Positions 1-64,000 of a DNA stretch of 64,000 nt are shown piece by piece. The position numbers were made by a program, and so were the translations under genes. Position 1 is the first letter of the stretch. Each line of letters begins with the position of its first letter. The stretch lies in NCBI RefSeq assembly GCF_019173455.1, contig NZ_JADPQH010000001.1, forward strand, positions 682,001-746,000, in the 5' to 3' direction. This stretch comes from Nesterenkonia sp. Act20. GTDB taxonomy: Bacteria; Actinomycetota; Actinomycetes; Actinomycetales; Micrococcaceae. The notes beneath the pieces were generated by a model that saw only the letters and a list, made by a program, of their open reading frames with translations, was not told the DNA's origin and searched no databases.

Positions 1-876
1 GATGCCTGCATCCCATTCGTCCAGGGTCACTCGGCGTTCCTCCACGGCCATGCCGCGGTCCTTGGCCAGCTGGATGACCGAGGCGCGGGTGATGCCCTCC
101 AGGATGGTGCCGGTGAGCTCGGGGGTGATGAGCCGGTTGTCGGCGGTCACCAGGAACACGTTCATGCCGCCGAGCTCCTCGACGGCGTTCTCGCGGGTGG
201 GATCCAGGAAGAGCACCTGGTCGCAGCCCTGGGCGGTGGCCTGCTGCTGGGCCGCCAGCGAGCCCGCATAGTTGCCGCCGGTCTTGGCCGCGCCGGTCCC
301 GCCCGGGGCTGCACGGATGTAGTCGCGGGTCACCCAGATGCGCACGGGCTTGAGCTCGCCACCGAAGTAGTTCCCGGCCGGTGAGGCGATCACCCGGTAG
401 GAGACCTCACGGGCGGCCCGGACACCGAGGAACGCCTCGGAGGCGAACATGAAGGGGCGCAGGTACAGCGCCTCGCCTTCGCCGTCGGGGACCCAGTGCT
501 TGTCCGTCTGGACGAGCTCCTCCAGGGAGGCCACGAAGAGCTCCTCGGGCAGCTCCGGCAGCGCCATGCGCTTCGCGGAGCGGTTGAGCCGCTTGGCGTT
601 CTCCAGCGGCCGGAACGTGTAGATGCCGCCGTCGGCGTGGCGGTAGGCCTTCATGCCCTCGAAGATCTCCTGGGCATAGTGCAGCACCGAGGCAGCGGGA
701 TCCAGCGCGATGGGCCCGTAGGGCTCCACCCGCGGGTTGGCCCATCCACCCTCCGCGGTCCAGTCGATCACGGCGGTGTGATCAGCGAAGCTGGTCCCGA
801 ATCCGGGGTTCGAGAGGATCTCCTCCAGTCGCGCGGCTGAGGTGGGATTCGGGTGGGCTGTGTGATCAAACTCCAT
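1..876 (-). CDS. ilvE: Branched-chain-amino-acid aminotransferase, 3' end cut by window edge
   Basis: PLP class IV aminotransferase that transfers the amino group from glutamate to the 2-oxo acids of Leu, Ile and Val, the last step of the pathway. 292 residues are present and the frame is still open at base 1; the family is about 365 residues, so roughly 70 C-terminal residues are missing. The PLP lysine lies in GAAKTGGNY (K198), and FEGMKAYR near residue 72 is typical. The ATG at 876 follows AAAGGTCACC, an acceptable ribosome site. It lies 81 nt after leuB on the same strand, in keeping with a BCAA block. The identity is secure; only the C-terminus is unseen. Confidence 0.96.
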   Translation of the reverse strand, partial: MEFDHTAHPNPTSAARLEEILSNPGFGTSFADHTAVIDWTAEGGWANPRVEPYGPIALDPAASVLHYAQEIFEGMKAYRHADGGIYTFRPLENAKRLNRSAKRMALPELPEELFVASLEELVQTDKHWVPDGEGEALYLRPFMFASEAFLGVRAAREVSYRVIASPAGNYFGGELKPVRIWVTRDYIRAAPGGTGAAKTGGNYAGSLAAQQQATAQGCDQVLFLDPTRENAVEELGGMNVFLVTADNRLITPELTGTILEGITRASVIQLAKDRGMAVEERRVTLDEWDAGI

Positions 877-930
877 GGTGACCTTTCAGATGGCGAGCGA
901 CGAGAAGCTCGCGGGCAGAGATTCGGTCCT

Positions 931-961
931 ACTCTACGAGTTCTGCGCGGTGAGCGTTCAA
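931..961 (-). promoter_or_regulatory. Candidate ilvE promoter
   Basis: On the minus strand TTGAAC (956-961, overlapping the leuB stop) is followed after 19 nt by TAGAGT (931-936). This would give a 5' leader of about 50 nt before the ilvE ATG at 876. The spacing is at the long end, so this is a weak call. A small hairpin GCGAGC/GCTCGC (893-912) lies inside this leader and could instead be a weak leuB terminator. Confidence 0.3.
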
Positions 962-2031
962 CCGCTCAGCCGCGCGACGAAGGCATCTCCGCGCTGGCTG
1001 GTGCTCAGCCCGGAAGCGCCCTCGGTGGCCCATTCGGTGAGCTGGCCCAACACCGCAGCCTCGATGCGCTCGGCGGCCTCGGACATCCCGAGGTGATCGA
1101 GCATGAGCGCTGCGGAGAGCACCGCGGCGGTGGGGTCGGCGATCTGCTGGCCGGCGATGTCCGGCGCGGAGCCGTGCACGGGTTCGAACATCGACGGCGC
1201 CGTGCCCGAGGTGTTGATGGACCCTGAGGCTGCCAGGCCGATGCCGCCGCTGATCGCCGGGGCGAGGTCGGTGAGGATGTCACCGAAGAGGTTGTCGGTG
1301 ACGATCACGTCGAAGCGCTGCGGGTTGTTGACCATGTGGATGGTGGCTGCGTCCACATGCATGTAGTCCCAGCGGACGTCGGGGAAGGATTCCGCGACGG
1401 CGGCGGTGGTCCGGGTCCAGAGGTCACCGGAGTAGGTGAGCACGTTGTTCTTGTGCACCAGGGTCAGGTGCTTGTCGCGAGCCTGGGCGCGGGTGAAGGC
1501 GTCTTCGACCACACGGCGGACGCCGTAGGCGGTGTTGACCGAGACTTCCGTGGCGATCTCCGCGGTGGTGCCGCGGCGCAGCAGTCCGCCGTTTCCGGCA
1601 TAGGGACCTTCGGTGCCCTCGCGCACCACGACGAAGTCGATCGGGTGCTCCTCATCGACTCCGCGCAGCGGTGAGGTGACGCCGGGGAACGACCGGGTGG
1701 GGCGCAGGTTCACGCAGTGATCGAGGTTGAAGCGCAGGCCAAGGAGCAGCTCGCGCTCGATGATGCCGGAGGGGACGCGCGTGTCGAGCGGGTCCGCGCC
1801 CACCGCGCCGAAGAGGATCGCGTCATGCTCGCGCAGCGCGTTGAGCGTCTCCTCGGTCAGCGTCTCCCCCGTGCTGAGCCAATGCGCAGCACCCAGGGAG
1901 TACTCGGTGTAGTTCAGCCGGGCGCTCTCCCCCACCACCGCGGCGTCGAGCACCTTGCGGGCCTCAGCGACGACCTCAGGTCCGATGCCGTCGCCACCGA
2001 TTACTGCGATTTCAAATGTGTTCTCAGCCAT
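958..2031 (-). CDS. leuB: 3-isopropylmalate dehydrogenase
   Basis: NAD-dependent oxidative decarboxylation of 3-isopropylmalate to 2-oxoisocaproate in leucine biosynthesis; cytosolic homodimer in the family. The 357-residue product has the usual length. It shows the N-terminal [20 protein letters not shown] near residues 136-146, VHKNNVL near 192, and the metal/substrate motif [11 protein letters not shown] at 245-255. The ATG at 2031 is chosen because the product starts right at the conserved N-terminus. No Shine-Dalgarno site is visible; TAGAGT sits 6 nt upstream, so the mRNA may be leaderless. ilvE follows downstream. Confidence 0.97.
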
Positions 2032-2037
2032 AGCGTC

Positions 2038-2043
2038 ACTCTA
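2038..2043 (-). promoter_or_regulatory. -10-like TAGAGT, 6 nt before leuB ATG
   Basis: Minus-strand TAGAGT fits the TANNNT -10 consensus and leaves 6 nt before the leuB ATG, the spacing expected if transcription starts at the A of ATG. No purine-rich ribosome site lies between. The same arrangement recurs before metG, ilvD, rpe, nrdR, lspA, yggS and the CHY gene in this window. Confidence 0.5.
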
Positions 2044-2064
2044 TGCGCTGGATCCGAGCGGCAC

Positions 2065-2086
2065 GAGAGGTTCAGTTCAGCCTCTC
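2065..2086 (-). terminator. Weak hairpin after metG
   Basis: GAGAGG and CCTCTC flank a 10-nt loop between the metG stop and the leuB promoter. The stem is only 6 bp with no T tract, so it is a weak candidate terminator. Confidence 0.3.
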
Positions 2087-2107
2087 AGCATCTGAGATCG
2101 TGAGGAC

Positions 2108-3718
2108 TCAGTCCACCTGCTCCTCATGCCGCGGGAAGATCGGCGCCGGCTTCTCGATGGGCGTGCCGGGCACGAGCTCGGTGGCAAAGGCGGCGAAGCT
2201 GCGCGGACCCGACCCCGAGGCGTTGGTGGCCCCGGCATCTCCGGTCTCGGGGACGTTCAGCGCGTCCAGCAGCTTCGAGGCAGACTCCGGCATGACCGGC
2301 TGCACGAGCAGCGCCACCTTGCGCACCACCTCGGCGGTCACGAAGAGCACCGTGTTCATCCGCGAGAGATCGGTCTTCTTGAGCTTCCAGGGCTCCTGCT
2401 CCGCGAAATAGGCGTTGGCCTCGCCGAGCGCGAACCAGGTCCGCTCCAGTGCGCGATGGAAGTCCTGCATCTCGTAGGCGGTCCGGCTGATCTCAAGCAG
2501 CTCCTCGGCCTGGGCGAGGATCCGGCGGTCGGCGGCCGTGCGCTCCCCCGGCTGGGGAATCATGCCTTCGCAGTTCTTCACGATCATCGACAGGGAACGC
2601 TGCGCGAGGTTTCCGAGGTTGTTCGCCAGGTCGGAGTTCTTGCGTCCGACGACGGCCTCATGGGTGTACGAGCCGTCCTGTCCGAAGGGGAACTCGCGCA
2701 GCAGGAAGAACCGCACCGGGTCCAGGCCGTATTCGGCCACCCAGTCGGCAGGGGCGACCACGTTGCCCACCGACTTGGACATCTTCTCGCCGGCGTTGTG
2801 CAGGAAGCCGTGGATCATCACCCGGTGAGGCAGCGGCAGGCCGGCGCTCATCAGGAAGGCCGGCCAGAAGATGCAGTGGAAGCGGGAGATGTCCTTGCCG
2901 ATCACGTGGACATCCGCCGGCCAGAACCTGCGGAAGCTCTCCGACTCGGTGTCGGGGAAGCCGACCCCGGTGATGTAGTTCGTGAGCGCGTCCACCCAGA
3001 CGTACATCACGTGATCGAGATCGGTCTCCGGGGCGGTGAGGTCCTTCGGCACCGGGACGCCCCAGTCGAAGGTGGTCCGGGAGATGGAGAGGTCATCGAG
3101 ACCCGACTCGACGAAGCGGATCACCTCGTTGAAGCGGCTCCGCGGCCCGCCGAAGTCGGGGTTGGCGGCGAAGAAGTCCAGCAGCGGCTGCTGGTACTTG
3201 GAGAGCCGGAAGAAGTAAGACTCCTCCTCCGTCCAGGTCACCGGAGTTCCTGTTTCGGTGGCGTAGCGTTCGCCATCCGCGCGGACCTCGGTCTCGTCGG
3301 CGGTGAAGAAACGCTCATCGCGCACCGAGTACCAGCCGGCGTACTTGTCCAGGTAGATGTCCCCAGCCTCGACCATGCGCCGCCAGATGGCGGTGGAGGC
3401 GGCATAGTGGTCCTCATCCGTGGTGCGGATGAATCGGTCGTAGGAGATCCCCAGGACCTCGTCATCCACCCGCTTGAACTCGGCCGAGTTGCGGGTCGCG
3501 AGCTCTCGGGGAGCGATCCCCTCCTTCTCCGCGGACTGCTGCATCTTCTGCCCGTGCTCGTCGGTGCCGGTGAGGAAGTACGTGTCGTATCCGTCGAGAC
3601 GCTTGAAGCGTGCCATCGCGTCTGAGGCGATGTACTCATAGGCGTGCCCGATGTGGGGGGTCCCGTTCGGGTACGAGATCGCAGTGGTGATGTAGTACGA
3701 GGGCTGGGAAGAAGTCAC
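2108..3718 (-). CDS. metG: Methionyl-tRNA synthetase
   Basis: Class Ia synthetase that charges tRNA-Met; cytosolic. The 536 residues carry the HIGH-type motif PHIGH (21-25) and the KMSKS loop (312-316). The connective insert around residues 128-160 has no CxxC zinc knuckle, as in mycobacterial-type MetRS, and there is no C-terminal EMAP-like domain. The GTG at 3718 is used; TAAATT lies 6 nt upstream with no ribosome site, so a leaderless mRNA is likely. It sits between serA and leuB and is probably transcribed alone because a strong hairpin separates it from serA. Confidence 0.97.
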
Positions 3719-3724
3719 CTTAGG

Positions 3725-3730
3725 AATTTA
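3725..3730 (-). promoter_or_regulatory. -10-like TAAATT, 6 nt before metG GTG
   Basis: Minus-strand TAAATT followed by the 6-nt spacer CCTAAG and the GTG start. This is the leaderless geometry seen before several other genes here. The AT-rich hexamer stands out in very GC-rich surroundings. Confidence 0.5.
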
Positions 3731-3735
3731 CCTCA

Positions 3736-3765
3736 CGCGGTTCCGGGCTGCCGAGCCCGGTCGCG
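3736..3765 (-). terminator. Terminator hairpin after serA
   Basis: CCGGGCT, a 4-nt loop and AGCCCGG form a perfect 7-bp stem (3743-3760), extended outward by CGCG/CGCG after a small internal loop. It lies between the serA stop and the metG promoter. There is no T tract, as is common in high-GC actinobacteria. Confidence 0.6.
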
Positions 3766-3792
3766 GGATCACGCCGGGACGCGCAGCTGGTC

Positions 3793-5388
3793 TCAGTCCT
3801 CAAGATTGACCTCAGCGGCCATATTCGCCTCGACCTCGGCGCAGATCGCATCGAGCACCCCGGCGGGCAGGGCGGCGTCGATGGCCAGCACTGCCAGGGC
3901 GCGGCCCGCCTTGGTGTTCTGCGAGACCTGCATCCCGGCGATGTTGACCTGGTGCTCACCCAGGATCCGACCCAGTGCGCCGACGACTCCGGGACGGTCG
4001 GCGTACTCCAGCACGACCAGGTGTTCGGTGAGCGCGATCTCGAGGTCGTAGCCGTTGATGCCGACGATCTTCTGGATCTGCTTGGGCCCGGTGAGGGTGC
4101 CGCGGACCTCGAGGTTGGTGCCGGAGCTGGTGGCGCCGCGCACGGTGAGCGCGTTGCGGTAGTCCTCCACCTCGGTGGTGGTGGTCAGTCGGGTGGAGAT
4201 GCCGCGCTGCTCGGCCAGCACCGGGGCGTTGACATAGGAGACCTGCTCGGAGACGACATCGGTGAACAGGCCCTTGAGCGCCGCGAGCTGCAGCGCGGAG
4301 ACGTTGAGCTCGGCGATCTCGCCGGCGGCCTCGGTCTCGATGTCCGTGAAGGCGTCGGTTGCCAGGGCGTTGAGCACGCGGCCGAGCTTCTCGATCAGCG
4401 GGATGCCCGGGCGCACGAGCTCATCGATGGCCCCGCCGGCGACGTTGACCGCGTCGGGGACCAGCTCGCCGGCCAGCGCCAGGCGCACCGACTTCGCCAC
4501 CGAGACGCCTGCCTTCTCCTGGGCCTCGGCGGTGGAGGCACCCAGATGCGGGGTGACCACCACGTTCTCGCGGGTGAAGAAGGGGAGATCGGTGGAGGGC
4601 TCTGCGGCGAAGACATCGACGGCGGCCCCGCCGATGCGGCCCTCGGCCAGGGCCTTCTCCAGGTCAGCCTCGTCGATGAGTCCGCCGCGAGCGACGTTGA
4701 CCACGAACGCGGTGTCCTTCATCTTGGCGAAGGCCTCGGTGTTGAGCATGCCGAGGGTCTCTGGGGTCTTGGGCATGTGGATGGTGATCACGTCGGACTT
4801 CGCGTAGAGCTCGTCGAGGCCGACCAGCTGGGCGCCGAGCTGATGCGCCCGGGCCGAGGTGACGTAGGGGTCATAGGCGATGATGTCCATGTCGAAGGCC
4901 TTCATCCGCTCGGCCACGAGTCCGCCGATGCGGCCCAGACCGATCACGCCGAGAGTCTTCTCTGCGAGCTCCACTCCGGAGTACTTCGAGCGCTTCCAGG
5001 CGCCATCGCGCAGCGCCTGGTGTGCTGGGGAGATATGCCGCGCCAGGCCCAGGATGTGCGCGCAGGTGAGCTCTGCGGCGGAGGTGATGTTCGACGTCGG
5101 AGCGTTGACCACCATCACGCCGGCCGCGGTGGCGGCCTTGATGTCGACGTTGTCCAGACCCACGCCGGCCCGGGCGACGACCTTCAGCGCCTTGGCGTGG
5201 GAGAGCGCCTCGGCGTCGACCTGGGTGGCGGAGCGCACCATCAGCGCGTCCGCGTCGGCGAGATCAGCGAAGAGCCGCTCCCGGTCGGTGCCGTCGGACT
5301 GACGGATCTCGAAATCCGGACCGAGGGCCTCGACGGTGGCAGGTGAGAGTTCCTCGGCAAGTACGACGACGGGGCGGTGAGTGCTCAT
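3793..5388 (-). CDS. serA: D-3-phosphoglycerate dehydrogenase
   Basis: Oxidises 3-phosphoglycerate to 3-phosphohydroxypyruvate, the committed step of serine synthesis. At 531 residues it is the long (type I, mycobacterial) form: NAD-binding catalytic part with GLGRIG at 150-155 and the catalytic His in TPHLGAS near 283, an intervening allosteric substrate-binding domain, and a C-terminal ACT domain from about residue 455 that senses serine in the family. The ATG at 5388 follows AGGACACC. A terminator-like hairpin lies at each end, so it is probably its own transcription unit between ilvC and metG. Confidence 0.97.
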   Translation of the reverse strand: MSTHRPVVVLAEELSPATVEALGPDFEIRQSDGTDRERLFADLADADALMVRSATQVDAEALSHAKALKVVARAGVGLDNVDIKAATAAGVMVVNAPTSNITSAAELTCAHILGLARHISPAHQALRDGAWKRSKYSGVELAEKTLGVIGLGRIGGLVAERMKAFDMDIIAYDPYVTSARAHQLGAQLVGLDELYAKSDVITIHMPKTPETLGMLNTEAFAKMKDTAFVVNVARGGLIDEADLEKALAEGRIGGAAVDVFAAEPSTDLPFFTRENVVVTPHLGASTAEAQEKAGVSVAKSVRLALAGELVPDAVNVAGGAIDELVRPGIPLIEKLGRVLNALATDAFTDIETEAAGEIAELNVSALQLAALKGLFTDVVSEQVSYVNAPVLAEQRGISTRLTTTTEVEDYRNALTVRGATSSGTNLEVRGTLTGPKQIQKIVGINGYDLEIALTEHLVVLEYADRPGVVGALGRILGEHQVNIAGMQVSQNTKAGRALAVLAIDAALPAGVLDAICAEVEANMAAEVNLED

Positions 5389-5456
5389 GGTGTCCTGTTC
5401 ATGGTCTGGCGCGGCTTGGGGGCAGCGGCTCTATGCGTTGATCGGTGCACGCGAAG

Positions 5457-5499
5457 ACGGTGAGCGGGGCGGGCCGCGATGGCCCACCCCGCTCACCGT
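5457..5499 (-). terminator. Terminator of the ilvBNC operon
   Basis: Two 19-nt arms (5457-5475 and 5481-5499) separated by GCGAT pair at 18 positions, and the remaining position is a U-G wobble only in the minus-strand RNA, which points to termination of transcripts coming from ilvC. It starts 7 nt after the ilvC stop codon. Confidence 0.75.
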
Positions 5500-5505
5500 A
5501 GTGAC

Positions 5506-6543
<1,038 letters not shown>

Positions 6544-6591
6544 TCAAGTTGGAAATGGGTGGTTGTCAGGTCAGTGTTCTTCACGCCATGT

Positions 6592-7125
6592 TCAGCGCAG
6601 GGCTCTGTCCGTCATGGACTTCGCGCCGCGGGAGATCCCGAGCGTGCCGGATCGCACGATCTCACGGACCCCGAAGGGCTCCAGGACGTCCAGAAGGGCG
6701 TTGAGCTTGTCAGGCGCGCCGGTGGCCTCAACGGTGAGTGAGTCCACGGAGACGTCCACGATCTTGGCGCGGAAGAGCTCGACGGCCTGGGTGACCTGCA
6801 GACGGGTGGGCGAGTCAGCCTTGACCTTGATCAGCAGGTGTTCGCGCTGGACCGAGTTCTCCGGTGCCAGCTCGATGATCTTGATGACATTGATCAGCTT
6901 GTTCAGCTGTTTCGTGATCTGCTCCAGCAGCACCGAGTCGGCGTGCACCACGATGGTGATCCGGCTCAGTCCGGGCAGCTCGGAGGGGCCCACAGCCAGC
7001 GAGTGGATGTTGAACGCGCGGCGGGCGAAGAGTCCGGAGACCTTGGTCAGCACGCCGGGGACGTCCTCGACCAGCACCGAGAGCGTGCGTGGCTGGGCGG
7101 CTGAGGCGATGTCAGTGGTGGCCAT
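6592..7125 (-). CDS. ilvN: Acetolactate synthase small (regulatory) subunit
   Basis: Regulatory partner of IlvB that confers valine feedback control in the family. The 177 residues contain an N-terminal ACT domain (about 14-85, LSVLVEDVPGVLTKVSGLFARR) followed by the ALS_ss C-terminal domain. ATG at 7125 lies 3 nt after the ilvB stop, so translation is probably coupled. The gap of 60 nt to ilvC carries the ilvC ribosome site. Confidence 0.97.
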   Translation of the reverse strand: MATTDIASAAQPRTLSVLVEDVPGVLTKVSGLFARRAFNIHSLAVGPSELPGLSRITIVVHADSVLLEQITKQLNKLINVIKIIELAPENSVQREHLLIKVKADSPTRLQVTQAVELFRAKIVDVSVDSLTVEATGAPDKLNALLDVLEPFGVREIVRSGTLGISRGAKSMTDRALR

Positions 7126-7128
7126 GCT

Positions 7129-9006
7129 CTACTCCTCCTCGTCCCATTCCGGGGTCAGGTTGTGTGCGAACTGGATGTCGCTGTTGGAGACCCCGGCGGG
7201 GACCATCGGCCACACCATGGAATCACGGGAGACCACGAAGTCCACGACCACGGGACGGTCATTGATGGACATGGCCTCGGCGATCACGGCGTCGATGTCC
7301 TCCGGCTTGTCACAGCGCAGCCCCGCGCAGCCATAGGCCTCGGCAAGCTTGAGGAAGTCCGGGATGCGGACGACCTCTCCCCCGGCGGCGGTCTGCGAGG
7401 TGTTCAGGTGGGTGTTGGAGTAGCGCGATTCGTAGAACAGGGTCTGCCACTGGCGCACCATGCCCAGCGAGGAGTTGTTGATGATCGCGACCTTGATCGG
7501 GATCTTATTGATCGCGCAGGTGGCGAGCTCCTGATTGGTCATCTGGAAGCAGCCGTCACCGTCGATGGCCCAGACCACCCGGTCCGGATTGCCGACCTGG
7601 GCACCCATGGCGGCGGGCACGGCGTAGCCCATGGTGCCCAGCCCGCCGGAGTTCAGCCACTGTCGGGGACGCTCGTACTTCACGAACTGCGAGGACCACA
7701 TCTGGTGCTGTCCGACCCCGGCCACGTAGACGGCCTCGGAACCGGCGGCCTGATTGATCTTCTCGATGACCTGCTGCGGAGCGATCTGCCCGTCCTCGGG
7801 GGCGGTGTAGCCCAGCGGGTAGGTCTTGCGGAAGTGGTTCAGCTGCTTCCACCAGGCAGTGAGATCGGTGCGGCCGTGCTTGGCGACCAGAGCATCGAAG
7901 GCAGTGGTCAGCTCGGGCACGATCTCCTTGAGCGAGCCGACGATCGGCACATCGGCTGCGCGGTTCTTCGAGATCTCCGCCGGGTCGATGTCGGCGTGGA
8001 TGACCTTTGCATCCGGGGCGAAGCTCTCCAGCTGACCGGTGACCCGGTCATCGAAGCGCGCTCCCAGGGTGATCAGCAGGTCGGAGCGCTGCAGGGCGGC
8101 GACGGCGGAGACCGTGCCGTGCATGCCCGGCATGCCGAGGTTCTGCTGGTGCGAGTCCGGGAAGGCGCCGCGGGCCATCAGCGTGTTGACCACCGGCGCC
8201 CCGACCGTCTCCGCCAGCGCGTGGAACTCCGCGGAGGCGTCGGCCTTGATCATGCCGCCGCCGATGTAGAACACCGGCCGGGAGGCGCCCTGGATGAGCT
8301 TCGCCGCCTCGCGGATCTGCTTGGAGTGGCCGCGGGTGACCGGGCGGTACCCGTTGAGCTCGATCTTCGGAGGCCAGGAGAAGGTGGTCTGCGCCGCCTG
8401 TGCGGATTTGGTGATGTCCACCAGCACCGGGCCGGGGCGGCCTGAGGATGCCAGGTGGAAGGCCTCGGCCATCACACGGGGAATCTGGTCGGCGTCGGTG
8501 ACGAGGTAGGAATGCTTGGTGATCGGTGTGGAGATTCCGACGATGTCGGCTTCCTGGAAGGCGTCGGTGCCGATGACGGAGGCGTTGACCTGTCCGGTGA
8601 TCGCCACCATGGGGACCGAGTCCATGTGGGCATCGGCCAGCGGGGTCACCAGGTTCGTGGCACCGGGGCCGGAGGTGGCGAAGCAGACGCCCACCTGACC
8701 GGTGACCATGGCGTATCCCTGAGCCGCGTGTCCGCCGCCCTGCTCGTGGCGCACCAAGATGTGGTTGATCTGTTCGGAGTCCATCAGCGGGTCATAGGTG
8801 GGCAGGATCGCGCCCCCGGGGATGCCGAAGACGTCTGTCACACCCAGCTCTTCGAGGCTGCGAATGATCGACTGGGAGCCCGTGACCGCTACCGGCTCCA
8901 CCGTGCGGCCGGGGCCGTAGAGTCGCTGATCGGCGGAGGTCCCAGCGGCGCTGCTGGTTGCTTTCGAGCTCAGCAGCGCTGGGCTCGTGGCTGTCAGATT
9001 GCTCAT
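7129..9006 (-). CDS. ilvB: Acetolactate synthase large (catalytic) subunit
   Basis: ThDP/FAD enzyme that condenses two pyruvates, or pyruvate with 2-oxobutyrate, in the first common step of BCAA synthesis. With the ATG at 9006 the product is 625 residues. The catalytic Glu of RHEQGG is near residue 88, and the ThDP motif [11 protein letters not shown]...NNSSLG spans about 480-510. The reading frame stays open to 9216, but GAGGAAAAG just upstream of 9006 is a strong ribosome site, and the extra 70 codons would run through an attenuator hairpin. It heads ilvB-ilvN-ilvC and has a leader peptide upstream. Confidence 0.96.
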
Positions 9007-9080
9007 CTTTTCCTCAGTCTCTGGTTCCCGAATTGCTGGTCCAAGAAGTCTCTGGTCCGTGGAGAATCCACTCCGGTCAA

Positions 9081-9126
9081 GAGAAAACCCCGGCTGATAA
9101 GCCTCTGTGGGGCTCTCTGCCGGGGT
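9081..9126 (-). terminator. Attenuator hairpin of ilvB
   Basis: On the minus strand ACCCCGGC (9119-9126) pairs perfectly with GCCGGGGT (9087-9094), and an inner AGCC/GGCT pair extends the fold. TTTTCTCTT follows directly, so this is a classic intrinsic terminator between the leader peptide and ilvB. The sequence GCCGGGG also occurs inside the leader peptide (9220-9226). It could pair with the same CCCCGGC arm and form an antiterminator. This is the layout of ribosome-mediated attenuation. Confidence 0.8.
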
Positions 9127-9198
9127 GAGCGTCTGCGTCAGCTCCAGTTCAACCGTTCGGCGGCCCCGTGCGAGGCTCTCGAGCGGCCGAGCTGGGGT

Positions 9199-9216
9199 GT
9201 GTGGATCACTCCACAC
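9199..9216 (-). promoter_or_regulatory. Hairpin over the leader-peptide stop codon
   Basis: A 7-bp stem (GTGTGGA/TCCACAC) with a 4-nt loop encloses the leader stop codon TGA at 9206-9208. It may act as a pause or 1:2 structure in the ilvB attenuator; that role is inferred from position only. Confidence 0.4.
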
Positions 9217-9262
9217 TTCCCCCGGCGGCGGTTACGGGTACTACCGCTAGTAGTTGACGCAT
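9206..9262 (-). CDS. ilvB leader peptide (18 aa)
   Basis: The short frame reads [18 protein letters not shown] and ends in TGA. It has two adjacent Leu codons and three Val codons in a row of seven, and all five are the AT-ended triplets CTA and GTA, which are rare in neighbouring genes. That is the signature of a leader whose ribosome stalls when charged Leu/Val tRNA is short. It is followed by a terminator with a T run 80 nt later, then ilvB. The ATG at 9262 lies 7 nt after a -10-like hexamer with a perfect TTGACA box 17 nt further up, so it may be leaderless. An in-frame ATG at 9271 would give 21 residues. Confidence 0.8.
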
Positions 9263-9269
9263 GGCGTCC

Positions 9270-9298
9270 ATGCTTCCGCGGGCTGTGATCCGTGTCAA
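9270..9298 (-). promoter_or_regulatory. Promoter of the ilvB leader
   Basis: TTGACA (9293-9298) matches the -35 consensus at all six positions. It is followed after exactly 17 nt by AAGCAT (9270-9275), a weak -10. The spacer to the leader ATG at 9262 is 7 nt. It lies downstream of the ilvD terminator, so ilvBNC appears to be transcribed independently of ilvD. Confidence 0.55.
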
Positions 9299-9338
9299 CA
9301 TCCCACATGCCCGTCTCACATGGTGGAAGACCTCGGTG

Positions 9339-9372
9339 CGGTGCGGCGGCCCGACAGTGGGCCGCCGCACCG
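9339..9372 (-). terminator. Terminator of ilvD
   Basis: GTGCGGCGGCCC (9341-9352) and GGGCCGCCGCAC (9359-9370) form a perfect 12-bp stem with a 6-nt loop, extended by two more pairs. It begins 11 nt after the ilvD stop. No T tract follows. Confidence 0.75.
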
Positions 9373-9382
9373 TGGCCGCGGT

Positions 9383-11158
<1,776 letters not shown>

Positions 11159-11165
11159 GTTCTGA

Positions 11166-11171
11166 ATTCTA
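11166..11171 (-). promoter_or_regulatory. -10-like TAGAAT, 7 nt before ilvD ATG
   Basis: Minus-strand TAGAAT matches TATAAT at five of six positions and is followed by TCAGAAC and the ilvD ATG. The start of transcription would fall at or next to the start codon. No convincing -35 box was found. Confidence 0.55.
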
Positions 11172-11302
11172 TGCCTGAGAAGGTGTCCCAGCGCACCCGC
11201 ATCGCCACTCGTCTCACCATGCAGAATTCCACTGGCGTGCAGGGATGCAGTGGCCCGACCTGCGGGGTGGGCTCAGCGCGAGGGGTGCGTCGGGGGGTCG
11301 GA

Positions 11303-11308
11303 TAGCCT
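11303..11308 (+). promoter_or_regulatory. -10-like TAGCCT, 7 nt before the CHY gene
   Basis: TAGCCT is followed by a 7-nt spacer and the ATG at 11316, again the leaderless geometry. The spacer contains AGGG, but it is too close to the ATG for a normal ribosome site. Confidence 0.4.
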
Positions 11309-11315
11309 CAGGGTC

Positions 11316-11636
11316 ATGGAGGAAGCTCAGATCCGCGGCCCAGCAGTGGACGATCAGACCCGCTGCCGGCACTACGGCGGACCCCTGGACGTCGTCGCGA
11401 TCAGGTTCTTCTGCTGCGACCGCTGGTATCCCTGCCTCATGTGTCACCAGGAGACCGAGGCGCATCCGATCAAACGCTGGCCGCTCGGGCGCCGGACCGA
11501 GCTCGCGCTGCTCTGCGGGGTCTGCCGTCGGCGGTTCAGCATCGACGAATACCTGGTCGCCGAGCACTGCAGGTTCTGTGCGGCGCCGTTCAACCCGGGC
11601 TGCGCGGCCCACCACCAGTTCTATTTCGAGACGTGA
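11316..11636 (+). CDS. CHY zinc-finger protein
   Basis: The 106 residues are packed with cysteines and histidines in the CHY-type order: CRHYGGPLDVVAIRF, CCDRWYPCLMCHQETEAH, LCGVCRRRFSI, then CRFCAAPFNPGC and HH. The family occurs alone in bacteria and fused to RING domains in eukaryotes; Hot13 of the mitochondrial intermembrane space is a relative. It should bind several zinc ions. Its bacterial role is unknown, and nothing in the neighbourhood defines a partner. It is transcribed divergently from ilvD and convergently with pdtaR. The ATG at 11316 starts 17 residues before the first conserved cysteine. Confidence 0.85.
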   Translation: MEEAQIRGPAVDDQTRCRHYGGPLDVVAIRFFCCDRWYPCLMCHQETEAHPIKRWPLGRRTELALLCGVCRRRFSIDEYLVAEHCRFCAAPFNPGCAAHHQFYFET

Positions 11637-11652
11637 GCCCCACTCCCACGCA

Positions 11653-11722
11653 TTGAGGGGCGGATTCTCCGAGCATCTGAGGCCGAAAACAGCGTCAACT
11701 AGTCGGAGAATCCGCCCCTCAA
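11653..11722. repeat. Perfect 20-bp inverted repeat between convergent genes
   Basis: TTGAGGGGCGGATTCTCCGA (11653-11672) recurs as its exact reverse complement at 11703-11722, with a 30-nt loop. It lies 17 nt after the CHY stop and 17 nt before the end of pdtaR, so it may serve as a two-way terminator. The perfect arms, fairly AT-rich centre and long loop are unlike the short GC stems used elsewhere here, so an inserted REP-like element is an alternative. Confidence 0.7.
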
Positions 11723-11738
11723 CGGGAAACGGAAGTAC

Positions 11739-12479
11739 TCAGCCCATCTGGTCGACGACCGTCTCGGCGACCTCTCGCATGGAGAGTCGACGGTCCATCG
11801 AGGTCTTCTGGATCCAGCGAAAGGCCTCCGGCTCGGAGAGGCCCATCTTCGTGGTGAGCAGCGACTTGGCGCGCTCCACGAGCTTGCGCGTCTCGAACTT
11901 GTCGGCGAGCGAGGTGACCTCGTCCTCCAGGGCACGGATCTCATCGAAGCGCGCCATGGCGACTTCCACGGCCGGGATCAGGTCATTCTCGGTGAAGGGT
12001 TTGACCACGTACGCCATCGCGCCCGCCTCGCGCGCAGATTCGACGAGGTCGCGCTGCGAGAAGGCAGTCAGCATCACCACGGGCGCGATCCGCTCCTCGG
12101 CGATGATCTTCGCGGCAGAGATGCCGTCCATGATGGGCATCTTGACATCCATCACGACCAGATCGGGCTCGGTCTCGCGGGCGAGCTCCACGGCTCGTTC
12201 GCCGTTGTCTGCTTCGCCGACGACCTCATAGCCTGCCCCGGCGAGGATCTCGACGATGTCCAGCCTGATCAGCGTCTCGTCCTCGGCGACCAGCACGCGG
12301 CGCGGCGTCTGCCCTTCATGGGCCTGGTCTTGGGGCGTCTCCTGGGACGCTGCCAGCGGTGCCGGCTGGGAGGCCGTGGCAGGGGTCGGCTGAGACGCCG
12401 GAGCTGCCGACGCCGGGGTTGCTGCAGCGGGTGCTTCCTCGGGGGCACCAGCGCCGCCGGACTGAGTCTGTTCGCTCAC
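11739..12479 (-). CDS. pdtaR: Response regulator with ANTAR RNA-binding output domain (PdtaR-like)
   Basis: Product of 246 residues: a disordered Ala/Pro/Gln-rich N-terminus of about 58 residues, a receiver domain starting RRVLVAEDETLIRLDIVEIL with the phospho-Asp in DLVVMDVKMP, and a C-terminal ANTAR domain (LTTKMGLSEPEAFRWIQKTSMD). ANTAR regulators bind two-hexaloop RNA structures and act as antiterminators after phosphorylation by a PdtaS-type kinase, which is not in this window. The GTG at 12479 is chosen because AGAAGGAG lies 4 nt upstream; longer frames run into the tRNA. Rv1626 has about 205 residues, so the N-terminal tail is extra. Confidence 0.93.
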   Translation of the reverse strand: MSEQTQSGGAGAPEEAPAAATPASAAPASQPTPATASQPAPLAASQETPQDQAHEGQTPRRVLVAEDETLIRLDIVEILAGAGYEVVGEADNGERAVELARETEPDLVVMDVKMPIMDGISAAKIIAEERIAPVVMLTAFSQRDLVESAREAGAMAYVVKPFTENDLIPAVEVAMARFDEIRALEDEVTSLADKFETRKLVERAKSLLTTKMGLSEPEAFRWIQKTSMDRRLSMREVAETVVDQMG

Positions 12480-12507
12480 CGTTCTCCTTCTGGTCCCTTG
12501 TCGATCG

Positions 12508-12591
12508 TGGTGCCCGAAGTGGGACTCGAACCCACACACCAGTGGTACCGCATTTTGAGTGCGGCGCGTCTACCGATTCCGCCATTCGGGC
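12508..12591 (-). tRNA. tRNA-Leu(CAA)
   Basis: The 84-nt minus-strand gene has an acceptor stem GCCCGAA/TTCGGGC, the anticodon loop CTCAAAA (anticodon CAA, codon UUG), a variable arm and the T loop GTTCGAGTC. CCA is encoded. The pdtaR GTG begins only 28 nt after the CCA end on the same strand, so the two are probably co-transcribed. Confidence 0.97.
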
Positions 12592-12621
12592 TGTGCTGAG
12601 CCGGCCTGCGCCGAATTCAGC

Positions 12622-12663
12622 GATGCTGCCCTCGGTGCCGATGTGGCGTCCGAGGACAGCATC
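12622..12663 (-). terminator. Terminator of pyk
   Basis: Arms of 14 nt (12622-12635 and 12650-12663) pair at 13 positions with one U-G wobble in the minus-strand RNA, loop 14 nt. It lies between the pyk stop and tRNA-Leu. Confidence 0.6.
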
Positions 12664-12701
12664 ATCCTACCTGGCCTGGGCCGGGCAGTCTGTCGAGTGG
12701 T

Positions 12702-14216
12702 TCAGCTTGCGCTGGAGGCGCTTGCGGCTGGCCACGGTCCCACGGGCTCCTTGTTCGGCGGAGCCGTATCGCCGCGACGCAGGGTCTCGATGTCACCGGA
12801 GTCGTGCAGATCACCGATGCGGTGCACCTTGACCATGTTCGTGGTGCCGGCCTGTCCTGGAGGGGAACCGGCGGCGATGACCACGAGCTCGCCCAGTTCA
12901 GCCGCGCCCTCTTCGAGCAGCAGCTTGTCGACCTGGGCCGTCATGGTGTCGGTGTGGGTCGCGAACTCCACCCAGCGGGGCTGCACGCCCCAGGACAGCG
13001 TCAGGATGTTGTGCGTGTGCTCCACGTGGGTGAAGGCGAAGATGTTCTGCTTGGGCCGGAGCCGGGAGAGCCGACGGGCGGAGTCTCCGGAGCGGGTGAA
13101 CGTGGTCAGGTGGGCGATGTCCAGCTGATCCGCGATCTCCTTGGCGGCACGGGTGATCGCGCCGCCGCGGGTCTTCGGGCGGGTGCCGAGCTCGGGAATG
13201 CGGCTCAGACCCTTGGACTCGGTGGTCTGGATGATCCGGGACATGGTCTCCACGGTCTCCACGGGGTACTTGCCCACGGAGGTCTCGCCGGAGAGCATGA
13301 CCGCATCCGCGCCGTCGAGCACGGCGTTGGCGCAGTCGGAGGCCTCGGCGCGCGTGGGCCGGGGGCTCTCGATCATGGACTCGAGCACCTGGGTGGCGAC
13401 GATGACCGGCTTGGCCCAGCGGCGGGCGAGCTCCACGGCGCGCTTCTGCACCAGCGGAACCTCTTCCAGCGGCAGCTCCACGCCGAGGTCGCCACGGGCG
13501 ACCATGACGGCGTCGAAGGCGTCGACCACGTCCTGGAGAGCTTCCACCGCCTGCGGCTTCTCCACCTTGGCGATGACCGGGACGCGGCGCCCTTCTTCAT
13601 CCATGATCCGGTGCACTGCCTCGATGTCGGCGGCGTCGCGGACGAAGGAGAGCGCGACCATGTCGAATCCGGTGCGCAGCGCCCAACGCAGGTCCTCTTC
13701 GTCCTTCTCGGAGAGCGCGGGGACCGAGACGGCCACGCCGGGAAGGTTGATGCCCTTGTTGTTGGAGACCTTGCCCGGCACCTCGACCTCGGTGATGACG
13801 TCGGTCTCGGTGACCTCGATGGCGCGCAGTGACACCTTGCCGTCGTCGATGAGCAGCGTGTCCCCGACATTGACGTCTCCGGGCAGACCCTTGAACGTGG
13901 TGGAGCAGCGGTCCTTGGTGCCCTGGATGTCCTCGACGGTGATCGTGAAGCGATCCCCGACCTCGAGGGAGTGCTCGCCCTCGATGAACCGGCCGAGGCG
14001 GATCTTCGGGCCCTGCAGGTCCGCGAAGATGCCCACTGCGGTGCGCAGGTCCTTGGAGACCTCGCGCACGGTCTTGTAGGTGTCCTCGTGGACGCTGTAG
14101 TCGCCGTGGCTCATGTTCACGCGGGCGACGTCGACGCCGGCCTCGATGAGTCGGCGGGTCGTCTCGTAGCCTGCTGTGGCGGGTCCGAATGTAGCGACGA
14201 TTTTGGCGTGTCTCAT
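12702..14216 (-). CDS. pyk: Pyruvate kinase
   Basis: Last step of glycolysis, phosphoenolpyruvate plus ADP to pyruvate plus ATP. The 504 residues begin at the conserved RHAKIVATFGPA and contain ADLQGPKIRLG, the K-containing VIAKVEKPQAVE, GDLGVELPLEEV and the signature MIESPRPTRAEASDCANAVLDG as separate blocks. The C-terminal allosteric domain is present. The final 30 residues form a Pro/Ala/Ser tail. ATG at 14216 has no clear ribosome site. It stands alone between gltD and tRNA-Leu, with a terminator after it. Confidence 0.97.
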   Translation of the reverse strand: MRHAKIVATFGPATAGYETTRRLIEAGVDVARVNMSHGDYSVHEDTYKTVREVSKDLRTAVGIFADLQGPKIRLGRFIEGEHSLEVGDRFTITVEDIQGTKDRCSTTFKGLPGDVNVGDTLLIDDGKVSLRAIEVTETDVITEVEVPGKVSNNKGINLPGVAVSVPALSEKDEEDLRWALRTGFDMVALSFVRDAADIEAVHRIMDEEGRRVPVIAKVEKPQAVEALQDVVDAFDAVMVARGDLGVELPLEEVPLVQKRAVELARRWAKPVIVATQVLESMIESPRPTRAEASDCANAVLDGADAVMLSGETSVGKYPVETVETMSRIIQTTESKGLSRIPELGTRPKTRGGAITRAAKEIADQLDIAHLTTFTRSGDSARRLSRLRPKQNIFAFTHVEHTHNILTLSWGVQPRWVEFATHTDTMTAQVDKLLLEEGAAELGELVVIAAGSPPGQAGTTNMVKVHRIGDLHDSGDIETLRRGDTAPPNKEPVGPWPAASASSAS

Positions 14217-14308
14217 GTCTTACTCTGTCCTATCTTCATTGCTGCTAAGCGTTGCTGATGGACTGGCACGACACTGGACCAGGACCTGTTTCTCCGAGCC
14301 TATAACAG

Positions 14309-15775
14309 TCAGCCTGTGAGCGAAATCGCACGATCCGAGGGCTTGACCGGAGCCGGCAGGCGGGTCTCCCCCTCGAGATACTCGTCGACCTTCGCGGCCG
14401 CCGCACGCCCTTCCGCGATGGCCCAGACGACCAGGGAGGCGCCGCGTCCGGCATCGCCCACGGCGAAGACCCCCTCGACCGAGGTCTGGTAGTCCTCGGC
14501 GCGGGTGATGTTGCCGCGCTTGTCGAAGTCCAGGCCCAGCTGACCGGTCAGCGTGTCCGACTCTGCCCCGGTGAAGCCAAGCGCCAGCAGCACCAGGTCC
14601 GCGGGGATCTCGCGCTCGGTGCCGGGCTTCGGTGAGCGTGAGCCGTCCGGGTTGTACTGGGTCTCGGCGACCTGCAGGGCGCGGACCCGGCCTTCGTCGT
14701 CGCTGAGGAATTCGACGGTGGAGGCGAGGTAGCTGCGCTCCCCGCCCTCTTCATCGGCGCTGGTGAGTTCGAAGACGCGCGGGTCCATGGGCCAGGGCTC
14801 ATGCTCCGGACGCTCGCCGGGGAGCTCCTTGCCGATGGCCAGGGTCGTGACCGACTTCGCGCCGTGCCGGTGGGCGGTGCCGATGCAGTCGGCGCCGGTG
14901 TCACCGCCGCCGAGGATGACGACGTGCTTGCCCTCGGCGTGTATCTGGTCGGCGACCTCATCGCCGGAGGTCGCCTTGTTCGACTGCACCAGGTACTCCA
15001 TCGCGAAGTGCACGCCGGAGAGTTCACGTCCGGTGACCCCGAGGTTGCGCGGGACCATGGCGCCGGTGGCCAGGATGACCGCGTCGTAGCTGGCCTCCAG
15101 GGCGTCCCAGGTGATGTCGGCGCCGATCTCGGTGGAGGTGTAGAAGCGCGTCCCCTCAGCCCGCATCTGATCGATGCGGAACTCGACGTGATGCTTCTCC
15201 ATCTTGAAGTCCGGGATGCCGTAGCGCAGCAGCCCGCCGAGGCGGTCGTCGCGCTCGTAGACGGCCACGGTGTGTCCGGCGCGGGTCAGCTGCTGGGCTG
15301 CCGCCAGGCCTGCCGGTCCGGAGCCGACCACGGCCACGGTCTTGCCGGTGAGCCGCTGGGGCAGCACCGGCTCGACGTAGCCGCGGGCGATCGCCTCGTC
15401 GGCGATGGCGACCTCGGACTGCTTGATGGTGACCGCGGGCTGGTTGATGCCCAGCACGCAGGAGGTCTCACAGGGCGCGGGGCAGATGCGCCCGGTGAAC
15501 TCTGGAAAGTTGTTGGTCATATGCAGCCGGGAGGAGGCTTCCTCCCACTGGTCTCGCCAGATCAGGTCGTTCCACTCGGGAATCAGGTTCCCCAGCGGGC
15601 AGCCGGTATGGCAGAACGGGATGCCGCAGTCCATGCAGCGGCTCGCCTGGGTCTGGACGATGCCGCGCTCGTTGCGCTCATAGACCTCGTTGAAGTCCAT
15701 GATGCGCACGGGGACGGGGCGAGACGGCCGGTCCTGACGGTCTCGGTGCTTCATGAATCCACGGGGATCAGCCAC
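14309..15775 (-). CDS. gltD: Glutamate synthase small subunit
   Basis: NADPH-dependent beta subunit that passes electrons through FAD and 4Fe-4S clusters to GltB. The 488 residues show the N-terminal cysteine clusters [17 protein letters not shown] and [12 protein letters not shown], the FAD loop [14 protein letters not shown] and the NADPH-site [11 protein letters not shown]. The GTG at 15775 is chosen because the conserved ADPRGF-KHRDR start follows at once; it overlaps the gltB stop by 8 nt, so translation is coupled. An ATG at 15754 is possible but would drop the conserved start. Confidence 0.97.
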
Positions 15776-18700
15776 GGGTCGCCTCCAGAATCTTCTGCCA
15801 TGCCGCATCGCCATCGGGATCCAGCCCCTCGTCGAGGGCGCTGGAGCGGGCGCGGAGCACGGCGTCGTAGTCGCGCGGGAGCACCTTGGTGATCCGCGCA
15901 TAGGTCTTCTCGGTGTCATCCAGCAGCGCCTCGGCCACCGCGCTGCCGGTCTCCTCATGATGGCGGCGCAGCAGGTCGCCGATGATCCCGCGGTCCTCCT
16001 CATCGGGTTCCAGCAGCAGCAGGTCGCCGTTGCGCTGGGCCTGGGAGTTCATCCGCTGTTCGTCGAAGTCCAGCACGAACGCGGTGCCGCCGGACATGCC
16101 GGCGCCGAAGTTGCGCCCGGTGGGTCCGAGGATCAGTGCCTGGCCGCCGGTCATGTACTCACAGCCGTGGTCACCGATGCCCTCGACGACGGCGGTGGCA
16201 CCGGAGTTGCGCACCAGGAAGCGTTCGCCCACCTGGCCGCGCAGGAACATCTCACCGGCGGTCGCTCCGTAGCCGATGACATTGCCGGCGATCACGTTCT
16301 TCTCCGCCACCAGCGGAGCCGAAGGGTCCGGATGCGCGATGATGCGACCCCCGGAGAGTCCCTTGCCGACGTAATCGTTGGCGTCGCCGGAGAGGTGCAG
16401 GGTGATCCCATGCGGCAGGAACGCGCCCAGAGACTGGCCGGCCTCACCGGTGAGCTCCACCACGATGGTGTTGTTCTCCAGGGTCTTGAGCCCCTGCGCC
16501 TTGGTCACCTCGTGGCCGAGCATCGTGCCGACCGAGCGGTCGGTGTTGATGACCTTCTTTTCGATGTGCACCTTCTCGCCATGGGTGATCGCTGAGCCGG
16601 CCAGTTCGATCAGGCCCATGTCGAAGTGCTTCTCCAGCTCATGGTCCTGGCCGCGGGTGCGGCGCAGCATCGAGGCGGTGATCGGGTCGTTGGGGTCGTA
16701 GCCGTCCAGCACGGCGCCGAGGTTCAGCCCGGCGGACTTCCAGTGCCGCTTGGCGTCGTCCATGTTCAGCGAGTCGATGTGTCCGATGGCCTCGTCCAGG
16801 CTGCGGAATCCCAGCTCGGCGAGGTATTCGCGCACCTCCTGAGCGACGAACTCGAAGAAGTTGACCACATGATCAGCCTTGCCCGTGTAGCGCTCACGCA
16901 GCAGCGGATTCTGCGTGGCCACGCCCACCGGGCAGGTGTCCAGGTGGCAGACGCGCATCATGATGCAGCCCGAGACTACGAGCGGTGCGGTGGCGAAGCC
17001 GTATTCCTCTGCGCCGAGGAGCGCGGCGATCACGACGTCGCGACCGGTCTTGAGCTGACCATCCACCTGCACGGTCACGCGTTCACGCAGTCCGTTGAGC
17101 ATCAGCGTCTGCTGCGCCTCGGCCAGTCCGAGCTCCCAGGGCGTGCCGGCATGCTTGAGCGAGTTCAGCGGTGAGGCGCCGGTGCCGCCGTCGTGCCCGG
17201 AGATCAGCACGACGTCGGCCTTGGCCTTGGTCACGCCGGCCGCCACGGTGCCGACCCCATGCAGGGAGACCAGCTTCACGTGGACCCTGGCGCCGGTGTT
17301 CGCGCGCTTGAGGTCGAAGATCAGCTGGGCGAGGTCCTCGATGGAGTAGATGTCATGGTGCGGCGGTGGGGACACCAGGGCGACGCCGGGGGTGGAGTGG
17401 CGGGTCTCGGCCACCCAGGGGTAGACCTTCTTGCCCATGAGCTGGCCGCCCTCACCGGGCTTGGCCCCCTGGGCCATCTTGATCTGCAGGTCATCCGCGT
17501 GCGTGAGGTACTGACTGGTCACGCCGAAACGGCCGGAGGCGATCTGTTTGACCGCCGAACGGCGCTCGGGGTCCTCGAGGCGGTCAGGGTGCTCGCCGCC
17601 CTCGCCGGTGTTGGAGCGCCCGCCGAGCCGATTCATCGCGATGGCCAGGGTTTCGTGGGCCTCCTGAGAGATGGAGCCGTAGCTCATCGCCCCGGTGTTG
17701 AACCGCTTGACGATCTCCCCGACGGATTCGACCTCGTCGATGGGCACCGGTTCACGCTGCGCGGAGAGCTTGAACAGCCCGCGCAGGGTCAACAGCGCCT
17801 CGGACTGATCGTCCACCGACTTGGTGTACTGCTTGAAGATGTCATACCGGCGGGTCTTCGTGGAGTGCTGCAGCTTGAAGACCGTCTGCGGATTGAACAG
17901 GTGCGGCGGGCCCTCGCGACGCCACTGATACTCGCCGCCGATCTCCAGCTCGTCGCCACGACCCAGGTCATTGCCATCGGCCGGATAGGCCCGCGAGTGG
18001 CGCTGCAGGGTCTCGTCACAGAGCACGTCCAGGCCGACGCCGCCCATGGGCGAATGCGTTCCGGAGAAGTACTGGTCGACCACGTTCTGGGCGAGGCCCA
18101 CGGCTTCGAAGGTCTGCGCACCGCAGTAGGAGGCCACCGTGGAGATGCCCATCTTGGACATGATCTTGAGCACGCCCTTGCCCAGAGCGGTCAGCAGGTT
18201 GTGCACCGCCTGCTCTTCGGACACGCCACTGATCTCGCTGCGACGCACCATGTCTTCGGCGGTCTCCATGGCCAGGTAGGGGTTGACCGCGGCGGCGCCG
18301 TAGCCGATGAGGCAGGCCACGTGATGAACCTCGCGGACGTCTCCGGCCTCCACCACGAGCGAGACTCGGGTGCGGTTCGCCGACTTCAGCAGGTGGTGGT
18401 GGATGGCGGAGAGCATCAGCAGCGAGGGGATGGGAGCCCACTGCGCATTGGAGTCGCGGTCGGAGATCACGATGTAGCTGACCCCGCGGTTGACCGCCGC
18501 GGAGACCTTTTCACAGATCTCGCGGATCCGCTGCCGCAGCTCCTCCTCGCGGGAGCCCGCCCGGTAGAGGGCACGCACCTTCAGCGCGATCTTCGCACCC
18601 TCGTCGTTGCGGATGTTGGCGATCTTCGCCAGTTCGTCGTTGTTGATCACCGGGAAGTCGAGGGCGACCTGCTGGGACTTCACCTGCTCGTTGCTCAGCA

Positions 18701-20405
18701 GGTTCCCGCTCGGGCCGATGTGCAGGCCGAGCGAGGTGACGAGCTCCTCGCGGATCGCGTCCAGCGGGGGGTTGGTCACCTGGGCGAAGGTCTGCACGAA
18801 GTAGTCGAAGAGCAGCCGGGGACGGTCAGCGAGGACCGCGATCGGGGTGTCGGTGCCCATCGCGCCCAGCGGTTCGGCGCCAGCGGTGGCCATCGGGCCG
18901 ATCAGGATGCGCAGCTCCTCCTGGGTGTAGCCGAAGGTCTGCTGGCGCAGCCGCACGGATTCCGAGGGGTGGCGCACATGGAGCCGTTCCGGAAGGTCCG
19001 CGAGTTCGACCAGGTTGTCCTTGACCCAGTCGGCCCACGGTGCGGAGGAGGCCAGATCAGCCTTGATCTCCTCGTCTTCGATGATGCGACCTTCGACCGT
19101 GTCCAGCAGCAGCATCATGCCAGGGGCGACCCGTCCCTTGCGCACGATCGAAGCGGGCTCCAGGTCGATGACGCCGACCTCGGAGGACATCACGACCAGG
19201 CCGTCATCGGTGACCCAGTAGCGCGCGGGGCGCAGACCATTGCGGTCCAGCATGGCGCCGACCTGCTGGCCGTCGGTGAAGGCGATGGCGGCCGGACCGT
19301 CCCATGCCTCCATGAGCTGAGCGTGGTACTGGTAGAACGCCCGCAGACCCGGGTCCATGGTCTCGTGGTTCTCCCAGGCCTCTGGGATCATCATCCGCAT
19401 GGACTGGGCGAGCGGCCGACCGGAGAGCATCAGCAGCTCGGCAGCCTCATCGAAGCTGGTCGAGTCCGAGGCGCCGGGTGTGCAGATCGGGAAGAGCGAC
19501 TCGGGGTCCTCCCCCAATAGCTCGGAGGCCATCATGGACTGCCGAGCGCGCATCCAGTTCCGGTTGCCCTTGACGGTGTTGATCTCGCCGTTGTGCGCGA
19601 TGTTGCGCAGCGGCTGGGCCAGCGGCCAGGACGGGAAGGTGTTCGTGGAGAAGCGGGAGTGAACGATGCCCAGCGTGGTCTTGAACCGCTCATCGGAGAG
19701 ATCAGGGAAGAAGGGCTCCAGCTGCGCGGTGGTCAGCATCCCCTTATAGGTGATCGTCTTCGAGGACAGTGAGGGGAAGTAGACCCCCAGCCGGTTCTGT
19801 CCGCGCTTGCGCAGCCGCCAGCCGCGCTGGTCGAGCGAGCCCGGGGCGGAGTCCTGGAACTCGAAGGAGTCCTCATCTGCGGCGCCGAGGAAGACCTGGC
19901 GGAAGAACGGCATGGATTCCTTGGCGAGGGTGCCGATCATGGAGGCGTCCACGGGGACGTCACGCCATCCCAGCACCTGCAGTCCCTGCTCGGTGGCGAG
20001 GTCTTCGAAGCTCGCGCACATGGTCTCCCGCTCGGACTCAGACTGCGGAAGGAAGGCAGTCCCCGCGAGGTACTCCCCTGCAGCCGGCAGGTCGAACTCG
20101 GTGACTGCACGGAAGAACTCGTCAGGGATCTGCGTGAGCAGACCCGCGCCGTCGCCGGTGCCGACGTCGCCGCCCACTGCACCGCGGTGCTCGAGGTTGC
20201 GCAGCGCCACCAGCGCGTGGTCCACGATGTCGTGTCCGGGGGTCCCCCGCAGGGTGGCGACGGCGGCCATGCCGCAGTTCTCGTGCTCATTGGCAGGATC
20301 GTAGAGGCCGGCCTTCTCGGGGAAAGCGGCAAAGCGCTGATAGGGACTCGTGACCTTCAGCGCGTCTGCGCCGAGCGCTGCCTCGAATGATTCGAGAGTA
20401 GACAT
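15768..20405 (-). CDS. gltB: Glutamate synthase large subunit
   Basis: Ammonia transfer from glutamine to 2-oxoglutarate; makes the glutamate used by the transaminases and Trp/His enzymes nearby. The product is 1545 residues with the ATG at 20405, preceded by GGAGGAAGGAAG. In order it has an N-terminal glutaminase domain whose nucleophile is C44 (ENCGMAA, so about 43 residues are removed), a central domain, the FMN and 3Fe-4S synthase domain with [13 protein letters not shown], and the C-terminal GXGXG beta-helix ([17 protein letters not shown]). It is followed by overlapping gltD. Confidence 0.97.
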
Positions 20406-20725
20406 GACGGTCTTCCTTCCTCCGCATGCGGACGTTTCATGGGGAGGGGACGTCTTCGGCCCCTTCGTGATGCACGGAGTCTGGGACCATTCTCCCCGTT
20501 CAAGCGGAACTGTGCGTCCCACCCGGAAAAAGTCTCCAGCAGATCCGTCGGTCTTCTGTCCTGCGTGGCGCAGTCAGGCTGTGACCCTGCGCTGCTCGGG
20601 TGTATCCCGGCGCTCGGTGCTCAAGCGGTGCGTATTGGTCGGCGCACCGTCTTCTTGATCATCCCGCTGGTGGGCAGGGGATGCACCAATCCTCCTGCCA
20701 GCCCCCAGCCGTTGCAAGTTCGATC
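20406..20725 (-). promoter_or_regulatory. lgt-gltB intergenic region (320 nt)
   Basis: No gene is supported in this stretch. The left end carries the gltB ribosome site (GGAGGAAGG). The right end carries a candidate lgt terminator at 20673-20699. TTGAAC in the middle could be a -35 box, but no convincing -10 at proper spacing was found, so the gltB promoter is not placed. No known riboswitch was recognised. Confidence 0.4.
20673..20699 (-). terminator. Candidate terminator of lgt
   Basis: A 10-bp stem (GGCAGG-A-GGAT with ATCCCCTGCC) has one bulged A and a 6-nt loop, 27 nt after the lgt stop. No T tract. Confidence 0.5.
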
Positions 20726-21904
20726 TCAGGATTTGGGACGGTCTTGCTCCGCGGGGCTGGAGGATTCGGACGCGCGATCGGACTCGTGCAGGGACAGATC
20801 GGCTTCCTCCGAATCCCTCGGACGCACGTCTGCTGACGCGGCGGTGTCCTCCTCCGTGGTGGACACCGTGCTCTCCTCCTCGGTGGTGGACGCGGCGCCG
20901 TCGTCCTCTGTGTCGAGCAGGAGGCTGTGGTCCTCTGCCCCGCGGGGGCCCTGGCCGGGGCGGTAGATCTCCAGCTCCTCGGCCAGTGCGACCTCGGTGC
21001 GCGGTCGGCGGGTCCAGAGCCAGATGAGCATGCCCAGCGCGAGGACGAAGAGCAGCACCGAAATCCACATGTTGAGTCGCCATTCGATTCCGAAGATGTC
21101 GATCCACTGGGTGGACTTCGTCATCTCATCCACGCGCAGGGACTCGACCCAGAAACGTCCCAGGGCGTAGTAGGCCACGTAGGTCCAGGTGAGGAGGCCC
21201 TGCTTGACGGCGAAGCGGCGATAGAGCGCGATGAGCAGAATGAAGCCCACCAGGTTCCAGATGCTCTCGTAGAGGAAGGTCGGGTGAAAGAGCGTGTCCT
21301 CGCCGGCACCCAGCGGCGGCGCCTGGTGGCGCTGGGAGGTGTCGATCTCCAGGCCCCAGGGAAGGTTCGTGGGGCCGCCGTAGAGCTCCTGGTTGAACCA
21401 GTTGCCCCAGCGACCGATGGCCTGCGCGAGGATCACCCCGGGGACCAGCGCATCGGCGAAGGCGCCGAACTTCATGCCGTAGCGGCGGCAGGCGAACCAG
21501 ACGCCCACGCTGCCCAGGGCCACGGCACCCACGATGCCGAGGCCGCCGAGCCAGACCTGCGGAATCAGCGAGAGGTCACCGCCCTCGCCGAAGTAGGCGT
21601 CGGGAGAGGTGAACACGTGATAGAGCCTGCCGCCGATGATGCCGAGCAGGACGGCCCAGATCAGTGCATCGAAGACGTTCTCCGGCTGTCCTCCGCGCGA
21701 CTTCCACAGTCGACTGGCGACGAAGTACGCGGCGAGGATCCCCAGGCCGATGGCCAGACCGTAGAACCCGATCTGGAACGGGCCGACGAGGTCGATCCCA
21801 TCGGTCGGCGGGGCCGGAAAAGCGGCAGTGATCTGGGCCCCCGCTGGCGCGGTGGCTTCCTCGACGGTCTGCAGCGCGCTGACCGGACTGGAGGTGTGAG
21901 ACAC
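20726..21904 (-). CDS. lgt: Prolipoprotein diacylglyceryl transferase
   Basis: Integral membrane enzyme that adds diacylglycerol to the lipobox cysteine of prelipoproteins. The 392 residues include about seven membrane segments and the signature IGRWGNWFNQELYGGPT with the conserved Arg/Asn, plus HPTFLYES. The last 85 residues are a cytosolic acidic tail with Thr/Glu-rich repeats (STTEEESTVSTTEEDT) not needed for the family. The GTG at 21904 is chosen because GAGAGGA lies 4 nt upstream; an in-frame TTG at 21919 lacks a site. It lies 80 nt after trpA, so it could be read through from the trp genes. Confidence 0.94.
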   Translation of the reverse strand: MSHTSSPVSALQTVEEATAPAGAQITAAFPAPPTDGIDLVGPFQIGFYGLAIGLGILAAYFVASRLWKSRGGQPENVFDALIWAVLLGIIGGRLYHVFTSPDAYFGEGGDLSLIPQVWLGGLGIVGAVALGSVGVWFACRRYGMKFGAFADALVPGVILAQAIGRWGNWFNQELYGGPTNLPWGLEIDTSQRHQAPPLGAGEDTLFHPTFLYESIWNLVGFILLIALYRRFAVKQGLLTWTYVAYYALGRFWVESLRVDEMTKSTQWIDIFGIEWRLNMWISVLLFVLALGMLIWLWTRRPRTEVALAEELEIYRPGQGPRGAEDHSLLLDTEDDGAASTTEEESTVSTTEEDTAASADVRPRDSEEADLSLHESDRASESSSPAEQDRPKS

Positions 21905-21984
21905 GGTGTCCTCTCGCAATGATGATTCGCCAGGGCGCCGCCGGGGCGCCGAACTGGCTGATTCGTGATCCGGTGCAGTCTATG

Positions 21985-22812
21985 TCATCGGGAGGCGCCG
22001 GCCCCGGTGAGCTCGGCGGTCAGCGTCGCGACTGCTGAGGGTCCGCCGTCGCGCAGTGCGGTGACGAGTGCGGTGCCGACGATGACGCCGTCGGCGTAGC
22101 GGCCGATCTCCTCGACATGCGAACGGGTGGAGACGCCCAGACCCACACAGACCCGTTCGGCCCCTGCGCTCTTGGCGGCTGCGACCACACGCTCTGCGGC
22201 GTCGGACACCTGATCCCGAGCACCGGTCACGCCCATCACCGAGACTCCGTAGACGAAGCCGCGGGAGGCGGCGACGATCTTCTCCACGCGTTCCGGCGAG
22301 GAGGACGGAGCGGTCAGGAAGACCCGATCCAGTCCGTGACGATCTGTGGCGGCGATCCACTCGCCTGCCTCATCGGGGATGAGGTCCGGGGTGATCGCGC
22401 CCGCTCCCCCGGCAGCCGCCAGCCTGCTGGCGAACTCCTCAGCACCCATGCGGTCGATCAGGTTGTAGTAGGTCATCACCAGCACCGCGGCGTCGGTGGC
22501 CTCAACCACTGCCTCCACGATCTCGAAGACCTCCGGGAGGCGGAACCCGCGAGCGAGCACCTCGGTGGTCGCCTGCTGGATCACGGGGCCGTCCATGACG
22601 GGATCCGAATAGGGAACACCGATCTCGATGACATCAGCGCCGTTGCGGGCCAGCTCGATGGCCGCCGCGATGGAGGTCTCCTTGTCCGGGTACCCGGCGG
22701 GGAGGTAGCCGACGAAGGCCGCGCGCCCCTGGGCGCGGGCCGCCTCGATGGCGCGCTCGGTCTTCGACGCGGGGGTGGCGGGCCGCTGGTCAACTGCTGT
22801 CGTGGTGCTCAT
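21985..22812 (-). CDS. trpA: Tryptophan synthase alpha subunit
   Basis: Splits indole-3-glycerol phosphate to indole and glyceraldehyde phosphate and channels indole to TrpB. The 275 residues begin with a 16-residue tail, then the TIM barrel with [11 protein letters not shown], the catalytic Asp region [17 protein letters not shown] and phosphate-binding [10 protein letters not shown]. The ATG at 22812 overlaps the trpB stop by 4 nt (ATGA). The longer open frame upstream is trpB read in another frame. Confidence 0.97.
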
Positions 22813-24125
22813 CCCTGTACTCCCGTCTCGGGTGCCGGAGACGGCCCGTCTGCGCCGTTCTCCGCGGTGTCGGTCTCGGCCACCGGGTCGTTCTTCTGAC
22901 CGGGCAGCAGCCTGAACCATTCGGCTGCGGTCTCGACGTCCTTGTCCCCGCGTCCGGAGAGGTTGATGATGATGATCTTGCCCTCACCGGCCTCGCCCCA
23001 GCTGCGGGAGAGCCGTGCGGCGCCCGCCAGGGCGTGGGCTGATTCGATGGCAGGAATGATGCCCTCGGTTCGGCACAGCATCTCGAAGGAGGCCATACAT
23101 TCCGCATCGGTCACCGGTTCGTAGGTGGCGCGGCCGGTCTCGGCGAGGTAGGCGTGTTCAGGGCCCACCGAGGGGTAGTCGAGTCCCGCGGAGATGGAAT
23201 GCGAGTCGACGGTCTGGCCGTCCTCGTCCTGCATCAGGAAGGATCGGGCACCGTGAAGCACACCCGAGCGGCCAAGTGTGATGGCCGACGCATGCCGCCC
23301 AGTCTCGACACCGTCCCCTCCGGCTTCGAAGCCGTAGAGCGCCACCTCGGGGTCGTCGAGGAACCCGTGGAAGAGGCCCATCGCGTTGGAGCCGCCGCCC
23401 ACGCAGGCCGCCACCGCATCGGGAAGCCGTCCCTCCATGGAGAGGATCTGCTCGCGCGCCTCCTCTCCGATGATCTGGTGGAACCAGCGGACCATCTCGG
23501 GGAACGGATGCGGTCCGGCGACGGTGCCGAGCAGGTAGTGGGTGTTCTCCACCGAGGCGACCCAGTCCCGCAGAGCCTCGTTGATGGCGTCCTTGAGCGT
23601 CTGTGCGCCGTGGTCCACGGGGACCACCTCTGCCCCGAGCAGTCGCATCCGCGCGACGTTGAGCGCCTGCCGCTTGGTGTCTGCCGAACCCATGTAGACC
23701 ACGCACTCCATGCCCATGAGTGCGGCGGCCGTGGCGGTGGCGACTCCGTGCTGGCCGGCGCCGGTTTCGGCGATCAGCCGGGTCTTGCCCATGCGCTGCG
23801 CCAGGAGCGCCTGTCCCAGCACGTTGTTGATCTTGTGCGACCCGGTGTGATTGAGGTCCTCGCGCTTGAGGAACATCCGGGCCGGCCCGGCCTCGGCGGC
23901 GAAGCGGGTGACCTCGGTGAGCAGCGAGGGCCGTCCGGTGTAGTCCCGGGAGAGGCGCTGGAACTCGGCGATGAAGGCCGGATCTGCCTTCGCCTCACGG
24001 AAGGTGCGTTCCACCTCGTCGAGGGCTGCGACCAGTGATTCCGGCATCCAGCGGCCACCGAAGTTCCCGAAGTAGGGCCCCTCGTGGTCGCGGTATTTCT
24101 GGGTCTCCTCAGCGGGAGCGCTCAT
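22809..24125 (-). CDS. trpB: Tryptophan synthase beta subunit
   Basis: PLP enzyme joining indole and serine. The 438 residues contain the PLP lysine in [11 protein letters not shown], the Gly-rich phosphate loop [10 protein letters not shown] and the E-containing [14 protein letters not shown] 35-residue acidic/Pro-rich tail follows the conserved end. ATG at 24125 is preceded by GAGGAGAG. It is 9 nt downstream of trpC and overlaps trpA. Confidence 0.98.
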
Positions 24126-24134
24126 GGTCTCTCC

Positions 24135-24947
24135 TCAGTGTTCTTGGACAAGACTCGCGGTGCGGAAGCGACGCAGGGCCTCGGCGGGCTCGCCGTCCCT
24201 GACCAGCGCCTCCCCGACCAGCACGGCGTCGGCGCCTTGCAGCGCGTAGTCCGCGACGACGGCCGGACCGGTGACGCCGGACTCGGCGATCCGCACCACA
24301 TCGGCGGGAAGGTGACGCGCCATCGTGGCGTAATGGGCGACGTCGACCTCCAGGGTCTTCAGGTTGCGCACGTTGACTCCGACGATCTTGGCCCCGGCGG
24401 CCACAGCCCGGGAGATCTCCTCTTCAGTATGCGCCTCGACGAGCGCCTCCATGCCCAGTTCGTGGGTCAGTGCGAGGAAGCGGGCGAGGGTTTCGTCGTC
24501 GAGCGCGGCGACGATGAGCAGCACCAGGTCCGCCCCATGCGCCCGAGCTTCATAGAACTGGTACTCATCGACCATGAAGTCCTTGCGCAGGACCGGGATG
24601 TCCACGGCGGCCCGGACGGCGTCGAGGTCCGCCAGGCTGCCCTTGAAGCGTCGTCCTTCGGTGAGCACGCTGATCACTGCGGCCCCACCGGACTGGTAGG
24701 CACGCGCAAGACTCGCCGGATCGGGGATCTCGGCGAGCTCACCCTTCGAGGGCGAGGAACGCTTCACCTCGGAGATGATGCGGACGCCCTCCGGATCGCT
24801 GCGCCCCTGGGTCAGCGCGGCGTGAGCATCGAGCGCGGGCGCTGCCGCCGCGGAGCGGGCCACGATCTCCTCGAGCGGAACTGCACTCCGGCGCTCCTCG
24901 AGGTCCTCGCGGACTCCGACGATGATGGAATCGAGAACGCTCACCAT
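24135..24947 (-). CDS. trpC: Indole-3-glycerol phosphate synthase
   Basis: Decarboxylating ring closure of carboxyphenylamino-deoxyribulose phosphate. The 270 residues match a monofunctional Trp[14 protein letters not shown] near residues 57-69, catalytic [12 protein letters not shown], and [12 protein letters not shown]. No trpF is fused; actinobacteria usually use PriA for that step, and priA is not in the window, nor is trpD. The ATG follows directly on the stop of the HGxxPAAW gene with no gap. Confidence 0.97.
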
Positions 24948-25328
24948 TCAGTGTGCGGCGGTTTCAGGCCGCCGCTTGTCCTTGTTGCCTCGGGAGTTGT
25001 CGGCGGTGGCGGGGCCCTGGTGATCGCGGGCGCTCTCGTGCTCGCTGATGACCTTCTTGGCGTCCATCTCGACGCCGTAGCCCTTGGCCTTGAGCACCAG
25101 GCCCAGGACGATCGCCAGCGGGAGGAAGAGGATCGAGATCCAGACCAGCACCCAGACCTGGGTGACCATGCCGATGCCGGCGATGATCGAGCCCACCATG
25201 ATGCAGATGCTCAGCGACCAGGCGGCGGGAGTGGAACCGTGCCCGATGTGGTCGTGATGGATGTACTCGTCATCCACCTTCTCGCCGGGTGCCGGCTCGG
25301 TGTCGCGCAAAGCTGAGGTGGTGCTCAT
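24948..25328 (-). CDS. HGxxPAAW-family small membrane protein
   Basis: The 126 residues carry HGSTPAAW at 30-37, the family's name-giving motif, directly before two membrane helices (about 36-56 and 59-80), then a charged cytosolic tail. The family is actinobacterial and its function is unknown; it is repeatedly found in trp loci. Here it lies between the other Trp-operon membrane protein and trpC, ending exactly where trpC begins. GAGAGGA precedes the ATG at 25328. Confidence 0.85.
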   Translation of the reverse strand: MSTTSALRDTEPAPGEKVDDEYIHHDHIGHGSTPAAWSLSICIMVGSIIAGIGMVTQVWVLVWISILFLPLAIVLGLVLKAKGYGVEMDAKKVISEHESARDHQGPATADNSRGNKDKRRPETAAH

Positions 25329-25480
25329 CCTGGTCCTCTCTGGAACGTGCTTCGGTGCTCATTCAGTCTGCTGGCCATTCTGCCACGTATGGCCCGCCGC
25401 CGCGGTCGGTGACGACGTCGGGTGACGAGCGGCGGGTGACGAGCGACTGAGAATCGGGTGGCCGTGAATCGGGCGGCTGT
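25329..25480 (-). other. Gap inside the trp array with direct repeats
   Basis: A 152-nt gap. GGGTGACGAGCG occurs twice 14 nt apart (about 25430-25445), with a third partial copy GGTGACGAC just to the left. On the transcribed strand the stretch is C-rich. CAGAAT at about 25370-25375 could be a -10 for the HGxxPAAW-trpCBA part. No Trp-codon leader peptide was found. Confidence 0.4.
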
Positions 25481-26218
25481 TCAGCGTCGGGAGTCGGTGG
25501 GGTCCTCGCCGTCGGAGAGTCCGTCCCAGAGGTCGAACTCATCCGGGTCGGTGTCCCGACCGCTGCGTGCCTGCGAGGCTGGCCCGGCAGCCGTGCCCGC
25601 GCCGTGTTCCTCGGCAGAGCCTCCGTGGGCTCGCTGCTCGCTGCCCGATTCGCCTCCGGACACCTGGTACTTGCGCGACTGGCGATCCGGCCACCGGTGG
25701 GAGAGCAGCAGCAGTGCGAGCGAGGCGACGAGCAGCAGCAGCGCGCCGGCGAAGCCCAGCCACACGGCGCCGGAGAGCTCGTAGCGCTGCGCTTCTGCGG
25801 TGGTGCCGGTGATCTCCCCCAACGCACTGGCGGCGGTGGAGCCGGTATCGGCGAGCACGGCACGGACCGAGAGCAGAGCGATGATCGCGGCGCCGAAGAG
25901 CACCGAACCGATCAGCACCCTCCCGAGCAGCTTTGCGATCGAGACGGCCAGTCCGGCGGCGAGGCCCACCAGCCCCATGGCGGTGACGGTGTCCACCAGG
26001 TCTGCCCCGGAGATCTCGACCTCTTGGACTGCGGAGGTGGCTCCGAGCCCGGAGGCGGTCACCCAGGTCATGGTCGAGGAGATCAGCAGCATCGCCCCGC
26101 CGATGAGGGTCATCCAGACCACGGTGCGCCGGGTCAGTGCGCGGCGCAGACGGGCGGACCAGCCTTCGGGGCGGCCGGGTCGGGCGCCCTGCGGGTCTGG
26201 CGTCGTGGTCTCACTCAT
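25481..26218 (-). CDS. Trp biosynthesis-associated membrane protein
   Basis: Matches the Trp_oprn_chp family of actinobacterial trp operons. Its 245 residues have four predicted membrane helices (about 32-50, 76-96, 99-122, 150-173), the first followed by STMTWVTASG, then a long hydrophilic Gly/Ser/Asp-rich C-terminal tail. The role is unknown; a transport or enzyme-anchoring function has no direct evidence. ATG at 26218 overlaps the trpE stop by 4 nt. Confidence 0.88.
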   Translation of the reverse strand: MSETTTPDPQGARPGRPEGWSARLRRALTRRTVVWMTLIGGAMLLISSTMTWVTASGLGATSAVQEVEISGADLVDTVTAMGLVGLAAGLAVSIAKLLGRVLIGSVLFGAAIIALLSVRAVLADTGSTAASALGEITGTTAEAQRYELSGAVWLGFAGALLLLVASLALLLLSHRWPDRQSRKYQVSGGESGSEQRAHGGSAEEHGAGTAAGPASQARSGRDTDPDEFDLWDGLSDGEDPTDSRR

Positions 26219-27825
26219 GTGTGCTCCAGTCGGTCGGCGGCCAGCACGGCGCGCAGCGGAGCGGCGGCCTTGTTCACGGTCTCCAGGCGTTCGGCGTCGT
26301 TCTCGGAGTCCGCCACGATTCCGCCGCCCGCCTGCACGTAGGCGCGGCCGTTCTTCAGCAGCGCCGAGCGGATGGCGATGGCGGCGTCCATGCGGCCGGA
26401 GAGGTCGAAGTAGCCCACCACTCCCCCGTAGATGCCCCGCCGCGTCGGCTCCCAGGCGTCCAGCAGCTGAAGTGCCCGCGGCTTCGGCGCTCCGGAGAGG
26501 GTCCCGGCAGGGAAGGTCGCCGAAAGGACGTCGTAGGCGGTGTATTCACTGGCAAGCTCTCCCTGCACGTGGCTGGTCAGGTGCATCACGTGGCTGAAGC
26601 GCTCGACTGCCATGAACTGTGTGACCTGCACCGAGCCGGGCACGCAGACCTTGGCCAGGTCGTTGCGCGCCAGGTCCACGAGCATGATGTGCTCGGCGCG
26701 CTCCTTCTGGTCCGCCAGCAGGTCCTCGGCGAGCTCGGCGTCCTGGCGCGGTGTCTCTCCGCGTGGCCGGGTGCCGGCGATCGGATGGGTGACCACGGTG
26801 GTGTCCTCCACGGTGACCAGCGCTTCAGGGGAGGCGCCGACCAGCTGGTAGGGCTCGCCGTCGGGGGTCTCGAAATGCATGAGGTACATGTAGGGACTCG
26901 GGTTGAGCAGGCGCAGCATCCGGTAGACCGCGAGGGCATCCACGTCGGTCTCGACCTCGAATCGTCGCGAGACCACGATCTGGAACACCTCGCCGTCCAC
27001 GATCGCCTGTTTGGCCTTGGTCAGCGTCGCCAGGTATTCGTTCTCGTCCCAGGCATGGACGACGCGTTCTTGGAGGTCCCGCTCGACGGCGGCGCCCCAG
27101 TTCCGCTCCGCGGCGGAGATCACGGGGGCCACGGGCTCGGCGAGCTTTGCCGCCATAGCATGCAGCCGGGCCACGGCGTCGGAGTAGGCTGCCTCGACTC
27201 CGGTGTCGAGGCCATCGAAGTTGATCGCGTTGGCGACCAGCGTGACGGTGCCGTCACGGTTGTCGTGCACCGCGAGGTCCGAGACCAGGTTCATGGCCAT
27301 CTCGGGCACATGAAGATCATCTCGGGGCGGGTTCGGCAGCTTCTCCCAGTGGCGGATGACGTCCCACCCGGCGTAACCGACCAGCCCGGAGGTCAGGTGC
27401 GGAAGCTCCTCGATGAAGGGCCTGCCGGGGGCTGCGCGCCCCGCCTCCCCCGCGGTGTCACCCGGGGCGCCCCCGGAGAGGAAGGTGAGCGTATCGCGCA
27501 GCACCTCCGCAGTGCTGCCCTGCAGCGGTGCTCCCCGGGGCGGCTCTCCCATCCAGTGGGCCGCACCGTCCTTCTCGCTGAGCGTGGCCGAGGAGTGCAC
27601 GCCGATGAAGGAATGGCGGGACCAGGCGGCGCCCGGCGCCGCGGACTCCATCAGGAAGGTCCCTGGGCGTGCGGAGCCTGTGTGGTCAGTGGCCAGCGCA
27701 CGATAGATGCTCAAGGGGGTGTGCGCGTCCGCGAGCAGCGTCATCGTCACCGGGATGACGCGGTGATCCTGGGCAAGATCGAGGAACTGCTCCCGAGCGG
27801 GCACCACGCTGCCGAGATCATGCAT
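26215..27825 (-). CDS. trpE: Anthranilate synthase component I
   Basis: Chorismate to anthranilate with TrpG, which is not in the window. The 536 residues have the N-terminal Trp-binding region with a LLES-like element (FLMESAAP) and the C-terminal chorismate domain: [46 protein letters not shown] and YGGVVGYFD. Feedback inhibition by Trp is expected. The ATG at 27825 overlaps the hisI stop by 8 nt, so trpE is physically joined to the his genes. Confidence 0.97.
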
Positions 27826-28246
27826 GGGCGATCTCCCGCCCGGTGAAGCAGGTGGCGGTGCCGGTGTGGCAGGCGGGGCCCGTCTGCTCCACCTTCATCA
27901 GCACGGTGTCACCATCGCAGTCCAGTGCAAGGGAAACGACGTGCTGGACGTTGCCAGAAGTGGCTCCCTTGCGCCAGAGCTCGCCGCGCGAGCGGGAGAA
28001 GTACACGCCCTGACGCGTCGCCAACGTGATGCCGAGCGCCTCGGAGTTCATCCAGGCCAGCATCAGGACCTCGTGGCTGTCGGCATCCTGGGTGATGACC
28101 GGGATCAGGCCATCGGCGTTGAAGCGCACCGCGTCCAGGACCGCATCGGGCAGACTCGCGGCTGACTCGGCGGGGTGTTCTGCTGCTGAGGACTCGGCAC
28201 CCTGGGGTGCGGCGAGTCCAGATGCGGTGGAGTCGGCGGTGCTCAT
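27818..28246 (-). CDS. hisI: Phosphoribosyl-AMP cyclohydrolase
   Basis: Third step of histidine synthesis, zinc-dependent opening of the adenine ring. The conserved core begins at [14 protein letters not shown] and runs through [29 protein letters not shown] and the zinc ligands [12 protein letters not shown] 35-residue Ala/Ser-rich N-terminus precedes it. The ATG at 28246 is chosen because GAGGA lies 5 nt upstream; another ATG at 28258 would overlap the hisF stop (ATGA) and add four residues. The product is 142 residues and lacks a fused HisE, which is encoded separately. Confidence 0.95.
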
Positions 28247-28254
28247 CAAAGTCC

Positions 28255-29019
28255 TCATCTCACCGGATAACCGGCAGATCGTATGGCGTTCTTGACCTGG
28301 GCGATCATGTCATCCGGGCCGAAGTGGAACATGGAGGCCGCAAGGACCGCATCGGCTCCAGCGGCGATCGCAGGCGGGAAGTGCGCCGGAGTGCCGGCGC
28401 CGCCCGAGGCGATCAGCGGGACGGAGCTGACGGCCCGCACGGCGGCGATCATCTCGGTGTCGAAGCCATCTCGGGTGCCGTCCGCGTCGATCGAGTTCAG
28501 CAGGATCTCGCCCACGCCGCGCTCCGAGGCCTCGCGGCACCAGCTCAGCGCATCGATGCCGGTCCCCTGCCGTCCTCCGTGAGTGGTGACCTCATAGCCC
28601 GACTCGGTGGCCGAGCTGCGCCGTGCGTCCAGGGACAGCACGAGCACCTGATTGCCGAATCGAGCGACGATCTCATTGATCACCTCGGGGCGGGACACCG
28701 CGGCGGTGTTGATGGAGACCTTGTCGGCTCCGGTGCGCAGCAGCCGGTCCACATCGGCCGGTGAGCGGACTCCACCGCCCACGGTCAGCGGAATGAACAC
28801 CTCTTCGGCGGTGCGAGTGACGACGTCGTAGGTCGTCTCGCGGTCGGCCGAGGAGGCGGTGACGTCGAGGAAGGTCAGCTCATCGGCCCCGGCACGGTTG
28901 TACCGGTGGGCGAGCTCCACCGGATCCCCGGCGTCGCGGAGATTCTCGAAGTTGACTCCCTTGACCACGCGACCTGCGTCGACGTCCAGGCACGGGATGA
29001 CTCGGACTGCCAGTGTCAT
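28255..29019 (-). CDS. hisF: Imidazole glycerol phosphate synthase, cyclase subunit
   Basis: TIM-barrel subunit that makes imidazole glycerol phosphate and AICAR from PRFAR using ammonia from HisH (not in the window). The 254 residues include the catalytic Asp in [15 protein letters not shown] (D12) and DADGTRDGF, plus VSINTAAV and GAGTPAHF phosphate loops. ATG at 29019 lies 14 nt after hisG. Confidence 0.98.
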
Positions 29020-29033
29020 CGGCTACCTCGATA

Positions 29034-29885
29034 TCAGACGCGGCAGGCGTGGATGGAGGAGACCAGGATGGCGCGGGCACCGAGCTCGTAGAGCTCGTCC
29101 ATCAGCTGGTTGGTCTTCTTCGACGGCACCATCGAGCGCACGGCGACCCAGTTCTCATCGGCCAGCGGGGAGATGGTCGGGGATTCCAGACCGGGGGTGA
29201 TCGCGGCGGCCTGGGGAAGCAGGTCGCGGTGCACGTCGTAGTCCATCATCACGTACTGCCGTGCGACCAGGACGCCCTGCAGCCGACGGATCAGTCGATC
29301 GAGCCCCTCGGGGCGCTGGTCGCGTCCCGAGATCAGGATGGCCTCAGAGTCCATGATGGGCTCGCCGAAGGTCTCCATCCCCGCGGCTTTGAGCGTGTTG
29401 CCGGTCTCCACGACGTCGGCGATGGCGTCTGCGACGCCGAGCCGCACGGAGGTCTCCACGGCGCCGTCGAGGTGGACCACTTCGACGTCGGATACTCCCT
29501 GGGACTCGAACCAGTGGGCGAGCAGGCCGTCGTAGCTGGTGGCCACGCGGGTCCCGGCGAGGTCCGCCGCACTGGTGAAGCGTCCGGCGGGTCCTGCCAG
29601 GCGGAAGGTCGACTTGCCGAAGCCCAGCCCCAAGACCTCCTCGGCACCGTGATCTACCCGAGCGTCCTGGAACAGATCGCGCCCCGTGAGCCCGATGTCG
29701 AGGGTTCCGGCGCCCACATAGACGGCGATGTCGCGGGGGCGAAGGTAGAAGAACTCCACCTGGTTCTCCTCGTCGAGCATGACCAGTTCGCGCCGGTCGC
29801 GGCGCTGGACGTAGCCAGCCTCGGAGAGCATCTCCATGGCGGCCTCGGAGAGGGCGCCCTTATTGGGAACAGCAATGCGCAGCAT
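29034..29885 (-). CDS. hisG: ATP phosphoribosyltransferase (long form)
   Basis: First step of histidine synthesis, ATP plus PRPP. The 283 residues start LRIAVPNKG and have the PRPP loop region LVETGNTLKAAG-like segment, then a C-terminal ACT-like regulatory domain of about 75 residues that binds histidine in the long form, so HisZ is not needed. The ATG at 29885 gives the conserved N-terminus; an in-frame TTG two codons upstream is not needed. hisE lies 72 nt upstream. Confidence 0.97.
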   Translation of the reverse strand: MLRIAVPNKGALSEAAMEMLSEAGYVQRRDRRELVMLDEENQVEFFYLRPRDIAVYVGAGTLDIGLTGRDLFQDARVDHGAEEVLGLGFGKSTFRLAGPAGRFTSAADLAGTRVATSYDGLLAHWFESQGVSDVEVVHLDGAVETSVRLGVADAIADVVETGNTLKAAGMETFGEPIMDSEAILISGRDQRPEGLDRLIRRLQGVLVARQYVMMDYDVHRDLLPQAAAITPGLESPTISPLADENWVAVRSMVPSKKTNQLMDELYELGARAILVSSIHACRV

Positions 29886-29957
29886 AGTCAATCTCGTCTT
29901 TTCGTGTGCAGGTGATAGAGCGGTCGGCGATTCTTCTCAGCTGATGTCGCGAGGGAA

Positions 29958-30239
29958 TCAGAGGTACTGGTAGACGTCCTCCGGGGAGATCCCCTTGGCG
30001 ATCATCATGACCTGCAGATGGTAGAGCAGCTGGGAGATCTCCTCGGCGGTCTCGGCCTGGGTCTGGTACTCCGATGCCATCCAGACCTCGGCGGCCTCTT
30101 CCACGATCTTCTTTCCGATCTGATGGACGCCGGCGTCGAGGGCTGCGACGGTGCCCGAGCCCTCCGGACGGGTCTCGGCCTTCTGGGCAAGTTCGGCGTA
30201 CAGCTGATCGAAGGTTTTCACCGCTCCAGGGTATCTCAC
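29958..30239 (-). CDS. hisE: Phosphoribosyl-ATP pyrophosphatase
   Basis: Second step of histidine synthesis. The 93 residues form an all-alpha MazG-like fold with [17 protein letters not shown] and [15 protein letters not shown], as in mycobacterial HisE. The GTG at 30239 overlaps the ribH stop (GTGA) and matches the mycobacterial N-terminal length; a second GTG at 30221 (VKTFDQ) has a closer GGAG and is an alternative. The overlap fuses the rib and his blocks. Confidence 0.95.
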
Positions 30240-30736
30240 GAGGCCAGCGCGGCGATCTCCGCCGCCGCTGCGAGAGCCGCATGGGCGGACTCGAACCCCT
30301 TGTCCTCCTTGGAGCCTGGCAGACCTGCGCGATCCAGCGCCTGGGCCTCATCGTCGCAGGTGAGCAGTCCGAACCCGACGGGGGTCCCCGAGGTCAGCGC
30401 GACCTGGCTCAGCCCATCGGTGGCGGCATTGCAGACATACTCGAAATGCGGGGTGCCACCGCGGATCACGACGCCGAGGGCGACCACGGCGTCGAATCGG
30501 GCGGCGGCATGGGAGGCGATCACCGGCAGCTCGAAGGACCCAGGAGCGCGCAGCAGCGTCACCTCCTGGACCCCGACCTGTTCGAAGAAGCGCTGAGCAC
30601 CGGCGATCAGCCCGTCCATGACCTCCTGGTGCCAGCGTGACGCGACGACGGCGACCCTGAGTCCGTGCTGTGCCGCTGCGCGGGCGAGCGCGTCGAGTTC
30701 GTCCTGCTGGATCTGTGGCGTTCCGGTGCCGCTCAT
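30236..30736 (-). CDS. ribH: 6,7-dimethyl-8-ribityllumazine synthase
   Basis: Condenses the pyrimidine intermediate with dihydroxybutanone phosphate; usually a 60-mer or pentamer. The 166 residues contain [43 protein letters not shown] and the catalytic-His region just after, and [21 protein letters not shown] precedes the ATG at 30736. It is separated from ribBA by a C-rich repeat region and overlaps hisE. Confidence 0.96.
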
Positions 30737-30753
30737 CTGCGCGGTCTCCTTTG

Positions 30754-30787
30754 TCTGGGGTGTGGGCTGTTCTGGGGTGTGGGCTGT
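30754..30787. repeat. Tandem repeat, 17-bp unit x 2
   Basis: TCTGGGGTGTGGGCTGT occurs twice back to back (30754-30770, 30771-30787). On the transcribed minus strand it reads C-rich and G-poor, just ahead of the ribH ribosome site. Confidence 0.85.
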
Positions 30788-30811
30788 TTCTGACGCGTGC
30801 GGTGGGTCTGA

Positions 30812-30858
30812 GCTGGCTGGGGCTGGCTGGGGCTGGCTGGGGCTGGGCTGGCTGGGGC
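30812..30858. repeat. Tandem repeat, 10-bp unit, three perfect copies plus partial
   Basis: GCTGGCTGGG repeats at 30812, 30822 and 30832, then degenerates to about 30858. The minus-strand RNA would be CCCAGCCAGC repeated. It is the only simple-sequence tract of this kind in the window and could vary in copy number. Confidence 0.85.
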
Positions 30859-30875
30859 TCAGGTCAAGGACGTGG

Positions 30876-32945
30876 TCACTGCTCGTGCAGCTGCAGGTGG
30901 TCCAGCGTGTGGTTCATCCGGTCGCGCTTGGTCTGCAGGTACCGCAGGTTCGTCTCGTGCACCACGCCGGTGGAGGGGACGAGCTCCACGTCCAGACCGG
31001 CTCCGCGCAGCGTGTCGACCTTGACCGGGTTGTTCGTCATCAGCCGGAGCCGACGGATCCCGGCGGAGTGCAGGATCGCGGCCGCCCCGGTGAAGTCGCG
31101 CAGCTCGGCGGCAAGGCCCAGCATCTCGTTGGCCTCCACCGTGTCCGCTCCCTGTTCCTGGAGCTTATAGGCGCGCATCTTGTTGGCCAGCCCGATGCCG
31201 CGCCCCTCATGGCCGCGCAGGTAGAGCAGATGTCCGCCGTCGCGCTGGATGGACTCCAGCGCCGAGGCGAGCTGGGTGCCGCAGTCGCAGCGCCGGGAAC
31301 CGAGCACATCACCGGTGACACATTCGGAGTGCATCCGTATCAGCGGACGGGATGCGTCCTCCTTGCCCTCCCCGGGGGCCTGCGCGAGCGCCGAGATGAG
31401 CATATGTTCATGGCCGGTCGCGTGCTCGGTCCAGACCTGGGCCGCGAAGACTCCGTGATCGGTGGGCAGCGTGACCACCGGGCCCGGGGTCACAAGCTTC
31501 GCGAGCTCGTCGCTGGGGGCCTCCCAGCTGGCCGCCACCGAATCCATCGCGGCGCCGTGGCTCGGGGTCCCCCCGCGGTAGGCGATCAGGTCCGCGATGG
31601 AGACGAGCGCGAGCCTGTGTGCGTCGGCGAAGTCGCGCAGCGCGGGCAGGCGCATCATGCGGCCGTCGTCGTGGGTCAGCTCGGCGATCACACCGACCTC
31701 GGGCAGGCCAGCGAGCCGGCACAGGTCCACGGCCGCCTCGGTGTGCCCCGGACGACCCAGCACCCCCGCAGGGTCCGCGATGAGCGGAAAAAGGTGACCG
31801 GGTCGGCTCAGATCGCCGGCGGTGGTGGCGGAGTCCGCCATGACACGCACGCTGAGCGCGCGATCGGCGGCGCTGATCCCAGTGCTCACTCCCGAGGCGG
31901 CATCGGCGCTGATCGTGTACGCGGTGCCCTTGGGATCCTCGTTCTCGGTGACCATCGGCGGCAGCTGCAGGTGCTCCGCCCGCTCGGGCGTCATCGGCAC
32001 ACAGATGACCCCTGAGGTGTAACGGACCGTCATCGCCATGAGCTCCTCCGTGGCGAGTGAGGCCGGGAAGATGATGTCGCCCTCATTCTCGCGATCGGCG
32101 TCATCGACGACGACGACGGGTCGCCCCGCCGCGAGCTCGTTGAGGGCGACGTCGATGGGATCAAGCAGCGGGGCCGGAGTCTCCGGCTGGGGAATGCTGG
32201 GAACCGGAGAGGACGACCCTGGGCCTGCAGCGTCATCGCTGGCTCCATGAAGGCCGGCCGCTACACCGGCAGCGCCCTCCACCGCAGCGTCCTTGTCCTC
32301 AGCTCCCGCTCCGGCGCGGGCGGCGGGGCCGGGGAGGTGATGGCCGAACTGCAGCATGCGCCGGGTGTACTTCGCGAGCACGTCGACCTCGAGATTGACC
32401 ACTCCGCCGACCGAGAGGTCGCCGAGGGTGGTCTCGGCCAGCGTCGTCGGAATCAGCCCCACCTCGAACCACGGCTGCGCGGACGCTGGGTCCGAGACCG
32501 CAGTGACGGTCAGCGACACCCCGTCGACGGCGATCGAGCCCTTCTCCGCGAGATACGGAGCCAGCTCGGCGCTGATCTGGAAGCGGTGCCTGCCGTCCTG
32601 CGGGTCCCGCTCCACCAGTTTGCCGAGACCGTCGACATGGCCCTGGACCACGTGGCCGTCCAGGCGGGCGCCGGCGGGCAGGCAGCGCTCAAGGTTGAGC
32701 CGATCGCCCACGCCGAGCTTGCCCAGCGCAGTGCGCTTCAGCGTCTCTGGGATCAGCTCCACGCTGATCCGGTCACCGTCGATGTCCACAGCGGAGACGC
32801 AGACCCCGTTGACGGCGATCGAGCCGCCGAGGGCCAGACCTTCGGTGTGCCCGGGGGCGGCGAAGCTCAGCCGCTCCACGAACTTGGTGGGTTCGAACCG
32901 ACGTTCGAGGACCTCTCCCAGACCAGTCACGATTCCGGTGAACAT
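30876..32945 (-). CDS. Fused riboflavin synthase / DHBP synthase / GTP cyclohydrolase II
   Basis: One uninterrupted frame of 689 residues holds three enzymes. Residues 1 to about 205 are RibE, with two lumazine-binding repeats (MFTGIV start, [22 protein letters not shown]). An Ala/Gly/Pro-rich linker runs to about 262. RibB follows ([31 protein letters not shown]), then RibA from about 475 with the zinc cysteines of SECVTG...RRCDCG, the catalytic [11 protein letters not shown] and [10 protein letters not shown]. All key residues look intact, so it should supply both riboflavin precursors and the last step. RibBA is a common fusion; with RibE in front it is not. ATG 32945 overlaps ribD by 19 nt. 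Confidence 0.93.
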
Positions 32946-34003
32946 GTGTCTCCTTTCGGCTGCAGGTGCACACAGACATCGGAGTCCATGATCTGCACCG
33001 GCCCGCTCTCGGCGGGGTCGAGTGCGAAGCGGGGCGCTTCGCGAAGTGTTCTCACGCCGATGTCACCGATGCTGGCGGTTCCAGCACCTAGCAGAAGCGG
33101 GGCGTGGTAGGCGAAGACCTCGTCCACGAGCCCAGCGGCGAAGAAGGCCGAGAGCACGCTCTGGCCACCCTCGACGAGGACGTGCTTGACGGGGTACCCG
33201 CCGTGCGTGGTCTGAGCGAGCTCCTGCAGGGCTTCCAACGGATCTCGGGTCCGCAGCTGCACCCAGCCCTCACCCTCGGGGAGTGCCTGGGTCAACTTGC
33301 AGCGCTTCGGCACGGGGGTCAGGCCCATGACCACACGGAGCGGCTGACGCTGGGTGAGGTCCCCGGCGGGGGTGCGCGCGGTCAGCCGGGGGTCGTCCAC
33401 CGCCACGGTGTTGGTGCCCACCAGGATCGCGTCGGCCCGGCTGCGGACCTGATGCGTGTGCTCGCGCGAAGCTTGTGAGGTGATCCATTGGCTGGTTCCG
33501 TCGGCGGCCGCGATCCGCGCGTCGAGGGTCTGGGCCAGATGGACCGTGACGAAGGGACGCTGCTGCTCCTGGGCCGTCGTCCACCGGTGATTCAGCGCCT
33601 CGCATTCCTCTCTCAACACGGAGGAGACCACCTCGATTCCCGCGCGACTCAGCACCGCCGCTCCCCCGCCGTTGCTCGTCGGGTCCGAGGCGCCGTGGAC
33701 GAGCCGACCGATGCCCGCGTCGATGATCAGCTGGGTGCAGGCGGGCTGGCGACCCTGATGCCGGCACGGCTCCAGTGAGGTGTACAGCGTCGCAGAGCTG
33801 AGGTCAGCGCCGTCTGGGTGAGAGGCGAAGAAGTTCGCGATCGCGTCACGCTCTGCGTGGAAGGTGCCTGCTCCTCGATGGTGGCCCTGAGCGAGCACCT
33901 CGCCCTGTGCGGAGACGAGCAGGGCTCCGACCAGCGGATTGGCTCCTCGGACGCCTGAGAGCGCCAGCTCCAAGGCTTGGGTCATCGCTGACTCGTGAAG
34001 CAA
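32927..34003 (-). CDS. ribD: Bifunctional pyrimidine deaminase/reductase
   Basis: Second and third steps of riboflavin synthesis. The N-terminal deaminase has the zinc motif HAERDAI and the PCXXXGXXPXC-type EPCRHQGRQPACTQLI; the C-terminal reductase has DARIAAADGTSQWIT and VEGGQSVLSAF. I place the start at a TTG (34003): GGGAGGAG lies 7 nt upstream, and the extra residues LHESA align with the family's N-terminal helix. The product is then 358 residues. An ATG at 33985 is the conventional alternative. It sits under an FMN riboswitch. Confidence 0.93.
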   Translation of the reverse strand: MLHESAMTQALELALSGVRGANPLVGALLVSAQGEVLAQGHHRGAGTFHAERDAIANFFASHPDGADLSSATLYTSLEPCRHQGRQPACTQLIIDAGIGRLVHGASDPTSNGGGAAVLSRAGIEVVSSVLREECEALNHRWTTAQEQQRPFVTVHLAQTLDARIAAADGTSQWITSQASREHTHQVRSRADAILVGTNTVAVDDPRLTARTPAGDLTQRQPLRVVMGLTPVPKRCKLTQALPEGEGWVQLRTRDPLEALQELAQTTHGGYPVKHVLVEGGQSVLSAFFAAGLVDEVFAYHAPLLLGAGTASIGDIGVRTLREAPRFALDPAESGPVQIMDSDVCVHLQPKGDTCSPES

Positions 34004-34012
34004 CGGCCGTCT

Positions 34013-34042
34013 CCTCCCAGCGTGTCGAGGCACTCCGGGAAG
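34013..34042 (-). promoter_or_regulatory. Possible SD-sequestering hairpin of ribD
   Basis: On the minus strand CTTCCC (34037-34042) can pair with GGGAGG (34013-34018) of the ribD ribosome site. Together with the riboswitch upstream this suggests control of translation rather than of termination. Energies were not computed. Confidence 0.35.
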
Positions 34043-34120
34043 GCCGATGCGGTGAGGCGTCGACGCAGTCCGCCTGCGTGAGCTCCGCGCGATGGCGGAG
34101 TCCACAGGGCGCGGACTCTC

Positions 34121-34256
34121 GTGCTTCTCCCATCCAGACTGTGACTGTCGGTACCGGAGTTCCACCGGTTCAACCAAGACCGGAGCAGCTGGGCTGCACC
34201 TGACTCGGGTCGCGGACTTTGACCGCCGGTTCGGATTTTCACCGATCCCGGAGCAC
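34121..34256 (-). promoter_or_regulatory. FMN riboswitch (RFN element)
   Basis: The minus strand has the conserved RFN blocks in order: CCGGGATCGGTGAAAATCCG, AACCGGCGGTCAAAGTCCGC, GACCCGA, then GAACCGGTGGAACTCCGG, ACCGACAGTCACAGTCTGGA and the closing GGGAGAAGCAC that pairs with GTGCTCC. The peripheral helices are all represented. It ends 117 nt before ribD, where it should turn off the rib genes when FMN is high. Confidence 0.96.
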
Positions 34257-34361
34257 GAATTGTGTAGCACCAAGTGTGCCACATGCGCCGGCGCGGCCCG
34301 TCCGCACCGCAATCTGGGGCAATCAAACGACTGGGCCGGCAACGGCTGGCCGCCGCGGCAT
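34257..34361 (-). promoter_or_regulatory. Promoter region of the rib array
   Basis: CACAAT within GCTACACAATTC (about 34259-34264) ends just before the 5' end of the riboswitch, so transcription would start close to its first paired base. No clear -35 box was found. Confidence 0.4.
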
Positions 34362-34403
34362 ACAGGAAGGGCCCGGGACCATGAGGTCCCGGGCCCTTCC
34401 TGT
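34362..34403 (-). terminator. Terminator of the tRNA cluster
   Basis: A perfect 19-bp stem (34362-34380 with 34385-34403) with a 4-nt loop, starting 7 nt after the last tRNA. The stem is ACAGGAAGGGCCCGGGACC. No T tract. Confidence 0.8.
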
Positions 34404-34409
34404 GTTCTG

Positions 34410-34483
34410 AGCGGATGACGAGATTCGAACTCGCGACCCTCACCATGGCAAGGTGATGCTCTAGCCAGCTGAGCTACATCCGC
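34410..34483 (-). tRNA. tRNA-Gly(GCC), copy 1
   Basis: 74-nt cloverleaf on the minus strand, acceptor GCGGATG/CATCCGC with discriminator T, anticodon loop TTGCCAT (GCC), T loop TTCGAAT. CCA is not encoded. Identical to the copy at 34880-34953. Confidence 0.97.
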
Positions 34484-34535
34484 ATGAGTTCAGGACCGCC
34501 CGCCACCTTCTCGGCGGCAGATTCCCTGTACTCAG

Positions 34536-34607
34536 TGCGCGATACTGGGATCGAACCAGTGACCTCTTCCGTGTCAGGGAAGCGCGCTACCGCTGCGCTA
34601 ATCGCGC
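34536..34607 (-). tRNA. tRNA-Val(GAC)
   Basis: 72-nt cloverleaf, acceptor GCGCGAT/ATCGCGC with discriminator A, anticodon loop CTGACAC (GAC), T loop TTCGATC. CCA is not encoded. Confidence 0.97.
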
Positions 34608-34690
34608 CCGTATGGACTGTCTCATCCATTCAGACTTATTCAGTTCTCATTGTTCCCAGTCTCCCCGCCCGGTGCTCGAGCGAAGCTGCG

Positions 34691-34761
34691 AGGTGGGGAC
34701 GGGAATCGAACCCGCGTTAACGGCTTTGCAGGCCGCTGCCTCGCCACTCGGCCACCCCACC
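34691..34761 (-). tRNA. tRNA-Cys(GCA)
   Basis: 71-nt cloverleaf, acceptor GGTGGGG/CCCCACC with discriminator T as expected for Cys, anticodon loop CTGCAAA (GCA). CCA is not encoded. Confidence 0.97.
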
Positions 34762-34879
34762 GTAGCCATCCCCGAAACACTACACCGTCCCGGACTGACA
34801 TCCAGCGACCGGGTCATCGAAGACCTGGCTGCCGTGCAGTGATCCTGCTGATCGTCCAAGGGTTTCCCCAGATCCTGCG

Positions 34880-34953
34880 AGCGGATGACGAGATTCGAAC
34901 TCGCGACCCTCACCATGGCAAGGTGATGCTCTAGCCAGCTGAGCTACATCCGC
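34880..34953 (-). tRNA. tRNA-Gly(GCC), copy 2
   Basis: First gene of the cluster in transcription order; base-for-base identical to the tRNA at 34410-34483. The cluster therefore runs Gly-Cys-Val-Gly. CCA is not encoded. Confidence 0.97.
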
Positions 34954-34980
34954 AGTGCCGTCCCGACCACATTTCTGCGG

Positions 34981-35000
34981 CGTTTCAACGACTTGAAACG
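34981..35000. repeat. Inverted repeat upstream of the tRNA cluster
   Basis: CGTTTCAA, 4 nt, TTGAAACG: a perfect 8-bp palindrome with loop. It lies 28 nt before the first tRNA and just downstream of a possible promoter (minus-strand TTGGAC about 19 nt before TATCGT), so it may be near or within the tRNA leader. It could be an operator or a processing hairpin. Confidence 0.5.
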
Positions 35001-35131
35001 ATAGCGCAGGTCTCGGCCGCTCGTCCAATCGAGCAGGAACTTCCTCGCAGAACGCCCTTGCACCTCGTCCCGGCGGAGGCGGACGCGGGCGGCAGAACGG
35101 CATGTCAGTCCCAGGTGGCAGACTTAGGCCG

Positions 35132-36013
35132 ATGACACAGCCCAGCCTCGCTCACGCCACCGACTATGGCCGCACGTATTCGCGCTCGACCAGCGGCTCC
35201 CCTGAGGTGCCGTCGATCACGACGGTGATCTCTCAGGAGCACAAGGACATGACCGGGTGGGCGGGCCATATGGCGACCTCTGAGCTGGTCAACGATCAGC
35301 GACTCGCGGCCGCGGTCGGCTCCCCCGCCGAGCTCAAGCGGCTCGCGCGGCAGGCCTCCTCGGCGGCCGAGCGCTTCCGGGACGCCGCGGCAGCTCGTGG
35401 AGATCGGGTGCACCATTACGCGGAACAGGTGGCCCTGAGCGCACTGGGGCTGAGCGAGACCACCCGGGCGGCGCGCGCAGCTCTGGAGGAGCACCGGGAG
35501 ACGCGATTCGCCGACCGCTTCGACGAGTGGTGGACGCTCTACGGCGTGACGCCAGTGGCCGCCGAGGTGACGGTCTGGAATCACACGCTCGGCTACGCCG
35601 GCACGCTCGATCTCGTCGCCGAGATCGGTGGGCGCATCTGCATCATCGATTTCAAGACCAAGGGACTCACCCGAGACGGCCGCTCGAAGCCGCTGAATGA
35701 TTCAGTGGTGATGCAGCTGGTGGCCGGCATGAAGGGTGAGGAGATGCTGGTGGACGCCGCCGCCGGTGAATGGAAGCCCTGGCCCTACGGTGAAGATCCG
35801 ATCCTGCTCGGTGTGGCGATCTCCGAGTCGGAGGTCGTCGCTGCACAGGCGAACCCCGCCCTGCTGAAGGCTCACTGGTTCAAGTTCTGCGCGCTTCGTC
35901 AGGTCTGGGAACACAGCCGAACCACTGCCAGCGCCGGGCCCGCACTGCGGCCCATCGCGCCGCCGCCGGTGCGGAATCCTGAGAGCCCGGACAATGAAAG
36001 AATGACTCCATGA
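35132..36013 (+). CDS. Putative PD-(D/E)XK nuclease-fold protein (RecB-like)
   Basis: The 293-residue protein has no name that I recognise, but the catalytic pattern of RecB/Cas4/exonuclease-type nucleases is visible in order: H94/H95 in DRVHHYAE, D160 in GTLDL, D173-F-K175 in IIDFKT, and Q195 in VMQLVAGM. These would bind the metal and attack DNA ends in the family. There is no helicase, Cys cluster or membrane segment. A longer start at 35102 is possible; 35132 was chosen with CAGACT 7 nt upstream. It overlaps def by 4 nt, so the two are co-translated, without an evident functional link. Confidence 0.7.
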   Translation: MTQPSLAHATDYGRTYSRSTSGSPEVPSITTVISQEHKDMTGWAGHMATSELVNDQRLAAAVGSPAELKRLARQASSAAERFRDAAAARGDRVHHYAEQVALSALGLSETTRAARAALEEHRETRFADRFDEWWTLYGVTPVAAEVTVWNHTLGYAGTLDLVAEIGGRICIIDFKTKGLTRDGRSKPLNDSVVMQLVAGMKGEEMLVDAAAGEWKPWPYGEDPILLGVAISESEVVAAQANPALLKAHWFKFCALRQVWEHSRTTASAGPALRPIAPPPVRNPESPDNERMTP

Positions 36014-36600
36014 CTGTCCTGACCATCCGCATGATCGGCGACCCGGTGCTGCGCACACCGGCGGCCGCCGTGGCCTCGATCGATGACACCGTCCGTGAGC
36101 TCATCGCGAACATGTTCGAGACCATGGACGCGGTATCAGGCATCGGCCTGGCGGCTCCACAGATCGGCGTGGGACGGCGGATCTTCACCTACGACGTGAG
36201 CGGTCAGCGCGGGGCCGTGATCAATCCGCAGCTGCAGCTGCTCGGCGAGCGCACCTTCACCCCGCGCGAGCCCGAAGCAGGTCCGGCGGCGGGTGAGAAC
36301 CTGCTGCGCGAGGGCTGCCTCTCGGTGGCCGAGATCTACTCCCCTGTAGCCCGCGCCCAGCGCGTGCTGCTCAGCGGCATCGATCAACACGGCAGTGACA
36401 TCGAGGCTGACGCGACCGGGCTGCTTGCGGCCTGCTTCCAGCATGAGGTGGACCACCTGGACGGACGCCTGTTCGTCGACCGGCTCACCGGGGCGGAGAA
36501 GAGCGCCGCCGCCCGCGCGCTGCGATCCCGGGAGTACGGCCAGGCCCTGGATCAGGCGCAGGTCACCCGGCGCACCAGCAGCAGCTTCTTCGCCTCCTGA
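36010..36600 (+). CDS. def: Peptide deformylase
   Basis: Removes the formyl group from nascent proteins. The 196 residues carry all three motifs: GIGLAAPQIG (44-53), EGCLSV with the metal Cys at 103, and HEVDHLDG with the metal His 145/149 and catalytic Glu 146. A C-terminal extension of about 30 residues is typical of actinobacterial enzymes. It overlaps the nuclease-like gene by 4 nt and is followed 11 nt later by fmt, its partner in the formyl-Met cycle. Confidence 0.97.
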   Translation: MTVLTIRMIGDPVLRTPAAAVASIDDTVRELIANMFETMDAVSGIGLAAPQIGVGRRIFTYDVSGQRGAVINPQLQLLGERTFTPREPEAGPAAGENLLREGCLSVAEIYSPVARAQRVLLSGIDQHGSDIEADATGLLAACFQHEVDHLDGRLFVDRLTGAEKSAAARALRSREYGQALDQAQVTRRTSSSFFAS

Positions 36601-36611
36601 AAGGCCTCACC

Positions 36612-37745
36612 ATGCAGCAGTTCACCGCAGACTCGCTCGCCGCGGCGAGTGCGGCGTCCGACGGCCCCGGGCGGGGTCGAGTCCTCTTCGCGGGCACCCC
36701 GGAGATCGCCGCCACCTGCCTGCGCCGGCTGCTGAGCCACGGTGCAGACATCGTCGCCGTGCTGACCAGGCCAGATGCGCCCGTCGGACGTAGACGCCGG
36801 CTGACCCCCTCCCCCGTCGCTCAGGCTGCCGAAGCCGCCGGCATACCCGTCATCAAGGCCGCCTCCATAGACTCTTCGGTGACCGCCGAGCTCACGACGG
36901 CAGAAGCCGATCTGGGCGTCGTCGTCGCCTACGGCGCGCTGCTGCCCGAAGCGGCGCTGAAGGTGCCGGCGCGCGGCTGGGTCAATCTGCACTATTCCCA
37001 GCTCCCGGCCTACCGCGGAGCCGCCCCGGTGCCCCATGCCCTCCTGGCCGGGGAACGCACCACGGCGGCCACGGTGTTCCAACTCGAACGCGGAATGGAC
37101 ACCGGCCCGGTCCACGGGCTGTGCAGCTACGAGATCCGCGAGGCCACCTCCGCCGGGACGGTGCTCGAGGACCTGACGAACCTCGGAGCCTCGCTGCTCA
37201 CCGTGCTGCTGCCCAGTCTGCTCACCGGCACCTCGACACCGCAGGCGCAGCGGGGCACACCCAGCTTCGCGCCCAAGCTCACCCGCGAGGACGCCTTCAT
37301 CGATCCTTCTCGCCCAGCGGCGGAGCTGGTGAAGCGGATCAACGCCACGATCCCCGAACCGGGAGCCTGGACGTTGAACGGAGATCAGCGGATCAAGCTC
37401 GGCGTGGCCAGGCTGCACCGGACGCCCTCCGATCCCGACGCTGCGCAGCGCCTGGAGGCGGCACTGGCCGAGACCGCAACGGGACAGGTCCTGAGCCTGC
37501 CGAGCACGGAGGACTCAGAGAGCATGAGTCCCCTCGCCGGCAACCACACGTCGGCGAGTCGCGAGGCAGGGAGCGTGATCGCGTTCCGGGCAGGTGACGG
37601 GGAGGCGGTTGTGCTCTCCGGCGTGCAGCCGGCGGGCAAGACCATGATCAACGCCGTCGACTGGTACCGCGGCCTGCAGTCGCAGGTGCGACTCGGCGGA
37701 ACCGAGCAGACCACATCCACCCCCACGGAAGAGCACCACGCATGA
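36612..37745 (+). CDS. fmt: Methionyl-tRNA formyltransferase
   Basis: Formylates initiator Met-tRNA. The protein is 377 residues, longer than the usual 310-320. An N-terminal tail of about 22 residues precedes RVLFAGTPEIAATCLRRLL. The folate-binding signature region HYSQLPAYRGAAPVPHALLAG and GMDTGPV are intact, and the C-terminal OB domain contains Ser/Thr-rich inserts around residues 295-320. ATG at 36612 sits after the def stop; its stop overlaps rsmB by 4 nt. Confidence 0.96.
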   Translation: MQQFTADSLAAASAASDGPGRGRVLFAGTPEIAATCLRRLLSHGADIVAVLTRPDAPVGRRRRLTPSPVAQAAEAAGIPVIKAASIDSSVTAELTTAEADLGVVVAYGALLPEAALKVPARGWVNLHYSQLPAYRGAAPVPHALLAGERTTAATVFQLERGMDTGPVHGLCSYEIREATSAGTVLEDLTNLGASLLTVLLPSLLTGTSTPQAQRGTPSFAPKLTREDAFIDPSRPAAELVKRINATIPEPGAWTLNGDQRIKLGVARLHRTPSDPDAAQRLEAALAETATGQVLSLPSTEDSESMSPLAGNHTSASREAGSVIAFRAGDGEAVVLSGVQPAGKTMINAVDWYRGLQSQVRLGGTEQTTSTPTEEHHA

Positions 37746-39391
37746 GTCACAGCGGCCCGTCCCAAGACCCGCAGCGCAGTCGCAGAAACGAGAAGGGGCG
37801 CGAACGAAACCGCGGTGGTGCTCGGTCGGACAAGTCGAGCGCGGCCCGCGGCTTCAGCGCCACAGCCCCCGGGCAGCGGAAGCGCCGAGCCGATCCCGCG
37901 AGACTCACCGCGTTCACGGTGCTGCGCGCGGTCAGCCGGGATGACGCCTATGCCAACCTGACGCTTCCCGCTGAGATCCGACGACAGCGCCTGGACAAGC
38001 GAGACGCCGCCTTCGCGACCGAGCTGACCTACGGCACGCTGCGCGGCACGGGCACCTATGACGCCATCCTCAGCGCCTGCGTGGATCGTCCGCTGGCACA
38101 GCTCGATGCACCCGTGCTCGACGCCCTGCGCCTCGGCGCGCACCAGCTGCTGAACATGCGCGTCGAGACACACGCCGCGGTGGACGAGACCGTCGCCCTG
38201 GTGCGCAGCGAGATCGGCGCCGGTCCCAGCGGTCTGGTCAACGCAGTGCTTCGCAAGGTCAGCGCCGCCTCGCTGGACGAATGGGCCGAGCGTCTCGCCG
38301 TGGACGGCAAGCTCAGCGGCGACGACGCGCTCGCACTCAAGCATGCGCATCCGGCCTGGGTGGTCCGGGCGATGCGGCAGTCACTGCGACTCCATGGTCG
38401 GGGCGAAGAGCTCGAAGACCTGCTGCGAGCCGATAATGACGCCCCCGAGGTCCACCTCGTGGAGCTTCCCGGTGTGACGGAGGAGCCTGGGCAGCATCTG
38501 CGCAGTGCGACTGAAGCAGGGGCGACGGTCTCCCCGCTGCTGCCTGGAGCAGCAGTCTTCCGCGGGGGAGACATCGGCCGTCTCCCCGGGGCCCGCGAGG
38601 GTCAGCTTCGAGTCCAAGACATCGGGTCCCAATGGGTCACTCGAGCACTCGCCGCTGCCGAGCTTCCTGGCCTCGCGGACCTCTCGGCTGACGCTGCGCC
38701 TCACCTGGAAGCGAATCAGGAGCTGGGTGAATTCGACAGGCCTGCTGCCGAGCGCTGGCTGGACCTCTGTGCAGGACCCGGTGGCAAAGCGGCCCTGCTC
38801 GCCGCGCTGGCCGCCGAACGCGGAGCCACGGTGCTCGCCAACGAGCCGGCCGCGCACCGCGCGAAGCTGGTCTCCGGCGCCCTGGCTGCGGTGGCGCCGG
38901 AAGCCTGGGCCGTGCGCACCGGAGATGGCCGGACCATCGGCGAGGAGGCCGGTGCCGACGGCTTTCAGCGGATCCTGGTGGATGCACCGTGCACCGGTCT
39001 CGGCGCGCTGCGGCGCCGGCCCGAAGCCCGCTGGCGCCGGACTCCAGGGGACCTCTCGAGCCTGACCGCCCTGCAGCTGGAGCTCCTCGACGCCGCCGCC
39101 GGAGCGCTGGCACCGGGTGGCCTGTTGGCCTATGTGACCTGCTCTCCGCATGCCGCGGAGACGGTCATCCAGGTCGATGACCTGCTGCGTCGCCATCCGG
39201 AGCTCGAGCTGCTCGATGCCCGTGAGCCGATGCGCGCCGCGGCGCTGGAGGCCGGCGTGGAGCTGATGGACGGACCCGGTGCGCAGCACGGCACGGGGAC
39301 TGTGCAGCGCTGCGTGCAGCTCTGGCCCCACGTCCACGGGACCGACGCGATGTTCTTCGCGCTGCTCCGGCGAGGCGTGCAGGCGAGCTGA
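37742..39391 (+). CDS. rsmB: 16S rRNA (cytosine-C5) methyltransferase, RsmB/NOL1 family
   Basis: The 549 residues include a basic N-terminal tail (about 50 residues), a NusB-like RNA-binding domain (about 55-190) and a SAM methyltransferase domain with DLCAGPGGKAALLAAL, the catalytic Cys in VDAPCTGLGALRRRPEARWRR and the second Cys in VTCSPHAAET. In E. coli the enzyme modifies C967 of 16S rRNA. It lies in def-fmt-rsmB, the usual order in many bacteria, with an ATGA overlap to fmt. Confidence 0.95.
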   Translation: MSHSGPSQDPQRSRRNEKGRERNRGGARSDKSSAARGFSATAPGQRKRRADPARLTAFTVLRAVSRDDAYANLTLPAEIRRQRLDKRDAAFATELTYGTLRGTGTYDAILSACVDRPLAQLDAPVLDALRLGAHQLLNMRVETHAAVDETVALVRSEIGAGPSGLVNAVLRKVSAASLDEWAERLAVDGKLSGDDALALKHAHPAWVVRAMRQSLRLHGRGEELEDLLRADNDAPEVHLVELPGVTEEPGQHLRSATEAGATVSPLLPGAAVFRGGDIGRLPGAREGQLRVQDIGSQWVTRALAAAELPGLADLSADAAPHLEANQELGEFDRPAAERWLDLCAGPGGKAALLAALAAERGATVLANEPAAHRAKLVSGALAAVAPEAWAVRTGDGRTIGEEAGADGFQRILVDAPCTGLGALRRRPEARWRRTPGDLSSLTALQLELLDAAAGALAPGGLLAYVTCSPHAAETVIQVDDLLRRHPELELLDAREPMRAAALEAGVELMDGPGAQHGTGTVQRCVQLWPHVHGTDAMFFALLRRGVQAS

Positions 39392-39398
39392 AGACCGG

Positions 39399-39404
39399 TA
39401 GGAT
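39399..39404 (+). promoter_or_regulatory. -10-like TAGGAT, 6 nt before rpe GTG
   Basis: TAGGAT, the 6-nt spacer CGCCCC and the GTG start of rpe follow the leaderless pattern. rsmB ends 8 nt before, so rpe could have its own start inside the operon. Confidence 0.45.
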
Positions 39405-39410
39405 CGCCCC

Positions 39411-40064
39411 GTGAGCCGCACCTGCATCCACCCCAGCATCCTCAACGCCGACTTCGCGAACCTCCAGCGCGAGCTGGGCCGCATCACCACTGCCGACGCC
39501 GTCCATGTGGACGTGATGGACAACCACTTCGTGCCGAATCTGACGATCGGACTACCCGTGGTGAAGTCTCTGCGGGCCGCCACCGAGCTGCCGCTGGACG
39601 TGCATCTGATGATCGAGGATCCTGACACCTGGGCCCCGCAGTACGCCGAGATGGGCTGTGAATCCGTGACCTTCCACGCCGAGGCGGCGAAGGCCCCGAT
39701 CCGGCTCGCGCGGGAACTTCGCGCCCAGGGCGCACGGTCGGCCATGGCGCTGAAGCCGGCCACCCCCGTCGAGCCCTACCTGGACATGCTCGGGGAACTC
39801 GACATGCTGCTGCTGATGACGGTGGAGCCGGGGTTCGGCGGCCAGAGCTTCCTCGACCTGATCCTGCCCAAGATCCGCCGCGCGCGGGCCGCCATCGATG
39901 ACCTTGGCGGAGAGATCGCGCTGCAGGTGGACGGTGGAATCAGTGCGGAGACCATCACCCGGGCGGCAGAGGCCGGGGCCGACACCTTTGTGGCCGGCTC
40001 CGCCGTGTACTCGGCGGCGGACCCAGAGGCTGCGATCGCCGAGCTCCGCACACTGGCGGGCTGA
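39411..40064 (+). CDS. rpe: Ribulose-phosphate 3-epimerase
   Basis: Interconverts ribulose- and xylulose-5-phosphate in the pentose phosphate pathway. The 217-residue TIM barrel has [45 protein letters not shown] and QVDGGIS in order; the metal ligands and catalytic Asp residues are present. GTG at 39411 is preceded by a -10-like hexamer rather than a ribosome site. It is the last gene of the plus-strand block. Confidence 0.97.
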
Positions 40065-40086
40065 GCTGAGACGCGGACCGAGCTGA

Positions 40087-40105
40087 GCGAGGTTCTGGTC
40101 CTCGC
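40087..40105. terminator. Weak hairpin between convergent rpe and the LuxR gene
   Basis: GCGAGG and CCTCGC pair over a 7-nt loop in the 66-nt convergent gap. Six base pairs only and no T tract. Confidence 0.35.
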
Positions 40106-40130
40106 CTCCGCCCGGACGTGGCCGGCCGGC

Positions 40131-43085
40131 TCAGAGCGACCGGACGAGCCTGCGGATCTCCCGCCGCGAATGCAGCTGCAGCTTGGTCATGGCGTTGGCC
40201 ACGTGATACTCCACGGTCCGCACCGAGAGGACGAGCTGCTCAGCCACCTCGCGGTTCGTGCTGCCCTCCGAGACCAGCAGCGTCACCTGGCGCTCACGGC
40301 GGGACAGGCTGCGCAGTGCCTGCTCCACTTCGGCCCCGAGCTCGGGCTCGGCTCGCGCCGGCACTGCGGCCTCGGTGACCTGGGGCTTCGACGTGTGCTG
40401 CGACCCCAGCAGCGCGGCCGCGTGGGATCGGGCGGCCGGATGGTCGTTGAGAAGGTGCGGCCGCAAGGTCTCCATCAGCTGATTCGCCCGCTCCAGATGG
40501 GTATCGGCGCCGCAGGCCTGCAGCACCGAAGCTGACCAGACGGCGAGCTCCAGTGCAGTGGCCCGGTGCCGCGCGAGTTCGACCGGATAGCCGGAGACCA
40601 GCGCGCCGATGTCGAGCCCGAGCATCGCTCGGAAGATCCGGAACCCACCGCCCTCCCCGGGCGGCTGTGTGGGACGGATCGATGCGCTGCTGTCATAGCC
40701 GCGGAGCACCTGCAGCAGGCTCTCCATGGCCTCCTCCGGAGCACCAGCTGACCAGCGTTCGAAACCCCTCAGGTACGGGGTGGTGAGGTGCTGCTGGAAA
40801 TCCAGGAGGGAACTGCCGCTCTCGGCACCACGCAGCAGGGCAGGAAGCATGGCGGCCCAGCCGCTCAGATGCAGCGCTCGCGCAAGCATGCTCATCGCCT
40901 GGGGCTCCATCGCCCACCAGGCGGTCCTGTCGTCGCGCATGCTCAGGAGGTTTCGAGCGACCCCGCGGAAGTCGTTCTGCGAGGCTGCCAGACAGGCCTC
41001 CACCCAATCGATGGTGCCCGCGGCGAGCGGGCCATGGGCATGCTCGCTCTCATGCAGACGTTCCAGGCTCGCGCGGACCTTCTCCACCTCTCCACGGGCG
41101 GCAGGCACGACCAGCGAGACCGCGTAGGCCACGTGAGAGACCGCGTCCTCCCGGCGGACGAGCGCAGCTCCGGCGGCCCGCTCGGCCATCTTGGCCGCCT
41201 CATCCCAGTACCCGGAGCTGAACAGCAGCAGGGCCAGCTGGGTGCGCGCATACATCACATAGCTGCTCGAGCCTTCCTGCGCGGCCGCCAGGGAGAGATC
41301 GTGATAGGCGTCGGCCATCGAGCCCTGCTGGCGAAGCAGCGAGCCCCGGACGGAGTACAGGGCGGCCTCGAAGCGTTCGACTGCAGGCTCGCCCCGCAAT
41401 TCGGCCAGCCGCTCGGAGACGCACCGGATCATCGCGTCGATGTTCTGTGGCTGCTCTGCGGAGAGCTGGATCCACAGCGTGTTCAGCGTCTTGAGCCCGA
41501 GCAGATGGCTGCGGTCCCAGATATATCCGACCAGATCGAGCCCGTCCGGCCTCTCCAGCACCGCCTGCAGGCAGGCAGAGACGTCGTGGGCGAGCGTGGC
41601 GCCCCGGCTGCGCAGGGATTCTGAGAGCAGCCGTGCGCTCACCTCGATCACGGCCTCCGCGTAGATGGGCAGCCCCGGGTCCTGCTCGGGCCGGTGGGAT
41701 TCGAGTTCGAAGAGCGCCGCCTCCGTGTCCGACTGCTCCAACATCAGCAGGGCCAGGATTCCGGCCCGGCAGGTTGAGGGGGGCAACGCCCGCATGGAGG
41801 GCTCAAGCTCCTGCAGAGCACTGACACTGTCGGTGCGCACCGCGAGGCCGGCGAGCAGACACAAGGACTCCACATCGTCGAGATTCGTGGAGACCGCCGC
41901 CATCAGGTGGTCGAAGGCATCCCGGAAATCGTGTCGCTTCGCCGCGTGCCGAGCGTGGGCCTGCAGCTCTGCGATCACCTGAGCCCCGTCCGCGAGGCTG
42001 GGGTCCAGCCGAATCGCCTCCGCCAGGTGGCGGACGGAGCCCTCCCCCCGAAGGACCTCGGCAAGAGATACGAGGAGTCCCGCTCGATCCACCTCCGAGG
42101 TGCCGCTGAGCACGGCGCGGCTGAGCGAGCGCCTGCTCACGGCATACCGGCCGGTCAGCTCCTCCCAAGAGAGCAGCGAGGTGCTCAACAGCGCGGCCGG
42201 GTCCACGGGGGTCGAGAGCGCCGCCTCGATCTGGCCCCGGCTCAGCGAACCGTCAGCGGCCGCCAGCAGCTCGACCGCCCGCCGATCGCTGTCCTGCAGC
42301 CAGTTCATCCGGGTGAGCACATCGCGATGCATCCCGCTGTAGTCGGCAGACTTCACGGTGTGCACCAGCGCCTGGTCGATGCTGCGCGAACCCACCGGGG
42401 TCCGCCGAAGCCACAGCCCCACCTGCTCCACCAGACCCGGGTAGCCGTCCGTCTCCTCCATGACCCGGGCGGCGACGGCGTCGGAGATGGGCAGCATGGA
42501 ATAGGCCTCAAGAAGATCCGAGACATCGCGCAGTCCCAACGGCTGCAGCGAGATATAGGTGCCGCGGGGACTGGCCTGGGCGAGCCGGATCAGCCGCTGC
42601 ACCTCTGGACGCACGGAGGCCTGGGTGCTCAGCACCACCAGTACGGGTCCGTTCTGGAAGAGGCTGAGCGCCCGCCAGAGCGCGTCAGCAGAGACTTCGT
42701 CGACCAGGTGCAGGTTCTGCACGCTGAGCAGGTACGGCCGTTGCAGCGATGGGGCGGCGTCGAAGCCCGCGGCGAGGAGATCCTCGACCTCGCCGTGCCC
42801 TGCGCCCGCGAAACCGGAGCGTCTCGCAGCTCCGGAGAGGTCTGCGCCGAGGAGGTGCTGGATCGCAGATCCCGGCTGAGCCATGAAGGACTCATCGAGC
42901 AGGATCGTGCGCTCGTTCCATTCCGGGTAGCTCTCCATGGCACGGTGCAGCAGACGGGTCTTGCCTGAGCCGGTCAGACCCTCGACCAGGACGAACTGGG
43001 CCTTGCCGCTTCGCGCTCGATCAGCAGCCCGCTGGATCAACGCGATCTCCTCGCGTCTGCCCACGAAAGGGTCACTGCGGTGCAC
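40131..43085 (-). CDS. LAL-type LuxR-family transcriptional regulator with AAA ATPase domain
   Basis: The 984-residue protein has an N-terminal AAA/NTPase domain with Walker A GLTGSGKT (36-43) following the typical FVGRREEI start, a long helical middle with TPR-like segments (about 400-900), and a C-terminal LuxR HTH from about 920 (LSRRERQVTLLVSEGSTNREVAEQLVLSVRTVEYH, shown as one family block). LAL regulators bind a small inducer such as maltotriose in MalT; the ligand here is unknown. AAGGAG lies 6 nt before the GTG at 43085. There is no adjacent target operon on its strand, so it looks like an orphan regulator. Confidence 0.9.
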   Translation of the reverse strand: MHRSDPFVGRREEIALIQRAADRARSGKAQFVLVEGLTGSGKTRLLHRAMESYPEWNERTILLDESFMAQPGSAIQHLLGADLSGAARRSGFAGAGHGEVEDLLAAGFDAAPSLQRPYLLSVQNLHLVDEVSADALWRALSLFQNGPVLVVLSTQASVRPEVQRLIRLAQASPRGTYISLQPLGLRDVSDLLEAYSMLPISDAVAARVMEETDGYPGLVEQVGLWLRRTPVGSRSIDQALVHTVKSADYSGMHRDVLTRMNWLQDSDRRAVELLAAADGSLSRGQIEAALSTPVDPAALLSTSLLSWEELTGRYAVSRRSLSRAVLSGTSEVDRAGLLVSLAEVLRGEGSVRHLAEAIRLDPSLADGAQVIAELQAHARHAAKRHDFRDAFDHLMAAVSTNLDDVESLCLLAGLAVRTDSVSALQELEPSMRALPPSTCRAGILALLMLEQSDTEAALFELESHRPEQDPGLPIYAEAVIEVSARLLSESLRSRGATLAHDVSACLQAVLERPDGLDLVGYIWDRSHLLGLKTLNTLWIQLSAEQPQNIDAMIRCVSERLAELRGEPAVERFEAALYSVRGSLLRQQGSMADAYHDLSLAAAQEGSSSYVMYARTQLALLLFSSGYWDEAAKMAERAAGAALVRREDAVSHVAYAVSLVVPAARGEVEKVRASLERLHESEHAHGPLAAGTIDWVEACLAASQNDFRGVARNLLSMRDDRTAWWAMEPQAMSMLARALHLSGWAAMLPALLRGAESGSSLLDFQQHLTTPYLRGFERWSAGAPEEAMESLLQVLRGYDSSASIRPTQPPGEGGGFRIFRAMLGLDIGALVSGYPVELARHRATALELAVWSASVLQACGADTHLERANQLMETLRPHLLNDHPAARSHAAALLGSQHTSKPQVTEAAVPARAEPELGAEVEQALRSLSRRERQVTLLVSEGSTNREVAEQLVLSVRTVEYHVANAMTKLQLHSRREIRRLVRSL

Positions 43086-43120
43086 CGCGGGCTCCTTGGT
43101 CGAGAGATCAGTTGGTGAAG

Positions 43121-43126
43121 ACTATA
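43121..43126 (-). promoter_or_regulatory. -10-like TATAGT upstream of the LuxR gene
   Basis: Minus-strand TATAGT lies 35 nt before the GTG. A -35 box at proper spacing is weak. The rest of the 294-nt gap up to nrdR holds two hairpins and no gene. Confidence 0.4.
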
Positions 43127-43241
43127 CCGGCCCCGTATCTTCTACTGGGTTTATCCGGCTGGGCTACTGGGTTCCGCCTGTTCTGCGCAGCGCAGGGACG
43201 CACGGGGCGTCTAATGGTAGGGCCTTCTCGGAGGCGCAGGT

Positions 43242-43277
43242 GGTCCGGAGAGAAACTCAGGGGGTTCTCTCCGGACC
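43242..43277. terminator. Hairpin between nrdR and the LuxR gene
   Basis: GGTCCGGAGAGAA and TTCTCTCCGGACC form a perfect 13-bp stem with a 10-nt loop. It is the second hairpin after nrdR and may back up the first or insulate the LuxR promoter. Confidence 0.55.
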
Positions 43278-43323
43278 ATCAGTGCATCTGGCTGGAGAAG
43301 TCCCCGACGGTGAAGACGAGAAA

Positions 43324-43367
43324 ACCGGCGGTGCTCTCAACCTTCCCCAGAAGAGAGCACCGCCGGT
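43324..43367 (-). terminator. Terminator of nrdR
   Basis: ACCGGCGGTGCTCTC pairs with GAGAGCACCGCCGGT (15 bp, perfect, 14-nt loop), followed on the minus strand by TTTTCTC. It begins 12 nt after the nrdR stop and is one of the few hairpins here with a T tract. Confidence 0.85.
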
Positions 43368-43379
43368 ACGTCCATGAGT

Positions 43380-43883
43380 CTAGCGGAATCCGAACCTTGG
43401 CTGGACAACGGTTGCACCTGAACTTGAAGGTCCGTGGAGTTCCTCCCGGCGCAGCTCCGCGATCGCGTTCTCAAAGTCCAGCAGGGACTCGAACCCGCGG
43501 TAGACCGAGGCGAAGCGCATATAGGCCACGACGTCGAGCCGGCGCAGGGGTCCGAGGATCGCGAGGCCCACATCGTTGGCGTCGACCTCGGCGTTGCCAG
43601 CGGCGCGGATCGTCTCCTCCACCTCCTGGGCGAGCACTGCGAGATCATCATTGGACACGGGACGACCCTGGCATGCCTTGCGCACCCCGTTGATGACCTT
43701 CGAGCGGTCGAACGGCTCCGCGGCACCCGATCGTTTGATCACATTGAGGCTGGTGGTCTCCATGGTGGTGAAGCGCTTGGAGCACTGCGGACACTGACGA
43801 CGACGGCGGATGCCGGAGCCATCGTCCAACATGCGTGAATCGACGACCCGGGAGGAGTCATGGCGGCAGTAGGGGCAGTACAT
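43380..43883 (-). CDS. nrdR: Transcriptional repressor NrdR
   Basis: Zinc/ATP-cone repressor of ribonucleotide reductase genes. The 167 residues have the zinc ribbon with C3, C6, C31 and C34, and an ATP-cone at about 49-139 ([24 protein letters not shown]). The ATG at 43883 is fixed by the metal-binding Cys at position 3. No nrd genes are nearby. Two NrdR-box sequences lie in its own promoter, which suggests autorepression, and a terminator follows, so it is monocistronic. Confidence 0.97.
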
Positions 43884-43889
43884 GGGGCA

Positions 43890-43919
43890 AGTCTACCGAC
43901 CACATATAGTGTGCTTCAA
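43890..43919 (-). promoter_or_regulatory. nrdR promoter
   Basis: TTGAAG (43914-43919), an 18-nt spacer and TAGACT (43890-43895), then 6 nt to the ATG at 43883. The short distance and missing ribosome site suggest a leaderless mRNA. The spacer is occupied by an NrdR box. Confidence 0.6.
43897..43912 (-). promoter_or_regulatory. NrdR box 2 (promoter spacer)
   Basis: Minus-strand ACACTATATGTGGTCG fits the acaCwAtATaTwGtgt consensus at most core positions. It lies exactly between the -35 and -10 elements of nrdR, where a bound repressor would block polymerase. Confidence 0.6.
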
Positions 43920-43927
43920 ATCATCCA

Positions 43928-43943
43928 CCACAAGATGTTGTGG
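43928..43943 (-). promoter_or_regulatory. NrdR box 1 (upstream)
   Basis: Minus-strand CCACAACATCTTGTGG is nearly palindromic and matches the NrdR consensus core at 8 of 10 positions. Its start is 31 bp, three helical turns, from box 2, the spacing known for paired NrdR boxes. Confidence 0.65.
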
Positions 43944-43970
43944 CTACGGCCTTCTCCTGCGCCTCACGGC

Positions 43971-46900
43971 TCACAGCTCGAGGCATCCCGGTCCGAGCAG
44001 GACCTTCAGATCACCGAACAATGCCGGTGAGGGGCTCACCTGATACTCGTGGCCCAGCCTCATGACCTCGATGCGGTCTCCGGAGAGCAGCCGGACGTGG
44101 ACGTCGCTGGTGCCGCGATGGGCCCTGAGCGTCCTGCCCAGCTCGGTGACCAGGCGTTCCGAGGCACGCTGCGCGGAGACTGAGACGACGACGGGACCGG
44201 CGTTGCCGTCCTCGTTGATCTCCGGCACGACGACGTCCATCGCCTTGAGCGTGACGCTGCCGTCCTCGCGACGATCGATCTGCCCCTTCACCGAGACGAC
44301 CAGGTCTTCGGCCAGGATCATCGACACCGCCTGATAGGTCTTGCCGAAGAACATCACCTCGATGGTGCCCGCCATGTCCTCGATCTCGGCCCTGGCATAG
44401 GGGTTGCCCGAGGACTTGGCGACGCGCCGCTGCAACGAGGTAATCATTCCGGCGATGGTGATCCCGGCGCCGTCGGCCGGCCCGTCCTCCCCCATCACCG
44501 AGCTGATCGAGCGGTCGGCGTGGTGGGCGAGCACCCGCTCGAGTCCCTGCAGCGGGTGGTCCGAGACGTAGAGCCCGAGCATCTCGCGCTCAAAGGAGAG
44601 CTTGTCCATCTTCTCCCATTCGGGCAGGTCAGGAACGCTGACCGAGAGGGAATCCCCCAGCTCCATATCCGCGCTGCCGAAGAGGTCCGTCTCGTAGGCC
44701 TGCGAACCCTTCTTCTCCGAGATCGCCTGGTCGATGGCCTGTTCGTGGATGGTCACGAGGGCCCGACGGGTATGACCCAGCTCGTCGAATCCCCCGGCCT
44801 TGATCAGCGATTCGATGGTGCGCTTATTGCACACCTGCATCGGGACCTTCTTGAGGAAGTCGGCGAACGTCTCGTAGGGGCCCTTCTCCTCACGCGCCGA
44901 AACCATGCCGGCGACCACGTTGGAGCCCACATTGCGCACCGCGCCCATGCCGAAACGGATCGTGTCGTCGCCCACCGGGGTGAAGGTCAGCGCGGATTCG
45001 TTGATGCTCGGGGAGGTGACGGTGACGCCCATGCGGCGGCACTCGGAGAGGTAGAGCGCGAGCTTGTCGCGGTTCTCACCCACCGAGGTGAGCAGGGCCG
45101 CCAGGTACTCGGCCGGATAGTTGGCCTTGAGGTAGGCGGTCCAGTACGCGATGAGTCCGTAGGCGGCGGTGTGCGCCTTGTTGAAGGCGTAGTCGGAGAA
45201 GGGCAGCAGCACGTCCCAGAGCGCCTTGATCGCCGCCGCGGAGTATCCGTGCTCCTCCATGCCGGAGGAGAAGTTCACATACTGCTTGTCCAGCTCGGAC
45301 TTCTTCTTCTTGCCCATGGCGCGGCGCAGGATGTCGGCCTGGCCCAGCGAGTAGCCGGCCACCTTCTGCGCGATCGCCATCACCTGCTCCTGGTAGACGA
45401 TCAGCCCGTGCGTGGTGCCCAGGATCTCGCGCAGCGGCTCCTCCAGCTCCGGGTGGATCGGACTGACGTCCTGGTGCCCGTTCTTGCGCAGCGCATAGTT
45501 GGTGTGTGAGTTCGCGCCCATGGGTCCTGGGCGGTACAGCGCCAGGGCTGCGGAGATGTCTTCGAAGTTGTCCGGGCGCATCAATCGCAGCAGCGAGCGC
45601 ATGCCGCCGCCGTCGAGCTGGAAGACGCCCAACGTGTCGCCTCGGGCGAGCAGGTCGTACGCGGCGCGGTCGGTCAGCTCGAGGTTCTCCAGGTCGAGCT
45701 CGATGCCCTTGTTGAGCTGGATGTTCTCCAGACAGTCGGAGATGATCGTGAGGTTGCGCAGACCCAGGAAGTCCATCTTGATCAGACCCAGGTTTTCGCA
45801 GATCGGGTAGTCGAACTGCGTGATGATCGCGCCGTCCTGCTCGCGCTTCATGATCGGGATGATGTCGATCAGCGGATCGCTGGACATGATCACGCCCGCC
45901 GCGTGCACACCCCACTGGCGCTTGAGGCCCTCAAGTCCGGAGGCGAGGTCGAAGATCTCCTTCATCCGCGGGTCCGAGTCGAGGAACTCGCGCATCTCGG
46001 AAGCTTCGGAGTAGCGAGGCGACTTCGATTCGTAGATGTCGCCCAGCGGCATCGGCTTGCCCATGGCATCAGGCGGCATCTTCTTGGTCAGCTGATCGCC
46101 GGTGGAGAAGGGCTCCCCCATGACGCGGGCAGAGTCCTTCAGCGCCTGCTTGGACTTGATCGTGCCGTAGGTGACGATCATGGCCACGCGTTCGTCGCCG
46201 TACTTGTTCACCACGTACTGGATGACCTCGGAGCGGCGACGGTCATCGAAGTCGACGTCGAAGTCGGGCATGGAGACGCGGTCGGGGTTCAGGAAGCGCT
46301 CGAAGATCAGGCCGTGCTGCAGCGGGTTGAGGTCGGTGATGCGCATCGCGAAGGCGACCATGGAACCCGGGCCCGAGCCGCGTCCGGGACCCACTCGGAT
46401 GCCCTGCTCCTTGGCCCAGGTGATGAAGTCGGCCACGACCAGGAAGTAGCCCGGGAAGCCCATCTGGGTGATGACACCGATCTCGTACTCGGCCTGCCTG
46501 CGGACCTCGTCGGGGATGCCGTTCGGGAACCGGTAGTGCAGGCCCCTCTCGACCTCCTGGACGAACCAGGACTCCTCAGACTCGCCATCAGGCACCGGGA
46601 ATCGGGGCATATAGGAGGCCGACTCGTTGAACTCCACCTGGCAGCGCTCGGCGATGGCCAGGGTGTTGTCGCAGGCCTCGGGGAAGTCGCGGAAGAGATC
46701 ACGCATCTCCGCGGCGGACTTGAGGTAGAACTCCTCGGAGCCGAACTTGAACCGGTTCGGGTCATCCAGGGTGGAGTTGGACTGCACACACAGCAGCGCG
46801 CCGTGGGCCTTGTGATCATGCTGGTGCGTGTAGTGCAGGTCATTGGTCGCGACCATGGGCATGTTCAGCTCGCGGGCGAGCTTGATCAGGTCCTGTTTGA

Positions 46901-47507
46901 CCTTCCGCTCGATGTCCAGCCCATGGTCCATGAGCTCGCAGTAGAAGTTCTCCCGCCCGAAGAGGTCCTGGTACTCCCCGGCGGCCTTCTTCGCCTCCTC
47001 GTACTGACCCAGGTGCAGCCGGGTCTGGATCTCCCCGGAGGGGCAGCCGGTGGTGGCGATGATCCCTTTGCCGTAGGTCTGCAGCAGTTCGCGGTCCATG
47101 CGCGGCTTATAGAAGTAGCCCTCCAGGGAGGCCTTCGAGCCCATCCGGAAGAGGTTGTGCATTCCGGTGGTGTTCTCCGCCCACATGGTCATATGCGTGT
47201 AAGCGCCTCCGCCGGAGACGTCCTTCTCTCCGATGACCCCGTCGCCCCATTTCACGCGGGTGCGGTTCGAGCGGTGCGTGCCGGGAGACAGATAGGCCTC
47301 CAGCCCGATGATCGGCTTCACGTCGTAGTTCTGTGCGGTCTTCCAGAACTCGTAGGCGCCGAAGAGGAACCCATGATCGGTGGTGGCTACGGCGGGCATG
47401 CCGAGGTTCTGGGTCTGTTCGAAGAGCTCACCGATCTTCGCGGCCCCGTCGAGCATCGAGTATTCGGTGTGATTGTGCAGGTGGACGAAGTCGCCAGTGG
47501 CAGCCAT
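43971..47507 (-). CDS. dnaE: DNA polymerase III alpha subunit
   Basis: Replicative polymerase of 1178 residues. It has the N-terminal PHP domain with HLHNHTEYS (9-17), the polymerase core with the catalytic aspartates of MPDFDVDFDD (about 413-422), the fingers and tandem HhH region, and an OB fold near 1000-1090 (ITIAGMITSLQRRVAK). The PHP metal ligands look intact, so the domain may proofread as in mycobacterial DnaE1. It follows rluD by 2 nt and ends before the nrdR promoter. Confidence 0.97.
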   Translation of the reverse strand: MAATGDFVHLHNHTEYSMLDGAAKIGELFEQTQNLGMPAVATTDHGFLFGAYEFWKTAQNYDVKPIIGLEAYLSPGTHRSNRTRVKWGDGVIGEKDVSGGGAYTHMTMWAENTTGMHNLFRMGSKASLEGYFYKPRMDRELLQTYGKGIIATTGCPSGEIQTRLHLGQYEEAKKAAGEYQDLFGRENFYCELMDHGLDIERKVKQDLIKLARELNMPMVATNDLHYTHQHDHKAHGALLCVQSNSTLDDPNRFKFGSEEFYLKSAAEMRDLFRDFPEACDNTLAIAERCQVEFNESASYMPRFPVPDGESEESWFVQEVERGLHYRFPNGIPDEVRRQAEYEIGVITQMGFPGYFLVVADFITWAKEQGIRVGPGRGSGPGSMVAFAMRITDLNPLQHGLIFERFLNPDRVSMPDFDVDFDDRRRSEVIQYVVNKYGDERVAMIVTYGTIKSKQALKDSARVMGEPFSTGDQLTKKMPPDAMGKPMPLGDIYESKSPRYSEASEMREFLDSDPRMKEIFDLASGLEGLKRQWGVHAAGVIMSSDPLIDIIPIMKREQDGAIITQFDYPICENLGLIKMDFLGLRNLTIISDCLENIQLNKGIELDLENLELTDRAAYDLLARGDTLGVFQLDGGGMRSLLRLMRPDNFEDISAALALYRPGPMGANSHTNYALRKNGHQDVSPIHPELEEPLREILGTTHGLIVYQEQVMAIAQKVAGYSLGQADILRRAMGKKKKSELDKQYVNFSSGMEEHGYSAAAIKALWDVLLPFSDYAFNKAHTAAYGLIAYWTAYLKANYPAEYLAALLTSVGENRDKLALYLSECRRMGVTVTSPSINESALTFTPVGDDTIRFGMGAVRNVGSNVVAGMVSAREEKGPYETFADFLKKVPMQVCNKRTIESLIKAGGFDELGHTRRALVTIHEQAIDQAISEKKGSQAYETDLFGSADMELGDSLSVSVPDLPEWEKMDKLSFEREMLGLYVSDHPLQGLERVLAHHADRSISSVMGEDGPADGAGITIAGMITSLQRRVAKSSGNPYARAEIEDMAGTIEVMFFGKTYQAVSMILAEDLVVSVKGQIDRREDGSVTLKAMDVVVPEINEDGNAGPVVVSVSAQRASERLVTELGRTLRAHRGTSDVHVRLLSGDRIEVMRLGHEYQVSPSPALFGDLKVLLGPGCLEL

Positions 47508-47509
47508 GG

Positions 47510-48484
47510 TCAGCCGTTCTCCAAGAGTGTGAGGGCCTGGGCAAGGTCAGCGGGATAGTCAGAGCGGTAGCTGACCCATTCTCCGGTTCCGGGGTGGTGG
47601 AAGCCGAGCTCCACCGCGTGCAGCCATTGCCGGGTGAGACCCAGTTCGGCGGCCAGCTGCGGGTCGGCTCCGTAGGTGAGGTCTCCCGCACAGGGGTGCG
47701 CCAGGGCGGAGAAATGGACGCGGATCTGATGGGTGCGTCCGGTCTCCAGGGTGACGTCGAGCAGGCTCGCGCGCCCGTACGCCTCGATGAGCTTGTAATG
47801 GGTGCGGGACTCCCGCCCTCCCTCGAGCACGGCGAAACGCCAGTCATGGCCCGGGTGGCGACCGATGGGGGCATCGATGGTCCCGTCCACCGGATCGGGC
47901 AGCCCCTGGACCAGCGCGTGGTAGGTCTTCTTCGTGCTGCGCTGTCGGAAGGCATCCTTGAGCATGGTGTAGGCGCGTTCCGTCTTGGCCACGACCATCA
48001 CCCCGGAGGTGCCGACGTCGAGCCGGTGAACGATCCCTCTGCGCTCCTGCGCTCCGGAGGTGGAGATCTCCACCCCTGCGGCCAGCAGACCACCGATCAC
48101 GGTCGGGCCTGTCCACCCAGGCGAAGGGTGCGCCGCCACACCGACGGGCTTGTCCACGACGACGACGTCGTCGTCCTCGTGCAGCAGGAACATATTCTCC
48201 ACGGCTTCGATCCTCACCTCCAGGGGGTCGTGCGACTCGGGCACCAGCACGCTGAGCAGGGCTCCGGCCTGAAGCCTGTCCGACTTCTTCACGGCTCGGC
48301 CTGCGGCTCGACCCTGGGTCCGGTCCTGCGCCCAGGTGACCAGCCCGTCCTTGAGCCACTGGGTGGTCTCCGTGCGGGAGACCTCGAAGAGGCTGGCAAG
48401 CACCGCGTCGGCGCGCGAACCGTCCAGTGCCTCGGGCACGTCGACCTGCTGGGCGGTCTGCGCGGAGCTCTCCTGCGCGGTCAT
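47510..48484 (-). CDS. rluD: RluA-family pseudouridine synthase (RluD-like)
   Basis: Isomerises uridines in 23S rRNA. The 324 residues have an N-terminal S4-like RNA-binding domain and the RluA core with the catalytic Asp in [11 protein letters not shown] (D156), [11 protein letters not shown] and GRTHQIRVH. The exact target positions cannot be told from sequence. The ATG overlaps the lspA stop by 4 nt; lspA-rluD-dnaE is a common actinobacterial order. Confidence 0.95.
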
Positions 48485-49104
48485 GCCTGCTTCTCTTCTG
48501 GAGCTTCGGGATCGGTGGGCGTCCCTTCAGCCGTTCGCTTGCTGCTCTGCTCGCGAGTGCCGTCGAGGTTCAGCCCGAAGAGCAGCATCGCGCAGATGCC
48601 GATGATCGAACACACGATGAACGAGTCGGCGATGTTGAAGATCGCGAAGTTGGGGACGGCGATGAAGTCCACCACGTGTCCCTGTCCGAAGCTGGCGACT
48701 CCCTCGCCGCCCAGCGAAGGATCCCGGAAGATCCGGTCCGTCAGATTTCCGGCCACTCCCCCGGCCAGTCCGCCGAGTCCCAGCGCCCAGAGCCAGGAGC
48801 CGCCGAGGGCGCGGCTCTTGACGACGACGTATCCCAGCACCAGACACATGATCAGGGTGAAGATCCACGTGTGGTCGGTGCCCATGGAGAAGGCGGCGCC
48901 GGGGTTGAGGTGATATCGCCAGAAGAGCACGGGAGGAAGGACCTCGGTCTGCTCCCCCAGCGTCATCGTGGATTCGACCCAGATCTTCGTTAACTGATCA
49001 ACGGCCCAGGCGAACACTGCCAGTGCCGCTGCCACCAGGATGGCAGTTCGGCGTGACGGGGTTTGCGTGGACCGCTGATGGACGGGAGCAGGCTGTTCAG
49101 ACAC
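48481..49104 (-). CDS. lspA: Lipoprotein signal peptidase
   Basis: Membrane aspartyl protease that cuts lipoprotein signal peptides after Lgt has acted (lgt is at 20726-21904). The 207 residues have four membrane helices and the catalytic aspartates D123 (AGNLTDR) and D160 (FNIADS). N- and C-terminal polar tails of about 20 and 30 residues are extra. The GTG at 49104 has TAGAAT 6 nt upstream and no ribosome site, so the operon may start leaderless here. Confidence 0.97.
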
Positions 49105-49110
49105 CGTTGG

Positions 49111-49116
49111 ATTCTA
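49111..49116 (-). promoter_or_regulatory. -10-like TAGAAT, 6 nt before lspA GTG
   Basis: Minus-strand TAGAAT, the spacer CCAACG and the GTG start reproduce the leaderless pattern, with five of six matches to TATAAT. It would drive lspA-rluD-dnaE. Confidence 0.55.
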
Positions 49117-49160
49117 CAGGCCGGGTGCCCTGCGAACGCCCCTGACTCCCAGGGAGAGGG

Positions 49161-50096
49161 TCAGGCGCCGGTGGCTTCCTTCTCGATGGAGCCGCGGCTG
49201 TTCAGGTCCGCGAGCTGGCCCTCGATGTAGTCCTTGAGCCGGGCGCGGTAGTCGCGTTCGAAGCTGGTGAGCTCCCCGACCTTGGACTCGAGGTCCGCCT
49301 TCTTGCGCTCCAGCGCGTTGAGCGTGCGTGTGGAGGTGAGCTCGGCCTCTTCGATCATGTTCTCGGCGCGCGTCTCAGCGTCGGTGACGATCTCATTCCG
49401 GCGACGCTCGGCCTCCGCCAGCAGCTGTGCGTGGGTGCTCTCTGCAGCACTGATCAGCTCATCGCGGCGGTTCTCGCCCTCGGCGATGTACTCGGCGCGC
49501 GTGGACTCACCTTCAGCGATGTAGGCCTCGCGGGTCTGCGTGCCCTCGGCGATGTAGGCCTCGCGGGTCTGTTCACCTTCTGCCAGGTACTCTGCTCGCT
49601 TGGACTCACCCTCAGCGATGTAGGCCGCGCGGGTCTGCTCGCCCTCGGAGACGTACTGGTCGTGCAGCTTCTGCGCCATGGCCAGCACACCGGTGGCCGA
49701 GGCCGCGTGGTCTGTCCCGGCGGACTCCTGAGGCCGCTCCTGGGCGGGACGGGTGCCCAGTTCGTACTCGGGGTACGCGGTGGCGGCCGAATCGGCCTTC
49801 AGCTCCGGCTCATCGCTGATCCGGTCGATCGAGCCGGTCATCGTGGAGCTGGTGCCGGCGTATCCGGAGAGTCCGGCGTCCTTGAGCTCATCCGGCTCAA
49901 GGTTTGCCGGGTTCTCCTCAAGCTGCTCTTCGAGGGCCGCGACCTTGGCGGTGAGATCCTCGTTCTCCTGGGTCAGTCGTCGCCATTCGACGACGACCTC
50001 ATCGAGGAAGTCGTCGACCTCGTCCTTGTCGTAACCGGGACGGAACTTGGTCTCGGGGAATTCCTTGTTCAGGAGATCGTCAGGAGTCAGGGCCAT
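49161..50096 (-). CDS. divIVA: DivIVA/Wag31 polar growth protein
   Basis: Coiled-coil scaffold of the cell poles and septum in actinobacteria. The 311 residues begin with the membrane-binding N-terminal domain (LTPDDLLNKEFPETKFRPGYDKDEVDDFLDEV as the family start), then a first coiled coil to about 62, a disordered linker (63-140) and a rod made of eleven 11-residue repeats (151-271; typical unit EGEQTREAYIA), then a short coil. The repeat rod is the unusual part. GAGGTGA precedes the ATG at 50096. It lies next to yggT and sepF at the end of the dcw cluster. Confidence 0.95.
   Translation of the reverse strand: MALTPDDLLNKEFPETKFRPGYDKDEVDDFLDEVVVEWRRLTQENEDLTAKVAALEEQLEENPANLEPDELKDAGLSGYAGTSSTMTGSIDRISDEPELKADSAATAYPEYELGTRPAQERPQESAGTDHAASATGVLAMAQKLHDQYVSEGEQTRAAYIAEGESKRAEYLAEGEQTREAYIAEGTQTREAYIAEGESTRAEYIAEGENRRDELISAAESTHAQLLAEAERRRNEIVTDAETRAENMIEEAELTSTRTLNALERKKADLESKVGELTSFERDYRARLKDYIEGQLADLNSRGSIEKEATGA
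49449..49646 (-). repeat. Six tandem 33-bp coding repeats in divIVA
   Basis: Codons 151-216 encode six near-identical 11-residue units (E-G-E-x-x-R-x-x-Y-I-A). DNA identity between units is high enough to be seen by eye. Five more diverged units follow to 49284. Confidence 0.85.
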
Positions 50097-50200
50097 GCGG
50101 TGTCACCTCATCGAGTGGCTGGGGAAGCTGTGAAGCTGGTCTTTGGGTCAACGGCCAGCATACCCACTGCGTCTGACGGCCCTCGACTTCAACCTTCAAG

Positions 50201-50226
50201 CCGGGCTTTCAGCAGGAGACGCCCGG
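50201..50226 (-). terminator. Weak hairpin after yggT
   Basis: CCGGGC and GCCCGG pair over a 14-nt loop between the yggT stop and divIVA. Six pairs, no T tract. Confidence 0.35.
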
Positions 50227-50252
50227 CGCCGCCGTGCAGCAGGGCGGAGTGC

Positions 50253-50540
50253 TCAGGCGAAGCCGCGCAGCACCATCTTGGCGATCACGATGGCCAGGAA
50301 CACCAGCAGGAAACCCATGTCCAGGGAGACCCCGCCCAGATTCAACGGAGGAACCTTGCGCTGAATCCACCGGATCGGCGGGTCAGTGATGGAATACACG
50401 CCGACGGCGAGCATCAGCGCAAAGCCCTTGGGTCGCCAGCTGCGGGCATACTGCTGAGTCAGGTCGAAGATGATCCGGATCACCAGCGCGAACTGGTAGA
50501 TGGTCAGCAGCAGGTACAGGGGCGCAGTAAAGAGATCCAC
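50253..50540 (-). CDS. YggT family membrane protein
   Basis: The 95 residues have two hydrophobic helices (about 5-25 and 75-93) and the family motif SITDPPIRWIQRKVPP between them. YggT proteins sit beside sepF and divIVA in Gram-positive bacteria and are linked to division or osmotic tolerance without a known activity. The GTG at 50540 is 20 nt after sepF. Confidence 0.9.
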   Translation of the reverse strand: MDLFTAPLYLLLTIYQFALVIRIIFDLTQQYARSWRPKGFALMLAVGVYSITDPPIRWIQRKVPPLNLGGVSLDMGFLLVFLAIVIAKMVLRGFA

Positions 50541-50560
50541 AGCTGAAAACAGTACTTGGT

Positions 50561-51226
50561 TCAGCTCTGGTTGAAGAACTGGGCCGAGGACGGCGTCTCT
50601 GCGGCGGCTCGCTCTTCAGCCAGCACCTCGACGTTCTTCGGGGTGAGCAGGAACACCTTGTTCGTCACACGCTCGATCGACCCACCCATGCCGAAGACGA
50701 GGCCGGCGGAGAAGTCGACGAGGCGCTTGGCCTCGGCCTCTCCCATATCGGTGACGTTCATGATCACCGGGATGCTGTCCCGGAAGGACTCTCCGATGAC
50801 CTTCGCGTCGTTGTAGGAGCGCGGGTGGACAGTGGTGATTTTTCGCATCGGTGAACTTTCATCCCGGGATGAGGGAGCTCGCTTGATCGGGGTCACCGGA
50901 GCGCGGTAATCCGGATCCACCGCCAAGTTGGAGCTGTTGTACTGGCCTGCATGGTTGGTGGTCTCGGTGTGTTCGGAAGCTACACCCAGTGACACGACTT
51001 CGCTTCCGCGGCCTGCGGCGGTCGAGGTGGCGCTGGTCGAGGTGGGGGCTTCGCGCACAGAGGTCGCCGAAGCGGATCCTCCGCGGCTGATCGGGGCAGA
51101 ATCCGCAGTGGAACCCTGGGTGCTCTGCGTCGTGCTCGAGGGCTCCTTGGTGAAGTGGTCCTCGCTGTAGTCGTCTCCGTCGGCCAGGCCGAGGTAGATC
51201 ATGGTCTTCTTGAAGGCACCGGCCAT
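50561..51226 (-). CDS. sepF: Cell division protein SepF
   Basis: FtsZ membrane anchor of actinobacteria, which lack FtsA. The N-terminal amphipathic helix ([15 protein letters not shown]) would bind the membrane, a Ser/Thr-rich linker covers about 20-120, and the SepF core ([20 protein letters not shown], then VIMNVTDM and [13 protein letters not shown]) lies at about 127-210. AGGAG lies 7 nt before the ATG at 51226. It is placed two genes from ftsZ. Confidence 0.96.
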
Positions 51227-51276
51227 GAGGATTCTCCTGAGGGGGAAGGTTGTGATGTCACTGCGCGATTCCGAGA

Positions 51277-52086
51277 CTATCGCTGAAGCGGACGCTCACC
51301 GAGGACATCTCTGCCAACCCGCAGGTGTGTCGCGCCGTGGGCGACGGCGGCCTCGAGATCGCCGCTCATTCCGGCGGAGATCATGTCGGCCTCCGGTCGG
51401 CGCGTCCGCAGCGTCTCCGAGAGCCCCTGCAGCCGCGCGAAGGCCGGCGCCGGGGGCTCCTCGAGCGGAGCCACAGCCATCAGACCGCCCAGTCTGAGCC
51501 CGGGCGCCTCTTCGAGTGCGTCAGCAAGGGTGCTGATGTCCTCAGGAGCAGCGCCTCCCCTGCCGTCGGCGGGAAGCGGGTCGCGCAGGTCCACCTGGAT
51601 CAGACATGTGACCTCAGCTGCCGAGCGCGCTTCAACGGTCTTGGTCAGTGCCTTGATCAGGGAAGCACGGTCCACTGAATGCAGGTGATCGGCGTAGCCC
51701 ACGACCGACTTGGCCTTGTTCGACTGCAGCTGGCCGATGAAGTGCCAATGCAGGTCCTGCCCAGCCGCCGCTGGTTCCGCCGAATTCTCCGCGCTGAGCA
51801 GCGCGCGGACCTCTGCAGCCTTCGCTGCGGCCTCCTGGTCGCGGTTCTCGCCGACGTCTCGCACACCGAGGCGATAGAGCCGTGCGACATCGGCCGCCGG
51901 GAAGAATTTCGTGACGACGATCAGCGCGGGACGATCGGACCGGCCCGCCGCGTTCATGGCCTGGTCGATGCGCTCATGGACCGAGGCGAGGTTCTCCGCG
52001 AGTTCCTGGCTGCGTGGGTCCTCCCCTGTCAGGGCGAGTCGCCGTGCTGCGCTGCGTAATCTCTGGCTGGGTCCGCTGGTGTCCAC
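51277..52086 (-). CDS. PLP homeostasis protein, YggS family
   Basis: The 269 residues form a PLP-binding TIM barrel without a known catalytic activity. The PLP lysine is K60 in LIVVTKFF, and [15 protein letters not shown] and [19 protein letters not shown] are family blocks. The gene is usually next to sepF/ftsZ. The GTG at 52086 has TAGGCT 7 nt upstream. An N-terminal tail of about 28 residues precedes the family start. Confidence 0.94.
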
Positions 52087-52093
52087 GATCGGA

Positions 52094-52099
52094 AGCCTA
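52094..52099 (-). promoter_or_regulatory. -10-like TAGGCT, 7 nt before yggS GTG
   Basis: Minus-strand TAGGCT and a 7-nt spacer precede the GTG in the 43-nt gap after pgeF. It suggests an internal promoter within the dcw cluster for yggS-sepF. Confidence 0.45.
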
Positions 52100-52129
52100 T
52101 CGAGAGTGCGGGGTTCACGACAGCCGGGC

Positions 52130-52954
52130 TCAGCGGGAGGAGGGGGTCACCGGGTCCATCCAAATCAGTCCGGCGAACCGACCCTGCCCGGGGTCGCGGC
52201 GGTGCGAGAACAGGGAGGGGTCTTCCAGTGTGCAGCCGACGAGCGGCGCCACCGTGACCCCAGCCTGGGCCAGCACCTGCTCAGCCTCTGCGCGCAGATC
52301 CAGGGCGCTGGTCCCCCAGCTGGTGGTGGCCGCGAGGGCGGGTCGATCGGCGGCGAGCTCGGCGACCATCTCGTCGGGGATCTCGTAGCAGCTCCCGCAG
52401 GCGCCGGGGCCGATCCAGGCGGTGATGGCGACGGCGCCGCGGTCCCGCATTGCGGCGACGGTGTTCTCCAGGACTCCGGCCAGAAGTCCAGGACGTCCCG
52501 CGTGGGCTGCGGCCGTCACCGGGGCAGTCTGCGGGTCGTGCCGATCGAGGTGGCCCACGAGCAGGACCGGAAGACAGTCGGCGACCATGATCGCCAGTGG
52601 AACGGATCCGTCGGAGCAGACCCAGGCATCGCCGGTGGGGGCGGTCGCGGGGTCTTCCGTCAGAGGCGTCACCGAGGGTCCATCGTTCGGTGGTGGCGGC
52701 ACTGCGGCTGCGAGGTCACCGGCGTCTAGCACCTGGGCCGAGTGGACCTGGTCCAGGAAGCGAAGCGACCCTGCGGGAACGCCCATCGCCTCCTGAAGTC
52801 TGAGCCGATGCGTCTCGACGTCCTGCTGGGGCCCGACATGTCGGGCCAGGTTTCCCGCCTCCACTGAGGTGAAGGCGAGGTGCACCCCGCCACCGATGCT
52901 CTGCCGCCACCAGAAGGGTGAGGGCGTTGCTGCGGAGACGGGGGGCGGAGTCAC
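52130..52954 (-). CDS. pgeF: Peptidoglycan editing factor / YfiH-type multicopper oxidase family
   Basis: The 274-residue protein has the three zinc/copper-site residues of the family: H71 (DQVHSAQV), C127 (VADCLPV) and H151 (AAAHAGRPG). In E. coli PgeF removes wrongly placed L-Ser from muropeptides; earlier work called the family laccases. Its place directly after ftsZ favours the wall role. The GTG at 52954 overlaps the ftsZ stop (GTGA). Confidence 0.92.
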
Positions 52955-54174
52955 TTCAGGAAGTCAGGCACATCGAGGTCGTCATTGCGACCACCGTTGT
53001 AGTCCGACTCCACGATGTCCGGGATGTCCTGCTGCTCATCGTTCTCGGAACGACGGCGGGCGGGATCCACCCGCTGCTGCGGAGCGGTGTCCTGAGATCC
53101 GGCGTTCTGTGCGGCGATCGGAACGGTTCCCGGCACCGGCGGTGCCGTGCGAGCGGCGGGAGCTGCGGAGCCCACGCTGCGGGCGGGCGCCTGGTTCTGC
53201 AGCGGCTGCGCGGGGCGTGAGGTGGCGTCGACCTGGTCGAAGCCTGCCGCGATCACGGTCACCCGAGCCTCATCGCCGAGTGCGTCGTCGATGACCGCAC
53301 CGAAGATGATGTTCGCCTCCGGGTGGGCGACCTCCTGCACGAGTCGAGCTGCCTCATTGATCTCGAAGAGGCCCAGGTCAGAACCGCCCTGGATGGACAG
53401 CAGCACGCCGTGGGCTCCGTCGATGGAGGCCTCCAGCAGCGGTGATGCGATGGCCAGCTCCGCCGCCTTCACGGCGCGGTCCTCGCCGTTGGCCGAGCCG
53501 ATGCCCATCAGGGCCGAACCGGCGCCCTGCATCACCGACTTCACGTCGGCGAAGTCGAGGTTGATCAGGCCCGGAGTGGTGATCAGATCGGTGATGCCCT
53601 GCACACCGGAGAGCAGCACCTGGTCGGCGGAGCGGAAGGCGTCGAGGACTGAGACGTTCTTGTCCGAGATGGAGAGCAGGCGGTCGTTGGGAATCACGAT
53701 GAGCGTGTCGACCTCGTCGCGCAGCTGCTCGATGCCCTCTTCTGCGGAGCCCGCGCGTCGGCGGCCCTCGAAGGTGAAGGGGCGGGTGACCACGCCAATG
53801 GTGAGGGCGCCCAGGGAACGAGCGATGCGGGCCACCACGGGGGCTCCGCCGGTGCCGGTGCCGCCACCTTCGCCTGCCGTGACGAACACCATGTCAGCGC
53901 CGCGAATGACCTCTTCGATCTCCTCGGAGTGATCCTCTGCGGCCTGCCGCCCGACCTCCGGGTTGGCACCGGCGCCCAGTCCACGGGTCAGCTCACGCCC
54001 GACGTCGAGCTTCACGTCGGCGTCGCTCATGAGCAGCGCCTGGGCGTCAGTGTTGATGGCGATGAATTCAACGCCACGCAGACCGACGTCGATCATGCGA
54101 TTGACGGCGTTGACGCCGCCTCCACCGATGCCGACGACCTTGATCACGGCCAGGTAGTTATTGGGTGATGCCAC
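52951..54174 (-). CDS. ftsZ: Cell division GTPase FtsZ
   Basis: Tubulin-like ring protein. The 407 residues have the GTPase signature GGGTGTG (103-109), the T7 loop with [11 protein letters not shown], a Pro/Ala/Gln-rich linker from about 320 and the C-terminal peptide [10 protein letters not shown] that binds SepF. The GTG at 54174 follows AAGGGAC. The 329-nt upstream gap probably holds its promoters. Confidence 0.98.
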
Positions 54175-54503
54175 GTTGTGTGTCCCTTGCTCGTCTCTGG
54201 TCTCAGATGCACGAAGGCCCCCGTCGCTGCAGAAGCCGCAGCGCGACTCCTCACTGTCTTCACCCGTCGCGGACCGCCTGATCGTGCCGATGTCATTCGC
54301 GGGTACATCGGTTCGGTCATGGGCGGCAGTCCGAGACGTCGCAGCGGCTCTTCAGCGGACGGGAGCCTCCGTACCTAAGACATTGTTCTGTTGCCTGCGA
54401 ACCCACAGCAACGTTCAAGCTTTACTTGAACCTTAGAGGACCTCGGATGAGGACCGGTCACGGTGGGTCCGTTCGTTCCTCTCACCCTACGCGTCGGTCA
54501 CGG
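54175..54503 (-). promoter_or_regulatory. ftsQ-ftsZ intergenic region (329 nt)
   Basis: No gene is supported here. A 19-nt palindrome (GTTCAAG-5 nt-CTTGAAC) is at 54413-54431 and a second hairpin GTTGC...GCAAC lies just beyond it. TTGCTG and AACAAT 18 nt apart on the minus strand are a possible promoter. It is by far the longest gap in the dcw block, as expected for ftsZ, which usually has its own promoters. Confidence 0.5.
54413..54431. repeat. Palindrome upstream of ftsZ
   Basis: Two 7-nt arms GTTCAAG/CTTGAAC around CTTTA. The AT content is high for this genome. It lies about 240 nt before the ftsZ start, between ftsQ and the putative ftsZ promoter. Confidence 0.55.
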
Positions 54504-55346
54504 CTACCGCGTCACCGGCGCGCTCGGAGTGGAGATGTCGAGGACATCGGCAGAGCCGAAGTCCTCCGCCTCTGAGCTGAGGATCGCCTCGAGGACCGCC
54601 GCCTTCTCGGCTCCGCGATCGTCACTGCCCCAGACCACCGTGCGCCCGTCCGCGAGCTGAAGCTGCACGCTGTCACGTGACTCCGCAGTGGCCGAGTCCA
54701 GCTCGTCGCGGGCACCCTCGGGCAGCTGACCCAGCACCGAGACGATCGTCTTGAACACCGACTCGTTCTGCAGTGCGGCCTCGGCGGAGATCTCGGGAGT
54801 CGCATAACCCTGGGCGTCCGGGCGCTCCCAGTCCTCGAAGACTCTGATCACCTCACCCTCCTGGCTGTAGAAGTGGATCTCCTCCCCCACGTGGACCTCC
54901 GCCACGGGCGGGTGTTCGATCACCCGGACCTGAAGTCCTTCGGGAAGCTTCGCTGCGACGACGACCTCGGCGACGGCGAGCTCGTCCTGCAGCAGCATGC
55001 TCACGTCAGCCTCGCTGACCTGTGGCAGCGGAGTGCCGCGCAGCGGTTCGAGCAGCTCCTGGGCACGATCCCCGGTGAGCAGGTCGTTGTCCTCCACAGT
55101 GATGGTGCGCAGCGCCAGCAGCGGCGAGAAGTACAACATCGCCACGAGTCCCAGCAGCACCGCCAGGGTGATCAGCGCCGCGAGGGCTGCGCGGCGGCGT
55201 CGCCGTCGGCTGGTGACAGCTGCCGGTTCGGGAAAATCCAGCGGCGTCTCGTTCTGATCCTCGCCCGATGCGCCCTGGGCAGCCACAGCCTCTGTGGTCT
55301 CCCGGTCCTGGTCGAGCGCGGCGGTGCGGCGAAACCGCAGCCTCAT
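54504..55346 (-). CDS. ftsQ: Cell division protein FtsQ
   Basis: Bitopic divisome protein: cytosolic tail of about 50 residues ending in a run of arginines, one membrane helix (about 53-74), a POTRA domain (ALRTITVEDNDLLTGD...) and the FtsQ/DivIB beta domain. The protein links FtsW/FtsI activation to the ring. The ATG overlaps the murC stop by 4 nt, in the usual murC-ftsQ-ftsZ order. Confidence 0.95.
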   Translation of the reverse strand: MRLRFRRTAALDQDRETTEAVAAQGASGEDQNETPLDFPEPAAVTSRRRRRRAALAALITLAVLLGLVAMLYFSPLLALRTITVEDNDLLTGDRAQELLEPLRGTPLPQVSEADVSMLLQDELAVAEVVVAAKLPEGLQVRVIEHPPVAEVHVGEEIHFYSQEGEVIRVFEDWERPDAQGYATPEISAEAALQNESVFKTIVSVLGQLPEGARDELDSATAESRDSVQLQLADGRTVVWGSDDRGAEKAAVLEAILSSEAEDFGSADVLDISTPSAPVTR

Positions 55347-56776
55347 CGCAGCGCCTGAAGGGCAGCGAGGACGTCGGCGCCGAGCGCCGTCACATCTCCT
55401 GCTCCCAGGGTCATGATCATGTCACCGGGCTCGGCCGCGCCGACCACGGTCGCCACAGCATCGGCGGCGCTGAGCACGGGGTGCCCCAGCAGCTCGGCGG
55501 TGACGCCTTCGATCGGCTCTTCCCGTGCGGGGTAGATCTCGAGCACGGCGACGGTGTCCGCCGCGGTCAGGGCCTGCCCGAACTCCTCCGCGAAGGCAGC
55601 GGTGCGGGTGAACAGATGGGGCTGGAAGATCACATGCACCCGCGCCCCGGGCTCGGTGAGTGAGGACCGGGCAGCCGCCAGCACGGCGGAGACCTCCGTG
55701 GGGTGGTGGGCGTAGTCGTCGTAGACGCGCACGCCGTCGAACTCGCCTCGCAGCTCGAAGCGCCGGGAGGTCCCCTGGAAGTGGGAGATGGCCTCTGCGC
55801 TGGCCTGAAGGCTGAGCCCGGCATGCAGACCGACGGCGATCGCGGCCAACGCGTTGAGCTGGTTGTGCAGACCGGGCACGCCCAGGCGAAGCGGCGCCGA
55901 GGCTGAGCCGGTGGAGATCGTTCCCCCGGCGGGGCTCAGCTCGGAGAGCCGAAGATCGGCCTGGGCGGCGGTCCCATAGCTGGTGATGGTCACTCCGCGC
56001 GCGGTCAGCGGTGCACGCACCGACTCCAAGAGCGTGCGTGCACCGAGATCATCGGCGCAGAGGACCAGATGACCGCCGTCGCTGATGCGCTCGGTGAAAT
56101 CGACGAAGACCTGCTCCACGGCTTCAGCGGTGCCGTAGTGGTCCAGGTGATCCGGCTCCACGTTGGTGACCACACCGATCTCGGGGGCGTAGTTCAGCAG
56201 TGAACCGTCAGACTCGTCGGCCTCGGCGATGAACCACTCTCCGGATCCCAGCGCGGCGTTGACCCCCATGCCCGCCACATTGGCGCCCACGGCGAAGGTG
56301 GGCGAGAGCCCTGCCTGCTCCAGGAGCACGGTGGCCATCGAGGAGGTGGTGGTCTTCCCATGCGTCCCTGCCACGGCCACGGAGCGGCGGGACCGCATCA
56401 GTGCGGCCAGGCCCTCGGAGCGATGCAGCACCGGCAAGCCCCGGCGCAGCGCCTCGTCGTATTCGGGGTTGCCCGCGGCCGCGATGGAGGAGGCGATCAC
56501 GGTGCTGATGGGTCGCCCGATCTGCCGCTCGGCCTCGGCGAGGTTCTCTGCGCTGTAGCCCACGTGGACCGCCGCCCCGGCGCGGCGGAACTCCTCGAGC
56601 ACCGGCAGCTCCTTGGCGTCGGTGCCGGAGATGGGCACACCGTCGGCGGCCATGAGGCGCGCGACGGCTGAGACGCCGACTCCTGCAAGTCCGAGAAAAT
56701 GGACGTGTCCAAGGCGCGCGGCGACCTCCGAGGGTTCCTTCGGCGACTCGGCGGCATGCGTGCGCGGAGACGTCAC
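55343..56776 (-). CDS. murC: UDP-N-acetylmuramate--L-alanine ligase
   Basis: Adds L-Ala to UDP-MurNAc. The 477 residues have the N-terminal Rossmann start HFLGLAGVGVSAVARLM, ATP loop GTHGKTTT (137-144) and the EADESDGS and H-rich DDYAHHPTE motifs. The GTG at 56776 overlaps the murG stop (GTGA) and puts the conserved HFLG about 25 residues in; the longer open frame upstream is murG in another frame. Confidence 0.97.
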   Translation of the reverse strand: MTSPRTHAAESPKEPSEVAARLGHVHFLGLAGVGVSAVARLMAADGVPISGTDAKELPVLEEFRRAGAAVHVGYSAENLAEAERQIGRPISTVIASSIAAAGNPEYDEALRRGLPVLHRSEGLAALMRSRRSVAVAGTHGKTTTSSMATVLLEQAGLSPTFAVGANVAGMGVNAALGSGEWFIAEADESDGSLLNYAPEIGVVTNVEPDHLDHYGTAEAVEQVFVDFTERISDGGHLVLCADDLGARTLLESVRAPLTARGVTITSYGTAAQADLRLSELSPAGGTISTGSASAPLRLGVPGLHNQLNALAAIAVGLHAGLSLQASAEAISHFQGTSRRFELRGEFDGVRVYDDYAHHPTEVSAVLAAARSSLTEPGARVHVIFQPHLFTRTAAFAEEFGQALTAADTVAVLEIYPAREEPIEGVTAELLGHPVLSAADAVATVVGAAEPGDMIMTLGAGDVTALGADVLAALQALR

Positions 56777-57894
56777 TGACCTGCCTCCGCATCGTCGAAC
56801 TCGTGACCTGCGGCGCGCAGCGTGGCCCGGGCCATGCGCTCGTCGGCGTCGGTGATTCCGCGCGTCGCCGACTGCTGCTCCATGGTCTCCAGCAGGCTCC
56901 GGTCCTCGAGCAGCGGCAGGACGTTGCGGCGGATCCAGGACTTGTTGAAGTGTTCGTCCTTGACCAGCAGCGCGCCACCGGCCGCGACGAGCTCCCGGGC
57001 GTTGAGCTCCTGCTCGCCGTTGCCCACCGGCAGCGGGACGAACACGGCGGGAAGCCCGACCGCGGCCACCTCGCTGACGGTGGCTGCGCCTGAGCGGGCG
57101 ATGATCAGATCGGCGGCGGCGTAGGCCAGCTGCATCGAGTCGAGGTACTCGCGCTGGTGATACCCGGGCAGCTCCAGGAGCGTCCCGAAGTCGTCGGTGA
57201 TGGCCTTGTCCCGCCCGGTCAGGTGCAGCACCTGGGCGCCGGTGCCCAGCACATCGCTCAACGCATCCTGGATCGAACGATTCAGCGAGAGCGCACCCGA
57301 GGAGCCGCCCGTCACCACGAGCGTCACCTTCTCCGGGTCCAGGCCGAGACTCTGCAGCGCCTCGGTCCGGGCTGTGCGCCGGTCCAGCTGGGAGATCTCT
57401 CGGGACATGGGCATGCCGACCCACTCTGCGCCCTTGAGCGGCGTGCCTTCGTAGGCCACTCCGGTGAAGGTCGCGAACCGGTGCCCGAGCTTGTTCGCCA
57501 GGCCCGGGCGCGCATTCGCCTCATGCAGGACCACAGGGATGCCCAGCCGTCGGGCCGCCACGTACACCGGGGTGCAGACGTATCCACCGACCCCCATCAC
57601 GACATCGGCCTCTTCGCTGCGCAGGATCTCGGCGGCGTCGCGGACGGCCTGGCCGAAGCGGGCGGGGAACTGCAGCATGTCCCGGGTGGGACGCCGCGGC
57701 ATGGGGACCTTCTCGATGGTGCGCAGCCGGTAGCCGGCCTCGGGCACGAGCCTGGTCTCCAGGCCCGCGGCGGTGCCGATGATGCTCAGCCGGGCCTCAG
57801 GGACGAGGCGCTCGACGGCGCGCGCCACGGCCAGCAGCGGGCTGACGTGTCCGGCGGTTCCTCCGCCGGCGAGAACCACTGAAGGTGTGCTCAT
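56773..57894 (-). CDS. murG: UDP-GlcNAc transferase MurG (lipid II synthesis)
   Basis: Membrane-associated GT28 glycosyltransferase that makes lipid II from lipid I. The 373 residues have the GGGTAGHVSPLLAVA loop at 10-24, LVVTGGSSGALSLN, and the donor-site RSGAATVSEVAAVGLPAVFVP. The ATG at 57894 begins the conserved N-terminus. It sits between ftsW and murC. Confidence 0.97.
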   Translation of the reverse strand: MSTPSVVLAGGGTAGHVSPLLAVARAVERLVPEARLSIIGTAAGLETRLVPEAGYRLRTIEKVPMPRRPTRDMLQFPARFGQAVRDAAEILRSEEADVVMGVGGYVCTPVYVAARRLGIPVVLHEANARPGLANKLGHRFATFTGVAYEGTPLKGAEWVGMPMSREISQLDRRTARTEALQSLGLDPEKVTLVVTGGSSGALSLNRSIQDALSDVLGTGAQVLHLTGRDKAITDDFGTLLELPGYHQREYLDSMQLAYAAADLIIARSGAATVSEVAAVGLPAVFVPLPVGNGEQELNARELVAAGGALLVKDEHFNKSWIRRNVLPLLEDRSLLETMEQQSATRGITDADERMARATLRAAGHEFDDAEAGQ

Positions 57895-57948
57895 CTGTGT
57901 CTCATACTCCTGAAGCTCGGTGCAGCCGCTGGGGCCATGGTGCGCGAA

Positions 57949-59454
57949 TCATACTGTTGCAGGTTTGCGGCGGGACTTCACGCCAGCGCCCTTCGCAGAC
58001 GTGGACCGCTTGGACCCTTTGGCGCGCTTTCCGCCGGATGCCCGGGACCCCGCGACACGTTCCCGCGCCTCGATGCGCTGGGTCTGCGCGAAGTTCATCA
58101 CCACCCCGACGGCGATGAGATTCGCCGTCAAGGCGGAGCCGCCGTAGGAAATGAACGGCAGCGGTACGCCGATCACCGGCAGCAGGCCCGTGACCATGGC
58201 GAGGTTGATGAAGGTCTGCCCGATTACCCAGGCCATGATGCCCACCGTGGTGATCTTGACCCAAGTCTCGGTGGAGCGCGACGCCACCCGGAACATTCCC
58301 AGCGCGAGGGTCGCGAAGAGCAGAAGCACCGTAAGCGCGCCGAGCAGTCCCAGCTCCTCCCCCAGGATGGTGAAGATGAAGTCGTTCTCTGCCTCAGGGA
58401 TGTAGTTCCACTTCTGCCGAGACTGCCCCAGTCCGACCCCCCAGAAACCGCCCGAGGCCAACGCGTAGAGACCCTGCTGCGATTGGTAGCAGAAGTCCTG
58501 CGGCAGGCTGCAGGCATCGTTGATGCCGAGCCAGGCCTGGATGCGGACGGTGCGGTTCGGGCTCATGAGCGCGAGCAGCACCGCACCGACGGCGCCGGTG
58601 GCTCCGGCGAAGAAGAAGTAGCGCGCCTTGGTCCCGGAGACGAAGAGCATGGCCGCAAGGAAGAAGCCGAAGACCAGGGCGGTTCCCAGGTCACGTCCCC
58701 AGAGGATGAAGGCGAAGATCAGTGCCGCACCGGGCATGAGCACCGGGACGATCGTGTGTTGGAGTTCGCGCACACGAGGGCCCTTGCGGGCGAGCACGAC
58801 GCCGGTCCACAGGCAGAGCGCGATCTTCGCCAGCTCGGCGGGCTGGCCGTTGAAGCCGCCGATACGGATCTGGTTCCGGTTGCCCTGAACTTCATAGCCC
58901 AGCGGAGTGAGCACGAGCGCGAGTCCGAGCACACCGACTACCATCCCGGGCCAGGCGAGCTTCTTGAGCCAGCCGCGGGGCATGAAGGCGACCACGAACA
59001 TGCTGATCAGGCCGATCCCCGCCCAGGTGAGCTGACGCAGGAAGACGCCATAGGCACCATCCACGGTGCCCACAGCTTCGACCGCGGTGGCTGAGAGCAC
59101 CATGACCAGACCAAAGACGGTCAGCGCCAGGGCCGAACCGAGCAGCAGCCAGAAGGTGGTGTAGGGATTGCCCTCCTCGGCGAACTGCCAGAACCGGTGG
59201 ATCCGGTCTCGGCGCGAGGTGGCGCGATCGGCCGTCGGTGCCTGCCGCTCGGCGGCGCGTGAGGGCGGCGCCGCCTCAGGGTCTCGGACGGCCGGTGCCG
59301 CGGTTTTCGACGCTGCGGTCTTCGACGCTGCGGTCTTCGGTGCTGCGGTTTTCGGCGCTGTACCTTCCGATGCCGTGGTCTCGTCTTCCACCACGCGCAG
59401 CCGGGGGCGGCTGTTCTCGGGGGAGGCTGGGACGCGAGGTCTCCGCTTGTCCAT
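57949..59454 (-). CDS. ftsW: Lipid II polymerase FtsW
   Basis: SEDS-family glycosyltransferase of the septum, about ten membrane helices, 501 residues. FINLAMVTGLLPVIGVPLPFISYGGSALTA-type signature near the C-terminal third marks SEDS proteins; position next to murG and murD marks FtsW rather than RodA. The cytosolic N-terminus has four KTAA(P/S) pentad repeats. The C-terminus is Lys/Arg/Ser-rich. AGGAGGAGG lies before the ATG at 59454. Confidence 0.96.
   Translation of the reverse strand: MDKRRPRVPASPENSRPRLRVVEDETTASEGTAPKTAAPKTAASKTAASKTAAPAVRDPEAAPPSRAAERQAPTADRATSRRDRIHRFWQFAEEGNPYTTFWLLLGSALALTVFGLVMVLSATAVEAVGTVDGAYGVFLRQLTWAGIGLISMFVVAFMPRGWLKKLAWPGMVVGVLGLALVLTPLGYEVQGNRNQIRIGGFNGQPAELAKIALCLWTGVVLARKGPRVRELQHTIVPVLMPGAALIFAFILWGRDLGTALVFGFFLAAMLFVSGTKARYFFFAGATGAVGAVLLALMSPNRTVRIQAWLGINDACSLPQDFCYQSQQGLYALASGGFWGVGLGQSRQKWNYIPEAENDFIFTILGEELGLLGALTVLLLFATLALGMFRVASRSTETWVKITTVGIMAWVIGQTFINLAMVTGLLPVIGVPLPFISYGGSALTANLIAVGVVMNFAQTQRIEARERVAGSRASGGKRAKGSKRSTSAKGAGVKSRRKPATV
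59297..59356 (-). repeat. Four 15-bp coding repeats in ftsW
   Basis: Four tandem near-copies of GCTGCGGTCTTCGAC (plus strand) encode the pentad K-T-A-A-x in the cytosolic tail of FtsW. They could vary in number without shifting the frame. Confidence 0.8.
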
Positions 59455-59501
59455 GCAGTCCTCCTCCTGGTGGATGCTCCCGGAGGGAGACCACCTCAGC
59501 G

Positions 59502-61097
59502 TCAGTCGGTCATCAGGTCCGCCACAGCGTCGATGAATGCCTCGCCTCGTGCAGCATAGGAGGCGAACTGGTCCATCGATGCGGCCGCCGGGGCCATGAG
59601 GACCGTGTGGTGCGGTGCGAGCACCTTCGCGGCCTCGGTCACGGCCGCGCGCATCGCGCGGACCCCGTCTGTCCCGGCGAGCACCGCGTCGATCTCGCTG
59701 CCGTGCTCATCCTCTCGCAGGCGTCCGCCGATCACCGGGACTCCCGGCGCGTGTCGCTCCAGGCTGGACCTCAGCTGGGAGGAGTCGGTGCCGATGAGGA
59801 TCACCTGACGCAGCCGTGGCGCGATCTCGGTGATCAGGTCGTCGTAGAGGACCCCCTTGGGCAGCCCCCCGGCGATCCAGATGACATCGGTGAAGCTGCG
59901 CAGCGAGGCGGCGGCGGCATGCGGGTTGGTGGCCTTGGAGTCATTGATCCACAGCACGTCGTCGGCCTTCGCCACCGGTTGGATGCGATGATCTCCGGCC
60001 TCGTAGGCCTGGATGGCTGCGCGGATCGCTTCCGGTGAGGCCCCTGCCGCGCGCGCGAGCGCAGCGGCGGCCAGGGCGTTCGCGACCAGGTGCTGCGGGG
60101 CCAGCGGTCCGAAGTCGGACAGTGAGGCCAACTCCAGTGCCTGGTGTGCGCGGTTGTCCAAGAACGCCCGGTCCACCAGCAGGTCATCCACCACGCCGAG
60201 CATCGATCGTGCGGGGGCGCCCGTGGTGAAGCCGATCGCTCGGCAGCCCTCGCGCACGTCCGCCTCGGCGACCATGTCTTCGGTGAGTTGCTGGTCCGCG
60301 TTGTAGACGCAGGCCAGTTCGGTGTTTTCGAAGATCTTCGCCTTGGCCGCGCGATACTCGGTGAAGCTGCCGTGCCAGTCCACATGGTCCTCGGCGATGT
60401 TGAGCACGGCGGAAGCCAGCGGAGAGAGCAGCTCGGTGTACTCGAGCTGGAAGCTGGAGAGCTCCACGGCCAGGCTGTCGTAACCCTCGGGATCGCGGAT
60501 GGCGTCGAGCACCGGAATTCCGATGTTGCCGCAGGCGATGGCGCGCTGCCCGTCGCGCGTGAGCATGGACTCCAGCAGCGTGACAGTGGTGGTCTTGCCG
60601 TTGGTGCCGGTGAGCACGAGCCACTGCGGGTCCTTCGCGCCCGGTCGGGCTCCTAGCCGCCAGGCCAGCTCGACCTCGGACCAGACCGGAATCGACTCGG
60701 CGCGGGCCTGCGCGATCAGCTCGGAATCCGGGCGCCAGCCTGGAGAGGTGACGATGACCTCGGCGGGCTCTCCCCCGACGAGCGGAATCGCGGAGAGGTG
60801 CTCCTCGCCCAGCAGCACGTCCTCGACGCCCACCAGTCGCAGCGTCTCGGCTTCGCGCCGCTTCTTGCGCCCGTCGGACCCATCGACGACGACGACGCGC
60901 GCGCCGAGCTCGGCGAGCGTGTCTGCGGCGGCGAAGCCGGACACGCCGAGACCGGTCACGACCGCGCGCAGTCCGGGCCACCCGGCGTCCCAGCCACGAA
61001 GGTCGGGGCGGATCTGCGGCGCACGAGCGGGCTCGGCGCCCTCCGCTCGTTCAGCAGCTGAGTCGGGTGTGTTCGAGGTCACTGGAAGATCACCCAT
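59502..61097 (-). CDS. murD: UDP-N-acetylmuramoylalanine--D-glutamate ligase
   Basis: Adds D-Glu. The 531 residues (the usual length is about 450) have the ATP loop GTNGKTTT (164-171), [11 protein letters not shown] and [10 protein letters not shown] 35-residue N-terminal tail and several inserts explain the length. The ATG at 61097 overlaps mraY by 19 nt; a GTG at 61082 would overlap by 4 nt as elsewhere in the cluster and is equally possible, with only five residues lost. Confidence 0.96.
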
Positions 61098-62185
61098 TCT
61101 CCATAGAACAGGGCCAGCCCGATGCCGACGGCCAGGGCACCGATGATCCAGAAGCGGACCACAACGGTGACCTCGGCCCAGCCCTTGAGCTCAAAGTGGT
61201 GCTGCAGCGGAGCCATCAGGAAGACACGCTTGCCGCCGGAGAGCTTGAAATAGCCGACCTGGATGATGACCGAGAGGGTGATGAGCACGAAGAGCCCGCC
61301 CAGGATGACGAAGAGCAGCTGGGTGTGGGTCAGGATGGCGAAACCTGCCAGGGCGCCGCCCAGTGCCAGGGAGCCGGTGTCCCCCATGAAGATCTTGGCT
61401 GGGGAGGTGTTCCACCAGAGGAAGCCGATCAGCGCGCCGGTGATGATGGCGGCGATCATCGCCATGTCCATGGGATCTCGGACCTGGTAGCAGACGCCCT
61501 CCACGGCACTGGTCGATCCGCCGCAGGACTGGTTGTACTGCCAGATCGAGATGATCGTGTAGGCCGCTGTCACCATCGCCGTGGCGGCTGCGGCGAGTCC
61601 GTCCAGCCCGTCGGTGAGGTTCACCCCATTCGTGGTGGCGGTGATGATGAGGTTCGCCCAGATGATGAACAGGATCAGCCCGATCACTGGACCTGCGAAC
61701 CCGAGGTCGAGCACCGTCTCGCGGACGAAGGAGATGCTCGTGGAGCCAGGCGTCAGCCCGTCTGAGTCAGGGAAGCTCAGGGCCAGCACCCCGAAGAGGA
61801 TGCCGATGGCTCCCTGACCAGCGATCTTCCGCCAGGGCGTCAGACCGAGAGACTGCTTCTTGCTGATCTTGGCGAAGTCATCGGCGAAGCCCACGAGCCC
61901 CATGCCGACCATGAGCAGCAGAAGCAACAGCCCCGAGACGGTCGGGCCTCCGGTGCCTCCGGTGAGCCCCAGGATCAGGTGGGTTGCGAAGTACGCCACG
62001 AGCACTGCGATCAGAATCACGGCGCCACCCATGGTGGGAGTGCCGCGCTTGACGTGGTGCGTGGTGGGGCCGTCGTCACGGATGAACTGTCCGTACCCCC
62101 GTTTCACCAGGAAACGGATGAACAGCGGTGTCCCGGCGAGGGTGAGTCCCAGGCCCAGGACGGCACCGATGACTACAGCAATCAC
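61079..62185 (-). CDS. mraY: Phospho-MurNAc-pentapeptide translocase
   Basis: Ten-helix membrane enzyme that makes lipid I from UDP-MurNAc-pentapeptide and undecaprenyl phosphate. The 368 residues have [19 protein letters not shown], and the MraY-specific [15 protein letters not shown], all at family positions. GTG at 62185 overlaps the murF stop (GTGA). Confidence 0.97.
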
Positions 62186-63690
62186 AGGGCCCCTTCCTTC
62201 GCGGCGATTCGGTCACCCAGAAGTCTAAGTCCTGCGCTGTTGGAGGATTTGAACAGCACGACGTCCCCGGGCACCAGCTCCGCGTCCAGGTAGGCTTCCG
62301 CCTCTTCGATGGTGGCGACCCATTGCACCTCGGAGCCCCAGCTGCCCTCAGCGATGGCCCCGCGATAGAGCGGGTACGCCGCCTCGCCCACAACCAGCGT
62401 CTTGTCGATGTTCAGCCGCACCACGGTCTCCCCGAGCTGGGTGTGCTTGGGGATCGAGACGTCGCCGAGTTCGAGCATGGCCCCGAGCACGGCGACGGAG
62501 CGTCGGGCGGGCTGCCCCTTCCCCGGTCGGGTGATCATGGCCAGCGTGCGCAGGGCTTCGCGCATGGATTCGGGGTTGGCGTTATAGGCATCGTTGATCA
62601 GTGTGACGCCGTCGGCGCGTTCGGTGCGTTCCATCCGCCAGCGGCTCACGGGTCCGAGACCGTCCAAGCGCGCAGCGATGTCTGCTGGGACGAGTCCGGC
62701 GCGATACGCACAGGCGGCCGCAGCCAACAGGTTCGAGATGTGATGTCCGCCGGTGAGACCGGAGAGGACGGTGAACTCCTCGCCCGTCTCGGAGAACCGC
62801 AGCGTGAAGCGGGGGTGTCCGTCCTCGTCCAGGCTCAGACCGAGAGCGCCGAGCTGATCCGGCGCGGCCTGTCCCTGGCTGCGGGAGGAGTTCTCCGCCA
62901 CGGCGGAATCCGCCGCAGGAAGGGAATCTTCGGTGCTGGAGAACCAGGTGATGGGCGCTTGGGCGACGGCGGCCATGCCGGACACCTGAGCGTCGTCGCG
63001 GTTGAGGACGACGTGGCCCTGCTGGGGGATCGCTTCGACGAGCTCCTGCTTCACCGCAGCGATCTTGTCGGCCCCGCCGAACTTGCCTGCGTGAGCAGAA
63101 CCGACCATCAGCACGGCTCCGATGTCGGGGCGCACCATCTCGGCCAGATCCCGGACGTTGCCGGGAGCATCGGCACCCATCTCGACCACGACATACCGGG
63201 TATCGAGCTCTGCGGTGAAGATCGTCAGCGGAACCCCGACCTCGCTGTTGTAGGAGCCTTGTGGGGCCACAGTGGGCCCTTCCGGCTCGAGCAGCGCGCG
63301 GAGCAGATCTTTGGTGGTGGTCTTGCCCGCTGAGCCGGTGATGCCGATGACGGTGGTCGGTGAGTGCGCGCGGATCCTCTCCAGGATCGCCGCGGCGAGT
63401 CTTCCCATCGCGACGACGACGTCATCGACGATCACCGCAGGGTGGGCGGTGCCGGAGGGGTCGTCGGTGGGGCGCTCAGCCAGGACGAGCGCGGCGCCTG
63501 CTTCGATCGCGGCGTCGATGAAGTGATGCCCGTCGGTGTGTTCTCCGGGCTTGGCGATGAAGAGCGCGTCGGCTCTCATGGCGCGGGAATCAGTGTCTGC
63601 GTGGGTGACCAGCAACGCGGTCGCCTCGTTTACTCCGCGGAGGGTCCCAGAGGTGATCTCGGCGATGTCATGTGCTGAGAGCTTGATCAT
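62182..63690 (-). CDS. murF: UDP-MurNAc-tripeptide--D-Ala-D-Ala ligase
   Basis: Adds the terminal D-Ala-D-Ala. The 502 residues have the ATP loop [10 protein letters not shown] (119-128), [18 protein letters not shown] and [14 protein letters not shown] Ser/Gln-rich insert at about 255-280 is not typical. The ATG at 63690 overlaps the murE stop by 4 nt. Confidence 0.97.
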
Positions 63691-64000
63691 GCGGTGTGGC
63701 CTCCTTCTGCGGCTGTCTCTGACGGGGAGAGGTTCGCGGGATCCGCGGTCTCAGCGGTGACCGGAGCGTCTGGCGCGGTGGGAAAGCCGCGCCGTCGCAG
63801 GGCTCGGGCCAGTTCGACCCGGTCATCGATCGGGTGCTTGGTCCCCCCGAAGTCTTGGTGCACCTCGTGGCCTCGTCCGGCAAGGATGATGGTGTCCTCG
63901 GCTTCTGCGACCTCCACGGCACGGGTGATCGCGTCCAGCCGCGGGGTGATCTCCTCCAATGTGGCGTCCAGGCCCTCCTCGTCCAGGGCGGTGCGCGCAC
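63687..64000 (-). CDS. murE: UDP-MurNAc-tripeptide synthetase MurE, 5' part beyond window
   Basis: Only the last 104 codons are present; the frame is open at base 64000. The C-terminal block DTIILAGRGHEVHQDFGGTKHPIDDR is the MurE end region. A 30-residue tail rich in Ala/Pro/Glu follows. The DNPR-type substrate motif that tells mDAP from Lys specificity lies outside the window. It leads the overlapping murE-murF-mraY-murD run. Confidence 0.93.
   Translation of the reverse strand, partial: ARTALDEEGLDATLEEITPRLDAITRAVEVAEAEDTIILAGRGHEVHQDFGGTKHPIDDRVELARALRRRGFPTAPDAPVTAETADPANLSPSETAAEGGHTA

Follow-up and report, generated by a model that had tools for sequence, protein, structure and literature searches.

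A genus-wide RibE-RibB-RibA fusion in Nesterenkonia and recurrent RibE-RibB joining in Micrococcaceae

The enzymes of riboflavin synthesis normally occur singly or in pairs (RibBA, RibDG). RibA feeds RibD, RibB feeds RibH, and RibE disproportionates the product of RibH and returns a pyrimidine to it. RibE is a trimer by family and RibBA is a dimer. The described systems closest to the locus reported here are the bifunctional RibBA (NF006803; PDB 4i14, which we take to be the M. tuberculosis protein), the riboflavin synthase RibE (PRK09289, TIGR00187; PDB 9ryj, 4e0f, 1i8d) and the heavy riboflavin synthase, in which a RibE trimer sits in a RibH capsid. The C-terminus of RibE carries a cage-localisation peptide that directs it into the RibH cage in Aquifex and Bacillus (PMC13376624). 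The RibH-dependent share of RibAB movement in B. subtilis is small, and the authors of that study considered it insufficient to draw a conclusion (PMC8414670). A literature search by title and start of abstract gave no described RibE-RibB or RibE-RibB-RibA fusion among the matches listed, and passages of PMC4418817, PMC13028884 and PMC3403918 make no mention of either; the initial annotation of this DNA, made from the letters alone, had likewise known of no example.

The window, i.e. the whole stretch of 64,000 nucleotides that was analysed, comes from Nesterenkonia sp. Act20 and carries RibE, RibB and RibA in one frame. Its protein shares with bifunctional RibBA the B-then-A order, the cysteines and the catalytic residues, but it adds a complete riboflavin synthase at the N-terminus via a 58-aa linker and misses the cut-off of NF006803. 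From riboflavin synthase it keeps the two lumazine-binding barrels and the catalytic residues, but here the RibE C-terminus continues into RibBA. Heavy riboflavin synthase also brings RibE to another pathway enzyme, whereas the window tethers RibE covalently to RibBA instead: the free C-terminal localisation peptide that marks the former is absent, the RibE part continuing into RibB in frame. The window RibH aligns best, and without a loop gap, with 4j07 and 1w19, presumably pentameric RibH of mycobacteria, and one of its loops has two residues more than that of 3mk3, which we take to be a capsid-forming enterobacterial RibH. Judging from its sequence, the window RibH probably forms no capsid. 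Closer relatives of the fusion were found in the same family, where RibE-RibB fusions of two genera, coded g3 and g6, have the same junction; unlike in the window, RibA is a separate gene there, and these fusions have separate origins on the gene tree.

Architecture and setting of the fusion gene

The fusion gene is a single stop-free frame of 689 codons encoding RibE, RibB and RibA in this order, with an estimated chain mass of about 72 kDa. Its parts and neighbours are the following.

30876..32945, minus strand: ribE-ribB-ribA fusion gene, 689 aa (one uninterrupted frame with three Pfam families)
32343..32945, minus strand: RibE part, residues 1-201, two lumazine-binding barrels and a C-terminal stretch (Pfam, PDB alignment)
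32169..32342, minus strand: linker, residues 202-259, 58 aa, rich in Ala, Gly and Pro (locus comparison)
31575..32168, minus strand: RibB (DHBP synthase) part, residues 260-457 (Pfam, PDB alignment)
31479..31574, minus strand: spacer between RibB and RibA, residues 458-489
30897..31478, minus strand: RibA (GTP cyclohydrolase II) part, residues 490-683 (Pfam, PDB alignment)
32950..32956, minus strand: AAAGGAG, a ribosome-binding-like site before the RibE ATG
32927..34342, minus strand: ribD frame upstream of the fusion gene, its true start probably inside the frame
34117..34260, minus strand: FMN riboswitch ahead of ribD (Rfam RF00050, scoring 96.6 bits where the gathering score is 66.2)
30236..30736, minus strand: ribH, lumazine synthase, a separate gene downstream of the fusion gene

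All three Pfam families score far above their cut-offs: Lum_binding (PF00677) matches two stretches, the better at residues 101-188, DHBP_synthase matches residues 267-456 (7e-78) and GTP_cyclohydro2 residues 491-653 (3e-53). Residues 1-201 align with riboflavin synthases of the PDB; for residues 261-684 the aligned region is 4-408 in the RibBA chain 4i14. The initial annotation had read one frame with intact motifs of the three enzymes, and the frame and the Pfam matches bear out its coordinates, strand and domain order; its Ala/Gly linker of roughly 57 residues measures 58 and is also rich in Pro. Codon use in the window linker is not typical, since GC at the third codon position is 0.67 there against 0.86-0.88 in the domains. 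The host genome (2.93 Mb, 97% complete) has the fusion gene as its sole match to the fusion protein, with no second match at E 0.001.

The 3' end of the ribD frame overlaps the ribE start by 19 bases. Upstream of the riboswitch lie four tRNA genes (Gly-gcc, Val-gac, Cys-gca, Gly-gcc; 34409-34953), of which the two tRNA-Gly have equal Rfam scores and equal anticodons. GC-rich short tandem repeats, with units of 17 and about 10 bases, occupy 30754-30788 and 30812-30859 between the fusion gene and ribH. Downstream of ribH, translations of 26215-29891 resemble, by eye, HisG, HisF, HisI and TrpE, and the riboflavin cluster thus seems to adjoin his/trp genes.

The catalytic residues were compared with positions of 1i8d, 1g57 and 2bz0 that we take to have catalytic roles in RibE, RibB and RibA. 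The protein starts with MFTG, has two Lum_binding domains and keeps Cys48, His102, Lys137, Ser146, Thr148 and Asp185 (1i8d numbering); C49, H98, H103, K135, S144, T146 and D188 are present in its RibE part. The RibB part has the DDxDRENEGD motif, the conserved Cys and His136, His153 and Glu174 (1g57 numbering), with D281, R285, E286, E288, D290, C315, H384, H401 and E422 present. The RibA part has the three zinc cysteines (542, 553, 555) and Y593 and R616, i.e. Tyr105 and Arg128 in 2bz0 numbering. It carries E614 (31104-31106) where the solved chain 2bz0 has Asp126. Glu at this position is found in 28 of the 32 RibE-RibB-RibA rows (Asp in 3, a gap in 1), and also in 12/46 rows with RibE apart from a RibB-RibA fusion and 15/42 rows with RibA apart from a RibE-RibB fusion. 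A dead domain in the window protein was not borne out, no usual catalytic residue being lost except for this Asp-to-Glu change at 614. Another triple fusion, L173, carries Gln in place of RibE Lys137, a replacement shared by 10 of the 46 rows with separate RibE.

Among curated models, those of riboflavin synthase (PRK09289, 203.1 bits for a cut-off of 155; TIGR00187, 174.1 for 156.6), of ribB (TIGR00506, 221.1 for 177.45) and of RibA (PRK00393, 214.2 for 148) are passed. TIGR00505 (ribA, 194.7 bits for 205.85) and the NCBIfam model NF006803 of bifunctional RibBA (507.1 for 569, matching residues 261-686) are missed, a shortfall that we read as divergence.

Conservation in the genus and recurrence in the family

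A scan for stop-free frames in 30 genomes of the genus, among them that of the window, shows RibE, RibB and RibA sharing a frame in 29, one of which (L028) has its contig broken off within RibA. The remaining genome, G015, has a completeness of 62%, and its matches are split into several pieces and contain stops. Named Nesterenkonia and Garicola loci, which tie the window to the genus and are largely of the same species and at most 95% identical to the window protein, have a single frame in 22 of 22 cases. Across 28 genomes of the genus the linker spans 20 to 63 aa and is always in frame, and mean pairwise identity is 0.73 in RibE, 0.79 in RibB, 0.79 in RibA and 0.37 in the linker. In the eight pairs computed, dN/dS ranges from about 0.02 to 0.30 in the three domains (the top value being RibB of L017 vs L020) and from about 0.2 to 0.66 in the linker, which exceeds each domain in every pair. 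The three enzyme parts are thus under purifying selection and the linker evolves much faster. Ala makes up 22% and Pro 20% of the linker across the genus; the conserved part of the linker is a proline-rich stretch adjacent to RibB, with TPAP directly before RibB in 23 of 29 loci.

Domain layout was classified in 242 distinct loci, 143 of them in a Micrococcaceae sample of 27 genus codes (g24, g25 and g26 matched but had no coordinates listed, and g11 and g12 were left out); the loci come from search matches and hand choice, so that counts are not frequencies. Outside Nesterenkonia, RibE-RibB-RibA fusions were found in L111 (g3), L169 (g9) and L173 (g14), all Micrococcaceae. RibE-RibB fusions with a separate RibA were found in 27 loci of g3 and 14 of g6, and in L067; L156-L159, L163, L195-L206, L208-L215, L217-L223 and L262-L275 represent their recurrence in the two genera. 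L067 is labelled Curtobacterium sp. S6 (Microbacteriaceae), yet it falls inside g3 on both trees and its name is probably wrong. The recurrence of RibE-RibB joining in Micrococcaceae, with three further triple fusions and two genera with RibE-RibB fusions, is new.

No fusion was seen in 41 loci of other families with both genes present (among L051-L110, Micrococcaceae and L067 excluded), in 23 loci at the order level (among L130-L154, where L149 lacks RibE and L148 belongs to Micrococcaceae) or in 16 loci at the phylum level (L279-L294). A search of 396 genomes of the phylum gave 17 matching genomes at 1e-115, a threshold at which lower-scoring fusions would not appear; the window is the sole full-length row without a stop, eight others having one or two stops each. 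Phyla beyond Actinomycetota were sampled only through the locus set that yielded the named Nesterenkonia and Garicola loci.

Several individual loci deserve comment. G199/L228 is ruled out as a further triple fusion, its linker being an N gap. L216 is not unfused, as RibE runs into RibB in one frame up to an N gap. Nor is an unfused state upheld for L207, whose frame breaks at about 1325-1570 in a very GC-rich RibE/RibB linker while its sister L195 is fused; the break is either a real split or a sequencing error. In several Micrococcaceae genera the usual RibBA fusion is itself absent and the three enzymes occupy three separate frames (L161, L166-L168, L170, L176, L177, L179-L181, L186, L187, L189-L191 and L194 among them). 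All four sampled genomes of g12 (G040, G069, G092, G114) and two of g3 (G156, G204), 98-100% complete, gave no match at 1e-20, and these are possible riboflavin auxotrophs.

A FastTree phylogeny of 149 rows requires 8 changes for RibE-RibB joining; two of these, as read from the tree, are L207 and L216 (frame break in the linker; N gap). On an IQ-TREE phylogeny of 62 rows without these two loci it needs 6 changes, 4 of them forced by strongly supported branches, and the full triple fusion needs 4, of which 3 are forced; such change counts alone do not tell gain from loss. In AU tests, a single clade is rejected for the fused rows as a whole (p = 2e-62), for the complete set of RibE-RibB-RibA rows (p = 1.5e-4) and for the fusions in g6 (p = 0.013). 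Hence, RibE-RibB joining arose repeatedly in Micrococcaceae. A clade of Nesterenkonia and the long-branched L169 is not rejected (p = 0.227), and a separate origin of the L169 fusion is not established. The tree rows nearest to Nesterenkonia belong to g15 and are unfused (support 93/80).

How the genes were joined

As the initial annotation had supposed, ribE in unfused Micrococcaceae loci is a separate gene just before ribB(A), with a median of 23 nt separating the RibB domain from the stop of ribE. It had also proposed that loss of the ribE stop would create the fusion and that the junction be inspected in related genomes. This inspection argues against stop loss: in 67 unfused family loci, ribB is offset from the ribE frame by 2 in 62, by 1 in 4 and by none in 1 (59, 4 and 1 of 64 without L030, L207 and L216, which are broken or gapped). 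Since the frames differ in 66 of 67 loci, stop loss alone is insufficient and is rejected as the route. An indel of +1 or -2 ahead of the ribE stop is the simplest way in which an offset-2 pair would fuse in one step. The genes were probably joined by a frame-changing indel near this stop, in an ancestor whose ribE and ribBA almost touched, with the linker lengthening afterwards. Linkers probably did grow, because those of Nesterenkonia (20-63 aa) are longer than the space of about 8 codons in unfused loci. Other fusions have linkers of 5 aa (L173), 8 aa (L169) and 7-64 aa (RibE-RibB fusions of g3 and g6).

One might argue that joining was selectively neutral, an indel having run ribE into ribBA with no selection against it. 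The genes nearly touch, and out-of-frame stops are rare in Nesterenkonia because its GC content is high (mean 0.687). Yet g3 has the RibE-RibB fusion at GC down to 0.50, and other families have similar gaps and often one shared frame for ribE and ribB (8/31 and 14/40 loci) with no fusion seen. Neither observation is decisive, and we regard a neutral origin as a serious rival, one that stands a real chance while falling short of probable.

Function of the fused protein

Whatever its origin, the product is very probably a trifunctional polypeptide, i.e. three working enzymes tethered in one chain, at 1:1:1, downstream of an FMN riboswitch; the retained catalytic residues are consistent with this, as are the near-universal frame in the genus, the selection on the enzyme parts, the scarcity of start sites near RibB in Nesterenkonia and the similar fusions elsewhere in the family. 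Points against it are the missed NF006803 and TIGR00505 cut-offs, E614, the Gln of L173 and the atypical codon use of the linker. RibE, RibB and RibA would be made from one start site as one chain, which would fix their ratio. Each part would fold and work independently, tethered by the flexible Ala/Pro linker, and trimeric RibE with dimeric RibBA would probably give rise to higher-order assemblies.

The initial annotation had suggested that the protein could channel DHBP and return the pyrimidine made by RibE to the lumazine step. In the textbook pathway none of the three fused enzymes makes a product that another of them takes up, and RibH is encoded by a separate gene (30236-30736). Direct hand-over within the chain is thus unlikely, because no pathway step links two of RibE, RibB and RibA. 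Since the three enzymes are not consecutive, any gain would lie elsewhere, in fixed stoichiometry or in a gathering around RibD and RibH, unless the fusion is nearly neutral. One might speculate that three RibBA dimers link two RibE trimers, or that a more extended network forms, as a self-assembling scaffold that gathers RibD and RibH and replaces the RibH capsid in a lineage with non-caging RibH, but we find this arrangement unlikely.

The cell might also make two products, the full chain and a free RibBA from a ribosome start inside the linker. At the place of the old ribBA start, 14 of 29 Nesterenkonia loci have GTG and one has ATG. Under a wider definition covering the whole linker, and applied to fused loci alone, a Shine-Dalgarno-like site accompanies an in-frame start in 9 of the 29; the window is among them, with a GTG 38 codons before RibB that follows AAGGA. 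Yet these sites are not conserved in position, no conserved internal start was found in the 29 loci, and in the window the codon at the old start place is CTG. When one definition is applied to both groups, 47 of 64 unfused loci have a Shine-Dalgarno-like site with an ATG or GTG close to RibB, against 5 of 29 in Nesterenkonia, the window not among them. The same definition gives 1 of 27 fusions in g3 and 10 of 14 in g6, where the candidate starts lie 20-24 codons upstream of RibB, inside the RibE tail. The old RibBA start has thus decayed in most fused lineages, and dual products seem improbable to us.

We give as little credence to a post-translational cut in the linker that would release RibE and RibBA. 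The linker is long, Ala/Pro-rich and fast-evolving, like some protease-sensitive linkers, but its conserved part is the proline-rich stretch beside RibB, and the 5-aa and 8-aa linkers of L173 and L169 leave little room for a cleavage site; these are weak points in its disfavour. Finally, a sequencing or assembly error, of the kind suggested by two unreliable family loci (L228 with an N gap as linker, L216 with one inside RibB), has practically no chance of having made the Nesterenkonia fusion and is ruled out by the 29 of 30 genomes that agree on a single frame with in-frame linkers of many lengths; this recurrence across the genus, together with the 22 named loci, excludes chance or artefact.

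The tethered trifunctional enzyme, which remains our favoured reading, would unite on one chain, throughout a genus, the enzymes that open the two branches of the pathway and the one that closes it. The repeated joins in Micrococcaceae amount to a natural replicate experiment on why non-consecutive pathway enzymes fuse. They may also offer ready-made trimer-dimer fusions for work on enzyme scaffolds and vitamin production.
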